NCBI GenBank assembly: GCA_016195275.1 | Contig: JACPZZ010000010.1 | Span: forward strand, 1-43,444 | Length of the DNA stretch: 43,444 nt | Direction: 5' to 3' | DNA from: Candidatus Aenigmatarchaeota archaeon | GTDB lineage: Archaea > Aenigmatarchaeota > Aenigmatarchaeia > JACPZZ01 | In this document: positions 1 through 43,444 of the stretch, piece after piece | Layout: every line of letters starts with the position of its first letter | Numbering within the stretch: the first letter of the stretch is position 1 | Translations under genes and position numbers: made by a program | The notes under the pieces: generated by a model | Told to the model about the DNA's origin: nothing | The model's input: only the letters and a program-made list of their open reading frames with translations | Database searches by the model: none

Positions 1-798
1 GGATTCAAGCTTGGCAGGAAGCTGAAGGTCACCCCGTTCGGGGAAATTTCAATCAAGAAACACCGTGAGATAGAAGGCAAGGTAAAAACCCTAACCTTGA
101 AGAAAGAATCTTCAGGTAAATGGTTCGCTACGTTCTGCGTTGAGCAGGAAAGAAAAGAATCAAGAATAAACAACGGAAAGAAGGTTGGAATAGATTTAGG
201 CCTTATGAAATTTGCTGTTCTTTCAGATGGAAAGGTCATAAAGAACCCAAAACATCTGGAACAACATGAAGAAAAACTTGCTCAATCACAAAGACAACTA
301 TCAAAGAAAAAGAAAGGGAGCAACAACAGAAGGAAAGCAAAGTCCAAAGCCGCAAGACTCCACGAAAAAGTATCAAATGCAAGGGCTGATTTCCTTCACA
401 AAACGTCAACGTCATTAGTCAATGATTATTCCCTGATAGCGCTTGAAAAGCTTGCCTCTCAAGAAATGTCAGAACAGAACTTTGGCAAGCAAATCAACGA
501 TGCTGGATGGAATACGTTTGCGAATATGATCAGCTACAAGGCTGAAAGTGCTGGTTGCAAAATTGTATTCGTAGACCCGAAAAACACAACAAAGATGTGT
601 AGTGATTGTGGAGAACTCGTGGAAAAAGAATTGTCGGAAAGAGTCCACAATTGTCCGTCTTGTGGTCTGTCAATTGACCGAGACCTGAATGCTGCACGAA
701 ATATACTCATTAGAGCTACCGTCGGGCAGACGGGAAGTAACGCTTGTGGAGATGTAACAACAGTTCCGTCATTGAAGCAAGAAGCCCACATCCTTTAG
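1..798 (+). CDS. tnpB: TnpB, IS200/IS605-family RNA-guided nuclease (5' end outside the window)
   Basis: The reading frame is open to the first base of the window, so the N-terminus is missing; an internal TTG at 97 is unlikely to be the true start. The RuvC-like active site is visible: GIDLGLMKF (first Asp), IALEKL (Glu), and DRDLNAARNI (last Asp). A four-cysteine zinc ribbon (CSDCG ... CPSCG) sits between the last two. TnpB proteins are RNA-guided DNA nucleases that help retain IS200/IS605 elements; the guide RNA normally comes from the right end of the element. No TnpA is visible. The stop codon (796-798) lies in the loop of the terminal hairpin at 785-805, so the gene runs into the element end. 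Family assignment is firm; activity is unknown. Confidence 0.93.
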   Translation, partial: GFKLGRKLKVTPFGEISIKKHREIEGKVKTLTLKKESSGKWFATFCVEQERKESRINNGKKVGIDLGLMKFAVLSDGKVIKNPKHLEQHEEKLAQSQRQLSKKKKGSNNRRKAKSKAARLHEKVSNARADFLHKTSTSLVNDYSLIALEKLASQEMSEQNFGKQINDAGWNTFANMISYKAESAGCKIVFVDPKNTTKMCSDCGELVEKELSERVHNCPSCGLSIDRDLNAARNILIRATVGQTGSNACGDVTTVPSLKQEAHIL

Positions 799-815
799 GG
801 GTGGGGGTATGTCAC
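785..815 (+). repeat. Right end of the first IS200/IS605-type element (hairpin plus GTATGTCA)
   Basis: An imperfect hairpin (CCCAC ... GTGGG, 785-805) is followed by GTATGTCA. The same hairpin plus GTATGTCA occurs at 5551-5579, and related hairpins close the elements ending near 31513 and 32836. In this family, subterminal hairpins are recognised by TnpA, and the right end often encodes the guide RNA scaffold. The tnpB stop lies in the loop, and the ATG of the flippase (809) lies inside the GTATGTCA motif. Confidence 0.7.
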
Positions 816-2308
816 TGGGAAACGCAACTAAGATAATATCTAACACTTTCTACCTGTTTCTTGACTGGCTAGCCCTGACGTTTGGCGGATACCTGTTCTG
901 GATAATCATAGGCAAATCTCTTTCCCCTGCTGAGATCGGCAGATTTTCCACAATTTTCAGCGTTTCCATGTTTTTAGTCGGTTTTGTTGGGCTAGGCATA
1001 AATGCGGCCATGATGAAACTGTTCCCCTATTACGAAAAGAAAAATGAGAGAACCAGAATAGCGGGCACATTCTGGTGGTCTGTAAAGACAACGGTCGTTT
1101 CTTCTCTTGTTTTTGGTGGTGTGTTATGGTTGTCAAGCCCAATAATATCATCTGTGATTAGTATAACAAGATACGACGTTTTTCTAATTTTTTTAATAAT
1201 ATTTGCAACCAATCTTGTTTACATAACCAATAGCTATCTTTACGGCCTTCAAAGAATCAAACTGATTTTTACAACAGACTTGGTGTTCTCTTTCTCCAAA
1301 ATCGCGGCCACATTTCCGCTGGTGGTTCTCGGCCTCGGCTATCTAGGTCCTATATATGGACTCCTGTTCTCTTCATTCGTTATTCTGGCCTCAAGATACA
1401 AAACACTGCCAAGAGGCGGGGGTCCGGTGGAAAAGAAAGAAATATGGTTTTATTCTCTGCCTATTTTGGTTAGCACCGCGGGAACGGTGTTTGTCAACCA
1501 GGGAAGCATATTGATTCTTAGTATAATTTCGTCCACAGTTTCGGTGGGATTGTTTTCCCTGATGTTTTTCCTAACTTCACCGGTTAAGATGATACCACAG
1601 CTGATATCCTCAGGCACATTCCCACTGACGTCACAGCAATCGGAAAAATACGAGAAAGACTCCATGAACAGAATTTTTTATTACGGGATCAGATACTCAT
1701 TCTTATTTTCGGTGCCGGTACTTGTCATACTTACAGCCTTCCCGGAAGAGATAATACTGCTTTTTTCTTCCGAACAATTCGTGCAGGTTGCCGGGATAGC
1801 GCCGATACTCGCAGCAGCTTATCTGTTGGTCGGCATGTCGACCGTTTTAATCAATACACTGTACGCCACCGGCAGAGTGAACGAAACGAGAAATTCAACA
1901 TTGATCGGCGGCTTTGTTAATCTGGTCTTTTCTTTGACGCTAATACCATTATACGGGCTCTACGGTGCGGCGTTCGCGTTTTTAGCGTCCGGGTTTTCTA
2001 TGGCAATCTACAGCGGTGCTAAGGTGAAGAAAAAACTCAGCCTGATATTTCCGTTAAGAGATATTTTTAGAATAACCTTTGCCGCGGTTGCGCTTTATTT
2101 TTTTGTTGTTTATTCGTCAAGCCTTACAGATATCTGGCTAATAACATCCTTGTTAGGACTGCTTGTTTATTTTATTATTCTTCTGGAATCAAGATTTTTC
2201 AAGGAAACCGATATTAGAATGATAAGCTACATAAAATCAAAATTTCCAAAATTATTGCAGCCCATTTTCGACCGCATATTGAATTTGATTTCTCGTTTTT
2301 CTGATTAA
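809..2308 (+). CDS. Polysaccharide/lipid-linked oligosaccharide flippase (Wzx/MATE-like)
   Basis: A 499-residue, very hydrophobic protein with about 12-14 predicted membrane helices. The first is near residues 14-35 and the last ends near 470, followed by a short basic tail. Length and helix pattern match the polysaccharide-transport branch of the MOP flippases, which move lipid-linked sugars across the membrane. Its position at the head of a glycosyltransferase cluster that includes oligosaccharyltransferase genes supports a role in N-glycan or surface-polysaccharide export. The ATG at 809 follows a G-rich stretch (AGGGGTGGGGG) that belongs to the right end of the upstream TnpB element, so the insertion may have supplied the start codon and ribosome binding site. 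The substrate cannot be told from sequence. Confidence 0.85.
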   Translation: MSLGNATKIISNTFYLFLDWLALTFGGYLFWIIIGKSLSPAEIGRFSTIFSVSMFLVGFVGLGINAAMMKLFPYYEKKNERTRIAGTFWWSVKTTVVSSLVFGGVLWLSSPIISSVISITRYDVFLIFLIIFATNLVYITNSYLYGLQRIKLIFTTDLVFSFSKIAATFPLVVLGLGYLGPIYGLLFSSFVILASRYKTLPRGGGPVEKKEIWFYSLPILVSTAGTVFVNQGSILILSIISSTVSVGLFSLMFFLTSPVKMIPQLISSGTFPLTSQQSEKYEKDSMNRIFYYGIRYSFLFSVPVLVILTAFPEEIILLFSSEQFVQVAGIAPILAAAYLLVGMSTVLINTLYATGRVNETRNSTLIGGFVNLVFSLTLIPLYGLYGAAFAFLASGFSMAIYSGAKVKKKLSLIFPLRDIFRITFAAVALYFFVVYSSSLTDIWLITSLLGLLVYFIILLESRFFKETDIRMISYIKSKFPKLLQPIFDRILNLISRFSD

Positions 2309-2339
2309 GCTTATAAGCGTTGATCGATAGTGATGTATT

Positions 2340-3410
2340 ATGCAAAATATTTGGGCTGATAAGAACGTGCTTATACTCGGTGTTACTGGTTTCGTAGGGT
2401 CGTGGCTGGCCGAGACGTTATCCTCTGAAAAATTCGGTTCAAACGTTTTTGGTATGGTCCGGAGACAGTCGGTTCCCAGCAGAAAAAACATATCCCACAT
2501 CATGGACAAGCTCAGGCTGGTTTCTGGCGATTTGAATGATATGTCTTCTATCGTTGATGCGCTTAAGAAAAACCAGATAGATATAATTTTTCATCTGGCG
2601 GCCCAGAGTTATGTGACACGAAGCTTTGAGTCGCCCACGGATACTTATTACACTAATGTCATAGGTACGGCGAATGTTTTGGAGGCGGCCCGGCATTATG
2701 ACAGACTCGAAAAAATCCATTTTTCCGGAAGCTCGGAAGAGTACGGTCTTGTAATCAAAGACGATACCCACTATAAAGAACTTTTGAAGAAAGGTGTTAT
2801 TGTGTCGCCTACTCCGTTGATGGATGAGAATGGAAAGGCAATATCAGAATTACCTGTCAAGGAAACCAATTATTTGCGACCGATGTCGCCTTATGCAGTT
2901 TCTAAAGTGGCGGGCGATTACATGTGTTTCTGCCACCACAAAGCTTACGGAATACCTGTTGTGCGCACAAGAGCGTTTAATCACGAAGGACCGAAAAGGG
3001 GCGAGGAATTCGTAACGTCCGTAATCGCCAAGCAGGTGGCCGAGGGCAGGAAGTTTGGGAAGAAAGCGCTTACAATAGGCAACCCTGACCCGATACGGGA
3101 TTATTCAGACGTTAGGGATGTAATCATAGGTTATATGCTGGCTGTGGAAAAAGGCAAAAACGGGGAGGTTTACAACTTTTGTTCTGGCAAAGGATGGAGA
3201 ATCGGCGACGTAGCGCAGATGGCGATAAAGATGGCAGGCCTGGAAGGGAAAATGAAAGTCGAAATCGATAAATCACGTTTCAGAAAGGCCGAAGTGGAAA
3301 TTCTTATCGGAGATTGCTCCAAGTCAAAAAAAGAACTGGGCTGGGAGCCTAAGATAAATTTCGAGCAGACCATAAAGGACCAGATACAATACTGGGAAAA
3401 ACACGTTTGA
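2340..3410 (+). CDS. NAD(P)-dependent nucleotide-sugar dehydratase, GDP-mannose 4,6-dehydratase-like
   Basis: A 356-residue extended-SDR enzyme. The Rossmann motif GVTGFVG is at residues 14-20, the active-site serine region SGSSEEYG at 129-136, and the catalytic YAVSK at 185-189. RPMSPYAVSK and the RTRAFNHEGP segment are typical of GDP-mannose 4,6-dehydratase, which makes GDP-4-keto-6-deoxymannose. Residues about 138-172 form an extra loop. The ATG follows the flippase stop by 31 bases, in the same direction. A related epimerase or dehydratase (for example of CDP-glucose) is possible, but the GMD subgroup fits best. It probably supplies an activated deoxysugar to the transferases of this locus. 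Confidence 0.82.
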   Translation: MQNIWADKNVLILGVTGFVGSWLAETLSSEKFGSNVFGMVRRQSVPSRKNISHIMDKLRLVSGDLNDMSSIVDALKKNQIDIIFHLAAQSYVTRSFESPTDTYYTNVIGTANVLEAARHYDRLEKIHFSGSSEEYGLVIKDDTHYKELLKKGVIVSPTPLMDENGKAISELPVKETNYLRPMSPYAVSKVAGDYMCFCHHKAYGIPVVRTRAFNHEGPKRGEEFVTSVIAKQVAEGRKFGKKALTIGNPDPIRDYSDVRDVIIGYMLAVEKGKNGEVYNFCSGKGWRIGDVAQMAIKMAGLEGKMKVEIDKSRFRKAEVEILIGDCSKSKKELGWEPKINFEQTIKDQIQYWEKHV

Positions 3411-3466
3411 AGCATAGCCTTTGTGGAAGAACAGGCCGGAATAAAAATTTCAGACATTGCCAAGAT

Positions 3467-4102
3467 TCAAGAAAAAATTCGTGGGAGTATGTTCCGGCCT
3501 TTTACCAGCCATGTCAGAGGATGCGCGTAAAACGGGCTTTGGATAAAATTCATCGTGAATTTCCCTTTCAAAAACAATTTTCTTGCCTCATATACGTCTT
3601 CAGTTTCGACTTTTACGGTTGCGCGGCCCAGCTCAGACAAAAAATGCGCGTCACTCCCGCAGATGACGGGTTTCTTGCTTATACGTGCAAGCTCCAAAGC
3701 GGCCTCGTTTTTCGTAAGCGATGTGCGGGAATTAAAAGCTTCTACCATATCCACGGCGCGGACCAAAGATCCAGGATTCTTGTGCGCGCGGAACGGGTGG
3801 GGCAAGACGGAAATTGCGCCCTGCGACCTTATCTCGTCGCAGGCTTCCAAAAAGTCGCGCGATTTTACAGCGTCTTCCAGAAACAAACCTATCAGGTGGC
3901 CTTTGTTTGTCGATATTTCCTCCCCCCTGATTATTTTTATCAGATTATCAAATTGCCTGAAAGAAGAAAAATTATTGTGGTCGGTTATTGCAACGCAATC
4001 CACACTGTTGGAAATTTCCTTTTTTGATACGCTCTTAGGATCCGTATTGCAGTCGGCAGAATATTTTGTGTGAATATGTAAATCGATTTTAATGTTGATC
4101 AC
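3467..4102 (-). CDS. PHP-domain metal-dependent phosphoesterase
   Basis: A 211-residue single-domain PHP protein with the expected metal-ligand motifs in order: DLHIHT (7-12), ITDHN (about 39-43), GEE (about 60-62), HPF (about 101-103) and GSDAH near residue 150. The family hydrolyses phosphoesters (histidinol phosphate, nucleoside 3',5'-bisphosphates, oligonucleotides and others) with a trinuclear metal site; the substrate here is not evident. The start codon is GTG (4100-4102), inside a GGTGATC sequence, six bases after the stop of the upstream phosphoglycosyl transferase gene, so the two are probably co-transcribed. The gene converges on the dehydratase gene with a 56-bp gap. A role in sugar-phosphate metabolism would suit the neighbourhood but is inference. 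Confidence 0.8.
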   Translation of the reverse strand: MINIKIDLHIHTKYSADCNTDPKSVSKKEISNSVDCVAITDHNNFSSFRQFDNLIKIIRGEEISTNKGHLIGLFLEDAVKSRDFLEACDEIRSQGAISVLPHPFRAHKNPGSLVRAVDMVEAFNSRTSLTKNEAALELARISKKPVICGSDAHFLSELGRATVKVETEDVYEARKLFLKGKFTMNFIQSPFYAHPLTWLVKGRNILPRIFS

Positions 4103-4108
4103 CGAAAA

Positions 4109-5170
4109 TCAATACTTGAAAACAAATCCTGAAACAAGCAGGAAAGCCACGAAGCACAACACCATTTGGAAGCCGATTATTATCGAACTTATCTGCCATT
4201 CTTTGAAGTTCCCGGCTTTCATAACCATGTGGGTAAGCGAATAGGATTTTTCATATTTTGGTTTCAGCACGCCGTTCTTTCCAAGCACGCCGTAATTTTC
4301 TGCGGACATCCCAGAACGCAGTTTTAACAGAAGTTCTATTATCCACGGGGCGAATATGTAAATCGCGAACTTCTCCATGTTTCCTATTATGGCCACCACG
4401 GCTATTGTCGCGCCCAGAGCGTATACAAAACTGTCACCCGGCATTATGCGCGCCGGGTACCAGTTGTAAAAAAGAAACGCCAGAACGGCCGCGGCCATTG
4501 TGAAAGCGATCGAAGCTGCCGCAATTTCTCCATTAGCATAGCCGAAAATGCCCATGGACATTAAAGTCACGAAGCCCATGCCCGCTTCCAGGCCGTTGAA
4601 GCCTGCGAGCATGTTTACCGCGTTGGACGCCCCTACAATACCAGCCGGCACCAACAACAAAGGATACAGTATTCCGAAATCGATTACTCCCAGGAGCGGT
4701 ATCGACATAGAGGAATCGCCGGCCATTATCGCCATCAAGGGTATTGCCGCCGGCAACGTCAACAGGGGTTTCTGCCACTGTTTCAACCCTGTACGCTTGT
4801 ATTTTTCGAAACCTTTCCGGCCTTCGTTCCTGCGCTGCAAAGCTGTCATGTCGTCGAACATTCCGATGACCATTATCAACATTATCGTCGACATGCCCGC
4901 GAATATACCGGCCAGAAGATCGCGGGAAAACAGAAGCTCGGAAAAAACGAAAACATTCAACCAGATGAAAAGAAACATTCCTGCCAAAAAACCAGCTATT
5001 ATTGCCGGGCCGCCCATTTCAGCTATTTTGGGCTTGTTCGTTTTCTGAAGGTCGGTGCCCACCATGCCTATGGATTCCAAAAATTTTATCAGCTTGGGCG
5101 TTACAAGAAACGATGCCAAAAAAGACACAACCGAAGCCAACAACACCGCCCAGACCATGCCATCAACCAT
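4109..5170 (-). CDS. WecA/MraY/AglH-like polyprenyl-phosphate N-acetylhexosamine-1-phosphate transferase
   Basis: A 353-residue integral membrane protein with about 10-11 helices. Family motifs are present: KPKIAEMGGP near residue 46, FDD at 105-107, NAVNMLAGFNGLEAGMG near 185, and MPGDSFVYALGA near 240. These match the GT4-type phosphoglycosyl transferases that move a UDP-sugar 1-phosphate onto polyprenyl or dolichyl phosphate, the first step of lipid-linked oligosaccharide assembly. The archaeal/eukaryotic GPT (AglH/Alg7) subgroup fits best. The start is ATG at 5168-5170; a second ATG four codons in is possible. The upstream flank is a mobile-element remnant whose left hairpin begins 27 bases before the start, so its promoter may lie in the element. 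It heads a two-gene unit with the PHP gene. Confidence 0.88.
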   Translation of the reverse strand: MVDGMVWAVLLASVVSFLASFLVTPKLIKFLESIGMVGTDLQKTNKPKIAEMGGPAIIAGFLAGMFLFIWLNVFVFSELLFSRDLLAGIFAGMSTIMLIMVIGMFDDMTALQRRNEGRKGFEKYKRTGLKQWQKPLLTLPAAIPLMAIMAGDSSMSIPLLGVIDFGILYPLLLVPAGIVGASNAVNMLAGFNGLEAGMGFVTLMSMGIFGYANGEIAAASIAFTMAAAVLAFLFYNWYPARIMPGDSFVYALGATIAVVAIIGNMEKFAIYIFAPWIIELLLKLRSGMSAENYGVLGKNGVLKPKYEKSYSLTHMVMKAGNFKEWQISSIIIGFQMVLCFVAFLLVSGFVFKY

Positions 5171-5189
5171 AATTTACATAAAAGCGGAG

Positions 5190-5580
5190 CAGAAAGCCCA
5201 CGAACTTCATTCGTGGGATGAATGCGAACATATAGGAACATCATATACCGCTCAATTTAAATATCCCTTCATTCACGACATCATCAGAGGAAAGTCTTGC
5301 TTCGGCATTATACTCCCTCTTAAATCCTTGGTAAGCAAGGTTGGAAACATTCCCTGTGATCGTTCATTGTTGCGGGAAAAGGATGTATTCCGATTGCACA
5401 CAGACAGTGATGTGTGCAAAGGGAACACTGATATCCCTGAAGGGGCAACGCATGGAACGACAGCGACCTTCAAACTCGTCATATGATGGTTCTGCAAAAA
5501 CCCGTCTTGATCGTGAGAAATGAAGACGGAAATACAGGGAAAAGTAGAACCCCATCAATTCATTGGTGGGAGTATGTCAG
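5190..5580. mobile_element. tnpB-less IS200/IS605-type remnant or minielement
   Basis: This 390-bp stretch lies between two minus-strand genes. It begins with a hairpin (arms CCCACGAA/TTCGTGGG, 5197-5217) followed by GGGATGAATGCGAACATATA. That resembles the left end of the TnpB element at 30287 (GGGAGGAATTGAGCATATC). It ends with hairpin 5551-5570 followed by GTATGTCAG, as at the right end of the element at the window start. No intact tnpB lies between the ends. A broken frame just before the right hairpin could be a decayed tnpB 3' end, but I cannot prove that. The right hairpin contains the stop codon of the adjacent transferase gene. Confidence 0.6.
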
Positions 5581-7158
5581 CTTGTATATCAATGTGGCGG
5601 GGTTCTCATAAACCAATGAAAACCTGCCGGATTTGCCAATGTAATCCACAAAATCCAGCGGCGTGGACGTGATAACGTTCGAACTACTAATGGAAAATTT
5701 GGCCACTACTATGTAGTTTATACCGTTTCTTTCCAGCAGAGGGATAACTTTTTCATCGTTCTGCGAAAACAATATGTCCGGCAATTCCTTCAGGTCGGTC
5801 CAGACAGAATTTATTTTTGGAGCATAGAATTGGCACGGCGCCCCCCAGAGATTTATGGTGTAAGACCCTTCGGGCATGTTATTGTCCATCCATTTGCACG
5901 CATCTATGTAATCCGGGCTGAACTGTTTAACGGTCTTCATCTGGTTCGCACGGTCCATAGAAGTGGAATAACCATGCAGCGCGAGAAAAGCGACGAGGAA
6001 AACCGCTACGGAGGCGAAGAGTTGCGTTTTTATTTTCTTTTCATGCTTTACGAGCAGTTTTTTCAACAGGTCGGCGAAATACAGGCCCGCAAGTATTATC
6101 AAAGGCAATACGCCCAGCAGCACAGCCCTTATCGAATCCTCGGTTCTTCCGTTGATCGTTTCGTAAACCAACAGGCCGTAAAGTAAAACGCCGCCTATTG
6201 AAAGAGACCTTATGCGGCGGTCTCTGCTGAGCAGTCCATATATCACACCTGCTGCAAAAAGCAGGAATATGGCTGTAGTGTAGCCGAACTGTATGTAATT
6301 CATCACGCCTATGTCTATCAGCGATAAATTGGTTCCAGATTGCTGTACGTAGCCGGAAAAGCTTCCCATGTCATGTTCAATATTTGCCGGCGCCTCGCCA
6401 AGGTAACATTTGTTGTCCGTGGGAATGCGGGGCTGGCAGATACCGCCGTAAGATAAAATCTGCCTTATGCTGGATGCCGAACCGACCAGAAGGGCAATTA
6501 CGAAAATAACGGCAAATTGTTTTATATTCTTCTTTTCTGAACCGAAAGCGAACAGTATGATCATCAGCGGAAATACAAGAAGGCCGGTGAATTTTGAAAG
6601 CGCTACAAAACCGGCGGATGTGCCGGAAAGCAGAATGAATTTCCTTCCGTCCCCTCCGAGAAACCTGGAAAAACAATAAAGGAAAAATACGAAGAAAAAC
6701 ACAAGAGGCGCCTCGGAGTATACAAGGACGTTATAAGTTATCATGGAAGGCGTGGAATAATACAAAAAAGTTGCGATTAAACCGGCCTCTTTTGAATGCA
6801 GCCTTTTTGCAAGCAGGAACAGCAGAATACCGGTGAATAAAGAAAACAGGGGCGTTAAAAATTTCGTGATAAAATCAGCAGTACCGAAAACCATCATCAC
6901 TCCTGCATAAACAAGGTGCGGCAGCGGAGGCCTGAAGTAAGCGCCGGAATAAATTTTTGTGCCCTCGAAATATTTCGGTATCTCCATGGTTTCCAGAATC
7001 CTTTTCGGCGTGCCGGCGTGGAAACCTTCGTCTCCGAAAGCTATTGGAGCGTTAAGCGTAACCGATTCGAAAAGGTAAAAGTAAAACAGGGCCATTGCAA
7101 GCGCCAGGAACCCGGCAACGGATTCTGGGGACAGTTTTATTTCCATTTCTTCTGCCAT
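5560..7158 (-). CDS. Membrane glycosyltransferase, GT39/ArnT/PMT-like
   Basis: A 532-residue protein with an N-terminal helix (about 12-32), an acidic luminal loop containing FGDEGFHAGTPKR (about 42-54), then about ten further helices and a soluble C-terminal region. The early loop with acidic residues and the PPLPHLVYAG segment fit the dolichyl-phosphate-sugar-dependent transferases (GT39/ArnT-like, GT-C fold). These act outside the membrane on lipid-linked sugars. The start overlaps the end of the upstream GT4 gene by 22 bases, so the two are co-transcribed. The last codons (YSHQ, stop) lie inside the right hairpin of the neighbouring mobile-element remnant, so the original C-terminus was probably altered by insertion. 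Acceptor and donor are unknown. Confidence 0.8.
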   Translation of the reverse strand: MAEEMEIKLSPESVAGFLALAMALFYFYLFESVTLNAPIAFGDEGFHAGTPKRILETMEIPKYFEGTKIYSGAYFRPPLPHLVYAGVMMVFGTADFITKFLTPLFSLFTGILLFLLAKRLHSKEAGLIATFLYYSTPSMITYNVLVYSEAPLVFFFVFFLYCFSRFLGGDGRKFILLSGTSAGFVALSKFTGLLVFPLMIILFAFGSEKKNIKQFAVIFVIALLVGSASSIRQILSYGGICQPRIPTDNKCYLGEAPANIEHDMGSFSGYVQQSGTNLSLIDIGVMNYIQFGYTTAIFLLFAAGVIYGLLSRDRRIRSLSIGGVLLYGLLVYETINGRTEDSIRAVLLGVLPLIILAGLYFADLLKKLLVKHEKKIKTQLFASVAVFLVAFLALHGYSTSMDRANQMKTVKQFSPDYIDACKWMDNNMPEGSYTINLWGAPCQFYAPKINSVWTDLKELPDILFSQNDEKVIPLLERNGINYIVVAKFSISSSNVITSTPLDFVDYIGKSGRFSLVYENPATLIYKLTYSHQ

Positions 7159-8279
7159 TTCAGAACACTTTTATAAATTTTTACATATTTTTTTGCGCTT
7201 TCCATCCAGTCAAAAACCTTTACAGACCCCGGCGCATTGGCCGCCAAGCGGCGCCTTAATTTTCTATCTGAAAGAACCTTTATAACGTTCTCTGCTATCG
7301 AGCCCGGGCTTTCCGGGGCCGATAAAAATCCGTTGTAACCGTGTTTCACTATTTCAGGCAGCGAGCCGACCGCTGATGCAACTACAGGGGTTCCACAGGA
7401 AAGCGATTCCGCAGCTGAAAACCCGAAACCTTCGGAAACGCTGGGAACAACACACACTTCAGCAGACCTTATTATTCCCGGAAGCTCGCCGACAGGCCTG
7501 GGATCCAATAATATCACGTCCTTTTCCAGGCGCAATTTTTTGATCAAGCCGACTATTTTTTTGTATTCGCCGACAGGCCTTTTAGAAAGCAGCAGTATCA
7601 GCTTTGCGTCAGGCACGGACTTCTTGACAATCGGCATAGAATGTATCAGATAGCCTACGCCTTTTGCCACACCCGGCCTCCCGAAAAATAATATTTTACG
7701 GCCCCGGACATTTGTTGCCGGAGCGGTCTTTGTGTTGAACAACCCCTTTCTTATACCCGGGTATATTACGCTGACTTTTTTTCCGTCAAAGCCCCTTTCT
7801 ATCATCGCGTTTCTGGTAGCTTTGCTTATCGCAACGCAAAAACTGTTTTTGTAGTAAGCCAGGGAAAGGTTCTCTATGGCGTAATTTATTATCGAGACCG
7901 GCGGTTTCTGAAGCCGCAAAAAAAGCCTGTCCCACACTTCGAACACTGTTGCTACCACGGGTTTTTTGATGAACCTGCCTACCAGCATTACGGTTGCCAG
8001 GCCGCCAAGCGTCGAAGCGTGCACTATGTCTACGTTCCTTGAGAGTTCTATGCATTTTTTCGCGGCGGCTATGCTGAAAGAATGCCTTATCGGGGAATAC
8101 ACCCGGTAAATCCTGCGGTTTTCAGATATCTCGAAACTCCTGGTGCCAGGGAGCTTTTGGGTCAACACGGCAACCTCGACACCGAGCGCGGCCAAACTCT
8201 TTGTCAGATTATCGAAAAGCGTTTCCGCACCTCCGACGTGGGGCGGGAAGAAATCGAGGACGAACAGAACCCTGGGCAT
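7137..8279 (-). CDS. GT4-family glycosyltransferase
   Basis: A 380-residue GT-B enzyme. The N-terminal donor loop is FFPPHVGGAE (about 10-19). The C-terminal domain begins near residue 195 with RKILFFGRPGVAKGVGYLI. The E-x7-E-type motif is in SEGFGFSAAESLSCGTPVVAS. This retaining family transfers sugars such as mannose or glucose from nucleotide sugars on the cytoplasmic face. ATG at 8277-8279; the 3' end overlaps the start of the membrane transferase gene by 22 bases, indicating an operon. The gene is divergent from the GT2 gene at 8354, with a 74-bp intergenic region holding both promoters. The sugar is not predictable. Confidence 0.88.
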   Translation of the reverse strand: MPRVLFVLDFFPPHVGGAETLFDNLTKSLAALGVEVAVLTQKLPGTRSFEISENRRIYRVYSPIRHSFSIAAAKKCIELSRNVDIVHASTLGGLATVMLVGRFIKKPVVATVFEVWDRLFLRLQKPPVSIINYAIENLSLAYYKNSFCVAISKATRNAMIERGFDGKKVSVIYPGIRKGLFNTKTAPATNVRGRKILFFGRPGVAKGVGYLIHSMPIVKKSVPDAKLILLLSKRPVGEYKKIVGLIKKLRLEKDVILLDPRPVGELPGIIRSAEVCVVPSVSEGFGFSAAESLSCGTPVVASAVGSLPEIVKHGYNGFLSAPESPGSIAENVIKVLSDRKLRRRLAANAPGSVKVFDWMESAKKYVKIYKSVLKWQKKWK

Positions 8280-8353
8280 TTGCGCTCAAATCTTATATTT
8301 CAAGCGCATGTATTTCAATGAATGGGCGCGTATAAGGGGGCCGGGAGTATCTC

Positions 8354-9040
8354 ATGAGCGATGTTGGTATTTTGTTTCCAGCCTATAACGAGGAGAATAA
8401 CATAAAAAACGTGATCAAGGAAGCCAAAAAATATCTTCCGGCCGCAAAGATATTGGTAGTAGACGACGGATCCTCGGACAGGACCGTTGCAATTTCAAAG
8501 AAAGAGGCCGTGCATGTCGTTACCCATGCTGTAAATAAAGGCAAAGGGGAAGCCCTGAAATCCGGTTTGAAATTTTTCAACAAGGCCAAAAGCGTGAAGT
8601 ATATCGTGGTTGCCGACGCGGACAGGCAGTACTCTGTGAAAGAGGCAAAACTTTTGCTTGAGCCTCTATTAAATGATGAAGCGGACGTTGTGATGGGCAG
8701 GCGGAATTTCAAAAGAATCCCGCTGCGCCACAGACTGGGAAATTTTGCGTGGAGGACAACCTTTAACGCCCTTTTCGGGACGAGCATGGACGATACGAAT
8801 TGCGGTTTTATAGCCATGAAAAAATCGGCTGCGAACCTGATCTTGAACGCGTCTGGAGGCGGATATATCATCGAAAACGCCATGATGATTGAAGCCATTA
8901 AACACAGGCTTAGAATAAAACAAGTTGACGTTTCCGTGAACTATCGCAGGACAAGCGCAGTTCCCCGGGGGATAAAAATGGTGGCGGGAGTCCTTGTTTT
9001 TATCCTTAAAAACGGTATAAGATATCGCCTTGGAAGATGA
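8354..9040 (+). CDS. GT2-family glycosyltransferase, dolichyl-phosphate-sugar synthase-like
   Basis: A 228-residue GT-A protein. It opens with GILFPAYNEENNIKNVI, then the nucleotide-binding VVDDGSSDRT (about 35-44), NKGKGEAL (about 62-69) and the metal-binding DADRQYS (about 90-96). Size and motif spacing match dolichyl-phosphate mannose/glucose synthases (DPM1/AglD group) without a membrane tail. Such enzymes make the polyprenyl-phosphate sugars used by GT-C transferases like the one at 5560-7158. ATG at 8354 follows a GGGGGCCGGGAG stretch. It lies directly upstream of the oligosaccharyltransferase genes, and its stop (9038-9040) is 4 bases before the likely start of the next gene, so the three probably form one unit. 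Confidence 0.87.
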   Translation: MSDVGILFPAYNEENNIKNVIKEAKKYLPAAKILVVDDGSSDRTVAISKKEAVHVVTHAVNKGKGEALKSGLKFFNKAKSVKYIVVADADRQYSVKEAKLLLEPLLNDEADVVMGRRNFKRIPLRHRLGNFAWRTTFNALFGTSMDDTNCGFIAMKKSAANLILNASGGGYIIENAMMIEAIKHRLRIKQVDVSVNYRRTSAVPRGIKMVAGVLVFILKNGIRYRLGR

Positions 9041-9044
9041 GCAG

Positions 9045-10457
9045 ATGGAACTTAACAAAGACAGGAAAAAGCTTCTGGCATCGTTGGTAATTTTCTTAGT
9101 GGTTTTGTTCTCCTTTTTCATGGCGCTTAAATTACGGGCCACGCCAGCTTTGATAAACCCGCCTTGGCTGCCGCAATTTGACAGCTATTGGTTTTACAGG
9201 TATGCCAAAATGACTGTTGACAACCGGGGCTCCATGCCAGACTGGGATCCGCTAAGCTACTTCCCTCCCGGCCGTCCTACGGACAAGTCCACACAGTTTT
9301 ACACGTACCTGCTTGCGTATTCGTTCATGCTGGGAAAGCAATTTTTGCATGACCTCAGCCTAGTGCAAAGCGTAAAATGGACCGCAGCCATCCTCGCATC
9401 CCTGTCGGTATTCCCAGCTTATTTCATAGGAAAATACATGGGCGGCCGGGTTGCAGGCCTGGTGTCGGCCATACTGATCGCTGTTTCGCCGTCAATATTG
9501 GTGAGAACAGGCGCTGACCCGGACAACGACGGAGCTGTGGTATTTCTTACAATGTTTTCCTTTTTTGCCATCACGCGGCTGATAAGGGAGCCGAACTGGA
9601 AAAATACCGTTCTCAGTATTTTTTCCCTCAGCCTATTCTCGTTGAGCTGGTACCCGTTCTGGTACGTCGTGATGATATCGGTTGGCGGGCTGTTTCTTAA
9701 CGTTGCGCTGTCTTTTGTCCAGTCGGCAATAGAAAAAGACAAAAAGCTGCTGAACGAGGTGGTAAAAGAAACTAAACCGAGGCTAAAATACGTGTCTGCT
9801 GTGTTACTCGGAATAATCGCGGTCCCGTTCATGCTGGGGGTAAACACGCTTAGTTATTTTGGCGGATTCATACTTTTCGGCACCAACCCGCAGGGCTCGT
9901 CGATAGTCAACATATCCGTTGCCGAGCTGCAAAAATTAAACATACTTTCCCTGTCGGGGTGGGAACAAATCATCGGAAGAACGGCAGGCCTGGAATTTTT
10001 CGGTTATATAATACCTTCCATGCCACAGCTTGTCAATTACTTGGCGGAGCTTGTTGTAATCGCCACTCTTGCTTACATGTCATGGAATCTTTATTCAAAG
10101 AAAAGAAACGTTGAATCTTCAATCTTCGGATTATCCACTATCATAGCGTTCTATCTTCTGCTGCTTAATTCCAGTCTGATATCGTTTCTCCAGATAACAA
10201 CATTCGTTTCGCTTGTCCAATACGCCATGTTTGCAACGTTTCGCAGGAACAGATTCATGGGTTCAATACTTTTGGTTTGGGTGATTTTCACATTTTACGC
10301 AATATCTTCGGGCGTGAGGTTCACACTGCTATTCGCGCCGGCCGCAGCGATAGCGCTTTCCGTGGGCCTTGGGGAATTGTGGATATGGGCAAACAGAAAA
10401 GAGGCTGGATTGATACAATCCATAGAAAATAAAATCCATGGTGATAAGGATGAGTGA
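9045..10457 (+). CDS. aglB: Oligosaccharyltransferase STT3/AglB, membrane-domain half of a split gene
   Basis: About 470 residues with an N-terminal helix (10-30) and roughly 12 membrane helices, ending after about 15 polar residues with no luminal domain. Three STT3 signatures are visible: FDSYWFYR in the first external loop (Asp 46), DPDND near 158-162, and a SVAE motif near 291-294, equivalent to the SVxE/TIxE loop that gates the acceptor site. The WWDxG catalytic domain is missing and is encoded by the next gene, which overlaps by 8 bases. STT3 transfers the lipid-linked glycan to Asn in N-x-S/T sequons on the outer face. ATG at 9045 was chosen over an upstream TTG (9030), which would overlap the GT2 gene. 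Confidence 0.85.
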   Translation: MELNKDRKKLLASLVIFLVVLFSFFMALKLRATPALINPPWLPQFDSYWFYRYAKMTVDNRGSMPDWDPLSYFPPGRPTDKSTQFYTYLLAYSFMLGKQFLHDLSLVQSVKWTAAILASLSVFPAYFIGKYMGGRVAGLVSAILIAVSPSILVRTGADPDNDGAVVFLTMFSFFAITRLIREPNWKNTVLSIFSLSLFSLSWYPFWYVVMISVGGLFLNVALSFVQSAIEKDKKLLNEVVKETKPRLKYVSAVLLGIIAVPFMLGVNTLSYFGGFILFGTNPQGSSIVNISVAELQKLNILSLSGWEQIIGRTAGLEFFGYIIPSMPQLVNYLAELVVIATLAYMSWNLYSKKRNVESSIFGLSTIIAFYLLLLNSSLISFLQITTFVSLVQYAMFATFRRNRFMGSILLVWVIFTFYAISSGVRFTLLFAPAAAIALSVGLGELWIWANRKEAGLIQSIENKIHGDKDE

Positions 10458-11385
10458 CGTTATCCTGCGCGCGACAGTAGGCGCGATCATAATAATGTCC
10501 GTGCTGTCCGCAATATCCAGCGGTTCATCATTATCAGCCCAGCTGGGACCGTCGTTAAACGGCAACTGGTACGACGCGATGATGTGGATCAAAAACAACA
10601 CACCGCAAGATTCGATAGTAGTGTACTGGTGGGACCAGGGACATTGGATAACAGGAATAGCCGAACGCGGCGCATATGCCGACGGCGCGCACTGCCCTCT
10701 CACGTCCTGCAAGCCGTACCCGCTGAATACGAGGATAGTCGACGTGGGTAAAGTTTTGACAACAAACGACGAGTCGCTTGCGATCCAGATACTGTCGAAA
10801 TATATGAACTTCACAGAAGCGCAGTGCGAATTAAACAAACGGGCGTTCGGCAACATCGTTCCATGCAAATCCCCTTCGGAGATGTACTTTCTGGCTGCAT
10901 CCGATTTGATAAGCAAATACCCGTGGCCCTCATACTTCGGTTCCCTGTGGCCGACTTATTCCGGCGAAGGCCGCCAGCAACAATTTTTCCAAATAGGGTT
11001 GCAGCAGTTGAAAGACGGCAGCGGGAATGTTGTGGGTTATTACGACCAATGTTTGCGTTTCGATGCTTCGAACAACTGCCAAACTTTCAATTTCCTGGTG
11101 ATAGAGCAGAACGGCAAATTGGCGACAATATACCAGAACAGGAATTTTGTGGAAAATACGGCCTATTTCATAGGTTCGGACCAAAAAACAGACACTACCG
11201 AAAATGCGACGGTTGGCGGAACGTTCTGGATAGACCCGTCTTACGGATTCGCATTCTTTATGACGCCAGAAGTTCAAAACAGCGTTTTCACCAGGCTTTA
11301 TTTCCATGGCGGCAAAGGACTGGACCATTTCAAGCAGGTTTATTCGAACGGAGAAGTCAAGGTATTCAAGGTAAACTTTCAATAA
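10450..11385 (+). CDS. aglB: Oligosaccharyltransferase STT3/AglB, catalytic C-terminal half of a split gene
   Basis: About 311 residues: one N-terminal membrane helix (about 6-24) that can complete the membrane domain, then a soluble outer domain with WWDQG at residues 60-64. This is the WWDxG sequon-recognition motif of all STT3 proteins. ATG at 10450 overlaps the stop of the membrane-half gene (ATGAGTGA) and has GGTGA at 10440-10444, five bases upstream, so separate translation is plausible. An upstream ATG at 10438 is the alternative. In known archaea AglB is one chain. Here the break falls just before the last helix. A sequencing indel would also split the gene, but the well-placed ribosome binding site argues for a real split. 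Confidence 0.82.
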   Translation: MSDVILRATVGAIIIMSVLSAISSGSSLSAQLGPSLNGNWYDAMMWIKNNTPQDSIVVYWWDQGHWITGIAERGAYADGAHCPLTSCKPYPLNTRIVDVGKVLTTNDESLAIQILSKYMNFTEAQCELNKRAFGNIVPCKSPSEMYFLAASDLISKYPWPSYFGSLWPTYSGEGRQQQFFQIGLQQLKDGSGNVVGYYDQCLRFDASNNCQTFNFLVIEQNGKLATIYQNRNFVENTAYFIGSDQKTDTTENATVGGTFWIDPSYGFAFFMTPEVQNSVFTRLYFHGGKGLDHFKQVYSNGEVKVFKVNFQ

Positions 11386-11461
11386 ACCTTAAGAATTAAA
11401 TCCTTAAATGGAAAATGAAGAAATTCTTGTCAGGAAAACAGATATCTGGGAGGACGATTCA

Positions 11462-12592
11462 ATGAGGATAGCCGTATTTGCGCCGACTCCGCCATGGATA
11501 GTACGCAGCGGGCTGGAGACCGTGGCATTTGAGTCTGCAAAGAACCTCAGGATGCGTGGCCACCAGGTAGACATGGTATGCCTTTCCTCGAAAGGAAAGA
11601 GGACAGAAGTCCGAGACGGTGTGAGAGTGTTTTATTCAGGAAAGAAAATAAACACCGGCATACCGGCGTTGGACCACCTTTTAAATTCTTTGATGCATTT
11701 ACTGACATCCCATGCAGGCATCCGGGAAAAATACGACGTGCTTTACGTACACAAAGGAATAGCGATTCCACAGCTGCTTTGGAAAACCCCTTCAGTGAAA
11801 TATTCTTACGGCGAGTTTCTCCATTGGAGCCCTGTCACGTTAACGAATACAGCGATAGACATGTTCGACATATATACGTCAAAGAAGGTCATAGCGTGTT
11901 CCGAGTTTGCAGAAAGCCAGATAAAAGGCTTCCCGGGCATGAAACAGAGGGTTGCAATGATAACCCCCGGCACGTACACGAGATATTTCAGGCCGATGGG
12001 CGGGGATAAAAAACTTAAGAAAAAGCTGGGAATCAGAAACGAAAATGTAATAATATTCGCCGGCCGCGTTACAGAATCAAAGGGGTGCGGCGACCTCATT
12101 GAAATAGCTGCCGCCGTTGCAAGGGAGAATCCGGATACAAAATTCTTATTCGTAGGCAAATACGACACAAGTTATGCGTCTAACCTGCTGAAGAAGGCGG
12201 AAACCCACGGAATAAAAAACAATGTGGTATTCGCCGGTGACGCGGATTATTACGAAATGCCAAAATACTACGGCCTTTCGGATATCCAGGTTTTGCCGTC
12301 GCATATGGAAGCTTTTGGCATGGTAAACATTGAGGCGCAATCCTGCGGCCTTCCTTCCATAGCTTATGACACAGGAGGCGTCAGTTCGTCTATAAAAAAC
12401 GGGGTGACAGGTTACCTGGTAAAAATGGGCGATAAAAAGGCGTTCGCACAGAAGATAAATTTTTTGCTAAATAATGAAAAAGCCCGGGCCAGGATGGGAA
12501 AAGCCGGGCGCGAACGGGCTAAAAAGGAGTTTGATTGGTCTATAATTGCGGAAAAAACAGAAAAGGTTTTAATGGAGGCTGCTGCGGAATGA
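11462..12592 (+). CDS. GT4-family glycosyltransferase
   Basis: About 376 residues. The ATG at 11462 is preferred because GGGAGG lies 8 bases upstream and MRIAVFAPTPPW is a typical GT4 start; an ATG at 11408 would add 18 charged residues. The N-terminal domain has the SGLETVAFE loop. The C-terminal domain starts near residue 195 with IIFAGRVTESKGCGDLIEIA, and EAFGMVNIEAQSCGLPSIAYDTGG carries the E-x7-E motif. The enzyme probably extends the lipid-linked glycan on the cytoplasmic face. Its stop codon overlaps the start of the next gene (ATGA). Sugar specificity is unknown. Confidence 0.88.
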   Translation: MRIAVFAPTPPWIVRSGLETVAFESAKNLRMRGHQVDMVCLSSKGKRTEVRDGVRVFYSGKKINTGIPALDHLLNSLMHLLTSHAGIREKYDVLYVHKGIAIPQLLWKTPSVKYSYGEFLHWSPVTLTNTAIDMFDIYTSKKVIACSEFAESQIKGFPGMKQRVAMITPGTYTRYFRPMGGDKKLKKKLGIRNENVIIFAGRVTESKGCGDLIEIAAAVARENPDTKFLFVGKYDTSYASNLLKKAETHGIKNNVVFAGDADYYEMPKYYGLSDIQVLPSHMEAFGMVNIEAQSCGLPSIAYDTGGVSSSIKNGVTGYLVKMGDKKAFAQKINFLLNNEKARARMGKAGRERAKKEFDWSIIAEKTEKVLMEAAAE

Positions 12593-13557
12593 GCAAAGAA
12601 AAGGTTTCGATAGTCGTCCCGACTTATAACCGTGCAGACGATATCGAACAGGCTTTAAATTCCTTGTTAAAAATAAACTACCCTAATTACGAAATAATCG
12701 TTGTGGACGACGCGTCAAAAGACGGCACACTGGAAAGATTGAAAAAATTCGGAAATAAAATCCGTATTGTAAAAAGGAAAAAGAACGGCGGGCCTGCTGC
12801 GGCACGCAATGGCGGAGTAAAAGCCTCAAGAGGCGAATTAATAGCATTTACGGATTCAGATTGCACTGTTTCAAGGGATTGGATAAGAACCCTTGTAAAA
12901 TTTATCGAAACGCAGCCGGAAAATGTTGCCGGAGTGTGCGGTACAATTTACCCTCCGAAGGATGCGAATTTTTTGATGAAATTAATTTATTTCATGCCCC
13001 AGATGGACGGGAATACAACGCTGGCGGAAAGGAGGAAAGAACCTTTCGAGGTCAATAACATATCATGCAACAATGCGCTGTGGCGGGCTGACATAATAAA
13101 AAAAATGAAAGGCTTTAATGAAAGTTTTTTCAGGGATTTCCGGACGGTTCCGGAAGATTCCGAATTATGTTATCGTACGTTGAAAAGCGGGTACAAATTT
13201 TATATGTATCCGGGCGCGCCCACGTATCACCATTTCAGGCCCACGTTGTACGAATTTTTGAAGCAATCCTACCGTGCTGGCAGGGGCGGAGGCGTTGTTT
13301 TGTTCAAACATCCGGCCTGGTTTGGAGCGCAAACAGTTTTGATATTGGCATTCCCCGCCTTTGTTGTTTTATCGGTTTTTAACCCATTATTGTTATTATC
13401 ACCAATGATCCTTTCGGCACCTGTTGCATTAAACGCGTTCAAAAAAACAGAGGACCTGAAATATGCGGCCGCCGCACCATTCTTGTGGCTGGTAAAGGCG
13501 TACGCCAACATCATTGGCGTATGGAAAGGAATTTTGGATGTGGTGACGCGAAAATGA
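12589..13557 (+). CDS. GT2-family glycosyltransferase with C-terminal membrane helices
   Basis: About 322 residues. The N-terminus KVSIVVPTYNRADDIEQAL, VVDDASKDGT, GGPAAARNGGV and the metal-binding FTDSDC motif define a GT-A inverting transferase. The region around FFRDFRTVPEDSELCYR carries the catalytic-base ED pair. The last 90 residues contain two or three membrane helices. ATG at 12589 overlaps the previous stop (ATGA) and is preceded by GGAGG about 11 bases upstream; an upstream in-frame start at 12535 would lie inside the previous gene. The next gene starts by the same kind of overlap, so three transferases are translationally coupled. Confidence 0.87.
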   Translation: MSKEKVSIVVPTYNRADDIEQALNSLLKINYPNYEIIVVDDASKDGTLERLKKFGNKIRIVKRKKNGGPAAARNGGVKASRGELIAFTDSDCTVSRDWIRTLVKFIETQPENVAGVCGTIYPPKDANFLMKLIYFMPQMDGNTTLAERRKEPFEVNNISCNNALWRADIIKKMKGFNESFFRDFRTVPEDSELCYRTLKSGYKFYMYPGAPTYHHFRPTLYEFLKQSYRAGRGGGVVLFKHPAWFGAQTVLILAFPAFVVLSVFNPLLLLSPMILSAPVALNAFKKTEDLKYAAAAPFLWLVKAYANIIGVWKGILDVVTRK

Positions 13558-14672
13558 AGATATGCATGATAACGTCATACCCTCCGGATAAATGCGGCGT
13601 CTCCGATTACTCCGAGCGTTTGGTCAGGGAGCTTAGACGATCCGGCGAAAATGTCCTGATAATTTCCAGGCAAGGCCCGGGATACCGCAATGAGAGAGAT
13701 ATACGCAGGCTGATAGACACCAAGAAGGTCAAGAGGTCGTTCACACAGCTTGCTGAAGAGTTCCGAGGCATTGCAAGGGCTTACAGAGACGCCGAGGAGT
13801 CCATACTGGCAATAAAGAATTTTGGCGCGGATGTGGCACATGTCCAATACGAGCCCGGCCTTTACAACCTTTTTTTTGTCCCAATCCTTCTTTCCAAATT
13901 AAAAAAAGCCGGCATAAAATCCGTTGTAACCTTGCACGGGATAGATTACTTCCCTCTTACCGTATTCCACAGGACGTTTTTGTACGGCAGCCAGGACAGG
14001 CTAATAGTACACACAAAACACCACTTCAACACGCTGAAATCCGATTTATCCGGAAAAGTTTTAGAAAAAATCCGTATAATCCCGATGGGCCTTGTAAAGG
14101 AAAAGCCTTCGAAAGAAGGAAAATACGCGCTGTTCTTTGGATTTCTAAACCAGCATAAAGGCGTTGAAGAGCTATTGCAGGCCTTTTCCAGGATGAAAAC
14201 CAAAAACAGATTGGTAGTCATAGGCAGCATAAACCCTGCGTATAGACCTGATGTAAAATACAAAAATAAAATAGCGGATATCATCCGTTCACTTGACATC
14301 GGGGACAGGGTAAAATTCATTTACGGCTTTGTCCCGTCCAAAAATCTGGAAAATTACATAAAGAATTCCATGTTCGTTGTTTTTCCATACAGAGCCTCTT
14401 ATTCCGGAGGGCAGAGCCAGGCTGTGACAGACTCGATAGCGTTCGGAAAGCCTCTGATAGTCACCAAACCGGCCCAGGGAAATCTGGTCAACAACGAAAA
14501 TGCGATCGTTATCAACCCCGGCAGCGTAGAAGAATTAACAGATGCGTTACGGAAATTGTTCGGGTCAAAAAAAATTAGGAAAAAACTTTCGTCGAACAAC
14601 AGGAAACTTGCGAAAAAGCTGCGTTGGGACAACATATCCAGGATGACGAAAAACGTTTACAGGACTATCTGA
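13554..14672 (+). CDS. GT4-family glycosyltransferase
   Basis: About 372 residues, beginning MKICMITSYPPDKCGVSDYSERLV, the usual start of GT4 enzymes that use GDP-mannose or similar donors. The C-terminal domain shows YALFFGFLNQHKGVEELL near residue 185 and a SGGQSQAVTDSIAFGKPLIVT segment at the E-x7-E position, where the acidic residues are replaced (a variant seen in some GT4 groups). ATG at 13554 overlaps the previous stop (ATGA) and follows GGTGA by 7 bases. The 3' end overlaps the convergent HTH-CBS gene by 8 bases. It is the last gene of the glycosylation cluster. Confidence 0.86.
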   Translation: MKICMITSYPPDKCGVSDYSERLVRELRRSGENVLIISRQGPGYRNERDIRRLIDTKKVKRSFTQLAEEFRGIARAYRDAEESILAIKNFGADVAHVQYEPGLYNLFFVPILLSKLKKAGIKSVVTLHGIDYFPLTVFHRTFLYGSQDRLIVHTKHHFNTLKSDLSGKVLEKIRIIPMGLVKEKPSKEGKYALFFGFLNQHKGVEELLQAFSRMKTKNRLVVIGSINPAYRPDVKYKNKIADIIRSLDIGDRVKFIYGFVPSKNLENYIKNSMFVVFPYRASYSGGQSQAVTDSIAFGKPLIVTKPAQGNLVNNENAIVINPGSVEELTDALRKLFGSKKIRKKLSSNNRKLAKKLRWDNISRMTKNVYRTI

Positions 14673-15189
14673 GTATGTCCAGCTTTGTTATGATGCCGCA
14701 TATTTTCCCATGCGACGAAACTAATACGGCCTGATGGAATTCGAGCAGTGCCGGAAGAGTTTCTATGTTCTCATTTTCATCCAAGATTGGGAATGGCTTG
14801 TCCATTATATCCCTCACTTTTTTTCCTTCTATGCGCTCAAAATTTCTAAGCAGAGTGCTTTCGCTTACGCTGCCGACTTGAGAGCTCTTTTTCATTACCG
14901 GCATCTGTGAAATCCCGTAACGCCGCATTATTATCAGCGCTTTTTTTGCATCATCGTTTGGGTCTATGAATTTCACGTTTCGTTCCATCACATTCCTGCA
15001 TTTTTCAGTTTCTTTCGGATGTATAGCGGCCAGGATTTTGTTTACGGTGGATAAGGTCGGGTTCACTTTTCCACCCTCGATCTTAGCTATATGCGCTTGG
15101 CTGATACCGACTTTTTTTGCCAGTTCCGTTTGCGATATAGATGCCTTTTTCCGCAAAGATCGCAGGTAGCCGCCTGTTATTATAACCAT
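14665..15189 (-). CDS. Transcriptional regulator with HTH (XRE-like) and CBS domains
   Basis: 174 residues. Residues about 7-52 are an XRE/Cro-type helix-turn-helix (GYLRSLRKKASISQTELAKK, then VGISQAHIAKIEGGKVNPTL). Residues about 60-174 are a pair of CBS domains (RNVMERNVKFIDPNDDAKKAL and VRDIMDKPFPILDENENIETL). CBS pairs bind adenosyl ligands such as AMP, ATP or S-adenosylmethionine, so this is a metabolite-responsive regulator common in archaea. It is divergent from the SAM synthase gene. A 21-bp palindrome covers its start codon, consistent with autorepression. That its ligand is SAM or a related compound is inference from position only. Confidence 0.88.
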   Translation of the reverse strand: MVIITGGYLRSLRKKASISQTELAKKVGISQAHIAKIEGGKVNPTLSTVNKILAAIHPKETEKCRNVMERNVKFIDPNDDAKKALIIMRRYGISQMPVMKKSSQVGSVSESTLLRNFERIEGKKVRDIMDKPFPILDENENIETLPALLEFHQAVLVSSHGKICGIITKLDILR

Positions 15190-15199
15190 TGGTTATAAT
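15179..15199. promoter_or_regulatory. 21-bp palindrome over the start codon of the HTH-CBS gene (probable operator)
   Basis: ATTATAACCA and TGGTTATAAT form perfect 10-bp arms around one central base. The ATG of the HTH-CBS gene (15187-15189, minus strand) lies within it. An XRE-type dimer would bind such a site and block its own expression. An AT-rich TATATATC stretch at 15212-15219 is placed as a TATA box for the minus strand. The same regulator could also act on the divergent metK promoter about 80 bp away. Confidence 0.65.
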
Positions 15200-15274
15200 T
15201 TTACGCACTGATATATATCTTTATTTATCGTATCTTTTGAAGGTAAATGGCTTGAAAAATAGAAAATTTAATGG

Positions 15275-15307
15275 ATATAAAACGACTCTCAAAGTCAATG
15301 GGGGTGA
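15275..15307 (+). promoter_or_regulatory. metK TATA box and ribosome binding site
   Basis: ATATAAAA at 15275-15282 is a good archaeal TATA box. GGGGGTGA at 15300-15307 is complementary to the 16S rRNA 3' end and lies 6 bases before the metK ATG at 15314. The spacing implies a very short leader, too short for a riboswitch. Confidence 0.55.
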
Positions 15308-15313
15308 GCAGCT

Positions 15314-17615
15314 ATGAAGAAGCAATTCTTCACTTCCGAATCTGTTACGGAAGGGCATCCTTGACAAAATCTGCGACCAAATAAGCGATGCTATCTTAGA
15401 TAATCTTATAGCTCAGGATCCAAATTCACGTGTCGCGGTTGAGTGTTTAACAACAACAGGGTTGGTTGTGGTCGCGGGCGAGGTTACGACGAGAGGTTAT
15501 GCCGATGTGCAGGGAATTGTCAGAAAAACGCTAAAGGAAATAGGATACATAAACCCGTCTTTTGGGATAGACAGCGAAGACGCGGGCGTGCTTGTTTCCA
15601 TACACGGACAAAGCCCAGATATTTCGCAAGGTGTAACGCAAACCGAAACTAAAGAACAGGGTGCCGGTGATCAGGGTTGTTTAAAAGAAGGAACGTTAAT
15701 TAGAACCTTGAGAGGATTCATACCCATTGAAGACGTTAAACCCGGAGATAGCGTGTTAACAACGGACGGGTTCAAAAGAGTTTTAAAGTCCAAATTCACA
15801 GGGACAAAGAAAATAATCGAAATTGTGTTCTCTAATGGTATGTCTTTGGAGTGTACGCCAGACCATAGGGTCCTTTGTTATAAAAAAAACGGCAAATTGC
15901 ACTGGAAACAAGCACAAAATATGACTAAGCAGGATTTTATATGCATGCAGAAGCCGGAATCGGTATTCTCGAATGATTTATGGTCCTCCAAGGTAGAACA
16001 TGAAGAATTCTTTACAAAATTTAACCATAAGATATACGGACCCGAAGAAACGATTTTAAACCAGAATTTAGGCTACGTAATGGGGGAACTTATCGGTGAC
16101 GGCTATTGTGGTAAAACAAGTTCATTACAAATAGCGTTCGGTAATAATATTGCACACGCGCCGCTCGTTAAAAACATCGCAGATCAGACTTTTCCAGGCC
16201 AATGGAGATTATTAAAAAACAAGCTTGGTATAGAACTTAAAATATATTCTGTTGTTGCGCGACGTCATTTTGAAAATTTCGGACTGCTTTATAACCGTTC
16301 CCCGGCTAAGATCACACCTGAAGCCATATTTACCTCACCGCCGGACGTTATACGGGCTTATCTTCGAGGCCTTTTTGACAGTGACGGCACTATAGTAAGC
16401 AACACAGGCAGGAATAAAGATAATATCAGAATAAGACTCTCGTCATCTTCTCTTAGGTTGTTGCGTGAAACACAACTTCTGCTTTATGATTTTGGAATAA
16501 AAACTTCGATAATCTTCAACCGACCTAAAGGTACACCGGTGGGCAAATATCCGAAATACCAATCGAATTATGATAATTATGTTTTGAGCGTTGTCGGATT
16601 CGACAGTTACCATAATTTCGCCAGATATATAGGCTTTCTGGATCCTAAAAAAATGGAAAGAATGAAAGAATACACCAAAACCAATAAACTGAAGCCCGAA
16701 AAAACTTTACCATTTGCTATTACAACTATCGGGAAAATCGTATCGCATGATAAGGCGCCGGTTTATGATCTTGAAATCGAAGATGCGCATATGTTCTCTG
16801 CAAATGGCGTATTCGTACATAACTCCATGTTTGGTTATGCGTGCAATGAAACTCCTGAACTAATGCCATTGCCGATAATGCTTGCACACAGATTAACGAG
16901 AAAATTGGCCGACGTGCGAAAAAGCGGAGAGATAAAAAACATAGGGCCGGACGGCAAATCACAGGTCAGCGTGGAATATCATGATGGAGTTCCGAAAAGA
17001 TTAACAAATGTTGTTATAGCTGCACAACATACGGTTGACATCGGCGAAGAAGAATTGAGGAAAGAGATAATAGAAAAGGTGGTCAAACCAGTTTGTGGTA
17101 ATTATCTGGACAATGAAACAAGGATACACATCAACGCAACAGGAAAATTCGTGATTGGCGGGCCCGAAGGCGATTCTGGCTTGACGGGAAGAAAAATTAT
17201 CGTAGATACTTATGGCGGTGCGGGGAAACACGGGGGAGGGGCCCTAAGTGGAAAAGACCCCTCAAAGGTTGACCGTTCGGGCGCATACGCTGCGCGTTAT
17301 GTTGCAAAAAACATCGTCGCCGCAGGCCTTGCGGACAAGTGCGAAGTTGCGATATCGTATTGCATCGGAATCGCAGAACCTACGTCCATAAACATCGAAA
17401 CATTCGGCACAAACAAAATACCAGAGGAGAAGATTGAAGAACTTGTCAAGAAACATTTCAAACTGACCCCGAAATGGATAATCGATACGCTGCAGCTTCG
17501 CAGGCCGATTTACAGGAAAACCGCCGCTTATGGGCATTTCGGGCGCACGGAACCGGAGTTTACATGGGAGAGAACGGATAAAGCGGACATTTTGAGGAGC
17601 GAGGCCGGACTTTAG
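15314..17615 (+). CDS. metK: Methionine adenosyltransferase (bacterial-type MetK), +1 frameshift near the start, intein-containing
   Basis: MetK makes S-adenosylmethionine from ATP and methionine. ATG at 15314 gives [16 protein letters not shown] and then meets TGA (15362-15364). Skipping one T (CCT T GAC) continues as [13 protein letters not shown], restoring the conserved EGHPDK motif. The rest is open for more than 700 codons. Exteins (15314-15677 and 16824-17615) total about 384 residues, the usual bacterial MetK length. [39 protein letters not shown] and [20 protein letters not shown] are all bacterial-type, unlike the divergent archaeal MAT family, so transfer from bacteria is likely. 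Either the frameshift is programmed, or it is a sequencing indel or recent mutation. A 382-residue intein interrupts the protein after GAGDQG. Confidence 0.88.
15350..15365 (+). other. Candidate +1 frameshift site in metK
   Basis: The sequence GAAGGGCATCCTTGAC places a purine-rich GGAAGGG three bases before a CCT codon, a TGA stop and a C. The E. coli prfB programmed site is AGGGGGTATCTTTGAC, with the same order and spacing (Shine-Dalgarno-like run, three bases, shift codon, TGA, C). TGAC is a poor termination context. Reading P in frame 0 and D in frame +1 recreates the universal GHPDK motif. Function is inferred; a single extra T in the assembly would look the same. Confidence 0.4.
15678..16823 (+). 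other. Intein with LAGLIDADG homing endonuclease, inside MetK
   Basis: A 382-residue intein starts with Cys ([20 protein letters not shown], block A). It has a block B TPDHRVL segment near residue 70, LAGLIDADG-type motifs [12 protein letters not shown] (about 131) and [10 protein letters not shown] (about 227), and ends FVHN before a Ser +1 residue. The terminal His-Asn and Cys1/Ser+1 are the expected splicing residues, and both endonuclease acidic residues remain, so splicing and homing look intact. The insertion point is the conserved MetK segment GAGDQG/MFGYA. The usual hydrophobic residue after GDQG is Ser here, as splicing needs. Confidence 0.93.
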
Positions 17616-17642
17616 GGGTTATTTAAGCGTTTTAGTTGTGAA

Positions 17643-17719
17643 GGCGTTGTAGCGGAAGTCTATTGAATTGACGTATATTGGGTACAGAAGGACGAGTTTA
17701 GGTACAAAATATGTTATTT
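17643..17719. repeat. Dispersed repeat, copy A (after metK)
   Basis: GGCGTTGTAGC (17643-17653), 15 variable bases, then TGACGTATATTGGGTACA (17669-17686), followed by a looser match (TTTAG.TACA.AAT). The same two blocks with the same 15-base gap occur at 25426-25469. This copy lies between the metK stop and the toxin-antitoxin promoter region. The rest of 17616-17846 holds only the TATAGTATC repeats described separately. Role unknown: an integration scar or a small structured element are both possible. Confidence 0.6.
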
Positions 17720-17741
17720 TGCCCTATTGAGGCTGAATTTG

Positions 17742-17815
17742 TATAGTATCAGTATATATACTATTGTATACTATCTAGGTATATAGTATAGTATCTTGTT
17801 GTATGATATAGTATC
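17742..17815. promoter_or_regulatory. Operator-like TATAGTATC repeats upstream of the toxin-antitoxin operon
   Basis: TATAGTATC occurs at 17742-17750, 17787-17795 and 17807-17815, with related TATACTATC in between, in an extremely AT-rich 80-bp stretch 30-105 bases before the antitoxin start. Arrays of short direct and inverted repeats are typical operators for autoregulating antitoxins such as AbiEi. Some copies may also serve as the TATA box. Binding is inferred. Confidence 0.5.
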
Positions 17816-17846
17816 TAAACAATATACATCATGGTAAGTTGATAGT

Positions 17847-18497
17847 GTGTTAATTGCAAATAAGCTCAATGCGATAATCAGAATCTTACTAGTTAACTCT
17901 CTAGAAAATAAACAGGACCTCACGGTTTATGCACTGGCTAAAAAAGCTGGTATCACACAAGCTATGGCAAAGCGTTTAGTTATTAGACTTAAGGATAGCG
18001 AATATGTCTCAATTGGACATGGGGTTAGAGTTGTCAATCCTATTAAACTCATTAGGGCGTGGGGGTATACTTATTCGGTCAATGAACTTGACAACATACA
18101 GTTTGTGGCTGCAGAAAGGCCTCAATATGTTATGTTGAAAATCGCAAATATGGCTAGAATGTCAGATAAGCGTTACGCTTTTACCTTGTTTTCAGCAACT
18201 GAGCACATAAACCCGTATGTTGCTCCGTCAGTTACGCATCTTTACATACCTAAAAAAGACGCACACGATTGGGAGTTTTTATTTACAACTGCAAATATGT
18301 TACCAACCGAGAAAGGCGGGGATGTAATCTGTTTTCTAGTGGATGAATACTATTTTGAAGGTACATGGAATTCTAGAGGTATGATGGTTACTTCTGTGGC
18401 TCAATTGTGTGCTGATCTATATTCATATGGTGGACGTGGCGAAGAAGCAGCTGAACAACTTATTACAATGATCAAGAGGCGTTTGGAAAATGTATGA
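17847..18497 (+). CDS. AbiEi-like winged-helix antitoxin/regulator
   Basis: 216 residues starting at GTG (an upstream ATG at 17831 hits a stop after three codons). Residues about 20-55 form a winged-helix DNA-binding domain (DLTVYALAKKAGITQAMAKRLVI). The remainder resembles the C-terminal domain of AbiEi-type type IV antitoxins. The gene overlaps the downstream nucleotidyltransferase gene by 8 bases, as in AbiE-type operons, where the antitoxin represses its promoter and counteracts a nucleotidyltransferase toxin. AT-rich composition and codon use differ from neighbouring metK and suggest acquisition. The assignment rests on layout plus fold-like features; another HTH family is possible. Confidence 0.65.
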   Translation: MLIANKLNAIIRILLVNSLENKQDLTVYALAKKAGITQAMAKRLVIRLKDSEYVSIGHGVRVVNPIKLIRAWGYTYSVNELDNIQFVAAERPQYVMLKIANMARMSDKRYAFTLFSATEHINPYVAPSVTHLYIPKKDAHDWEFLFTTANMLPTEKGGDVICFLVDEYYFEGTWNSRGMMVTSVAQLCADLYSYGGRGEEAAEQLITMIKRRLENV

Positions 18498-19236
18498 TCC
18501 TTTGGAAACTGATAAATCTTACTCAGAGTTGGTTTTGATATTAAACGAATGTAAAAAAAGAGACGTTCCTATATGTATTATCGGTGGTTGGGCCACTTAT
18601 TTTTACGTTAACGAAAATTATCACAGAGCTTTCGGAAGAGATTATATGGGTTCCAGAGACATAGATATATTTTTTGACCCGAGAAAGCAATCTGAATTTG
18701 CGGAGGTTGTTGAAAATCTTGGATTTAAAAAAGACGGTTTTCATTTTAGGTACGAAAAAATTTATAACAGGGAAACAAAAAAAGTTATCTCGATAGAGGA
18801 TTCTAAAAAAGAACATATGTATAATCTGATGTACATATTTCTGGATCTATTTTCTAACGAGAAAACAGAAATAATATCTAGTTGGAACGACCTTGAGCCA
18901 CTGAAAGCTATAAGTTTTTCTACAATAAATGGTTTTATTGTTGCGGATATAGACACATTGGTAGCTCTCAAATGTACAGCTTTATTCTACAGGGATAAGT
19001 CTGATAAAGAAAACAAAGATGCAATTGATTTGTACGCTCTACTTGTGTATAGCGAGAAGAAAATAGTTTCAACCGAATCGCTAGTTAAGGCTATTGAAAA
19101 GATTTTAGGTCGTACTGATTTGTTACTTGTAATCGCTCAATATGTATTATTGGATTATGGCAAACAAAATATCGTAGAATTTACATTGAATTCCAAGCTT
19201 AAGGAACTAACTAATAAAGGAGGTTTAAATTTTTAA
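18490..19236 (+). CDS. Nucleotidyltransferase, AbiEii-like toxin candidate
   Basis: 248 residues. The nucleotidyltransferase signature is IIGGWATYF (about 30-38), followed by SRDIDIFFD (55-63) with two metal-binding Asp residues, and a third acidic position probably in FIVADIDTL. This arrangement is that of DNA polymerase beta-like NTases, including AbiEii/MenA toxins that modify tRNA 3' ends. ATG at 18490 overlaps the antitoxin gene by 8 bases. Together the two are probably a type IV toxin-antitoxin or abortive-infection module. An aminoglycoside- or kanamycin-type NTase is an alternative. The stop at 19234-19236 precedes a degraded methyltransferase. Confidence 0.68.
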   Translation: MYDPLETDKSYSELVLILNECKKRDVPICIIGGWATYFYVNENYHRAFGRDYMGSRDIDIFFDPRKQSEFAEVVENLGFKKDGFHFRYEKIYNRETKKVISIEDSKKEHMYNLMYIFLDLFSNEKTEIISSWNDLEPLKAISFSTINGFIVADIDTLVALKCTALFYRDKSDKENKDAIDLYALLVYSEKKIVSTESLVKAIEKILGRTDLLLVIAQYVLLDYGKQNIVEFTLNSKLKELTNKGGLNF

Positions 19237-19908
19237 TCAACCAACAAGAAATCTGCGAAATCGAAATCATATAAAGCAGTAAAGAAAATCTATGATAACA
19301 CTTCTGTTGCAGAGTATATTTATAATATCAAAGAATTAATAGATAAACCTAAGAGAATTAAGTTAGGCTCTAAGGAATGTACGATTTTTGCTCCAAATCA
19401 ATTCAAAAATAATTAAAATTGAGCCATCGATAAAATCGCTTAAGAAGATAAATATCCGAGGTTCAATTAAAGAGGGTAATAGTAGTGGACGTTTCTATAT
19501 CAAAGGTCATTTAGTGAAAGTACCGGATATGGGCGACGATGGATTAGGACACCGTTATTTTTTGCTTCCAGCTTCAGAAAAGAAGATGAATGCAGATTAT
19601 TTCCAAGGTGTTCCTATGAATCGTTCTCAAACAAAAGAAGTTCCATATCCTAATTTCTTTGATTTTGAAGAAGATTTTAATAATGTAGGATACGAAGGTG
19701 GAGTTGAGTTTAGAAATGGAAAAAAACCAGTTCGATTTATTAACAAGATATTGGAGATTAGTGGTGGTGTCAAAAAAAGGACGCAATAATACTTGATTTT
19801 TTTGCAGGATCAGGTAGTACAGGCCATGCAGTTTTGGAGTTAAACAAAAACGATTATGGTAACCGAAAGTTTATTCTCTGTACGAAAAACGATAATCAGC
19901 GTATTTAG
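19237..19908 (+). pseudogene. Degraded type III restriction DNA methyltransferase (Mod) C-terminal remnant
   Basis: From 19388 one frame encodes about 130 residues (KINIRGSIKEGNSSGRFYIK, then GYEGGVEFRNGKKPVRFIN). After a poly-A run near 19770 the frame shifts and continues IILDFFAGSGSTGHAVLELN to a stop at 19906-19908. DFFAGSGSTGHA is motif I of beta-class methyltransferases, and the ending KFILCTKNDN matches Mod subunits of type III systems. The N-terminal part with the DPPY motif is absent, and 19237-19387 holds only a short open stretch that I do not recognise. The enzyme is therefore inactive. The AT-rich composition matches the adjacent toxin-antitoxin pair, so both may have arrived together. 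Confidence 0.75.
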
Positions 19909-19916
19909 TAACTTTG

Positions 19917-21017
19917 TTACAATTTCTTTTTGTATATCTCCCAAACAACGGGTTTCTTTACAAGCGCTCTTACAGCAATTTCCGCAAGCGCCAGGCTGGA
20001 AACCAGCACAAGGGGGAACAAAGCTACGGGCCCGGCGAATACCATCTTTGTATCCCTGTATCTCAGGGAAAATATGCAGGAGAAAATCAGGGCGAAAATA
20101 CCGAGAACCAGCAGGTCAACGGCCACCATCATGGCGTCTCCTACAAACAGCCTGTAGGCTAAAGCCGGCAAAGACGCAAGCCCTGCCAGCGCTATGGCAA
20201 CATACATGATTACTGACAGGTCCCTCAGAACAAACGCCTCTTCCAGAAAACCTTTCATCACCCTTACAACCACTTTCCTTACATCTGATGCGGAAGCCGC
20301 CGGGTGCTGGTACGTTTTGGCTCCGGAGTAGTAAACGGAAAACCCGTTTTTCCTGGACTGATTAAGAAAAACCCAGTCTTCCATCAAGCTTTTCCTGAAT
20401 TTTATTTTGTCCAGTACGCGTTTTTTTACCAAAGACCCGACACCCATGAAATCGCCGACCGCGAAAAATTCGGCCACACCCTCGTTGATATGCGAGCGGA
20501 GATATTGTCCGTAAGTTCCGAGGGTGGTATCCGCGGAGTTTTCTGTTGTGGAATAAAGGTCTGATACCACCACATCGGCGTCGTACTCAAGCATTTTTCT
20601 TACCCAATTTTTTTCCAACACACAATCAGCGTCGGTAAACGCAACGTAATTTTCCTTTACGCGGCCTATTGCGGTGTTCAGAGCGTGCCATTTGCCCTTT
20701 CTTTCTTTTTCCCAGATGAATTCCGCCTTCTTTTCGGCTACCAGCTTTTTGCAAACCGATATCGTTTTCCTGCCGCCCCCGCCCACCACAATTATGCGAA
20801 CCAGACCTCTCGGGTAATTTTGGGCCAGGACGGATTCGACACATTTGGACGTTCTAACGCCTTCGTTCCAAGTTGCCACGATAAAACATATTTTAGGGTC
20901 GTCTTTTTTACGCCTTGGCGGAAGTTTCCTTTTCAGAAGGCCGACCCCGCCGACCAGCATCATGGATAAAAGAGGCACGGCCCAAAGAACAGACAGCATA
21001 TCCACCAATGAAATCAT
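19917..21017 (-). CDS. GT2-family membrane glycosyltransferase
   Basis: About 366 residues. One membrane helix (about 8-26), a cytoplasmic GT-A domain (KICFIVATWNEGVRTSKCVES, VGGGGRKT, KGKWHALNTAIG, FTDADC) and three or four C-terminal helices. SLMEDWVF carries the ED catalytic-base pair; a QxxRW motif is not clear, so processivity is doubtful. ATG at 21017 was chosen because earlier in-frame starts lie within the endonuclease III gene, which ends at 21023 on the same strand. Five bases separate the two, so they are probably co-transcribed. It lies apart from the main glycosylation cluster. Product unknown. Confidence 0.82.
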   Translation of the reverse strand: MISLVDMLSVLWAVPLLSMMLVGGVGLLKRKLPPRRKKDDPKICFIVATWNEGVRTSKCVESVLAQNYPRGLVRIIVVGGGGRKTISVCKKLVAEKKAEFIWEKERKGKWHALNTAIGRVKENYVAFTDADCVLEKNWVRKMLEYDADVVVSDLYSTTENSADTTLGTYGQYLRSHINEGVAEFFAVGDFMGVGSLVKKRVLDKIKFRKSLMEDWVFLNQSRKNGFSVYYSGAKTYQHPAASASDVRKVVVRVMKGFLEEAFVLRDLSVIMYVAIALAGLASLPALAYRLFVGDAMMVAVDLLVLGIFALIFSCIFSLRYRDTKMVFAGPVALFPLVLVSSLALAEIAVRALVKKPVVWEIYKKKL

Positions 21018-21022
21018 GTTTG

Positions 21023-21706
21023 TCAGTTTAGGTTGGAGGACGAGGAATAAATACCGGGTTTTTTCGGCGGTACAAGATTTTTCTTTTCGTATTTGCAAAT
21101 TTTTACGAGCGTGCACATATAACATTTCGGGTGGGCCGTAAGGCATATTTTCTGGCCGAATTCCACCATTCCGGAATTTACGCTAACCATATCTTTGTCA
21201 AACCGGGCTTCCAACGTTTTCCTTGTTTCCTCGTATTTTGCGTTTTTGTCAACCAGGCCGAGCCTCTTGCTCACGACGTCGACATGCACGTCCACCGGTA
21301 TAGTAGAAACACCAAAGCCGTACAGCATAACGATGTCAGCAGTTTTGAACCCGACACCCGGAAGTTTTAACAGGTTTTCCCTGTTTCTCGGCACCTTTCC
21401 ATGATATTCTTCAACCAGCACCTTGCACATTTTTTTCAGGTTTTTGGCCTTTTGCCTGTAGAAACCGCTCGGTTTTATGAGCTTCTGCAACCGATTTACA
21501 CCCATTTTAACAATTTCTTCCGGACTCGAAACAACAGAAAAAAGTTTTTTTGCAGCTCTGTCGGTGTTTTCGTCCCTTGTTCTTTGGGATAATATAGCCC
21601 CGACAAGCACGTGAAACACATCGCCGACGACGTGGTATTTTTTGTTTCTCATAGTGTCATATTCCAGTATCGTTTTGCGTATTTTGTTCAGGCTTTCCAT
21701 GCGCAT
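21023..21706 (-). CDS. nth: Endonuclease III (DNA glycosylase/AP lyase)
   Basis: About 227 residues. It removes oxidised pyrimidines and cleaves the resulting abasic site in base-excision repair. The helix-hairpin-helix LLKLPGVGFKTADIVM contains the catalytic Lys, and VDVHVDVVSKRLGL the catalytic Asp. The C-terminal iron-sulfur cluster loop C-x6-C-x2-C-x5-C (CLTAHPKCYMCTLVKIC) is complete. ATG at 21706 (or 21700) has TATAC-like sequence 22-27 bases upstream, fitting a leaderless transcript. No intein or truncation. The region between this start and the helicase (21743-21950) holds no recognised feature. Confidence 0.94.
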   Translation of the reverse strand: MRMESLNKIRKTILEYDTMRNKKYHVVGDVFHVLVGAILSQRTRDENTDRAAKKLFSVVSSPEEIVKMGVNRLQKLIKPSGFYRQKAKNLKKMCKVLVEEYHGKVPRNRENLLKLPGVGFKTADIVMLYGFGVSTIPVDVHVDVVSKRLGLVDKNAKYEETRKTLEARFDKDMVSVNSGMVEFGQKICLTAHPKCYMCTLVKICKYEKKNLVPPKKPGIYSSSSNLN

Positions 21707-21950
21707 GATTAAATAAATACTTCTTAGTATAACTCTTTTCAAATACCATAACTATCGACAATATCGTTATAGGAACATCACAATGGTGCGGATAAAGCTA
21801 GCATATCTATGAATAAAATCGGTTCCAATCTGATAGTATCTTGCAAACACGAAAAGGTCACACTAGGCTAATCCGTGGTCAGTCGTATAAATATAACGGG
21901 CTCGTTAAACTAAATCTTGCCACGTAAAACGGGCGAGGCAGGAATAATTT

Positions 21951-24767
21951 ATGCAAGATAACGTCGAAGGGAAGAAAATTCTTGGAAGAATAGGGAGATA
22001 CATAGAGCCCTTTATAGCAAAGTTTGGAATTTCAGGATTGACCGCGATACAGGAAATCTCAGAGGAACAAATATCGGAGGGGAAGGATTGCCTTTTAATT
22101 GCCCCGACCGGTACCGGAAAAACGCTAGCGGCTATGATGCCTATTTTTGATCGTTGGCTAGCAGAAAAACACAAGCCTATAAGCATCCTGTACATAACGC
22201 CTTTGAAAAGCCTCAATCGTGACATTTTAAGCCGTTTAAAATGGTGGGCTGCCGAGCTGGATATGGATATAGCTGTTCGGCATGGCGATACGACGCAATA
22301 CGAGCGCACAAAACAGGCTGAAATACCCAGCGACATACTGATAACAACACCAGAGACGCTTCAATCGATGCTAATAGGGTCTGTAATGCGGAAAAACCTG
22401 TCGAATGTGAAGTTTGTGGTAATAGACGAGGTACATGAATTAATAAACTCCAAGCGCGGTGCGCAGCTGAGCATCGGGTTGGAAAGGTTGCGCAATTTGT
22501 GCGGCGGTTTTCAAACAGTCGGTTTATCAGCGACGATAGGAAATCCGAACGAAGTTGCCAAATTCCTCAACGGGTCTAGGGAATGCGAAATAATAAAATC
22601 CGCAGATGCAAAAAAAGCGAATTTTATCGTTGAGACTGTGAAAACAGAGAGCGTTGACGTTAAGACGGCTTCGGACCTTTTAATCGGCGTCGACACGGCC
22701 GCAAGATTAAGGCGCATACAGGAAATTCTGGACAACAGGAAGTCGGTGATAATATTCACGAATACGCGCGAATTTGCGGAAATATTGAGCTCCAGATTAA
22801 AAAAATTCAGCGGCCACAGAATCGAAACGCATCATGGGTCGCTGGCAAAGGACGTTAGGGTGGAGTTTGAAAAGAGATTCAAAGAAGAAGACATCAAGGC
22901 TTTGGTAGCCACGTCGTCACTGGAACTGGGGATAGACATCGGAGCGGTAGAAACGGTTATACAATACCAGAGCCCCAGACAGGTTTCAAAATTAATACAG
23001 CGCGTCGGTCGCTCGGGCCATTCGATAGGCAGGACATCCGAAGGTATAATATTGTCCACGGGGGTTGATGACGCGATTGAGTCGGCAGCGATATCAAGCC
23101 TGGCTTTGAAGGGGAAGATTGAAAACCCAAAGCCGCATAAATTGGCAATGGACGTACTAGCGCACCAGATAGTGGGAATGGCCCTGGAAAAATATTCAAT
23201 TCCAATGAAGGAAATCTACGAAATCATAAAAAAATCTTATTTGTACGATAACTTGGAATACCCGGTTTTCCAGGCGGTCTGTAAATTGATGCAGCAACTG
23301 GGCCACATTTACATCAGCGGCGATACGGTCAACAGGAAAAAGAGCGGCTGGCAGTATTATTTTGAAAACCTGAGCACAATAGCGTCGGTCAGGCAGTACA
23401 GGATATTCGACATAGTCTCCAGAAAAGGGGTCGGGACACTGGACGAGGAGTTCATAGCATTGCACGGGTCTCCGGGAACGACGTTCGTGGTAAAAGGGCA
23501 GTCCTGGAGGATTATCGACACTAACGAGGATATTGTAAACGTGGAACCGGCCGACGACATCGAAGCTTCGATACCGGCGTGGGAAGGCGAGTTAATACCA
23601 GTTCCGTTCGAGGTCGCACAGACGGCCCTTCAAATAAAATCCAAGGTCTCGTCCACGGTTGACGAAGGCGAGGAATCGAAAAAATATCTGACGGAAAATT
23701 ATCCAATTGACCAGGAAACAGCGAAACTCATAACCAGTTCTATAAAAAAGCAGTCGAAAAATTTCGGATATAAGGAGAACTCGGTTGTTATCGAAGTTTC
23801 CGGCGATATGGCCATAATCCACACCCATTTCGGCGCCTTGGTTAACGATACTATCGGAAGGGCGCTGACATTTTACCTATCAGATATCATAGGGCCTGTC
23901 TCATTAAAAACTGACCCGTACAGAATAATTTTAAGATGCCAGCGAGACGCGAATAAACACATAAAAGATTTTTTCGACAAAACTTCGGACAAAGGGCTGC
24001 GCTCGTATATAAGGGAAAACATACACCGCTCGGATTTGTTCATGTGGAGGTTTTTCCACAATGCAAAAAGATTCGGTGCGATAGCCAGGACTGCGGATTT
24101 AGGCAATGTGCCTTTAAAGAAAATCGCAGAGACTTATGAAGGTTCGCCCATTTACGAAGAAACTATGCGGGAAATATTTTTAGAAAAACTTGACCTTACA
24201 AAAGCGTCGGAAATAATCAGCGGAATAAAGAAAGGTGATATCAAAGTTTCCAACGCGGAGGGGCTGTCGTTTTTCGGCAGGCTTGCGCTGGACAGGGCGT
24301 TCGGCGAGTTAATAGGGCCTGAAAGGCCTGACGGCGAGATTTTAAAAATATTCAAGGAGCGGATCGAAGAAACGAAAATACGATTGATTTGCGTGAACTG
24401 CGGGAAATGGGCCTGGCCCGGAACTGTGAAAGACGCTCCGCAGAAGCCCAAATGTTCCAAATGCGGGGCGATGATGGTAACGGTTGTGCGCGGTTACGAT
24501 CATGCTACAGAGCAAGTTATCGAGCGGAAATGCGCAAAACGTTCATTGACAGCCGACCAGCAGAAAACCTATGACGAGGCGCTCAAAATTGCGGACTTGG
24601 TGATGGTAAGCGGCAAAGACGCCATAACCGCGTTGGCCGGGCGGGGCGTAGGCTATGCTACGGCGGCACGCATACTTGCGAAATACCATTCTGACGAAAA
24701 TGATTTGTACAAGGATATTTTAGCTGCGGAACGTCAATATTTCAAGACCAAAAGATTTTGGAAGTAA
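21951..24767 (+). CDS. lhr: Lhr-family superfamily 2 helicase
   Basis: 938 residues. SF2 helicase motifs: APTGTGKT (51-58, Walker A), DEVH (159-162, Walker B), SAT (about 193-195), and motif VI QRVGRSGHSIGR. After the helicase core come a winged-helix region and the Lhr core domain, then a zinc ribbon (CVNCGKW ... CSKCGAMM) and a C-terminal tail with VGYATAARIL. Archaeal Lhr proteins unwind DNA and DNA:RNA hybrids in repair. The zinc-ribbon form fits the archaeal Lhr2-like group. ATG at 21951, with GAGG about 16 bases upstream. Long monocistronic gene followed 31 bases later by an unrelated gene with its own TATA box. Confidence 0.92.
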   Translation: MQDNVEGKKILGRIGRYIEPFIAKFGISGLTAIQEISEEQISEGKDCLLIAPTGTGKTLAAMMPIFDRWLAEKHKPISILYITPLKSLNRDILSRLKWWAAELDMDIAVRHGDTTQYERTKQAEIPSDILITTPETLQSMLIGSVMRKNLSNVKFVVIDEVHELINSKRGAQLSIGLERLRNLCGGFQTVGLSATIGNPNEVAKFLNGSRECEIIKSADAKKANFIVETVKTESVDVKTASDLLIGVDTAARLRRIQEILDNRKSVIIFTNTREFAEILSSRLKKFSGHRIETHHGSLAKDVRVEFEKRFKEEDIKALVATSSLELGIDIGAVETVIQYQSPRQVSKLIQRVGRSGHSIGRTSEGIILSTGVDDAIESAAISSLALKGKIENPKPHKLAMDVLAHQIVGMALEKYSIPMKEIYEIIKKSYLYDNLEYPVFQAVCKLMQQLGHIYISGDTVNRKKSGWQYYFENLSTIASVRQYRIFDIVSRKGVGTLDEEFIALHGSPGTTFVVKGQSWRIIDTNEDIVNVEPADDIEASIPAWEGELIPVPFEVAQTALQIKSKVSSTVDEGEESKKYLTENYPIDQETAKLITSSIKKQSKNFGYKENSVVIEVSGDMAIIHTHFGALVNDTIGRALTFYLSDIIGPVSLKTDPYRIILRCQRDANKHIKDFFDKTSDKGLRSYIRENIHRSDLFMWRFFHNAKRFGAIARTADLGNVPLKKIAETYEGSPIYEETMREIFLEKLDLTKASEIISGIKKGDIKVSNAEGLSFFGRLALDRAFGELIGPERPDGEILKIFKERIEETKIRLICVNCGKWAWPGTVKDAPQKPKCSKCGAMMVTVVRGYDHATEQVIERKCAKRSLTADQQKTYDEALKIADLVMVSGKDAITALAGRGVGYATAARILAKYHSDENDLYKDILAAERQYFKTKRFWK

Positions 24768-24768
24768 A

Positions 24769-24782
24769 TTTAAATATACATC
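24769..24782 (+). promoter_or_regulatory. TATA box of the hypothetical gene at 24799
   Basis: TTTAAATATA lies about 26 bases before the ATG at 24799, and there is no ribosome binding site. This is the expected layout of a leaderless archaeal transcript. Confidence 0.5.
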
Positions 24783-24798
24783 TATCTACTAACTGAAT

Positions 24799-25392
24799 AT
24801 GCCAATTCAAACCCAGTTGTATGTCCCAATCCAAGGCGTAGAGCTTCCGATCATTCCGGATGTATCTCTGCGCGGAAAGAACTTGTATGAGGCGCAATTA
24901 CATGCCCAGAACAATGGTCTGGCAATTCTCGGGTCACCGGACATCAACACAGTAGCAAGAGCTGTGAGGCCGAAACGACCAAGCAAAAAGTTCATCGGAT
25001 ACGCAAGGGAAAAAACCGACCTCGGAGACAAGGATGTCACTGACGCATACGGCCAGCTACACGACCAGATATGGAAACAATGCTGGGTAAGGGCAAGGGA
25101 AATCCTAGTCCGGCAATCCCCGGCATACCCAAGAATTATTTCCGGCGAACCGGACCCGCGCGTAAGAGCTGACTTGCCATTCTATTCTTCTTTAATAACA
25201 CCGAAAATGGCAGAGCTGCTCGGGGCTCCAGAAAATACTTATGTTTGGACAAATGCAGACCCTCAATCTGATAAAGGACTGAAAGTTCTTGACTGGGAGT
25301 TATGTGCCCGTGGGAGGCCGAAGCTCTATTCCATTTGGGGGCTCGGCAGCAGGAACTTCTGCAATGGTTACTTGCTGGGCAGAAAGTCGTAG
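24799..25392 (+). CDS. Uncharacterised protein, 197 residues
   Basis: I do not recognise this protein. It is soluble, without membrane helix or signal peptide. It has a basic stretch ARAVRPKRPSKKF near 54-66 and an aromatic-rich C-terminus (ENTYVWTN, DWELCARGRPKLYSIWGLGS). The ATG has a well-spaced TATA box and no Shine-Dalgarno sequence. Immediately after the stop, GCCGACT (25395-25401) and AGTCGGC (25422-25428) form an inverted repeat around a T6 run, a possible terminator. Base composition is like the helicase, not the AT-rich genes that follow, so it is probably a resident gene. Confidence 0.7.
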   Translation: MPIQTQLYVPIQGVELPIIPDVSLRGKNLYEAQLHAQNNGLAILGSPDINTVARAVRPKRPSKKFIGYAREKTDLGDKDVTDAYGQLHDQIWKQCWVRAREILVRQSPAYPRIISGEPDPRVRADLPFYSSLITPKMAELLGAPENTYVWTNADPQSDKGLKVLDWELCARGRPKLYSIWGLGSRNFCNGYLLGRKS

Positions 25393-25394
25393 AT

Positions 25395-25500
25395 GCCGAC
25401 TAAGACTTTTTTACTTGCATGAGTCGGCGTTGTAGCTAATGTATCGACAAATGACGTATATTGGGTACAAACTCGTCACTTTAGCTACAGAATACTATTT
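25395..25500. repeat. Terminator-like inverted repeat and dispersed repeat, copy B
   Basis: The inverted repeat GCCGACT/AGTCGGC (25395-25428) with T6 inside runs into GGCGTTGTAGC (25426-25436). Fifteen bases later comes TGACGTATATTGGGTACA (25452-25469), as in copy A. This copy also has nested dyads: TGTAGCTAA (25431-25439) pairs with TTAGCTACA (25481-25489), and TGACG (25452) with CGTCA (25474). The rest of 25501-25666 is AT-rich with no gene that I can see. Confidence 0.6.
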
Positions 25501-25666
25501 TTAATGTTATTCGCATTTCTTTTTAACTAATATTATAAATTAATACTACAATCTTTATCCTTAATTACTATTTAAAGTATAAAGATACAATAACATAAGT
25601 TATTAACGAAAAACGGCAAACCCTTTAATAATTTAAACCCACTTAACATATTCGTTAATAACCAAC

Positions 25667-26842
25667 ATGGATAATGAAAGTCAACAATGGCTGTCGATTA
25701 TGAAAGAAAGCGATTTCATCAGTCCCGCAGGAAAATTGATAGAAGATCCAAGTGGAGAATATGAGTATTTTTTACCCGATCCTCCACCCAGACAAATAGA
25801 CATAGACGCTGAACTAAACTTACTTAATTCAGAGGCTGAAAGAAATATAGGCATGCTCTCTGGTGTAGGTGCCACACTTCCAAATCCACACATTTTAATT
25901 CGCCCTTATCTAACCAGAGAAGCCGTGCTTAGCTCAAAAATTGAAGGAACACAGGCCTCGTTATCGGAACTTTTGAGATATCAAGCTCAGGGAGAAAGAT
26001 CCGCCAAACGTGACGAGGCAGAAGTTTACAATTATATCAGAGCATTGGAATATGGGTTGGAAAAAATTAAAACCTCTGAAATAGACTTTGATCTGATTAA
26101 GGAACTTCATAGAATTCTCCTCACAGGCGTTAGGGGGAAAAATAAAACACCCGGAGAATTTAGAAATGTCCAAGTTTGGATAGGGGAAGAGGGCACAAGT
26201 CGTGGAGAATCCACCTTTGTCCCACCCGCCCCTGTTGCTCTGATAAAGCCTATGCACGATTTCATGGATTATATTAGTGAAAAGGACATTCCTCTGTTAA
26301 TACAAACAGCATTGATGCACTATCACTTCGAAACCACCCACCCCTTTCTTGATGGCAATGGAAGAATAGGAAGATTGCTGATAACACTATTTTTGTGTAA
26401 AAGAGGTGTTCTTTCCAAACCACTTCTTTATCTGAGCGCATACTTTGAAAAAAACAAAGCAGAATATTACAAAAAGTTATTAGAAGTAAGTCAAAAGGGT
26501 GACTATGCGTCTTGGATAAAGTTCTTTTTAAGAGGGGTAAAAGAACAATCAGAAGACGGTAAGAACAGAGCCTTAAGCCTTGTCCGGCTCAGAGAAAATT
26601 ACCGCTCAATGCTTAGCAAAGAAAGATCCTTTCCAAAAGCTTCAATGATTATAGATAAAATATTTGAAAACCCTTTCATATCTGTAATAGGGGCAAGTCT
26701 GTTCTTGAATGTTACTTATCCGACGGCGAAAAGAACTATATCTTCGCTTCAAAGATTTGGGCTATTAACCGAAGCAGATTCGCATGTTAGAAGAAGAAAA
26801 ATGTATTATAATCCAGAGATATTGAAAATACTCGGCATCTAA
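25667..26842 (+). CDS. Fic-family protein with self-inhibitory helix and C-terminal winged helix
   Basis: 391 residues. The Fic active-site loop HPFLDGNGRIGR is complete at 225-236 (catalytic His 225), so it should transfer AMP (or another nucleotide part) to a protein hydroxyl. The N-terminal Fic_N-like region carries SSKIEG (89-94), matching the S/T-x3-E-G/N inhibitory helix of class II Fic enzymes, whose Glu blocks ATP binding. The last 70 residues (VIGASLFLNVTYPTAKRTISS and after) look like a winged helix, suggesting DNA binding or autoregulation. AT-rich composition, unlike the helicase upstream. No separate antitoxin is needed. Target unknown. Confidence 0.9.
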   Translation: MDNESQQWLSIMKESDFISPAGKLIEDPSGEYEYFLPDPPPRQIDIDAELNLLNSEAERNIGMLSGVGATLPNPHILIRPYLTREAVLSSKIEGTQASLSELLRYQAQGERSAKRDEAEVYNYIRALEYGLEKIKTSEIDFDLIKELHRILLTGVRGKNKTPGEFRNVQVWIGEEGTSRGESTFVPPAPVALIKPMHDFMDYISEKDIPLLIQTALMHYHFETTHPFLDGNGRIGRLLITLFLCKRGVLSKPLLYLSAYFEKNKAEYYKKLLEVSQKGDYASWIKFFLRGVKEQSEDGKNRALSLVRLRENYRSMLSKERSFPKASMIIDKIFENPFISVIGASLFLNVTYPTAKRTISSLQRFGLLTEADSHVRRRKMYYNPEILKILGI

Positions 26843-26989
26843 ATAAACTCTAACATTTCTAATCCGCATGAGTTAGATTGTTTTATTAAGCACGACTTAA
26901 AGAAAAATACTACATCAGATACGTAGAAACAAAAAGACAGATTAGTATATTACGAAACATTTAACAGTTAAACATGGATTGTGTGAATT

Positions 26990-27505
26990 ATGAAAAACGC
27001 GGTCATTTTGCATGGGAGTTCTTGCACACCAAATTCATATTGGTTGCCCAGCATAAAAAAATTCTTGGAGAAACAAGGTTATAGTGTCTGGGTTCCACAG
27101 CTTCCCAACCCGGAAGCCCCAGACTTAAAAATACAACTGCCATTTGTTCTGAAAAATGCGACTTTTAACAATGAAACCATAATTATCGGGCATTCTTCCG
27201 GTTGTCCATTAATTCTGAGTGTTTTAGAGAGCATTGATGTAAAAATAAATAAAGCCATTCTAGTGGCAGGCTATGCCAGGAAACCCGAGAAAATGTACGA
27301 ACCATCACTAAAAAAAGAAGAACAGGATGCAGAGCCAATACTACAAGCAAAATATAATTGGGAAAAGATCAAACAAAACGCCGGGGAGCTGTATTTTATA
27401 AATTCTGATAACGATCCTTGGGGATGTGACGATGATGAAGGCGAGTATATGTTTAGAAATTTGGGCGGAACACTAATCATCCGTCACGGAGAAGGTCATA
27501 TTTAG
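26990..27505 (+). CDS. RBBP9/YdeN-like serine hydrolase
   Basis: 171 residues, alpha/beta-hydrolase fold of the small RBBP9/YdeN group. VILHGSS at the start gives the oxyanion loop; GHSSG (67-71) is the nucleophile elbow with Ser 69. Asp 142 in NDNDPWG-like context (SDNDPWG) and His 170 (GEGHI) complete the triad. The protein ends one residue after the catalytic His, about 20 residues shorter than the family usually is, so a C-terminal helix is missing. Substrate unknown. It shares AT-rich composition with the Fic gene and ends 3 bases from the convergent ychF gene, so it may have arrived with Fic. Confidence 0.78.
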   Translation: MKNAVILHGSSCTPNSYWLPSIKKFLEKQGYSVWVPQLPNPEAPDLKIQLPFVLKNATFNNETIIIGHSSGCPLILSVLESIDVKINKAILVAGYARKPEKMYEPSLKKEEQDAEPILQAKYNWEKIKQNAGELYFINSDNDPWGCDDDEGEYMFRNLGGTLIIRHGEGHI

Positions 27506-27508
27506 TAA

Positions 27509-28624
27509 TTATTTCCCAGCTATAATTTTTATCACGTCGCCCTTTTTCAGAATATAGTTTTCTTTCACCTTCATTTTTTTGCGCGCGTCGACCGCGGCAA
27601 TGAAGTTTTTCGCCAGATCGGTGTGTATTATCGATGCGAATTCTTTGGCCGTTGTTCCCAAAGGCACGAGATAAACGTCCGGCAATACACGGCCGTTTGA
27701 ATCCGACCAGTTGTTTTCATTTTGTACCGGGTACACTTCGATGCAGTTTAGCAATGAGAAAACGGCGCGTTCAACGCATTTTTCAATGCCGGTAGACCCG
27801 TACGATTCTATGAATTTTTTGACTTTTTCCAGCGCGTTGCGCTGTTGGTCGTTCGCATTATCGTAAATCAAAAGTCCGCCATTTTCGTATTTAGCCAACC
27901 CTTTTGAGGAAGCCAAATTAATAACTATTTCCAACTCTGCGGAGCATGGCACAATTTCACTTTCCGATATTTTAGTTATGCGCCCGAAATTTTTCGATGA
28001 TCCCGGAAGATCCATTTTGTTCGCGGCAATTAACATGGGTTTTGTGCGTTCACACACCAGACGGGCCAATTTTTCCAAGTCTTTTCCCGCGTCTTTTATG
28101 CATTGCGATATGATTTCATTTTTTGGGGTGAAGCCGGTAAGCTGTTTAATGATAATGGAATCGTCGGATTTGGCCCACACTTTTTCTATTATACCCTTTA
28201 CCCAGAGTTCTATTTCTTCCCGCAGCCAGTTTATGTCTTCCAGCGGGTCGTGGTTGTCTGTCGGTAAGCCGTTTTCATCGGTTTTGCCGCTCATATCTAC
28301 AATGTGTATCAATGCATCGGCCTGGCGCAAATCGTCGAGAAATTTATTTCCCCTTCCGCGTCCAAGATGCGCGCCAGGCACCAGACCAGCGACATCCAGC
28401 ACCTTTACAGGTATCAGCCTTGTGCCGTCAACGCAATCGGAATTGTTCGGGTTGCATTTTTTTCCTATTTCCGTGTGCGGGCATTTTGTTTTAACAAAAG
28501 TTGCGCCTTTGTTCGGTTCGACAGTTGTGAAAGGGTAGGGTGCGATCTTGACGTCCATCATCGTCAACGCTTTGAAAAAAGACGATTTGCCGCATGAGGG
28601 TTTGCCCACCAAGCCTATCATCAT
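27509..28624 (-). CDS. ychF: YchF/Obg-family P-loop NTPase with TGS domain
   Basis: About 371 residues. G1 motif GLVGKPSCGKSS at the N-terminus, switch region PYPFTTVEPNKG, G3 DVAGLVPGAHLGRGRGNKFL, and NKMD near residue 200. The C-terminal TGS domain ends VKENYILKKGDVIKIIAGK. The archaeal YchF group is ribosome-associated and, outside archaea, often prefers ATP. The ATG at 28624 overlaps the NAD kinase stop (ATGA) and is preferred over an in-frame ATG at 28645. A short Cys-rich insert (CPHTEIGKKCNPNNSDC) follows the switch, as in archaeal members. Probably co-transcribed with NAD kinase. Confidence 0.93.
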   Translation of the reverse strand: MMIGLVGKPSCGKSSFFKALTMMDVKIAPYPFTTVEPNKGATFVKTKCPHTEIGKKCNPNNSDCVDGTRLIPVKVLDVAGLVPGAHLGRGRGNKFLDDLRQADALIHIVDMSGKTDENGLPTDNHDPLEDINWLREEIELWVKGIIEKVWAKSDDSIIIKQLTGFTPKNEIISQCIKDAGKDLEKLARLVCERTKPMLIAANKMDLPGSSKNFGRITKISESEIVPCSAELEIVINLASSKGLAKYENGGLLIYDNANDQQRNALEKVKKFIESYGSTGIEKCVERAVFSLLNCIEVYPVQNENNWSDSNGRVLPDVYLVPLGTTAKEFASIIHTDLAKNFIAAVDARKKMKVKENYILKKGDVIKIIAGK

Positions 28625-29337
28625 ATTCCAACGATCCTTCGCCATTTTGTATAGAAAGGGGTTTTGAGGGATATGACCTTGGCACTTTTTCCTGATTTGA
28701 AGATTTCAAGGTATCTTTTCACAGCCGGCAGTTTTTTTCCGTCAGCGAAAGCCTGCGCCCCGTGCCGTTTGAAAACGATCTTTGCAGAGCCTTCAAACAC
28801 GACAGGTTTGTTGAGGCCGTGGGGATTGAGAGGTGTAAAAACCAGGCTTTGTGATGCCAGATCCAAAACAGGCCCGCCTGAGGATATGTTGTACGCCGTC
28901 GAGCCGGCGGGCGTCGCTATAATGCCGCCGTCGGCTACAACATTTTCGTAGAACAGCACATTGTTGACAAATAAATCGAATCTTAAAGCCTCTTCCGTCC
29001 TGCGGAAAAAACCTATTTCGTTGAAACCCGATAATCTTTGTTTTTCCGTCCTGCCTTCGAGCATTGGGTATTTTATTATGGAAAAGCCGCCGGCCTTTAT
29101 TTTTTGCGCCATTTTTTCAAATTCGGATGCGCCGCCTTCTGCGAGCACGCCTTTGCTGTTTCCGCTGCGTATGCAAAGCACAGGTTTGTTTGTCCGTGCA
29201 CCCTCCCTGAAAGCCCTGAGGAACGTGCCGTCGCCGCCGACTGCCACGATAGCGTCCAACTTCACGCTTTTCAGCAATTTAACGATAGCAGGTTTAATAC
29301 TCTTATGTTTTTTGTTGCTAAAGATTGTTGCGGCCAT
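28621..29337 (-). CDS. nadK: NAD kinase
   Basis: About 238 residues. VAVGGDGTFLRAFR is the NAD/ATP-binding GGDG motif with the catalytic Asp. Further conserved segments are FNEIGFFRRT, DGGIIATPAGSTAYNISSGGP and FADGKKLP. It phosphorylates NAD to NADP using ATP or polyphosphate. ATG at 29337 gives MAATIFSNKKHKSIKPAI, a typical first strand, and a TTATTAATTA TATA-like element lies about 25 bases upstream. An ATG at 29355 is the alternative. It is divergent from the KH-domain gene, so one AT-rich patch (29357-29366) may serve both. The stop overlaps the ychF start. Confidence 0.92.
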   Translation of the reverse strand: MAATIFSNKKHKSIKPAIVKLLKSVKLDAIVAVGGDGTFLRAFREGARTNKPVLCIRSGNSKGVLAEGGASEFEKMAQKIKAGGFSIIKYPMLEGRTEKQRLSGFNEIGFFRRTEEALRFDLFVNNVLFYENVVADGGIIATPAGSTAYNISSGGPVLDLASQSLVFTPLNPHGLNKPVVFEGSAKIVFKRHGAQAFADGKKLPAVKRYLEIFKSGKSAKVISLKTPFYTKWRRIVGI

Positions 29338-29378
29338 AAGGTAAAGATGAGACATGATAATTAATAAGTGTGGTTTTG

Positions 29379-29879
29379 ATGAGAACGCCAATATGCTCTG
29401 TTTGCCTGCAGTCCGACATACTTTGCAAAAGCTGCGCCAGAAACATCGAGGCCGGAAAAATCAGCGCCTTGGGAGCGGGCATAATAAAAAATTTATACGA
29501 GTTGTCCAGGAAAGTAAAATCCGTAGACAGTGTTAACATAGAAAAGGTACTTGATTTCGACAGCCTTGTGGTTATTATCTGCCAGAAATCCGACGTACCG
29601 AACCTGGTGGGCAGGGGAGGAAGAATAACCGGCGAGCTGAGGAAAAAATTCGGAAAACAGATAAAGGTCATAGGCAGGGACCAGTACAAGCAAATGATAG
29701 CGGATCTTGTGTTTCCCGCGAGGATAGAGGGGATAGGAAAGCTCTATTCAGGGGGGGTCGAAAGCCTGAAAATAAACGTGCAAAAAAACCAATTGATGAA
29801 ACTTCCGGCGAAAAGGGAGGATTTGCTGAAGGCGGCCGCGGAAATTTCAGGTATGAAAGTCGAATTTGCGAATCAATAG
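29379..29879 (+). CDS. Archaeal NusA-like KH-domain protein with zinc-binding motif
   Basis: About 166 residues. The N-terminus MRTPICSVCLQSDILCKSCARN has a C-x2-C ... C-x2-C zinc motif. Two KH-type RNA-binding modules follow, with VGRGGRITGELRKKFGKQIKV as the GxxG loop. This matches the short archaeal NusA-like KH proteins thought to bind RNA during transcription or translation. ATG at 29379 is preferred over an in-frame GTG at 29370 because the family begins near this point. The 3' end overlaps the convergent coiled-coil gene by 7 bases. Confidence 0.85.
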   Translation: MRTPICSVCLQSDILCKSCARNIEAGKISALGAGIIKNLYELSRKVKSVDSVNIEKVLDFDSLVVIICQKSDVPNLVGRGGRITGELRKKFGKQIKVIGRDQYKQMIADLVFPARIEGIGKLYSGGVESLKINVQKNQLMKLPAKREDLLKAAAEISGMKVEFANQ

Positions 29880-30268
29880 GGTTTCCTATAATGGCTTTCC
29901 AGCATGTCGATCTTTTCACCCAACACCCTTAACTGCGCCTTGACAGCTTCTATCTCTGCAAGTATGAGGTCTATCTTCGGACCTGATTCCGCAGGCCTCT
30001 GCGCAGGCTGGTTAGCCGCAGGGTAGGTTGGTACGGCCGGTGGAAAAGGATAATTTTGCCGCGCTGCCGGAATCTGCGGTTCTCGCAGGGCTTCTATAGG
30101 GTTTTTCGGCGGCATGCTTTCATCGTAGCGGGACTCGTAGGATTTCAGGACGTCTTCTGACGGCAGCCGTATCTGCGGGGGTTCAATGCCTTGTTTCACA
30201 TCAGCCAGACCGGATTTTTTCGGGGCGAATTTCCTTACCGCGCCAATGACAGTGCCAAAAAAACTCAT
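29873..30268 (-). CDS. Uncharacterised protein with Pro-rich linker and C-terminal coiled coil
   Basis: 131 residues; family not recognised. Residues 1-20 include a short hydrophobic and basic start (MSFFGTVIGAVRKFAPKKSG). Residues about 25-95 are proline-rich and probably disordered. The C-terminal 30 residues (KIDLILAEIEAVKAQLRVLG and after) form a heptad-like coiled coil. ATG at 30268 was chosen over a TTG one codon upstream. The TnpB element begins about 15 bases before the start, so the promoter may lie in element DNA. The two genes beyond the element (31519, 32019) point the same way and may have been its upstream partners before insertion. Function unknown. Confidence 0.7.
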   Translation of the reverse strand: MSFFGTVIGAVRKFAPKKSGLADVKQGIEPPQIRLPSEDVLKSYESRYDESMPPKNPIEALREPQIPAARQNYPFPPAVPTYPAANQPAQRPAESGPKIDLILAEIEAVKAQLRVLGEKIDMLESHYRKPY

Positions 30269-30284
30269 CAAACCGCCCCAAGGA

Positions 30285-31516
30285 CACCCACACCATTCAT
30301 TGGTGGGAGGAATTGAGCATATCGGAATACTGTAACCGAAATGTTTAAACCTTTACGTACACGATTATAACTATGTTGGGCAGGGTAACAGTCAATGTTC
30401 GTGTCCCATCCGATGATGCTGTTCTGAAAACCATAAAAATCTACAATAGAGGGCTGCAACATTGTATTGATGTCGCTTGGAAGAAGCGGATAAGGAACAA
30501 CATCAAGTTGCACCCTTTCGTCTATAAAGAGATCAGGGGTTTCGGTCTGCAAAGCCAGCTCGCTGTTGCCTGCATCAAACAGGCTTGCGGAATGGTCAAG
30601 AGGGCCAAGAGCAAACCCGCAATCAACAGCTTTTCTATGCGATATAATTCTCCGAGAAGTTTCTCTTTTAAGCATGGAATCCTTGGTCTTTCTACAATTG
30701 AGGGCCGAAAGAAATTTAATATCACGCTTCCCGAATACGCCAAGAAATACATCGCTTGGGAAATTGATGAAAGCGTTCTTTGGTCGGACAGAAAAAACAG
30801 GATTTTCTTCGGCTTGTGCCTTTCCAAAGATATTGACATCCCGATACGCTCTGCTCAACACAGGCAAGTTCTGGGTGTCGATGTCGGAATAAAACATCTT
30901 GCCGTCACATCCGATGGCAAATTCTACGGAACCGTCATCCCTAAGATGCGCAGGCATCAGGAACATATTGCTTCCCTGCAGAGCAAAGGAACGAAGTCTG
31001 CCAGAAGGCACCTCAAAAAGGTCTCTGGCAGGTGGAAACGTTTTATGCGGTGGAAGAACCATAACATTAGCAGGGAAATCGTAAACAGTTTGGGAGAAGG
31101 CAGTATAGTCGCATTGGAAGGAATAACAAACATTCGTTCCAACAAGGGCAGGAAATTCAATAGGCAATTGCATTCGTGGGCTTTCAGGCAACTGCAAAGC
31201 TATATTGAATACAAAGCTATTCAAAGAGGCTGCTTGGTTGCCTATATCAATCCACGATATACAAGTCAAACCTGCCGAATCTGCAATGAAATCGGGACAA
31301 GAAACAAAGGATTTTTCCTTTGCAACTCCTGCGGTTATTCCTGCAACGCCGACCTTAACGCCTCTTTCAACATCAAAAACAGGGTCAAGCCACTGGCTAT
31401 GGCCTTCGGGCTGAATGTAAACCAGCCTATCGTAGCAAGCGGTGGATTTCTTAATGTTAAACATTTTGAATCTCCTGATCTTAGTTACAATGCCCACAGG
31501 TTTTAGTTGTGGGTAA
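30285..31516 (+). mobile_element. IS200/IS605-type element carrying tnpB only
   Basis: The left end is a hairpin (CCCAC.CCA/TGGTGGG, 30287-30307) followed by GGGAGGAATTGAGCATATC. The right end is a hairpin with CCCACA/TGTGGG arms (31493-31513). The single gene is tnpB; there is no tnpA, so transposition would need an enzyme in trans. The element separates minus-strand genes at 29873 and 31519. The left end matches those at 5197 and 32575 and thereby defines the element family. Exact cleavage points are not determined. Confidence 0.75.
30373..31506 (+). CDS. tnpB: TnpB, IS200/IS605-family RNA-guided nuclease (complete)
   Basis: 377 residues, apparently full length. RuvC-like motifs: VLGVDVGIKHLAV (Asp), IVALEGI (Glu), and CNADLNASFNI (Asp). 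The zinc ribbon CRICNE ... CNSCG lies before the last motif. The N-terminal domain (MLGRVTVNVRVPSDDAVLKT and after) is the usual helical recognition part. The stop codon (31504-31506) lies in the loop of the right-end hairpin, as in the copy at the window start. TTATAACT lies directly before the ATG. The guide RNA would be expected from the 3' end of the gene and the right end. It differs greatly from the first copy, so the two are separate lineages. Confidence 0.93.
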   Translation: MLGRVTVNVRVPSDDAVLKTIKIYNRGLQHCIDVAWKKRIRNNIKLHPFVYKEIRGFGLQSQLAVACIKQACGMVKRAKSKPAINSFSMRYNSPRSFSFKHGILGLSTIEGRKKFNITLPEYAKKYIAWEIDESVLWSDRKNRIFFGLCLSKDIDIPIRSAQHRQVLGVDVGIKHLAVTSDGKFYGTVIPKMRRHQEHIASLQSKGTKSARRHLKKVSGRWKRFMRWKNHNISREIVNSLGEGSIVALEGITNIRSNKGRKFNRQLHSWAFRQLQSYIEYKAIQRGCLVAYINPRYTSQTCRICNEIGTRNKGFFLCNSCGYSCNADLNASFNIKNRVKPLAMAFGLNVNQPIVASGGFLNVKHFESPDLSYNAHRF

Positions 31517-31518
31517 GT

Positions 31519-32022
31519 TTACCGCGAAACCTTTTCCGGAAGACTGAACGCACTCCTAAGTTCGTTAAGCGTCATGTTCATCCTTTCTTCGTTGCGCTTA
31601 AGCATTGCGATCCTGCGCGCCTTATAAAAATAATTCAAATAGACAAGCAAAACCAGCTTCACAAACGGGTTGCTGTATTCGAAATCGGTTTGTAGTTGGG
31701 CGTACATCATCATGCGTACCGTGCCTTGTTTTGTCTCAGCGTGCTGCTTTCCCTGGTAGCGAATGTTTATCAGCAGGTTTGTAAACCCGTCCTCCTCCCT
31801 CCTGAAATCGATTTCGGTGAAAAAGGTCCTGACAACGTCTGTTACATCCCAGCGTATATCTTTTTGCGTCCAGCGTGTACCGCTGATTTCGAAATACTGG
31901 CGTATTAGAGAGTTTGCCTGGTTTACCATTTTCCACGGATCCGGGCCTGTGTAAACCATGTCAATTTCCCTATGAGGTGCGAACAAATCGTCTGCGATAC
32001 GCCATCTTGGCATCCAAATCAT
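31519..32022 (-). CDS. Uncharacterised protein, paralogous to its upstream neighbour
   Basis: 167 residues, family not recognised. It shares a pattern with the protein encoded just upstream (32019-32546): a YTGPDPWKM/YRGPKPERF-type segment, a conserved Trp, a region ending LQTDFEY (neighbour: LRTEYPQ), then a FYKARRIAML-type (neighbour FYKTQRLKYL) amphipathic helix near the C-terminus. The start ATG overlaps the neighbour's stop (ATGA), so both are translated together. The stop lies 6 bases beyond the right hairpin of the TnpB element; the insertion may have trimmed the C-terminus. Possibly a heteromeric pair; function unknown. Confidence 0.72.
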   Translation of the reverse strand: MIWMPRWRIADDLFAPHREIDMVYTGPDPWKMVNQANSLIRQYFEISGTRWTQKDIRWDVTDVVRTFFTEIDFRREEDGFTNLLINIRYQGKQHAETKQGTVRMMMYAQLQTDFEYSNPFVKLVLLVYLNYFYKARRIAMLKRNEERMNMTLNELRSAFSLPEKVSR

Positions 32023-32546
32023 CCTTTGCCAGGTTCAACTACCCTGAATTCTTCGAAAGCCTTTTTGAGCTCTATCTCCATGTTCCTTATCAGGGCACGG
32101 CCTTCGTGGAGATATTTCAACCGCTGCGTTTTGTAGAATATAGTGTGCCACAGCATCCTTATCATTTCGTAAAATATGCTCCTCTGCCACAAAGTGTCCT
32201 GAGGGTATTCTGTTCTCAATGTACCGAACAAGCGCACGCGCGCCCCGCCTTCGCCTTTTGTGCTTTGGCCGGCTAATTCGACAGACATGCGGAAATACGT
32301 GAACCTGTCCAGCGGCTTTGAGATTTCCCAGAAGACATCGAATTTCTGCGTGTCGCCCACGTTATCCCATTTGAACGTACGCTCCTGCACCTGGCCGCGG
32401 TCGACAGCATAAACGAGCGGTATAAGCTCTGACAGGCGTGTGTAGAACCGCTCCGGCTTCGGACCGCGGTAGTTCATTACGAGGTAGTACGGGTCAAATC
32501 GTATGAACGGATCTTCGATAACAAGCTTTGTCCTTGCAATTACCAT
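32019..32546 (-). CDS. Uncharacterised protein, first gene of the paralogous pair
   Basis: 175 residues, family not recognised. It has no clear signal peptide; a hydrophobic helix (WQRSIFYEMIRMLWHTIFYK) near residues 120-140 could attach it to a membrane. The two-gene unit reads toward the TnpB element. The start codon is about 25 bases from the left end of a small tnpB-less element (32570-32837), whose insertion probably changed the promoter. The conserved pattern with the downstream protein suggests duplication. Large unknown genes beyond the element (34298, 36310) are on the opposite strand; a link is possible but not shown. Confidence 0.72.
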   Translation of the reverse strand: MVIARTKLVIEDPFIRFDPYYLVMNYRGPKPERFYTRLSELIPLVYAVDRGQVQERTFKWDNVGDTQKFDVFWEISKPLDRFTYFRMSVELAGQSTKGEGGARVRLFGTLRTEYPQDTLWQRSIFYEMIRMLWHTIFYKTQRLKYLHEGRALIRNMEIELKKAFEEFRVVEPGKG

Positions 32547-32569
32547 TCCAGAACCTCACACTCTGTCGC

Positions 32570-32837
32570 AAGGAAGCCTACGCCATTAATGGATGGGAGG
32601 AATTGCGACATTATATCGGAACTCTGCATATCATACATTTTATATACGCCTTTTTTCCATATATTTTTGAACCAATGGAGCGGAGAAATCCAGTTTTCCA
32701 TTGGCGGATTCGCGGTCAGCCGAGTCGGTTATCCCGATGTTATCATTGGCAGAGGGAACGGTGTTCCTAATGACTCCGATTTTGAAGGGACTTAAATTGG
32801 TATCCATAAGACCAACCCACATTATTCATTAGTGGGT
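32570..32837. mobile_element. tnpB-less IS200/IS605-type minielement (about 270 bp)
   Basis: It fills most of a gene-free 32547-32938 gap. The left end is a degenerate hairpin, then GATGGGAGGAATTGCGACAT and ATATCGGAA, close to the left end of the TnpB element at 30287. The right end is a hairpin (CCCAC.../...GTGGG, 32816-32836) followed by TAGCTGAC. No tnpB or other gene lies inside. Such ends without genes are known as palindrome-associated elements that are moved in trans. From 32838 to 32938 there is only an AT-rich promoter-like region (TTAATAATTA at 32898-32907) for the membrane-protein gene. Confidence 0.62.
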
Positions 32838-32938
32838 AGCTGACTTATTATTTAATCTTCTGCCTTAAAATCTAATTGAAATCGTCCGCTTTTCGCTTAA
32901 TAATTACATGCAAGAATAATACAAAAGCAGACGATTTT

Positions 32939-33826
32939 ATGCCTTCGGATTCGGCTATGGTTAAACTCTGGGCCTGGTCGGTTGCGGCTGTCGTGCTGCT
33001 GCTTTTTTTACTGGTTAACGGGCCGCGGGGCATTTTGGACGCCTTTTCAACGCTTAGCATTGCCACCGGGCTGTTCATCATACTGGCTCTTTTTGTTATG
33101 GCCGAAGGCAAAGAGGCGGTGGGCACAGGGTTAGCCGTCGCTTCGGTGTTGATCGTAGGCGGCTTCCTCATAACCTCGACAACAGGCTTCACGGGCATAG
33201 CGACCTTTATGGTCGTTTTCAGCGCAGTGCTTATACTTGTTTATGGATTCACAGAGAAGAATAACCCGGACAAGAACATCCTGCTGCTTACGGTTGCGGC
33301 AGCCGTGGTAATATTCTTTGGGGGCGCGGCTCTTCCGCCGGAACTGAGCGTAACAGCTACGGGTTTGATGCTGATTATCACAGCTTTCGGCGTGATGACA
33401 TTCCTGTTTTCCAAGTTTTCGGATAAGGAAAGCGGCTTGAAATGGGCGTTTTTTGTGGCAACCCTTTTTGTTGCAGGCGGCTTGCTTTTCGTTTTCGCTG
33501 GATTTTTGCCGGCGTTCCTGTTTTCCCTGGCCGTACTGTTCGCTTTCAGCGCAGCAAAAATATTTCCCGGCTCCACTTCAGAGGGTAGTATAATATCCTG
33601 GACCGGAACCTCGGCTGCTGTGCTGGCAGTGTTTTTCCTTTCCACGGTGCAGGGGCTTTTCCCAGGCCTTCTAAGGGGATTTGCTCTGGTAATGCTGGCC
33701 GCAGGCCTGATAACAATAAAGTTTTTCCTAAGGATAAGCGAAAGGGAGATTCCTGGCATAACCAGTTCAGGCCTTCTTCTGGGAACCATTTTAACGCTGG
33801 CCGGGCTATATTTAATATTGTTTTAG
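32939..33826 (+). CDS. Multi-pass membrane protein of unknown function
   Basis: About 295 residues, almost entirely hydrophobic, with roughly ten membrane helices in pairs joined by short polar turns (VNGPRG, EKNNPDKN, SDKESGLK, SEREIPG). No motif I recognise. ATG at 32939 was chosen because a TATA-like TTAATAATTA lies about 36 bases upstream; an earlier in-frame ATG at 32876 precedes that promoter, and an ATG at 32957 is also possible. The next gene, a 60-residue membrane protein, starts 9 bases after the stop, so the two are co-transcribed. Transporter or structural role cannot be decided. Confidence 0.7.
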   Translation: MPSDSAMVKLWAWSVAAVVLLLFLLVNGPRGILDAFSTLSIATGLFIILALFVMAEGKEAVGTGLAVASVLIVGGFLITSTTGFTGIATFMVVFSAVLILVYGFTEKNNPDKNILLLTVAAAVVIFFGGAALPPELSVTATGLMLIITAFGVMTFLFSKFSDKESGLKWAFFVATLFVAGGLLFVFAGFLPAFLFSLAVLFAFSAAKIFPGSTSEGSIISWTGTSAAVLAVFFLSTVQGLFPGLLRGFALVMLAAGLITIKFFLRISEREIPGITSSGLLLGTILTLAGLYLILF

Positions 33827-33835
33827 TGGTGCGAA

Positions 33836-34018
33836 ATGGTCGAATTCACAAATTTTGACAGGATTTTCCTGAAAGTGCTTGGAACAATGCTTTTTGCGCT
33901 CGGCGCTTTCATGGCCGCGTATTTTCCAGCCCGCGACTATGAACCAAAGTACAGGTTTATCGGGGTTTTGGTCCCGGGGACCATGATAATCGTAGGGCTT
34001 TACCTCTGGAGCGTCTAA
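33836..34018 (+). CDS. Small two-helix membrane protein (60 residues)
   Basis: Two hydrophobic helices (about 11-29 and 40-58) joined by a charged turn (FPARDYEPKYRF). Starts at ATG after GTGGTG, 9 bases beyond the stop of the large membrane protein. A second two-helix protein of 54 residues lies 110 bp downstream and shares the order helix, YFP, acidic turn, helix, so the two look related. Function unknown. Confidence 0.62.
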   Translation: MVEFTNFDRIFLKVLGTMLFALGAFMAAYFPARDYEPKYRFIGVLVPGTMIIVGLYLWSV

Positions 34019-34040
34019 CTGAAGCATACCGCCATAGACT

Positions 34041-34072
34041 GAAGCATATCGTATACTGTATCGATATGCTTC
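34041..34072. terminator. Perfect 11-bp inverted repeat between two small membrane-protein genes
   Basis: GAAGCATATCG (34041-34051) and CGATATGCTTC (34062-34072) are perfect arms around a 10-base loop. A T6 run (34088-34093) lies further downstream, before the next promoter. GAAGCATA also occurs once more at 34021. It may be a terminator for the upstream pair or an operator for the promoter at 34105. Confidence 0.45.
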
Positions 34073-34128
34073 CAGCTTTACGCTAACTTTTTTATCAGAC
34101 GACATATATAATTATTACTTGGATAGCC

Positions 34129-34293
34129 ATGGTTTTTGAGAAAGTTGCGGGCCTGTTGCTGGTAGGCGCGGCCCTGTTCCTGATAGTTTATTTTCCGGAA
34201 ACCGAGGACTCGGAAACTTCAGGGTTCACGGCGCTGGGCATATTTATCGGGCTGTTCCTGCTTGTGATGGGAATAAGGCTGTTGCTGGGATGA
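34129..34293 (+). CDS. Small two-helix membrane protein (54 residues)
   Basis: The frame starts MVFEKVAGLLLVGAALFLIV and ends in a second helix (FTALGIFIGLFLLVMGIRLL), with an acidic turn (YFPETEDSETSG) between. It resembles the 60-residue protein upstream. TATATAATTATTA at 34105-34117 is a strong TATA box at leaderless spacing from the ATG, and no ribosome binding site is present. The stop is 4 bases before the 632-residue protein gene, so this tiny gene leads that transcript. Function unknown. Confidence 0.65.
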   Translation: MVFEKVAGLLLVGAALFLIVYFPETEDSETSGFTALGIFIGLFLLVMGIRLLLG

Positions 34294-34297
34294 GTGA

Positions 34298-36196
34298 ATG
34301 GTAGATTTTTTGCTAAACAGGATGAACGGCGAATTCCTTTTCACATACCCGCCGGACCAGAACGGCATACAGGACTCTTTTGGATTTTCCGGCAATTATC
34401 CGGGCATACTCATAAACCCGACAGGGCCGCTTGGTTTTATCTCGCTCCTTTATATTAAAACCATGCTACAGCTGCCCAAGTGGGGCTATGGTGTTTACAA
34501 ACACATAGACAGTTTTGAAATAAATCCCACGTACCGTGAGTATTACGCTGCCACTCTTGCGACTAAACAGGACCTTGAGGGAAAGATTAAAGCCGGACTG
34601 GAATCCGCATCACGGGCGATAAGCGATTACGAATTGTTAGCCCACGACCACAGGAAATACGAGGATTATCTTACGTACCTAAACAATTACGGGCAGGGTA
34701 TGAAAGATCTGGAAAAGGCTAGGAAGGAAAAGAACGAAGACGGCGCAAAAAAAGCAGAACGGATGATTCTCGAAGCTAACACATCGTTGAAAGCCGTTTT
34801 CATAGACCAAGTCGATGTCCATACGGGCGAAGGCGTTGCGCTTAAACTGATAGTCAGCCGCTGGCCGAACATTATTGTCGACTTTATGAAACTTGAGGAC
34901 GACATGACAACGTCCGAGGACATTGTGAAAAGGCTGGTTCCGAAAATAACAACCGCCGAGGCTGTTGTTTTAGCGACCAAAAATAAATTGTTTACCCGAT
35001 GGAAAGAGCTTTTCAGGGGGGCTGTGACGCAAAGATACCTTAACATACTTAGTTTGATGAATGCCCGCAGGAAAAGCATAGAACAATACAAAAAATGGCT
35101 AAGGCCTTACATCATACAGCACGAACTGCTGCAAGAAAGCCAGGAAAAGGGCGGATCGGCTTTAGGACCAGCTTCCGGATCTTCTGCAGGCCAAGGCGGA
35201 AAAAGTTTAACACACAGGCTTAAGGCCGGCGCGCACGCCATGTCTTTCCATGATATCGCAGCTTATGCATGGAAGCCATTTGCGCCCGGCGACATGTACC
35301 GCGCGAGCGTGGAGAGAAAAGAAATAGATGTGAAGCTGGAATTTTTGGGTAAAGACACGAGCGACAGGGGGAGGGCTGAAGATACGGCTATACTCCAAAG
35401 GTTCGGGTTGAGTTACGATAATGTAAAAGGCGGAAAATTCACGACGAATTTCTGGCTGAACCCTTATGATATTGTTGCAAAGGTTGGATTGTACGGCGAA
35501 AAGGCGGGCAGCAAAAGCGGGCGCATAGCTGACGGAGGAAAATGCCTTGTAGACGAATATCCGTGGATAAAACCAAAGGAGATAGAGGCGCAGGCGATAA
35601 GGCTGATCAAGGATTCCGAGGGCCAGCAAAGAAATTATTACAACACCTTGTTGCTGCACCCGGACTATATGTATTATATTCTTTGGGATCTGATATTCTC
35701 GCGCGCAATAATCAGCATCCCGCAGGGCACGGTAGACGACGGTTTCGTGTTTATCAAAATAGCGTTCATAAGCCAGAACGTTTTGCTTGTGAAACTTATC
35801 GAGCGCTGGGCCTCGGAGCAGAGATTCGACCGCAATGTGGAAGAAGTTTTAGGTTTAACAGCCATAGACGAAAAAGAAGACATAGACGCGTCGATAACAG
35901 GCAACATGGAGGTTGAGGCTAAAAAGAAATTTTCCGCCCTGTACGAAAAGGCGGACGGCAAGGATAAAGGGAAAGAAGAAAAAGGCTTCGACTTTATCAA
36001 ATCCATCGAGCACAGATTAAACGAGCTTAGCAACGGGCTGCAAATTTTCGGCATGAATTTCCAGCTTTTCAAGAAGGGGCCTTATGAAACGAATTTAAGA
36101 GACCGCATAACGCGCCAATTCTCCAAGGCCTTTGCGGACACGTACCGCGACGAGTTTATCAGCTGGTTCGAGGACGCGGCAAAAATCGGAGACTAA
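34298..36196 (+). CDS. Uncharacterised 632-residue protein
   Basis: I do not recognise the family. The N-terminal 60 residues contain FLFTYPPDQNGIQDSFGFSG and a PTGPLGFISLLYIKTM hydrophobic stretch. Residues about 85-270 are highly charged and helical (probable coiled coils, e.g. KDLEKARKEKNEDGAKKAE). A Gly/Ser-rich linker lies near 285-300. The C-terminal half is mixed, with WLNPYDIVAKVGLYGE and a helical RVLDLIFSRAI-like region. No signal peptide. It is the first large gene of a same-strand block with the TIM-barrel protein (36310) and two nucleotidyltransferases, and follows a 54-residue membrane protein by 4 bases. The order suggests that these proteins work together; the job is unknown. 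Confidence 0.75.
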   Translation: MVDFLLNRMNGEFLFTYPPDQNGIQDSFGFSGNYPGILINPTGPLGFISLLYIKTMLQLPKWGYGVYKHIDSFEINPTYREYYAATLATKQDLEGKIKAGLESASRAISDYELLAHDHRKYEDYLTYLNNYGQGMKDLEKARKEKNEDGAKKAERMILEANTSLKAVFIDQVDVHTGEGVALKLIVSRWPNIIVDFMKLEDDMTTSEDIVKRLVPKITTAEAVVLATKNKLFTRWKELFRGAVTQRYLNILSLMNARRKSIEQYKKWLRPYIIQHELLQESQEKGGSALGPASGSSAGQGGKSLTHRLKAGAHAMSFHDIAAYAWKPFAPGDMYRASVERKEIDVKLEFLGKDTSDRGRAEDTAILQRFGLSYDNVKGGKFTTNFWLNPYDIVAKVGLYGEKAGSKSGRIADGGKCLVDEYPWIKPKEIEAQAIRLIKDSEGQQRNYYNTLLLHPDYMYYILWDLIFSRAIISIPQGTVDDGFVFIKIAFISQNVLLVKLIERWASEQRFDRNVEEVLGLTAIDEKEDIDASITGNMEVEAKKKFSALYEKADGKDKGKEEKGFDFIKSIEHRLNELSNGLQIFGMNFQLFKKGPYETNLRDRITRQFSKAFADTYRDEFISWFEDAAKIGD

Positions 36197-36202
36197 ATAA
36201 GC

Positions 36203-36281
36203 CTTTCTTTTTTAAAAAAAGAAAGCCTTAACAGCGAAAATCAACGGATTTTCGCGTGTAGGAAACTAAAAGTTTCCTACA
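36203..36281. promoter_or_regulatory. Three consecutive hairpins between the 632- and 667-residue protein genes
   Basis: In the 113-bp gap, three inverted repeats follow one another: CTTTCTTTTTT/AAAAAAGAAAG (36203-36225), GCGAAAATC/GATTTTCGC (36234-36255) and TGTAGGAAACT/AGTTTCCTACA (36257-36281). The last two are perfect with 3-4 base loops. GGTGA at 36299-36303 then serves the next gene. They could set mRNA stability or processing, or partial termination. Confidence 0.6.
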
Positions 36282-36309
36282 GGGAAAGAAAAAATCGTGG
36301 TGAAATAAA

Positions 36310-38313
36310 ATGGTTTACACAATAGGCGTGTCAAGCGGCTGGTGGGGTATAGCCAAAACGCCGGATTTACTGGGTCTGGGGTTAAAGGCGATGAGCGCAG
36401 CCACTTATGGGGTGACTTTTGTACAATTAGACATAGAATCGCCGTCAGAATTCATGGAGCCTCTGCTTGAACAGCAATTAACTATTGCGCGCGAAGATTT
36501 GGGATTAAATTACGGCATACACGGCGAGTTTGACTTAAAATTAGAACATGCCGTAAAAGACATCTGGGACATTTTTCACGAGCGTTTGGTAGACCACATA
36601 CGCGGCGCTGTGAGAACGAAAACGTCGTATATGCATTTCCACGCCTCTTCCGAGCCGCCGCCGACAATCGGATCTTCAATGTTAGGTTACAGGTTTCAAA
36701 GATTAGTCGCGCCAGACGGCAATACATTGTACAGGATATTGAACTATTTTACAGCCAGCGGGGAAGGCGAAAACAGGAAATTCACATCGAAAGAATACCC
36801 GCATCTTACACACGAACAAATCGTACTGGTCAGAAGAATACTGCTCGAAAACTTCGTAGTGGGTGGCGGGCCGGAAGCGACGGATCCGCGGCACCGGGAA
36901 TTCCAGGACAGGGCAAACGATTTTTTGGCGCCGATCGCGGGCATAGCCATAGGCGAAGTCCGCGAAAGCATAAGCAAGATAATGTGGCAGGATATGAAAA
37001 TAGACCTTGAAAAAGATCTGCGCGCGCTCGGCCCGACGATACAGCTGCCCGGCGAGCCCCAGCCTATAAATACCGAGGACTTTATCAGGCAATCCACCGA
37101 ACGGATAAACAGGGGAACACTTCCAATAGATAACTATGTTACGATCATAATCAACCTTCTTAACAGGCACGGAGAACAGCTGGATCAGTATTTCATCCGG
37201 ATGAGGAACAGGGTCAGGGAAAAGCTGCACGATTACGCCGAAGGGTTTATTAAAGAGGAAATGATCAACAAATACGTTCCGTTTTTCGGCTATGATGAGA
37301 GACTGGCGTATGAAATTGTCGGCAGACTTCTGCAAGGCTCCACGCAATGGAAAATCATATGCCACACCGATTATGTGCGCGCCCAACTAACAGCCCAGTT
37401 CAAGGCCGAAGGAAAGGCTTTCCGCGGCGATGAGGACATTACCGTTGATAATTTGCTGCGAAGCCATGACCGGCGCGTGCAGGCGTTAGTATCCACAGTT
37501 GTGGCCATGGAATATATCAACGGCCATTTCTCCGCATCAATGCAATACAGAAATCCTGATACGGGAAAATTTACGATTGAAAAAAACAAGAACGGCAAAG
37601 ACCTGAATCTTAAGGAATACATAAAGGAAAACAAGTTCGTAGTGACGTTTGAGACGCCCCAAATCACGGAAAAACAGGAAGGCTTGCTGAGAATCGTGCG
37701 TTCTGAGCACATTTACCACCTTGTCAAAAAAATACGCGAGTTTAACGGCGACGCAAATTACCTTTCGGACCTGGTTTTCATTTCACTGGATTTCGAGCAC
37801 ATGCTGACACACAACTTGAACATCGACCTTGAGATCACGGAATTACCGCAGGATGGCGGCGCGTTGTGCAAAGTCATTCATGTGGGGCAGCCGAAACCGA
37901 TACATCCTGCGCACGCACCCATATACGTGGGCTCGGAGGCACAGGAGTTGATTTATCGTTACCTTTTCGAATTGAGGAAAAAAGGATTCAAGGACGGGTG
38001 GATTATCTTTGAAAGGGGAGGCGGGCAGAGCCCGTTAGAGTGGATGCGGTCCAGCGTTTATGCAATGAGACTGATTGTCGAATACCTTGAAAAAGAAATG
38101 GATCCTGACAAACTGCCGCCGGAATTTTATGGCATTTCACCCGAGTCAGAGTTTTCAGAACAGCGTCAATTGGTGGTCATACAGAACCATTTTTTTGCGC
38201 CGCTTGCCGGAACGCTAGCGGTCCCGGAAGAGGAGCATACATTCCTCGGGCGCACAGCCACGGAAAGGCCTGGTTTGGCTCCTGAAAAATGGAAGAAGGA
38301 AGAACTCCGTTAG
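36310..38313 (+). CDS. TIM-barrel (AP endonuclease 2/sugar isomerase-like) protein with a large insertion
   Basis: 667 residues. The first 120 look like strands 1-3 of an AP_endonuc_2-type barrel, with possible metal ligands His 71 and Glu 73 (IHGEFD) and His 111 (FHASSEPP). The barrel seems to resume near residue 440: Glu 448 (TFETP), Asp 494, Glu 496 and His 497 (SLDFEH), His 524 (HVGQP) and Glu 568 (FERGG). About 300 helical residues lie between the halves. Endonuclease IV and sugar isomerases share this ligand pattern but lack such an insertion. ATG follows GGTGA. Whether it acts on DNA, RNA or sugars is unknown. Neighbouring nucleotidyltransferases hint at nucleic-acid or RNA work. Confidence 0.65.
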   Translation: MVYTIGVSSGWWGIAKTPDLLGLGLKAMSAATYGVTFVQLDIESPSEFMEPLLEQQLTIAREDLGLNYGIHGEFDLKLEHAVKDIWDIFHERLVDHIRGAVRTKTSYMHFHASSEPPPTIGSSMLGYRFQRLVAPDGNTLYRILNYFTASGEGENRKFTSKEYPHLTHEQIVLVRRILLENFVVGGGPEATDPRHREFQDRANDFLAPIAGIAIGEVRESISKIMWQDMKIDLEKDLRALGPTIQLPGEPQPINTEDFIRQSTERINRGTLPIDNYVTIIINLLNRHGEQLDQYFIRMRNRVREKLHDYAEGFIKEEMINKYVPFFGYDERLAYEIVGRLLQGSTQWKIICHTDYVRAQLTAQFKAEGKAFRGDEDITVDNLLRSHDRRVQALVSTVVAMEYINGHFSASMQYRNPDTGKFTIEKNKNGKDLNLKEYIKENKFVVTFETPQITEKQEGLLRIVRSEHIYHLVKKIREFNGDANYLSDLVFISLDFEHMLTHNLNIDLEITELPQDGGALCKVIHVGQPKPIHPAHAPIYVGSEAQELIYRYLFELRKKGFKDGWIIFERGGGQSPLEWMRSSVYAMRLIVEYLEKEMDPDKLPPEFYGISPESEFSEQRQLVVIQNHFFAPLAGTLAVPEEEHTFLGRTATERPGLAPEKWKKEELR

Positions 38314-38360
38314 AAGTTTATATTATAGCATGTCTTTTCTTTAATGGCTGAGGTTGTCAG

Positions 38361-39152
38361 ATGGAAGCAGAAAAAAAGGCTAATGAGGGTTACGAGCCGA
38401 AGGCGCGCGTGTCCAAGGCGATGAAATTCGCAAAGATCGTGCGCGACCAGTTTCCCGATTACGTAAAAGGCATACTGCTTTTCGGTTCTGCGGCCAAGGG
38501 CGCAAAAAAGGCCGGCGATGTTGATGTGCTGATTATCCTTGACGACACAGACCCGAAGATATTTCCCGAACAGATAGACCGCGTGGACGAAAACATAAGG
38601 CTGATAGCGGATAGGATCGGGGATTTGCACCCTCAAGTCCATACGATAACGGATTTCTGGGACTGGATACGGCACGGAGACCCGATACTTTTTAATTTTT
38701 TGCGTTACGGCTATCCGATTTACGATGCCGGATTCCTAAAGCCGACACAGCGGCTGTTAGAAGCAGGAAGGATAACGCCGTCCCAGGAAGCGATAAGGTT
38801 ATACTCAAAGATAGCTCCGAAGAACGTGGAAAAGGCTGAAAACTATATCCGGGCCGCTATTATCAGGTATTATGATGCCATGACCGCGTCTGCGCAGGCC
38901 GTATCAATGTTAGCGTACAAACACCAACCGGAGCCAAGAGAGATACCTTCGGTTTTGGAAAGGATGGTTAAAGAAAATAAATTAAACCACAGATACGTGG
39001 ATTATTACATACACGCTTTCCAGCTGTGGAAGAAAATAGACCACAAAGAAATCAAGAACATACCCGGTGACGTGCTGGAGAAGCAAAGAACAGAGGCCAA
39101 CGAATTCGTGGACGTTATGAACACGTTCCTCAAAGGCTATACAGAGGAGTAA
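38361..39152 (+). CDS. Nucleotidyltransferase fused to a HEPN-like helical domain
   Basis: 263 residues. The N-terminal MNT-type nucleotidyltransferase has LLFGSAAKGAKKAGDVDVLIIL (G42-S43; Asp 53 and Asp 55); the Ser before the first Asp is Gly. The third acidic residue is probably in TITDFWDW. The C-terminal 130 residues are helical (NYIRAAIIRYYDAMTASAQA), resembling HEPN domains, but I see no clear RxxxxH RNase motif. Separate MNT and HEPN proteins form toxin-antitoxin pairs that adenylylate the partner; a fused form could regulate itself. The next gene is a paralog starting 2 bases after the stop. Confidence 0.78.
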   Translation: MEAEKKANEGYEPKARVSKAMKFAKIVRDQFPDYVKGILLFGSAAKGAKKAGDVDVLIILDDTDPKIFPEQIDRVDENIRLIADRIGDLHPQVHTITDFWDWIRHGDPILFNFLRYGYPIYDAGFLKPTQRLLEAGRITPSQEAIRLYSKIAPKNVEKAENYIRAAIIRYYDAMTASAQAVSMLAYKHQPEPREIPSVLERMVKENKLNHRYVDYYIHAFQLWKKIDHKEIKNIPGDVLEKQRTEANEFVDVMNTFLKGYTEE

Positions 39153-39154
39153 CC

Positions 39155-40285
39155 ATGGAACTTAAAAGAATTCCCAAAAGGAAATCGATAAAGGACATAG
39201 CGCGCAAACGCAGGGCGGACATGATCAAAGCGCTTACGCAAAAAATACTGGACAAGTTCGGCAAATACGTGAAGTGCGTGGTTTTGGTCGGGTCGGTTGC
39301 GAGAGATGAGTTCCGAAGCAATTCCGATATAGACATGTTTTTAGTCATCGACGACACAAAGATGAATTTCACGCCCGAAGAAAAGAGAAGGATAGACGTC
39401 GAGATTGACATAGCCGCCCAGGAGATAAACAAGGATATTATTGTGCAGCCGGCATACACGCTGACGGAATTTTGGGATATGGTGAGAACATCACACCCGT
39501 TAATTTACAATTTCATACGCGACGGAATACCGGTTTTCGATACAGGTTTTTTCATGCCGATAAAACGTCTTCTTGAGCTCGGCCGCATACCTGCGACGAA
39601 AGAGGCTGCGGACGCGTTACTTGACAAAGCGCCAAAAAGGCTACGAAGAATTACAGAGGTAAAGTTATACATGGTGGCAGAAGACTGTTATTATGCCATG
39701 CTTGACATGACGCAAGCGGTTTTGATGTCATTGGGCTTTTCACCCCCGTCGCCGGGACGGGCCGCCGAAGAATTTCGCAAGCACCTTGTTGACACAAAAA
39801 TCATAGAGGGAAAATACGCAGACTGGTTAGACGGAATAAACCAATTCCGCAAAGACGTCGAACATAAAAAAATCAACGACATCAAAGGTTCTGATTTAGA
39901 CGAGTGGATAAAAAAAGCCGACGAATTTGTCAACAGGATGCTGCAAATTGCCGATGCGCTTGAGTTAAAGAAAAAAGAGCGGATCGTCGAAAAAAGCTAC
40001 GATGTCATGACAAAGGCGATAGTGGCGGCGTTGAAATCCGTGAACAAATTACCGGGCGACCAGGCGGAGATACCGAACGCGTTCAGGAAATACCTGGTGG
40101 AAGAAGGCTTGGTCGAAAAACATTACGCTGACATATTCAGCCATCTTGAAGACATGAGGAAAAAGGTGCGTGAAGGCAAGATAACCGAATTAACGGACAA
40201 GGAAATATATTCACACAGGGAGTATGTAAGGAAATTTATACACCACGTAGGAAAAATAGTGAAGGATGAGGAGCCGGCGCAATGA
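39155..40285 (+). CDS. Nucleotidyltransferase with two HEPN-like helical domains
   Basis: 376 residues. The nucleotidyltransferase core is VVLVGSVARDEFRSNSDIDMFLVID (G46-S47, S57, Asp 58, Asp 60), closer to consensus than its neighbour, with TLTEFWDM as third motif. Residues about 150-265 match the HEPN-like part of the neighbour (LYMVAEDCYYAMLDMTQAVL). Residues about 275-370 look like a second copy (SYDVMTKAIVAALKSVNK), ending REYVRKFIHHVGKIV. GGAG precedes the ATG, 2 bases after the previous stop, so both are translated together. Probably a regulatory or toxin-antitoxin-like enzyme pair; substrate unknown. Confidence 0.76.
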   Translation: MELKRIPKRKSIKDIARKRRADMIKALTQKILDKFGKYVKCVVLVGSVARDEFRSNSDIDMFLVIDDTKMNFTPEEKRRIDVEIDIAAQEINKDIIVQPAYTLTEFWDMVRTSHPLIYNFIRDGIPVFDTGFFMPIKRLLELGRIPATKEAADALLDKAPKRLRRITEVKLYMVAEDCYYAMLDMTQAVLMSLGFSPPSPGRAAEEFRKHLVDTKIIEGKYADWLDGINQFRKDVEHKKINDIKGSDLDEWIKKADEFVNRMLQIADALELKKKERIVEKSYDVMTKAIVAALKSVNKLPGDQAEIPNAFRKYLVEEGLVEKHYADIFSHLEDMRKKVREGKITELTDKEIYSHREYVRKFIHHVGKIVKDEEPAQ

Positions 40286-40312
40286 TTTAACACCGCGCAC
40301 TGAGAATAACTT

Positions 40313-41410
40313 ATGAAAATTTCAAATGAAGGGTCAGTTTCGCTTCATTTACCGGACAGCAGGAAAGAAGTTTTTTACAACCCTGAAATGGAGCTTTCAA
40401 GGGACATATCTGTAGCATTTTTACAGGTTGTAGGCAACAGAAATTTTGTCGTGTGCGATTTATTGTCAGGTGGGGGCGCACGGGCGATCAGGTATGCAAA
40501 AGAGACCAGTGCCAAAAAAGTTTTTGCAAATGATGCCAACGAATATGCGGCCAGGTATGTAAAAGAAAACGCAGCCCTAAACGAGGCAGAGAACAGGGTT
40601 TCTGTGTCATGTATGGGCGCCAATGATTTTCTTTCCAGGCATAAAAATCTCTTCGATTTTATAGACATAGACCCGTTCGGTTCGCCGGTTTATTTCATGG
40701 AAGAACTGGCCAAATCGTCGAAACCGGATTCTTATCTGGCGCTTACAGCCACGGATTGCGGCGCATTGGCCGGCGTATTCCCAAAGACGTGCGCAGAAAG
40801 ATACGGCATCAAACTTGATCGAACGGAATGCTACAAGGAGGTTGGCGTGCGCAACCTTGTCGGAATGGCGGCAGCGCATTTTAAGCCGCACAGCCTGTTC
40901 GTGCGGCCCTTGTTGTCACATGCAACCGAACATTATTTCAGGGTATTCCTTAAGATAAGCCGTATTGGAAAGTTAAATACAAAATATTTTTACCATTGCG
41001 GAAAATGCGGGTATTGCACGTTCAAAAGCGTGGCTAAATGCAAATACTGCAAATCCACGGCATCCAAACTGGGTCCTGTGTGGGCATCCAGCCTTTACGA
41101 CAAGGCTGTGTGCCTTGAAATCGCAGAAAAACTTAAGCAGCGGTTTAGAAAATCCGCTGAGGCGAGAAAACTGGTATTTACTATACTGGACGAATGCGAC
41201 CAGCCGTTTTACTACAATATACACAAAATATCCGAGCGGCTATCTGCGAATACGCCGGGAATGAAAAATATAATCCGCGAACTAAAAAAACGCGGACACG
41301 AAGCTACAAGGACACAGTTTTCCAACACTTCGATAAAAACGGATGCCGGGTTAGACAATATCAAAGAAATCATAAAGACTTTCGGTGGACAGCAACCACG
41401 GAAGCGATGA
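40313..41410 (+). CDS. trm1: tRNA (guanine26-N2)-dimethyltransferase
   Basis: 365 residues. FYNPEMELSRD (21-31) and DLLSGGGARAIRYA (49-62, SAM-binding; the usual AGTG is SGGG) are Trm1 motifs. IDIDPFG (117-123) is the catalytic DPFG, and TATDCGALAG follows. The C-terminal domain has a zinc ribbon CGKCGYC ... CKYC. Trm1 methylates G26 of tRNA twice with SAM, stabilising the fold. ATG at 40313. The 3' end overlaps the convergent pilin-like gene by 41 bases. SAM would come from the window's own MetK. Confidence 0.93.
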   Translation: MKISNEGSVSLHLPDSRKEVFYNPEMELSRDISVAFLQVVGNRNFVVCDLLSGGGARAIRYAKETSAKKVFANDANEYAARYVKENAALNEAENRVSVSCMGANDFLSRHKNLFDFIDIDPFGSPVYFMEELAKSSKPDSYLALTATDCGALAGVFPKTCAERYGIKLDRTECYKEVGVRNLVGMAAAHFKPHSLFVRPLLSHATEHYFRVFLKISRIGKLNTKYFYHCGKCGYCTFKSVAKCKYCKSTASKLGPVWASSLYDKAVCLEIAEKLKQRFRKSAEARKLVFTILDECDQPFYYNIHKISERLSANTPGMKNIIRELKKRGHEATRTQFSNTSIKTDAGLDNIKEIIKTFGGQQPRKR

Positions 41411-41942
41411 CGATCAAAAAGAACCAGGCCGGCCCGATATCCGGAACGTTAGCTGTGCTGACAAAGGACCTTATCCCGAAGGACATGTTGTCCTTGTTGT
41501 TATCCGTGTTTATGACGGTTATGTTGAAATTAACTTCGTTGTTCCTTGCTATCAAACCTTTTACCGTAATTTCCGCGAACGCTGTGCCTCCGTGGGGCAC
41601 GGAGATGGTGGGCGTCGTCGCGACGAGGGACAGCTCAGGCGTGAAGTTAGGATAGTAATTTATGGAATATGTTTTTGCGGCTGGGTCTTTGTTTGTAACC
41701 CTGCCCCTGATGACGGTGCTTCCGTCCAGAGGAACAAGAACAAGGTACACCTTATCCGGGTCCAAAATACATGCGGTTGTGCAGAAATCCTCTATTTGAG
41801 GGTAGAGCCCGCCTCCTGTCGTTCTTCCCAGAATGCCGCTGAACCAGGCGTATGCTATGCCTGCCAGAGTCATGACGCCTACGAGCAGCATTACAGCGGA
41901 GATTACGGTGACTGCACCTTTTTTCCGGGTTAAGAGGCGCAT
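41370..41942 (-). CDS. Pilin-like secreted protein with class III signal peptide and C-terminal anchor
   Basis: About 190 residues from ATG at 41942. The start MRLLTRKKGAVTVISAVML has a basic stretch, KKG/A cleavage site and a hydrophobic helix, as in archaeal type IV pilins processed by EppA/FlaK-type peptidases. An upstream in-frame ATG at 41981 is less likely. The middle is a beta-rich extracellular domain with NFT and NIT-type sequons (possible N-glycosylation by the window's OST). The C-terminus IGPAWFFLIVIASVVAVHRK is a second helix followed by basic residues, like an archaeosortase-type sorting tail, which is unusual in a pilin. Function inferred. Confidence 0.65.
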   Translation of the reverse strand: MRLLTRKKGAVTVISAVMLLVGVMTLAGIAYAWFSGILGRTTGGGLYPQIEDFCTTACILDPDKVYLVLVPLDGSTVIRGRVTNKDPAAKTYSINYYPNFTPELSLVATTPTISVPHGGTAFAEITVKGLIARNNEVNFNITVINTDNNKDNMSFGIRSFVSTANVPDIGPAWFFLIVIASVVAVHRKSL

Positions 41943-42020
41943 GAATAAACTATCCCGCCAACACGGATAAATGCACTTCAAGATAGATTGAACTGGAGTT
42001 TATTAGAAAATAGAACCGGC

Positions 42021-42224
42021 TTATCTCGAGCCGAGCCTTCTTGACTTGACGAATTTCCAGATTCTCTTGGTCATTTCGCTCGGGCCTATCGGCTTTGAAC
42101 CGAAAACCTGTTCCAAAGTTTCCTCCCGGCCGGCAAAATTTATGGAAAACCCGCCGAATGCCTTCTTTTTGCCGCCTGATGTTTTGGCAGCCTTTTTTGC
42201 GCTTTTCTTGAACATTCCGAACAT
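42021..42224 (-). CDS. Small basic protein, SWIB-domain-like C-terminus
   Basis: 67 residues. The first 25 are very basic (FKKSAKKAAKTSGGKKKAFG). The rest, FGSKPIGPSEMTKRIWKFVK, resembles the SWIB/MDM2 core (IGxxxxsxxEVxKKIWEYIK) found in chromatin proteins. A role in nucleoid or RNA binding is plausible but uncertain. ATG at 42222-42224, with AAGGGG a few bases upstream. A different frame of the same region has no such features. Lone gene between the pilin-like gene and the HExxH gene. Confidence 0.5.
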   Translation of the reverse strand: MFGMFKKSAKKAAKTSGGKKKAFGGFSINFAGREETLEQVFGSKPIGPSEMTKRIWKFVKSRRLGSR

Positions 42225-42312
42225 GCATTGCCCCTTATTGAATATTATTCGTAAACCGGCCTTTTAAAGATATGTGTAAAAGCCTTTTAATTTTGCTGAA
42301 ATAAGAAATATC

Positions 42313-43095
42313 ATGAGTTTTTACAGGAGCCTTGTCGACGAACTTTTTTCCGGCGGTTCTTTTCAAAGGCACACTTATGCGGAACCGGCCGCGATAGAAT
42401 ATGGGGGCGATAACAACCACCTTAACAAGGTTCGGTCTATTTTTAGCGAGGGTTATTCTTCCCTGAAGGGCTGGATGGCCAAAAATGGAATGCGCGGGCG
42501 TGTGTCTCCTGACCGTATAGAGGTCGGTGATTTTTTCAGGCCGGAAAACGGGTATTTTGTACGCACGCCCGAAGGCGGCTATTTTTTACCCGACGGGCAG
42601 ATTGAGGCCATGAGGTACAGAGACGGTTTTGGCCGGGATGTGGTTGCTCTGGATGAAGGGCTGATACCCGGCACGCCAAAAAATAACTGGGCCAAAAATT
42701 TCTACAGTAACGCACGAGAGAACGTTAGACAGCTTTACAGCAAATATTCAAACCTGAGACCTTTGCTCAGCGGCTTGGACGAGATTTACAAAGGGATCCT
42801 TCGTACAATCCAGGATGGCAGGGGCGCGGTTTACACAATGACGCACGAACTTTCACACAGACTAACAGAGCACATGCAAACAAGAGAGGTTAACGAGGCT
42901 GCGACCGACCTTATAACCGAGAGCGCCCTTTCAAGGGACGATAGCGTCGGGGCGTACCACTATTTCAAAAAACATTTGAAAGATGTCCTGCGGTCCGCGG
43001 ACACCAAGGTTTCGGATATTATAAAAAATTCCTGGCTGAGCAGGCAGATCGAGGATATTTACAACTGGAGAAGACACGGATACAGGTCTGTTTGA
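42313..43095 (+). CDS. Putative HExxH zinc metalloprotease
   Basis: 260 residues. THELSHRLTEHM contains HELSH (178-182) with a downstream Glu in VNEAATDLITE (Glu 195), the arrangement of gluzincin-type peptidases (HExxH plus Glu). No signal peptide or membrane helix, so it should be cytoplasmic. The N-terminal 170 residues carry FRPENGYFVRTPEGGYFLP, an uncharacterised domain. A TTTAATTTT TATA-like element lies about 28 bases before the ATG, consistent with leaderless transcription. Family beyond the motif is not recognised; the substrate is unknown. Confidence 0.65.
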   Translation: MSFYRSLVDELFSGGSFQRHTYAEPAAIEYGGDNNHLNKVRSIFSEGYSSLKGWMAKNGMRGRVSPDRIEVGDFFRPENGYFVRTPEGGYFLPDGQIEAMRYRDGFGRDVVALDEGLIPGTPKNNWAKNFYSNARENVRQLYSKYSNLRPLLSGLDEIYKGILRTIQDGRGAVYTMTHELSHRLTEHMQTREVNEAATDLITESALSRDDSVGAYHYFKKHLKDVLRSADTKVSDIIKNSWLSRQIEDIYNWRRHGYRSV

Positions 43096-43165
43096 TTTCT
43101 ATAGGAACATTTTGCCTTGTATAGGAATCCCGTCCACCCGAAATTCGGATAACTAATAATTTCCA

Positions 43166-43390
43166 ATGAACAGTATGCCGCAACAAAGCTTGCTGGAGTT
43201 GCCTTTTGCTGCGAGGCAGTTAATTGATGTTACTCAATTTCTGCCCTCGCAGCTGCCCAGCGGCAAGCAAATTTTGTGGAAAGATGCCGTAGAAGGGAGG
43301 ATTGAAATTTATCAGCCGTGTGAGCGGGAAAACCCTTTAGAGGTTGAGAGCGAACCGCGAACTAATGAATTTAAATATATTAAAATATAA
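43166..43390 (+). CDS. Uncharacterised 74-residue protein
   Basis: Soluble, with no recognised motif (LLELPFAARQLIDVTQFLPS ... WKDAVEGRIEIYQP). The ATG at 43166 has no obvious ribosome binding site. Its AT-rich 3' end overlaps the promoter-like region of the next gene, which starts 9 bases after its stop. The layout of a small gene followed by a probable ribbon-helix-helix gene could be part of a toxin-antitoxin operon, but nothing in the sequence proves it. It may also be a chance frame. Confidence 0.4.
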   Translation: MNSMPQQSLLELPFAARQLIDVTQFLPSQLPSGKQILWKDAVEGRIEIYQPCERENPLEVESEPRTNEFKYIKI

Positions 43391-43399
43391 TAAATATAT

Positions 43400-43444
43400 A
43401 TGAATATAACCACTGTTAGAGTGACCAAAGAAACATTACAAAAA
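43400..43444 (+). CDS. Start of a probable ribbon-helix-helix protein (3' end outside the window)
   Basis: Only the first 15 codons are present: MNITTVRVTKETLQK. A strand of alternating residues followed by KETL is typical of ribbon-helix-helix DNA-binding proteins such as VapB-type antitoxins. ATATATATG follows a very AT-rich stretch (43375-43399), likely promoter. The call is tentative because most of the gene is missing. Confidence 0.45.
   Translation, partial: MNITTVRVTKETLQK

Follow-up and report, generated by a model that had tools for sequence, protein, structure and literature searches.

How can a SAM synthase be made from a metK gene that stops after 16 codons, and why should the gene be broken at that place? 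The question is raised by the metK of a Candidatus Aenigmatarchaeota archaeon on contig JACPZZ010000010.1 (positions 1 to 43,444 of the forward strand). The window below means this whole stretch of 43,444 nucleotides.

A frame break inside the GHPDK motif

As listed in Table 1, the window metK opens with an ATG (15314–15316) and encodes 16 MetK residues ending in GHP before a TGA followed by C. Direct reading of both frames confirmed the claim of the sequence-only reading that MetK resumes when one base is skipped, DKICDQ then following directly on GHP. The surplus T is 15361 or 15362. The same reading had described the remaining 700 codons as intact. The frame is indeed open to 17615, while the count is 750 and includes an intein of 382 residues; both the intein and a nuclease relic upstream had been overlooked. 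The +1 frame, opening with GAC, encodes the N-terminal, central, and C-terminal domains of a bacterial-type MetK split by the intein, and the mature protein has about 384 residues, intein excluded. No ATG, GTG, or TTG was found in the +1 frame ahead of DKICDQ without an intervening stop, the last stop of this frame before the GAC overlapping the metK start itself (ATGA). Since there is no +1-frame start codon between that stop and the GAC, the active-site motif can obtain its H and P only from the upstream frame. The window genome (83% complete) has a single metK copy, and neither a second metK nor an archaeal-type MAT was found in it. No Rfam family, riboswitch or other, reached the gathering threshold in the window and four relatives. 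Transcriptional slippage as the source of the shift was ruled out, there being no homopolymer run at the site.

The layout of the site resembles that of bacterial prfB, the RF2 gene, in which SD-like purines are followed by three bases, a slip codon, TGA, and C (PMC12421855). The metK site has the same element order and spacing, and here too the gene has an early stop and is intact beyond it in the +1 frame. However, the slip codon is CCY (proline) in metK and CTT (leucine) in prfB, so the site is prfB-like and not a prfB site. Unlike the prfB site, it lies in metK, mostly in archaea, is scattered and linked to a homing endonuclease, and no release-factor autoregulation is evident for it.

Table 1. 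Features of the window metK locus (positions in the window) and of related loci
Feature	Position or locus	Strand	Basis
metK 5′ reading frame, 16 codons and TGA stop	15314–15364	+	sequence read
prfB-like +1 site: SD-like GAAGGG 15350–15355, CAT 15356–15358, slip codon CCT 15359–15361, TGA 15362–15364, C 15365	15350–15365	+	sequence; recurs in 14 phylum genomes and 3 CPR bacteria
metK main frame, GAC (DKICDQ...) to stop, 750 codons including intein	15363–17615	+	translation, domain matches
Intein, 382 aa, LAGLIDADG_3 domain, inserted at GDQG^S of MetK, starts with C, ends with HN	15678–16823	+	domain match, comparison
C-terminus relic of LAGLIDADG homing endonuclease gene, TGA overlapping metK ATG	15258–15317	+	9.0 bits, tail profile built from other loci
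GGGGGTGA, likely metK ribosome-binding site, inside nuclease relic	15300–15307	+	position and sequence; inference
MetK-like EGHPxxLCD stretch in nuclease gene N-termini	L064:3096–4001, L054:1122–2033, L063 about 3735–3795		
Candidate-intron metK loci	L056, L057, L061, L065, L068, L069, L070 (genomes G040, G039, G127, G111, G065, G064, G079)		

Several other features were noted. MetK inteins vary in site, the one in G081 (L059) being inserted at GGGAF^S, and open frames of 833–850 codons suggest further inteins in the in-frame metK of G119, G080, G016, and G066. A divergent regulator with HTH and CBS domains adjoins the window metK (14665–15189, minus strand), with a palindrome, TTATAACCATTGGTTATAAT, at its start (15180–15199) that is also found upstream of metK in L001 and L064. 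Because CBS domains can bind adenosyl ligands, this may be a SAM-related regulator. Just 3′ of the window metK is an AbiEi/AbiEii-like toxin-antitoxin pair (17847–19236; weak Pfam matches). At 9030–11385, an STT3-domain ORF shares 20 nt with the next ORF, which is read in another frame and weakly matches the AglB core; this could be a split oligosaccharyltransferase or another frame break.

Recurrence and constraint of the site

Is the break peculiar to one assembly? A pattern scan for the insertion, with one genome per species (84,980 species), gave 15 matches. Thirteen are metK genes broken alike, 10 in Aenigmatarchaeota and 3 in CPR bacteria; the other two (L008 and L011) lie outside metK and are chance matches. 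A profile search of the phylum (156 genomes) found a bacterial-type metK in 74, 14 of which have the frame break, and the frameshifted genes thus number 17 in two domains. In the comparison of related genomes that the sequence-only reading had proposed, two of the four congeners of the window (G001 and G004) share the identical break and two (G002 and G003) are in-frame. An assembly error or a recent mutation, both considered by that reading, is refuted by this recurrence. A one-base indel in a single MAG would look alike, but 17 assemblies from several projects, spanning genera and two domains, have the same base, and no further case occurs in 84,980 species. As for a pseudogene, G000 and G004 share 341 of 380 MetK residues, whereas 3′ of the site they have kept only about half of the synonymous codons; thus, the frameshifted metK behaves as a functional gene. 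Together with the single copy of metK in the genome, this makes an error, a recent mutation, or a pseudogene hardly conceivable.

All 14 sites in the phylum read GGS CAT CCY T GAC, and GGS CAT CCY TGAC is present in all 17 frameshifted genes. The slip codon in the phylum is CCT in 13 cases and CCC in one, and never CCA or CCG. The in-frame relatives, in which CCG is the commonest proline codon, have CCY in 19 of 46 cases (against 14 of 14; P=9e-5, Fisher's test, kinship ignored). Further Fisher tests, also ignoring kinship, gave P=1e-6 for CCT, P=0.003 for CAT, and P=0.03 for GAC, which is likewise found at 14 of 14 sites. The prfB-like +1 layout seen by the sequence-only reading is well supported by the common spacing, the strict CCY and TGAC, and the conservation across genera and even domains. 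Judging from the codons, a prolyl-tRNA whose anticodon is GGG could leave CCU or CCC and pair again one base further along (with CUU or CCU); a scan of two genomes for tRNA-Pro(GGG) did not find it. Since the universal EGHPD motif nearly spells the site, a single inserted T suffices to create it.

A homing endonuclease gene and its relics upstream of metK

It was found that a LAGLIDADG homing endonuclease gene lies directly upstream of the broken metK in G108, G143, G069, and the CPR bacterium L017. The gene is open in G108 and G143, is interrupted by one TAG in G069, and has a stop in its N-terminal part in L017. Its product matches PF14528 twice, has two LAGLIDADG motifs with acidic residues, and profile-matches a solved homing endonuclease, 2dch (E=5.5e-7). 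In the 156 genomes, close homologues of the nuclease are confined to the neighborhood of frameshifted metK, in G108, G143, and G069, with a C-terminal remnant in G129. Five loci served to build a profile of the nuclease tail, with which the 200 nt upstream of 76 metK genes were searched. The ten best-scoring loci all have the frameshift, and five of these, including the window, had no part in the profile; the window scores 9.0 bits, and no in-frame or intron-bearing locus scores above 3.7 bits. In summary, the frameshifted metK is preceded by the nuclease gene in four genomes and by tail relics in six more, including the window, and neither gene nor relic was found upstream of the in-frame metK genes examined. 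In 7 of the 17 frameshifted genes, the tail profile detected no relic above the background score in the 200 nt upstream. The persistence of the tail would be explained by its last codons, since they contain GGGGGTGA, which judging from its position and sequence is likely the metK ribosome-binding site. In viral contigs (IMG/VR), neither a frameshifted metK nor a close relative of the nuclease was found.

The N-terminus of the nuclease has a MetK-like stretch in three of three genes (EGHPSYLCDNSIDS in G108 versus EGHPDKLCDQISDA in MetK), whose score was matched 1–4 times in 5000 shuffles of the N-terminal region. This stretch may have been left behind by an insertion into metK itself, or it may be a target flank that was duplicated.

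Scattered distribution and a shared 5′ tract

On a MetK tree of 75 sequences, the frameshift label requires 13 changes for 17 genes, 12 of which are forced by well supported branches. Shuffled labels require 15.4 changes on average, and the observed label is nearly as scattered. The nuclease-bearing G108 and G069 are sisters of the in-frame G105 and G068, and the CPR gene L009 groups with one in-frame archaeal metK. Among three species of the genus to which the window belongs, 44 or 45 of the 45 nt ahead of the insertion are identical, compared with 77–78% identity after it, and synonymous-codon tests gave P=4e-5 to 8e-4. The in-frame congeners have a different MetK N-terminus. Such a near-identical tract is expected if it moved recently between species. 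In the pairs G108–G105, G069–G068, G073–G074, and G063–G060, it is not evident that the 5′ tract is of more recent origin than the remainder of the gene. Thus, the patchy distribution is accompanied by a transferred tract that is seen in the window's genus and is unclear in the other pairs, so that the copying of a cassette is supported in that genus and not everywhere, and an escape mutation may have recurred.

A second kind of insertion at GHPDK

In seven other Aenigmatarchaeota genomes, metK has 30–32 extra nucleotides with stop codons just after GHPDK. A bulge-helix-bulge (BHB) can be drawn at both borders in all seven, the minimum-energy folds showing a 4-bp central helix in most, and predicted excision after the second bulge base restores GHPDKICDQ, GHPDKVCDQ, or GHPDKLCDQ in every case. 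Eight pairs are changed on both sides, and the covariation score was reached by none of 500 shuffles and by no slid register, while the outer helix is interrupted by an internal loop. These insertions are candidate pre-mRNA introns of the BHB type. Pre-mRNA introns of 16–44 bp with a BHB are known from the crenarchaeal cbf5 gene (PMC2738675). The metK candidates are likewise very short, have a BHB fold, and lie in a protein gene, but they are found in metK of Aenigmatarchaeota, measure 30–32 nt, and are scattered over the tree (6 changes for 7 genes). For this class, a MetK of two chains made by reinitiation was also considered and set aside, BHB excision restoring GHPDK[IVL]CDQ in all seven. 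For a take-off and landing bypass, matching codons fail in two of three genes (G064, G065, and G079, all giving GHPDKLCDQ by excision). No nuclease-like ORF was noticed beside the seven genes by eye or with a loose regular expression. Many tRNA genes of 90–156 nt in L144–L157 (G143) and L100–L111 (G000) are apparently intron-bearing, so BHB splicing seems heavily used in these two genomes.

Could RNA splicing or a two-chain MetK resolve the break in the window in place of frameshifting? The candidate intron at neighboring codons in seven relatives favors this. However, the window metK has no BHB intron; its surplus of exactly one base is too small to be an intron, and all MetK residues are present on both sides of it, while a chain begun at a downstream start would miss the H and P of the motif. 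The chance of either is close to nil.

Origin of the break

The sequence-only reading had suggested that the site could make SAM synthesis depend on termination or codon supply. Since the site is scattered on the MetK tree and is linked to the LAGLIDADG gene or its relics, this is not the best explanation of its distribution. Probably, the inserted base forms the target-site half of a mobile homing cassette, and metK stays functional by +1 frameshifting. A LAGLIDADG homing endonuclease gene would have entered just upstream of metK. Its target, guessed from position, would be the conserved GHPDK stretch of uninterrupted metK, which the nuclease would cut, and repair would copy the cassette. The inserted T would destroy the target and make the resident copy uncuttable. 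During translation, peptidyl-tRNA-Pro on CCU or CCC would slip +1 at the poorly terminating UGA C, joining GHP to DKICDQ, and the SD-like GAAGG element three bases upstream may assist the slippage as in prfB. The nuclease gene would later decay, leaving its last codons, with the presumed ribosome-binding site of metK, and the fixed frameshift. The window locus may represent such a late stage, with the nuclease decayed and the relic and the frameshift left. An extended form of this reading is conceivable but doubtful. In it, the cassette hides by means of the one-base frameshift and moves between archaea and CPR bacteria; the output of SAM synthase would incidentally become SAM-sensitive, through m1G37 of tRNA-Pro and methylation of the release factor, since ribosomes would slip at a proline codon that adjoins UGA.

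Two rival explanations have to be weighed against the homing cassette. The site might be a regulatory programmed frameshift kept for its own sake, with metK output tuned by SAM. Low SAM would leave tRNA-Pro without m1G37 (Trm5/TrmD) and the release factor under-methylated, resulting in more +1 slippage at CCY-UGA and more MetK. It is known that m1G37 prevents slippage on proline codons and that Trm5 and TrmD use SAM (PMC5372744); moreover, the slip codons are only CCU and CCC, and Trm5/TYW2-family genes are present in all six frameshifted-metK genomes tested. Such tuning is nevertheless improbable, since a stable regulatory device would not be scattered, as this site is, among close relatives that are in-frame, and since the nuclease gene and relics are left unexplained. 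The other rival keeps the nuclease and dispenses with donor copying: metK is cut at GHPDK by the nuclease, and a T is added when the cut is repaired incorrectly. Since only such an indel would both kill the target and keep metK translatable by slippage, the same change would arise repeatedly. The lineage-typical 5′ codons in G081, G108, and G069, the scattered MetK tree, and the single T that turns EGHPD into a prfB-like site are consistent with this. Both the 5′ tract shared within the window's genus and the nuclease tail before the altered copy fit the copying of a cassette better, and recurrent escape is decidedly unlikely.

Comparison with other homing elements and implications

The homing cassette resembles the situation of phage T4 gene 60, which is adjoined by a homing endonuclease gene and has a 50-nt insert that presumably prevents cleavage and that ribosomes bypass (PMC5009743). 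The metK gene is also altered next to a homing endonuclease gene, with protection and recoding that are predicted from sequence. However, metK has one base and a +1 shift in place of a 50-nt hop, and the nuclease is of the LAGLIDADG type beside an essential cellular gene of archaea and CPR bacteria, the latter being rich in LAGLIDADG elements (PMC11270868). LAGLIDADG inteins and introns are likewise homing elements in conserved motifs, but they hide by protein or RNA splicing, whereas the camouflage proposed for metK is a frameshift. The open-access literature, as searched here, yielded no description of a frameshift in metK or of a one-base frameshift linked to a nuclease.

There is little documentation of programmed +1 frameshifting in cellular genes of archaea. 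In the present case, many archaea appear to need it for an essential enzyme, and metK is likely annotated as truncated in these genomes. If the homing reading is true, the frameshift would join introns and inteins as a third means by which a homing element can persist in an essential gene, and it would offer a concrete path to the origin of programmed frameshifts. With two different insertions at GHPDK and inteins elsewhere in the gene, metK is a good test bed for the evolution of homing elements and recoding.

What the first reader, a model, noticed from the sequence alone, without database searches (positions are those of the whole stretch)
34298..40285. Unrecognised gene block: 632-residue protein, interrupted TIM barrel and two tandem NTase-HEPN proteins
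Four large genes on one strand run head to tail from 34298 to 40285, with a 54-residue membrane protein in front. None is a clear member of a characterised system. A metal-ligand TIM barrel split by about 300 residues, next to MNT-type nucleotidyltransferases, suggests a nucleic-acid- or nucleotide-modifying system.
Basis: inference. Interest (0 to 1): 0.6.

Follow-up and report, generated by a model that had tools for sequence, protein, structure and literature searches.

The report
Conserved enzyme module of tiny archaea
A block of genes of unknown function in a tiny uncultured archaeon turns out to be present in almost every member of its phylum and, in the same order, in many other small archaea; it encodes a nucleotide-adding enzyme, a metal enzyme built like a DNA-repair nuclease but split by a large insert, and partner proteins with no known relatives.

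Summary
The four genes exist as described. The window is Aenigmatarchaeota. P1 (632 aa) has no sequence or fold match. P2 (667 aa) is an endonuclease IV/xylose-isomerase-type TIM barrel interrupted by 336 residues between strands 4 and 5. P3 and P4 are MNT nucleotidyltransferases with helical (HEPN-like) domains. This is a conserved module, not four stray genes. Each family is in 144-150 of 156 phylum genomes and in 38 of 39 good ones; the 39th lacks them all. P1-P2-P4 order holds in 52 of 53 named loci. P1 is also in 55 of 317 archaeal genomes outside the class, and P1-P2-P4 keeps order and strand in at least 10 of those families. Two active sites survive divergence to 13% identity: eight endonuclease-IV-type metal ligands in P2 and GS-X10-DXD in P4. 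The HEPN RNase motif does not. Neighbours lean towards RNA biology (Trm1, NFACT-R, CRM/YhbY). Best guess: a housekeeping complex that adds and removes nucleotides at RNA ends. The substrate is not shown; a writer/eraser or small-molecule role remains possible.

The parts
34298..36196 (+). P1: 632-aa protein of a lineage-wide family without known fold; long alpha-helical hairpin (residues 80-277) plus beta-rich part
   Evidence: No Pfam/NCBIfam match above cut-off. AF2 model pLDDT 74, pTM 0.61; no PDB or viral fold match at E<0.001. Found in 145/156 phylum genomes and 55/317 other archaeal genomes.
36310..38313 (+). P2: endonuclease IV/xylose-isomerase superfamily TIM barrel with insert; ligands H71, H111, E448, D494, H497, H524, H535, E568
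   Evidence: PF01261 in 19/32 members; PDB profile hits MJ1311 and endonuclease IV; AF2/Foldseek; ligand conservation.
36643..37638 (+). Insert in P2 (about residues 112-443), mostly helical, between b4 and b5; holds invariant (within the phylum) H406
   Evidence: Secondary structure of the AF2 model. H111-E448 stretch 183-504 residues long in relatives.
38361..39152 (+). P3: MNT nucleotidyltransferase + helical domain; paralog of P4, present in some families; HEPN Arg replaced by Trp
   Evidence: PF01909 1.7e-8; motif alignment.
39155..40285 (+). P4: MNT nucleotidyltransferase (GS-X10-DXD at 46-60), helical domain with R232-X4-H237, and C-terminal HEPN-like domain
   Evidence: PF01909, HEPN PF05168 at 250-365; kanamycin nucleotidyltransferase by profile; found in 150/156 phylum genomes (includes paralogs).
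34129..34293 (+). m54: small two-helix membrane protein, usually directly before P1
   Evidence: Family found in 39 of 46 named P1 loci with enough upstream sequence.
32019..32546 (-). g31: 175-aa alpha/beta protein without known fold, divergent from P1
   Evidence: Family in 144/156 phylum genomes; 92-95% identity within the genus, the slowest-evolving gene of the locus.
31519..32022 (-). g30: 167-aa paralog of g31 in tandem with it
40313..41410 (+). Trm1, tRNA (guanine-N2)-dimethyltransferase, 27 bp after P4; recurrent neighbour, probably not a core part
   Evidence: TIGR00308 3e-84; next to P4 or the g31 pair in several unrelated families, inside and outside the phylum.

Best explanation
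The block is the core of a conserved housekeeping module (g30/g31, m54, P1, P2, P4, optionally P3) of small-genome archaea. SHOWN: conserved order and strand, near-universal presence in the phylum, joint absence in one good genome, slow evolution, and two conserved catalytic sites. INFERRED: the proteins form a complex scaffolded by the coiled-coil protein P1. In it P4 transfers nucleotides to an RNA end, and P2, keeping the endonuclease-IV metal centre but with its substrate cleft remodelled by a large insert, hydrolyses phosphodiesters at such ends (3' trimming or repair). Together they would maintain or quality-control tRNA or another structured RNA. I give about 0.95 to 'conserved functional module' and about 0.4 to the RNA-end mechanism.
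For: Module: P1, P2, P4 and g31 in 145, 145, 150 and 144 of 156 phylum genomes and each in 38 of 39 genomes at least 90% complete; the exception, G008 (94% complete), lacks all four families. Order P1-P2-P4 on one strand in 52 of 53 named loci, median P1-P2 gap 66 bp. Same order and strand in at least 10 families outside the class. Slow evolution inside the genus: g31 92-95%, P3/P4 90-92%, P2 78-85% against Trm1 60%, NAD kinase 65%, KH protein 63%. P2 active site: H71, H111, E448, D494, H497, H524, H535, E568 are kept in the phylum and in other archaea; the ninth ligand of endonuclease IV (Asp of DxH) is replaced in the window but present in 8 of 12 members of the most distant P2 clade. CpEndoIV ligands His75, His115, Glu153, Asp187, His190, His229, Asp237, His239, Glu269 show the same H-H spacing of 40 and the D-X2-H and D-X-H patterns; 3'-5' exonuclease and 3'-diesterase activities are known in that family (PMC13113976). 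P4: G46/S47/D58/D60 kept in 49-50 of 50 sequences. RNA context: Trm1 beside the module in several unrelated families; NFACT-R protein in 8 and a CRM/YhbY protein in 5 of the distant loci.
Against: No substrate is shown. Kanamycin-type nucleotidyltransferases often modify small molecules, and Foldseek ranks sugar 3-epimerases above endonuclease IV for P2, although with low aligned quality. Neighbours could reflect a shared ancient locus: the region also carries ribosomal-protein, ABCE1 and TFB-type genes (my reading of the sequences). Two components have no known fold, and m54 is a membrane protein, which does not suggest RNA work. Whether these genomes have their own CCA-adding enzyme was not tested.
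Confidence: 0.4

Rival explanations
1. Biosynthesis or modification of a small molecule, cofactor or envelope sugar: P4 is a kanamycin-type nucleotidyltransferase acting on a hydroxyl, and P2 acts on a sugar as other xylose-isomerase-like barrels do.
For: P4 profile matches kanamycin nucleotidyltransferases best; P2 fold matches D-tagatose 3-epimerases; a small membrane protein precedes P1.
Against: P2 keeps the endonuclease-IV ligands H71, H111, H497 and H535 that simple epimerases do not need (background knowledge; ligands). Near-universal retention in reduced genomes and the RNA neighbours favour information processing.
Confidence: 0.25
2. Writer/eraser pair for protein nucleotidylation: P4 (and P3) attach NMP to P1, g30/g31 or another protein, and P2 removes it.
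For: MNT proteins with GS-X10-DXD are known protein adenylyltransferases (PMC7641770); P2 has a phosphodiesterase-like site.
Against: No conserved acceptor tyrosine of the RX4HXY type is present. P1 has few invariant residues, mostly non-acceptors.
Confidence: 0.15
3. A toxin-antitoxin or anti-phage system of the HEPN-MNT kind.
For: Domain content; weak PADLOC matches of P3/P4 to candidate defence nucleotidyltransferases.
Against: Near-universal, syntenic and slow-evolving; no relatives in viral contigs; HEPN RNase motif not conserved.
Confidence: 0.05
4. Chance or purely historical linkage of unrelated core genes.
For: P4 is detached from P1-P2 in some families (f6, f10), and in L167 the order is rearranged.
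Against: The same three genes are adjacent in the same order in distant archaeal families whose other neighbours differ; all are absent together in G008.
Confidence: 0.05

Closest known systems
Endonuclease IV (Nfo, TIGR00587) / PF01261 superfamily, incl. MJ1311
   Same: TIM barrel; metal ligands at the ends of b3, b4, b5, b6, b7 and b8 with the same local patterns (H, H, E, DxxH, H, xxH, E)
   Different: 183-504 residues between the b4 and b5 ligands; ninth ligand changed in the phylum; not recovered by TIGR00587; sits in a fixed operon with P1 and P4
Kanamycin-type and MntA nucleotidyltransferases (PF01909)
   Same: GS-X10-DXD active site; helical domain behind the catalytic domain
   Different: Two helical domains in P4; tandem paralog P3; housekeeping distribution; partner genes P1 and P2
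Type VII HEPN/MNT toxin-antitoxin (HepT/MntA)
   Same: MNT and HEPN-like domains together
   Different: Domains fused in one protein; no RX4HXY; RNase motif not conserved; near-universal, not patchy
Aenigmarchaeota-specific module 128 of Castelle et al. 2021 (PMC8204110)
   Same: That paper reports a module of lineage-specific families with no functional prediction
   Different: Whether these families are part of it could not be checked; here the core is shown to reach beyond the phylum and to have recognisable active sites

Membership tests
Endonuclease IV (Nfo) | TIM-barrel fold of PF01261 | tested here: met
   19/32 members match PF01261, best 2.2e-16; model and Foldseek.
Endonuclease IV (Nfo) | Nine-residue trinuclear metal site | tested here: inconclusive
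   Eight of nine kept in the window protein; the Asp of DxH is replaced (P533). 8 of 12 distant P2 proteins have Asp there.
Endonuclease IV (Nfo) | Uninterrupted ~280-aa protein scoring above the TIGR00587 cut-off | tested here: not met
   P2 is not among the listed matches; only 6 of 60 genomes have a protein over the cut-off, elsewhere in the genome.
Endonuclease IV (Nfo) | AP-endonuclease or 3'-diesterase activity | not testable with these tools
   Needs purified protein.
MNT nucleotidyltransferase (PF01909) | GS-X10-DXD active site and NTP_transf_2 domain | tested here: met
   P4 G46, S47, D58, D60; PF01909 above cut-off for P3 and P4; nearly invariant in relatives. P3 has X9.
Type VII HEPN/MNT toxin-antitoxin | RX4HXY in the HEPN toxin (class I) | tested here: not met
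   P4 has R232-X4-H237 followed by K-K-I; P3 and other lineages lack the Arg. Definition from PMC7641770.
Type VII HEPN/MNT toxin-antitoxin | Separate toxin and antitoxin genes, patchy distribution | tested here: not met
   Fused domains; near-universal in the phylum.
Sugar epimerase/isomerase of PF01261 | Single-metal site and isomerase activity | tested here: inconclusive
   Extra endonuclease-IV-type ligands present; activity not testable.
HEPN RNase | Conserved RX4-6H motif | tested here: not met
   R in 22 of 50, H in 40 of 50 sequences of the P3/P4 family.

The most novel reading that the evidence does not exclude
A previously undescribed essential enzyme complex shared by much of the DPANN-like archaeal radiation, in which a nucleotidyltransferase and an endonuclease-IV-type metalloenzyme with a large insert act as a build-and-trim pair on RNA ends, held together by a new coiled-coil scaffold family.
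Probability: 0.3. Interest if true: 0.85.

Novelty: categorically new. Interest (0 to 1): 0.62.

Why it matters
Lineage-defining proteins of these reduced, mostly uncultured archaea are dominated by families without function (PMC8204110, PMC9258230). Here one such set is tied into a single conserved module with two recognisable active sites and a defined gene order, present from Aenigmatarchaeota to other archaeal phyla, so its function becomes directly testable. Retention in genomes of 0.5-1 Mb suggests an indispensable process.

Tried and rejected
Homology of P1 and g31: they share a rough strand-helix-strand pattern, but hhalign gave no support with or without the coiled coil removed. The whole-family P2 alignment was too divergent for the search for related loci; a P4 alignment was used instead. 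PF21017, PF17222 and similar weak Pfam hits of P1 were treated as chance. Viral origin: P4, P1 and g31 have no relatives in viral contigs (the last two find close relatives only), and P1 has no viral fold match. Structured RNA or tRNA genes in the window: none. Distance-matrix comparison of the gene families was too saturated to be informative. P2 as the replacement for a lost canonical endonuclease IV: not supported, because most genomes also carry a separate ~275-aa PF01261 protein, and P2 coexists with true Nfo in f3 and f15.
Full report
OBSERVATION. Pfam finds nothing above its cut-off in P1 or the window's P2, and NTP_transf_2 in P3 and P4, with HEPN in the C-terminal part of P4. Named relatives place the window in Aenigmatarchaeota.

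CONSERVATION IN THE PHYLUM. In 156 genomes of the phylum (all of one class), P1 is found in 145, P2 in 145, P4 in 150 (which includes paralogs) and the g31 family in 144. Among 39 genomes at least 90% complete, each is in 38. The one exception is G008 (94% complete), which lacks all four families, as expected of parts that work together. Order was read from loci of different species: 52 of 53 named loci with all three genes have P1-P2-P4 on one strand, with a median P1-P2 gap of 66 bp. These loci were fetched through P4, so loci where P4 has moved away (families f6, f10 and some of f16) are not in that count. Upstream lie, in 40 of 46 loci, the divergent g30/g31 pair and, in 39 of 46, the small membrane protein m54.

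RATE OF EVOLUTION. Within the genus, g31 is 92-95% identical, P3 and P4 90-92%, g30 78-87%, P2 78-85% and P1 74-79%, while the neighbours Trm1 (60%), NAD kinase (63-67%), the KH protein (62-63%) and m316 (63-66%) are lower; the neighbouring GTPase is 68-83%. This marks g30/g31, P2, P3 and P4 as strongly constrained and sets them apart from most of their surroundings.

BEYOND THE PHYLUM. A P1 profile finds P1 in genomes outside the class ('same domain'); a profile widened with these finds it in 55 of 317 archaeal genomes outside the class, nearly all under 2.3 Mb. The widened profile contains some of the sequences it finds; the first scan did not. In 21 of 40 outgroup loci a P2-type barrel lies beside P1, and in 17 a P4-type nucleotidyltransferase. 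P1-P2-P4 in order on one strand is seen in f48, f49, f61, f76, f97, f120, f121, f125, f135 and f137.

P2. The AF2 model (pLDDT 81.5) has strands b1-b4 at residues 3-111, a mostly helical insert, then b5-b8 at 444-567. PF01261 matches 19 of 32 members, and the PDB profile search finds MJ1311 and endonuclease IV. At the strand ends stand H71, H111, E448, D494, H497, H524, H535 and E568. They are kept almost without exception in the phylum and in other archaea, down to 13% identity. Endonuclease IV of C. pneumoniae uses His75, His115, Glu153, Asp187, His190, His229, Asp237, His239 and Glu269 (PMC13113976), with the same 40-residue spacing of the first two and the same D-X2-H. The ninth ligand, Asp of D-X-H, is changed in the phylum but present in 8 of 12 of the most distant P2 proteins, which also carry an insert at the same place. 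So P2 works like an endonuclease-IV-type metalloenzyme, but it is not a member of the Nfo family by its curated model. True Nfo is over the cut-off in only 6 of 60 genomes, and most genomes have another, ordinary PF01261-type protein.

P3 AND P4. P4 has the exact GS-X10-DXD motif of MNT adenylyltransferases (definition: PMC7641770); G46, S47, D58, D60, D66 and D67 are kept in 49-50 of 50 P3/P4 proteins from all lineages. The HEPN RNase motif R232-X4-H237 is kept in most Aenigmatarchaeal P4 proteins, but Arg is lost in all P3 proteins and in the other lineages. The nucleotidyltransferase is therefore the conserved activity, and the helical domain is more likely structural or substrate-binding. 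P3 is a paralog present in some families; a second diverged pair lies elsewhere in the genome (G000:C21, locus L086).

P1 AND g30/g31. P1 has a long helical hairpin and a beta part and no match in PDB or viral folds. g30/g31 have no Pfam or significant PDB match. No homology between P1 and g31 could be shown.

CONTEXT. Trm1 lies beside the module in several families of the phylum, on either side, and in genomes outside it (L178, L180, L188). In the most distant lineages an NFACT-R protein (8 loci) and a CRM/YhbY protein (5 loci) lie next to P1 (Pfam was run on one representative of each). The phylum loci also carry general housekeeping genes such as TFB, ABCE1 and aIF5A (named by my reading of the sequences), so the RNA link is suggestive only.

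EXPLANATION. Shown: a conserved, slow-evolving, jointly lost module with two conserved catalytic sites. Inferred: a complex on P1 in which P4 adds nucleotides and P2 removes or cleans ends, most likely on RNA. Rivals: small-molecule modification, protein nucleotidylation and its removal, and, much less likely, toxin-antitoxin or defence. No paper describing the cluster was found in the searches of open-access papers. Castelle et al. (PMC8204110) report an Aenigmarchaeota module without any functional prediction; whether it contains these families could not be checked.

VERDICT. The block is real, widespread and unexplained. As a system it fits no known kind that I could find; its enzymes are new variants of known superfamilies. 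The main open point is the substrate.

Noticed in passing
30373-31506 (+): IS605-type TnpB gene (PF07282 4e-20, OrfB_IS605) inserted between the g30/g31 pair and the gene at 29873-30271; the antisense ORF 30268-31497 is probably its shadow.
   Followed up: partly
L086:4754-6582 (G000:C21): Second, diverged pair of MNT-HEPN genes in the same genome, in reverse order (long then short); the short one has lost the second Asp of DXD. Conserved in the genus and in several other families, next to unknown genes and a TP_methylase.
   Followed up: partly
L054:12369-13163 and L090:12721-13509: In family f19 an extra uninterrupted PF01261 barrel gene (~265 aa) follows P4 directly on the same strand.
   Followed up: partly
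G008 (family f5): A 94%-complete genome of the class lacks all four module families; it could reveal what replaces the module.
   Followed up: no
C-terminus of P2 (window 38280-38310): The last residues of P2 are conserved across the phylum (W-K-K-E-E-x-R at the very end), and a different but also conserved end (W-x-x-V-P-x-E) is found in distant-clade proteins, suggesting the tail has a binding role.
   Followed up: no
32876-33826 and 33836-34018 (+): A 316-aa multi-helix membrane protein and a 60-aa membrane protein lie between g31 and m54 in this genus; the 60-aa protein looks related to m54.
   Followed up: partly
L071, L072, L079, L083 and relatives (families f3, f13, f15): P1 is shortened to about 390-430 residues and g31 seems to be single and diverged in these families.
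   Followed up: no
L187:7586-8610: NFACT-R and CRM/YhbY genes directly before P1 in distant lineages, hinting at a link with ribosome-associated RNA biology.
   Followed up: partly
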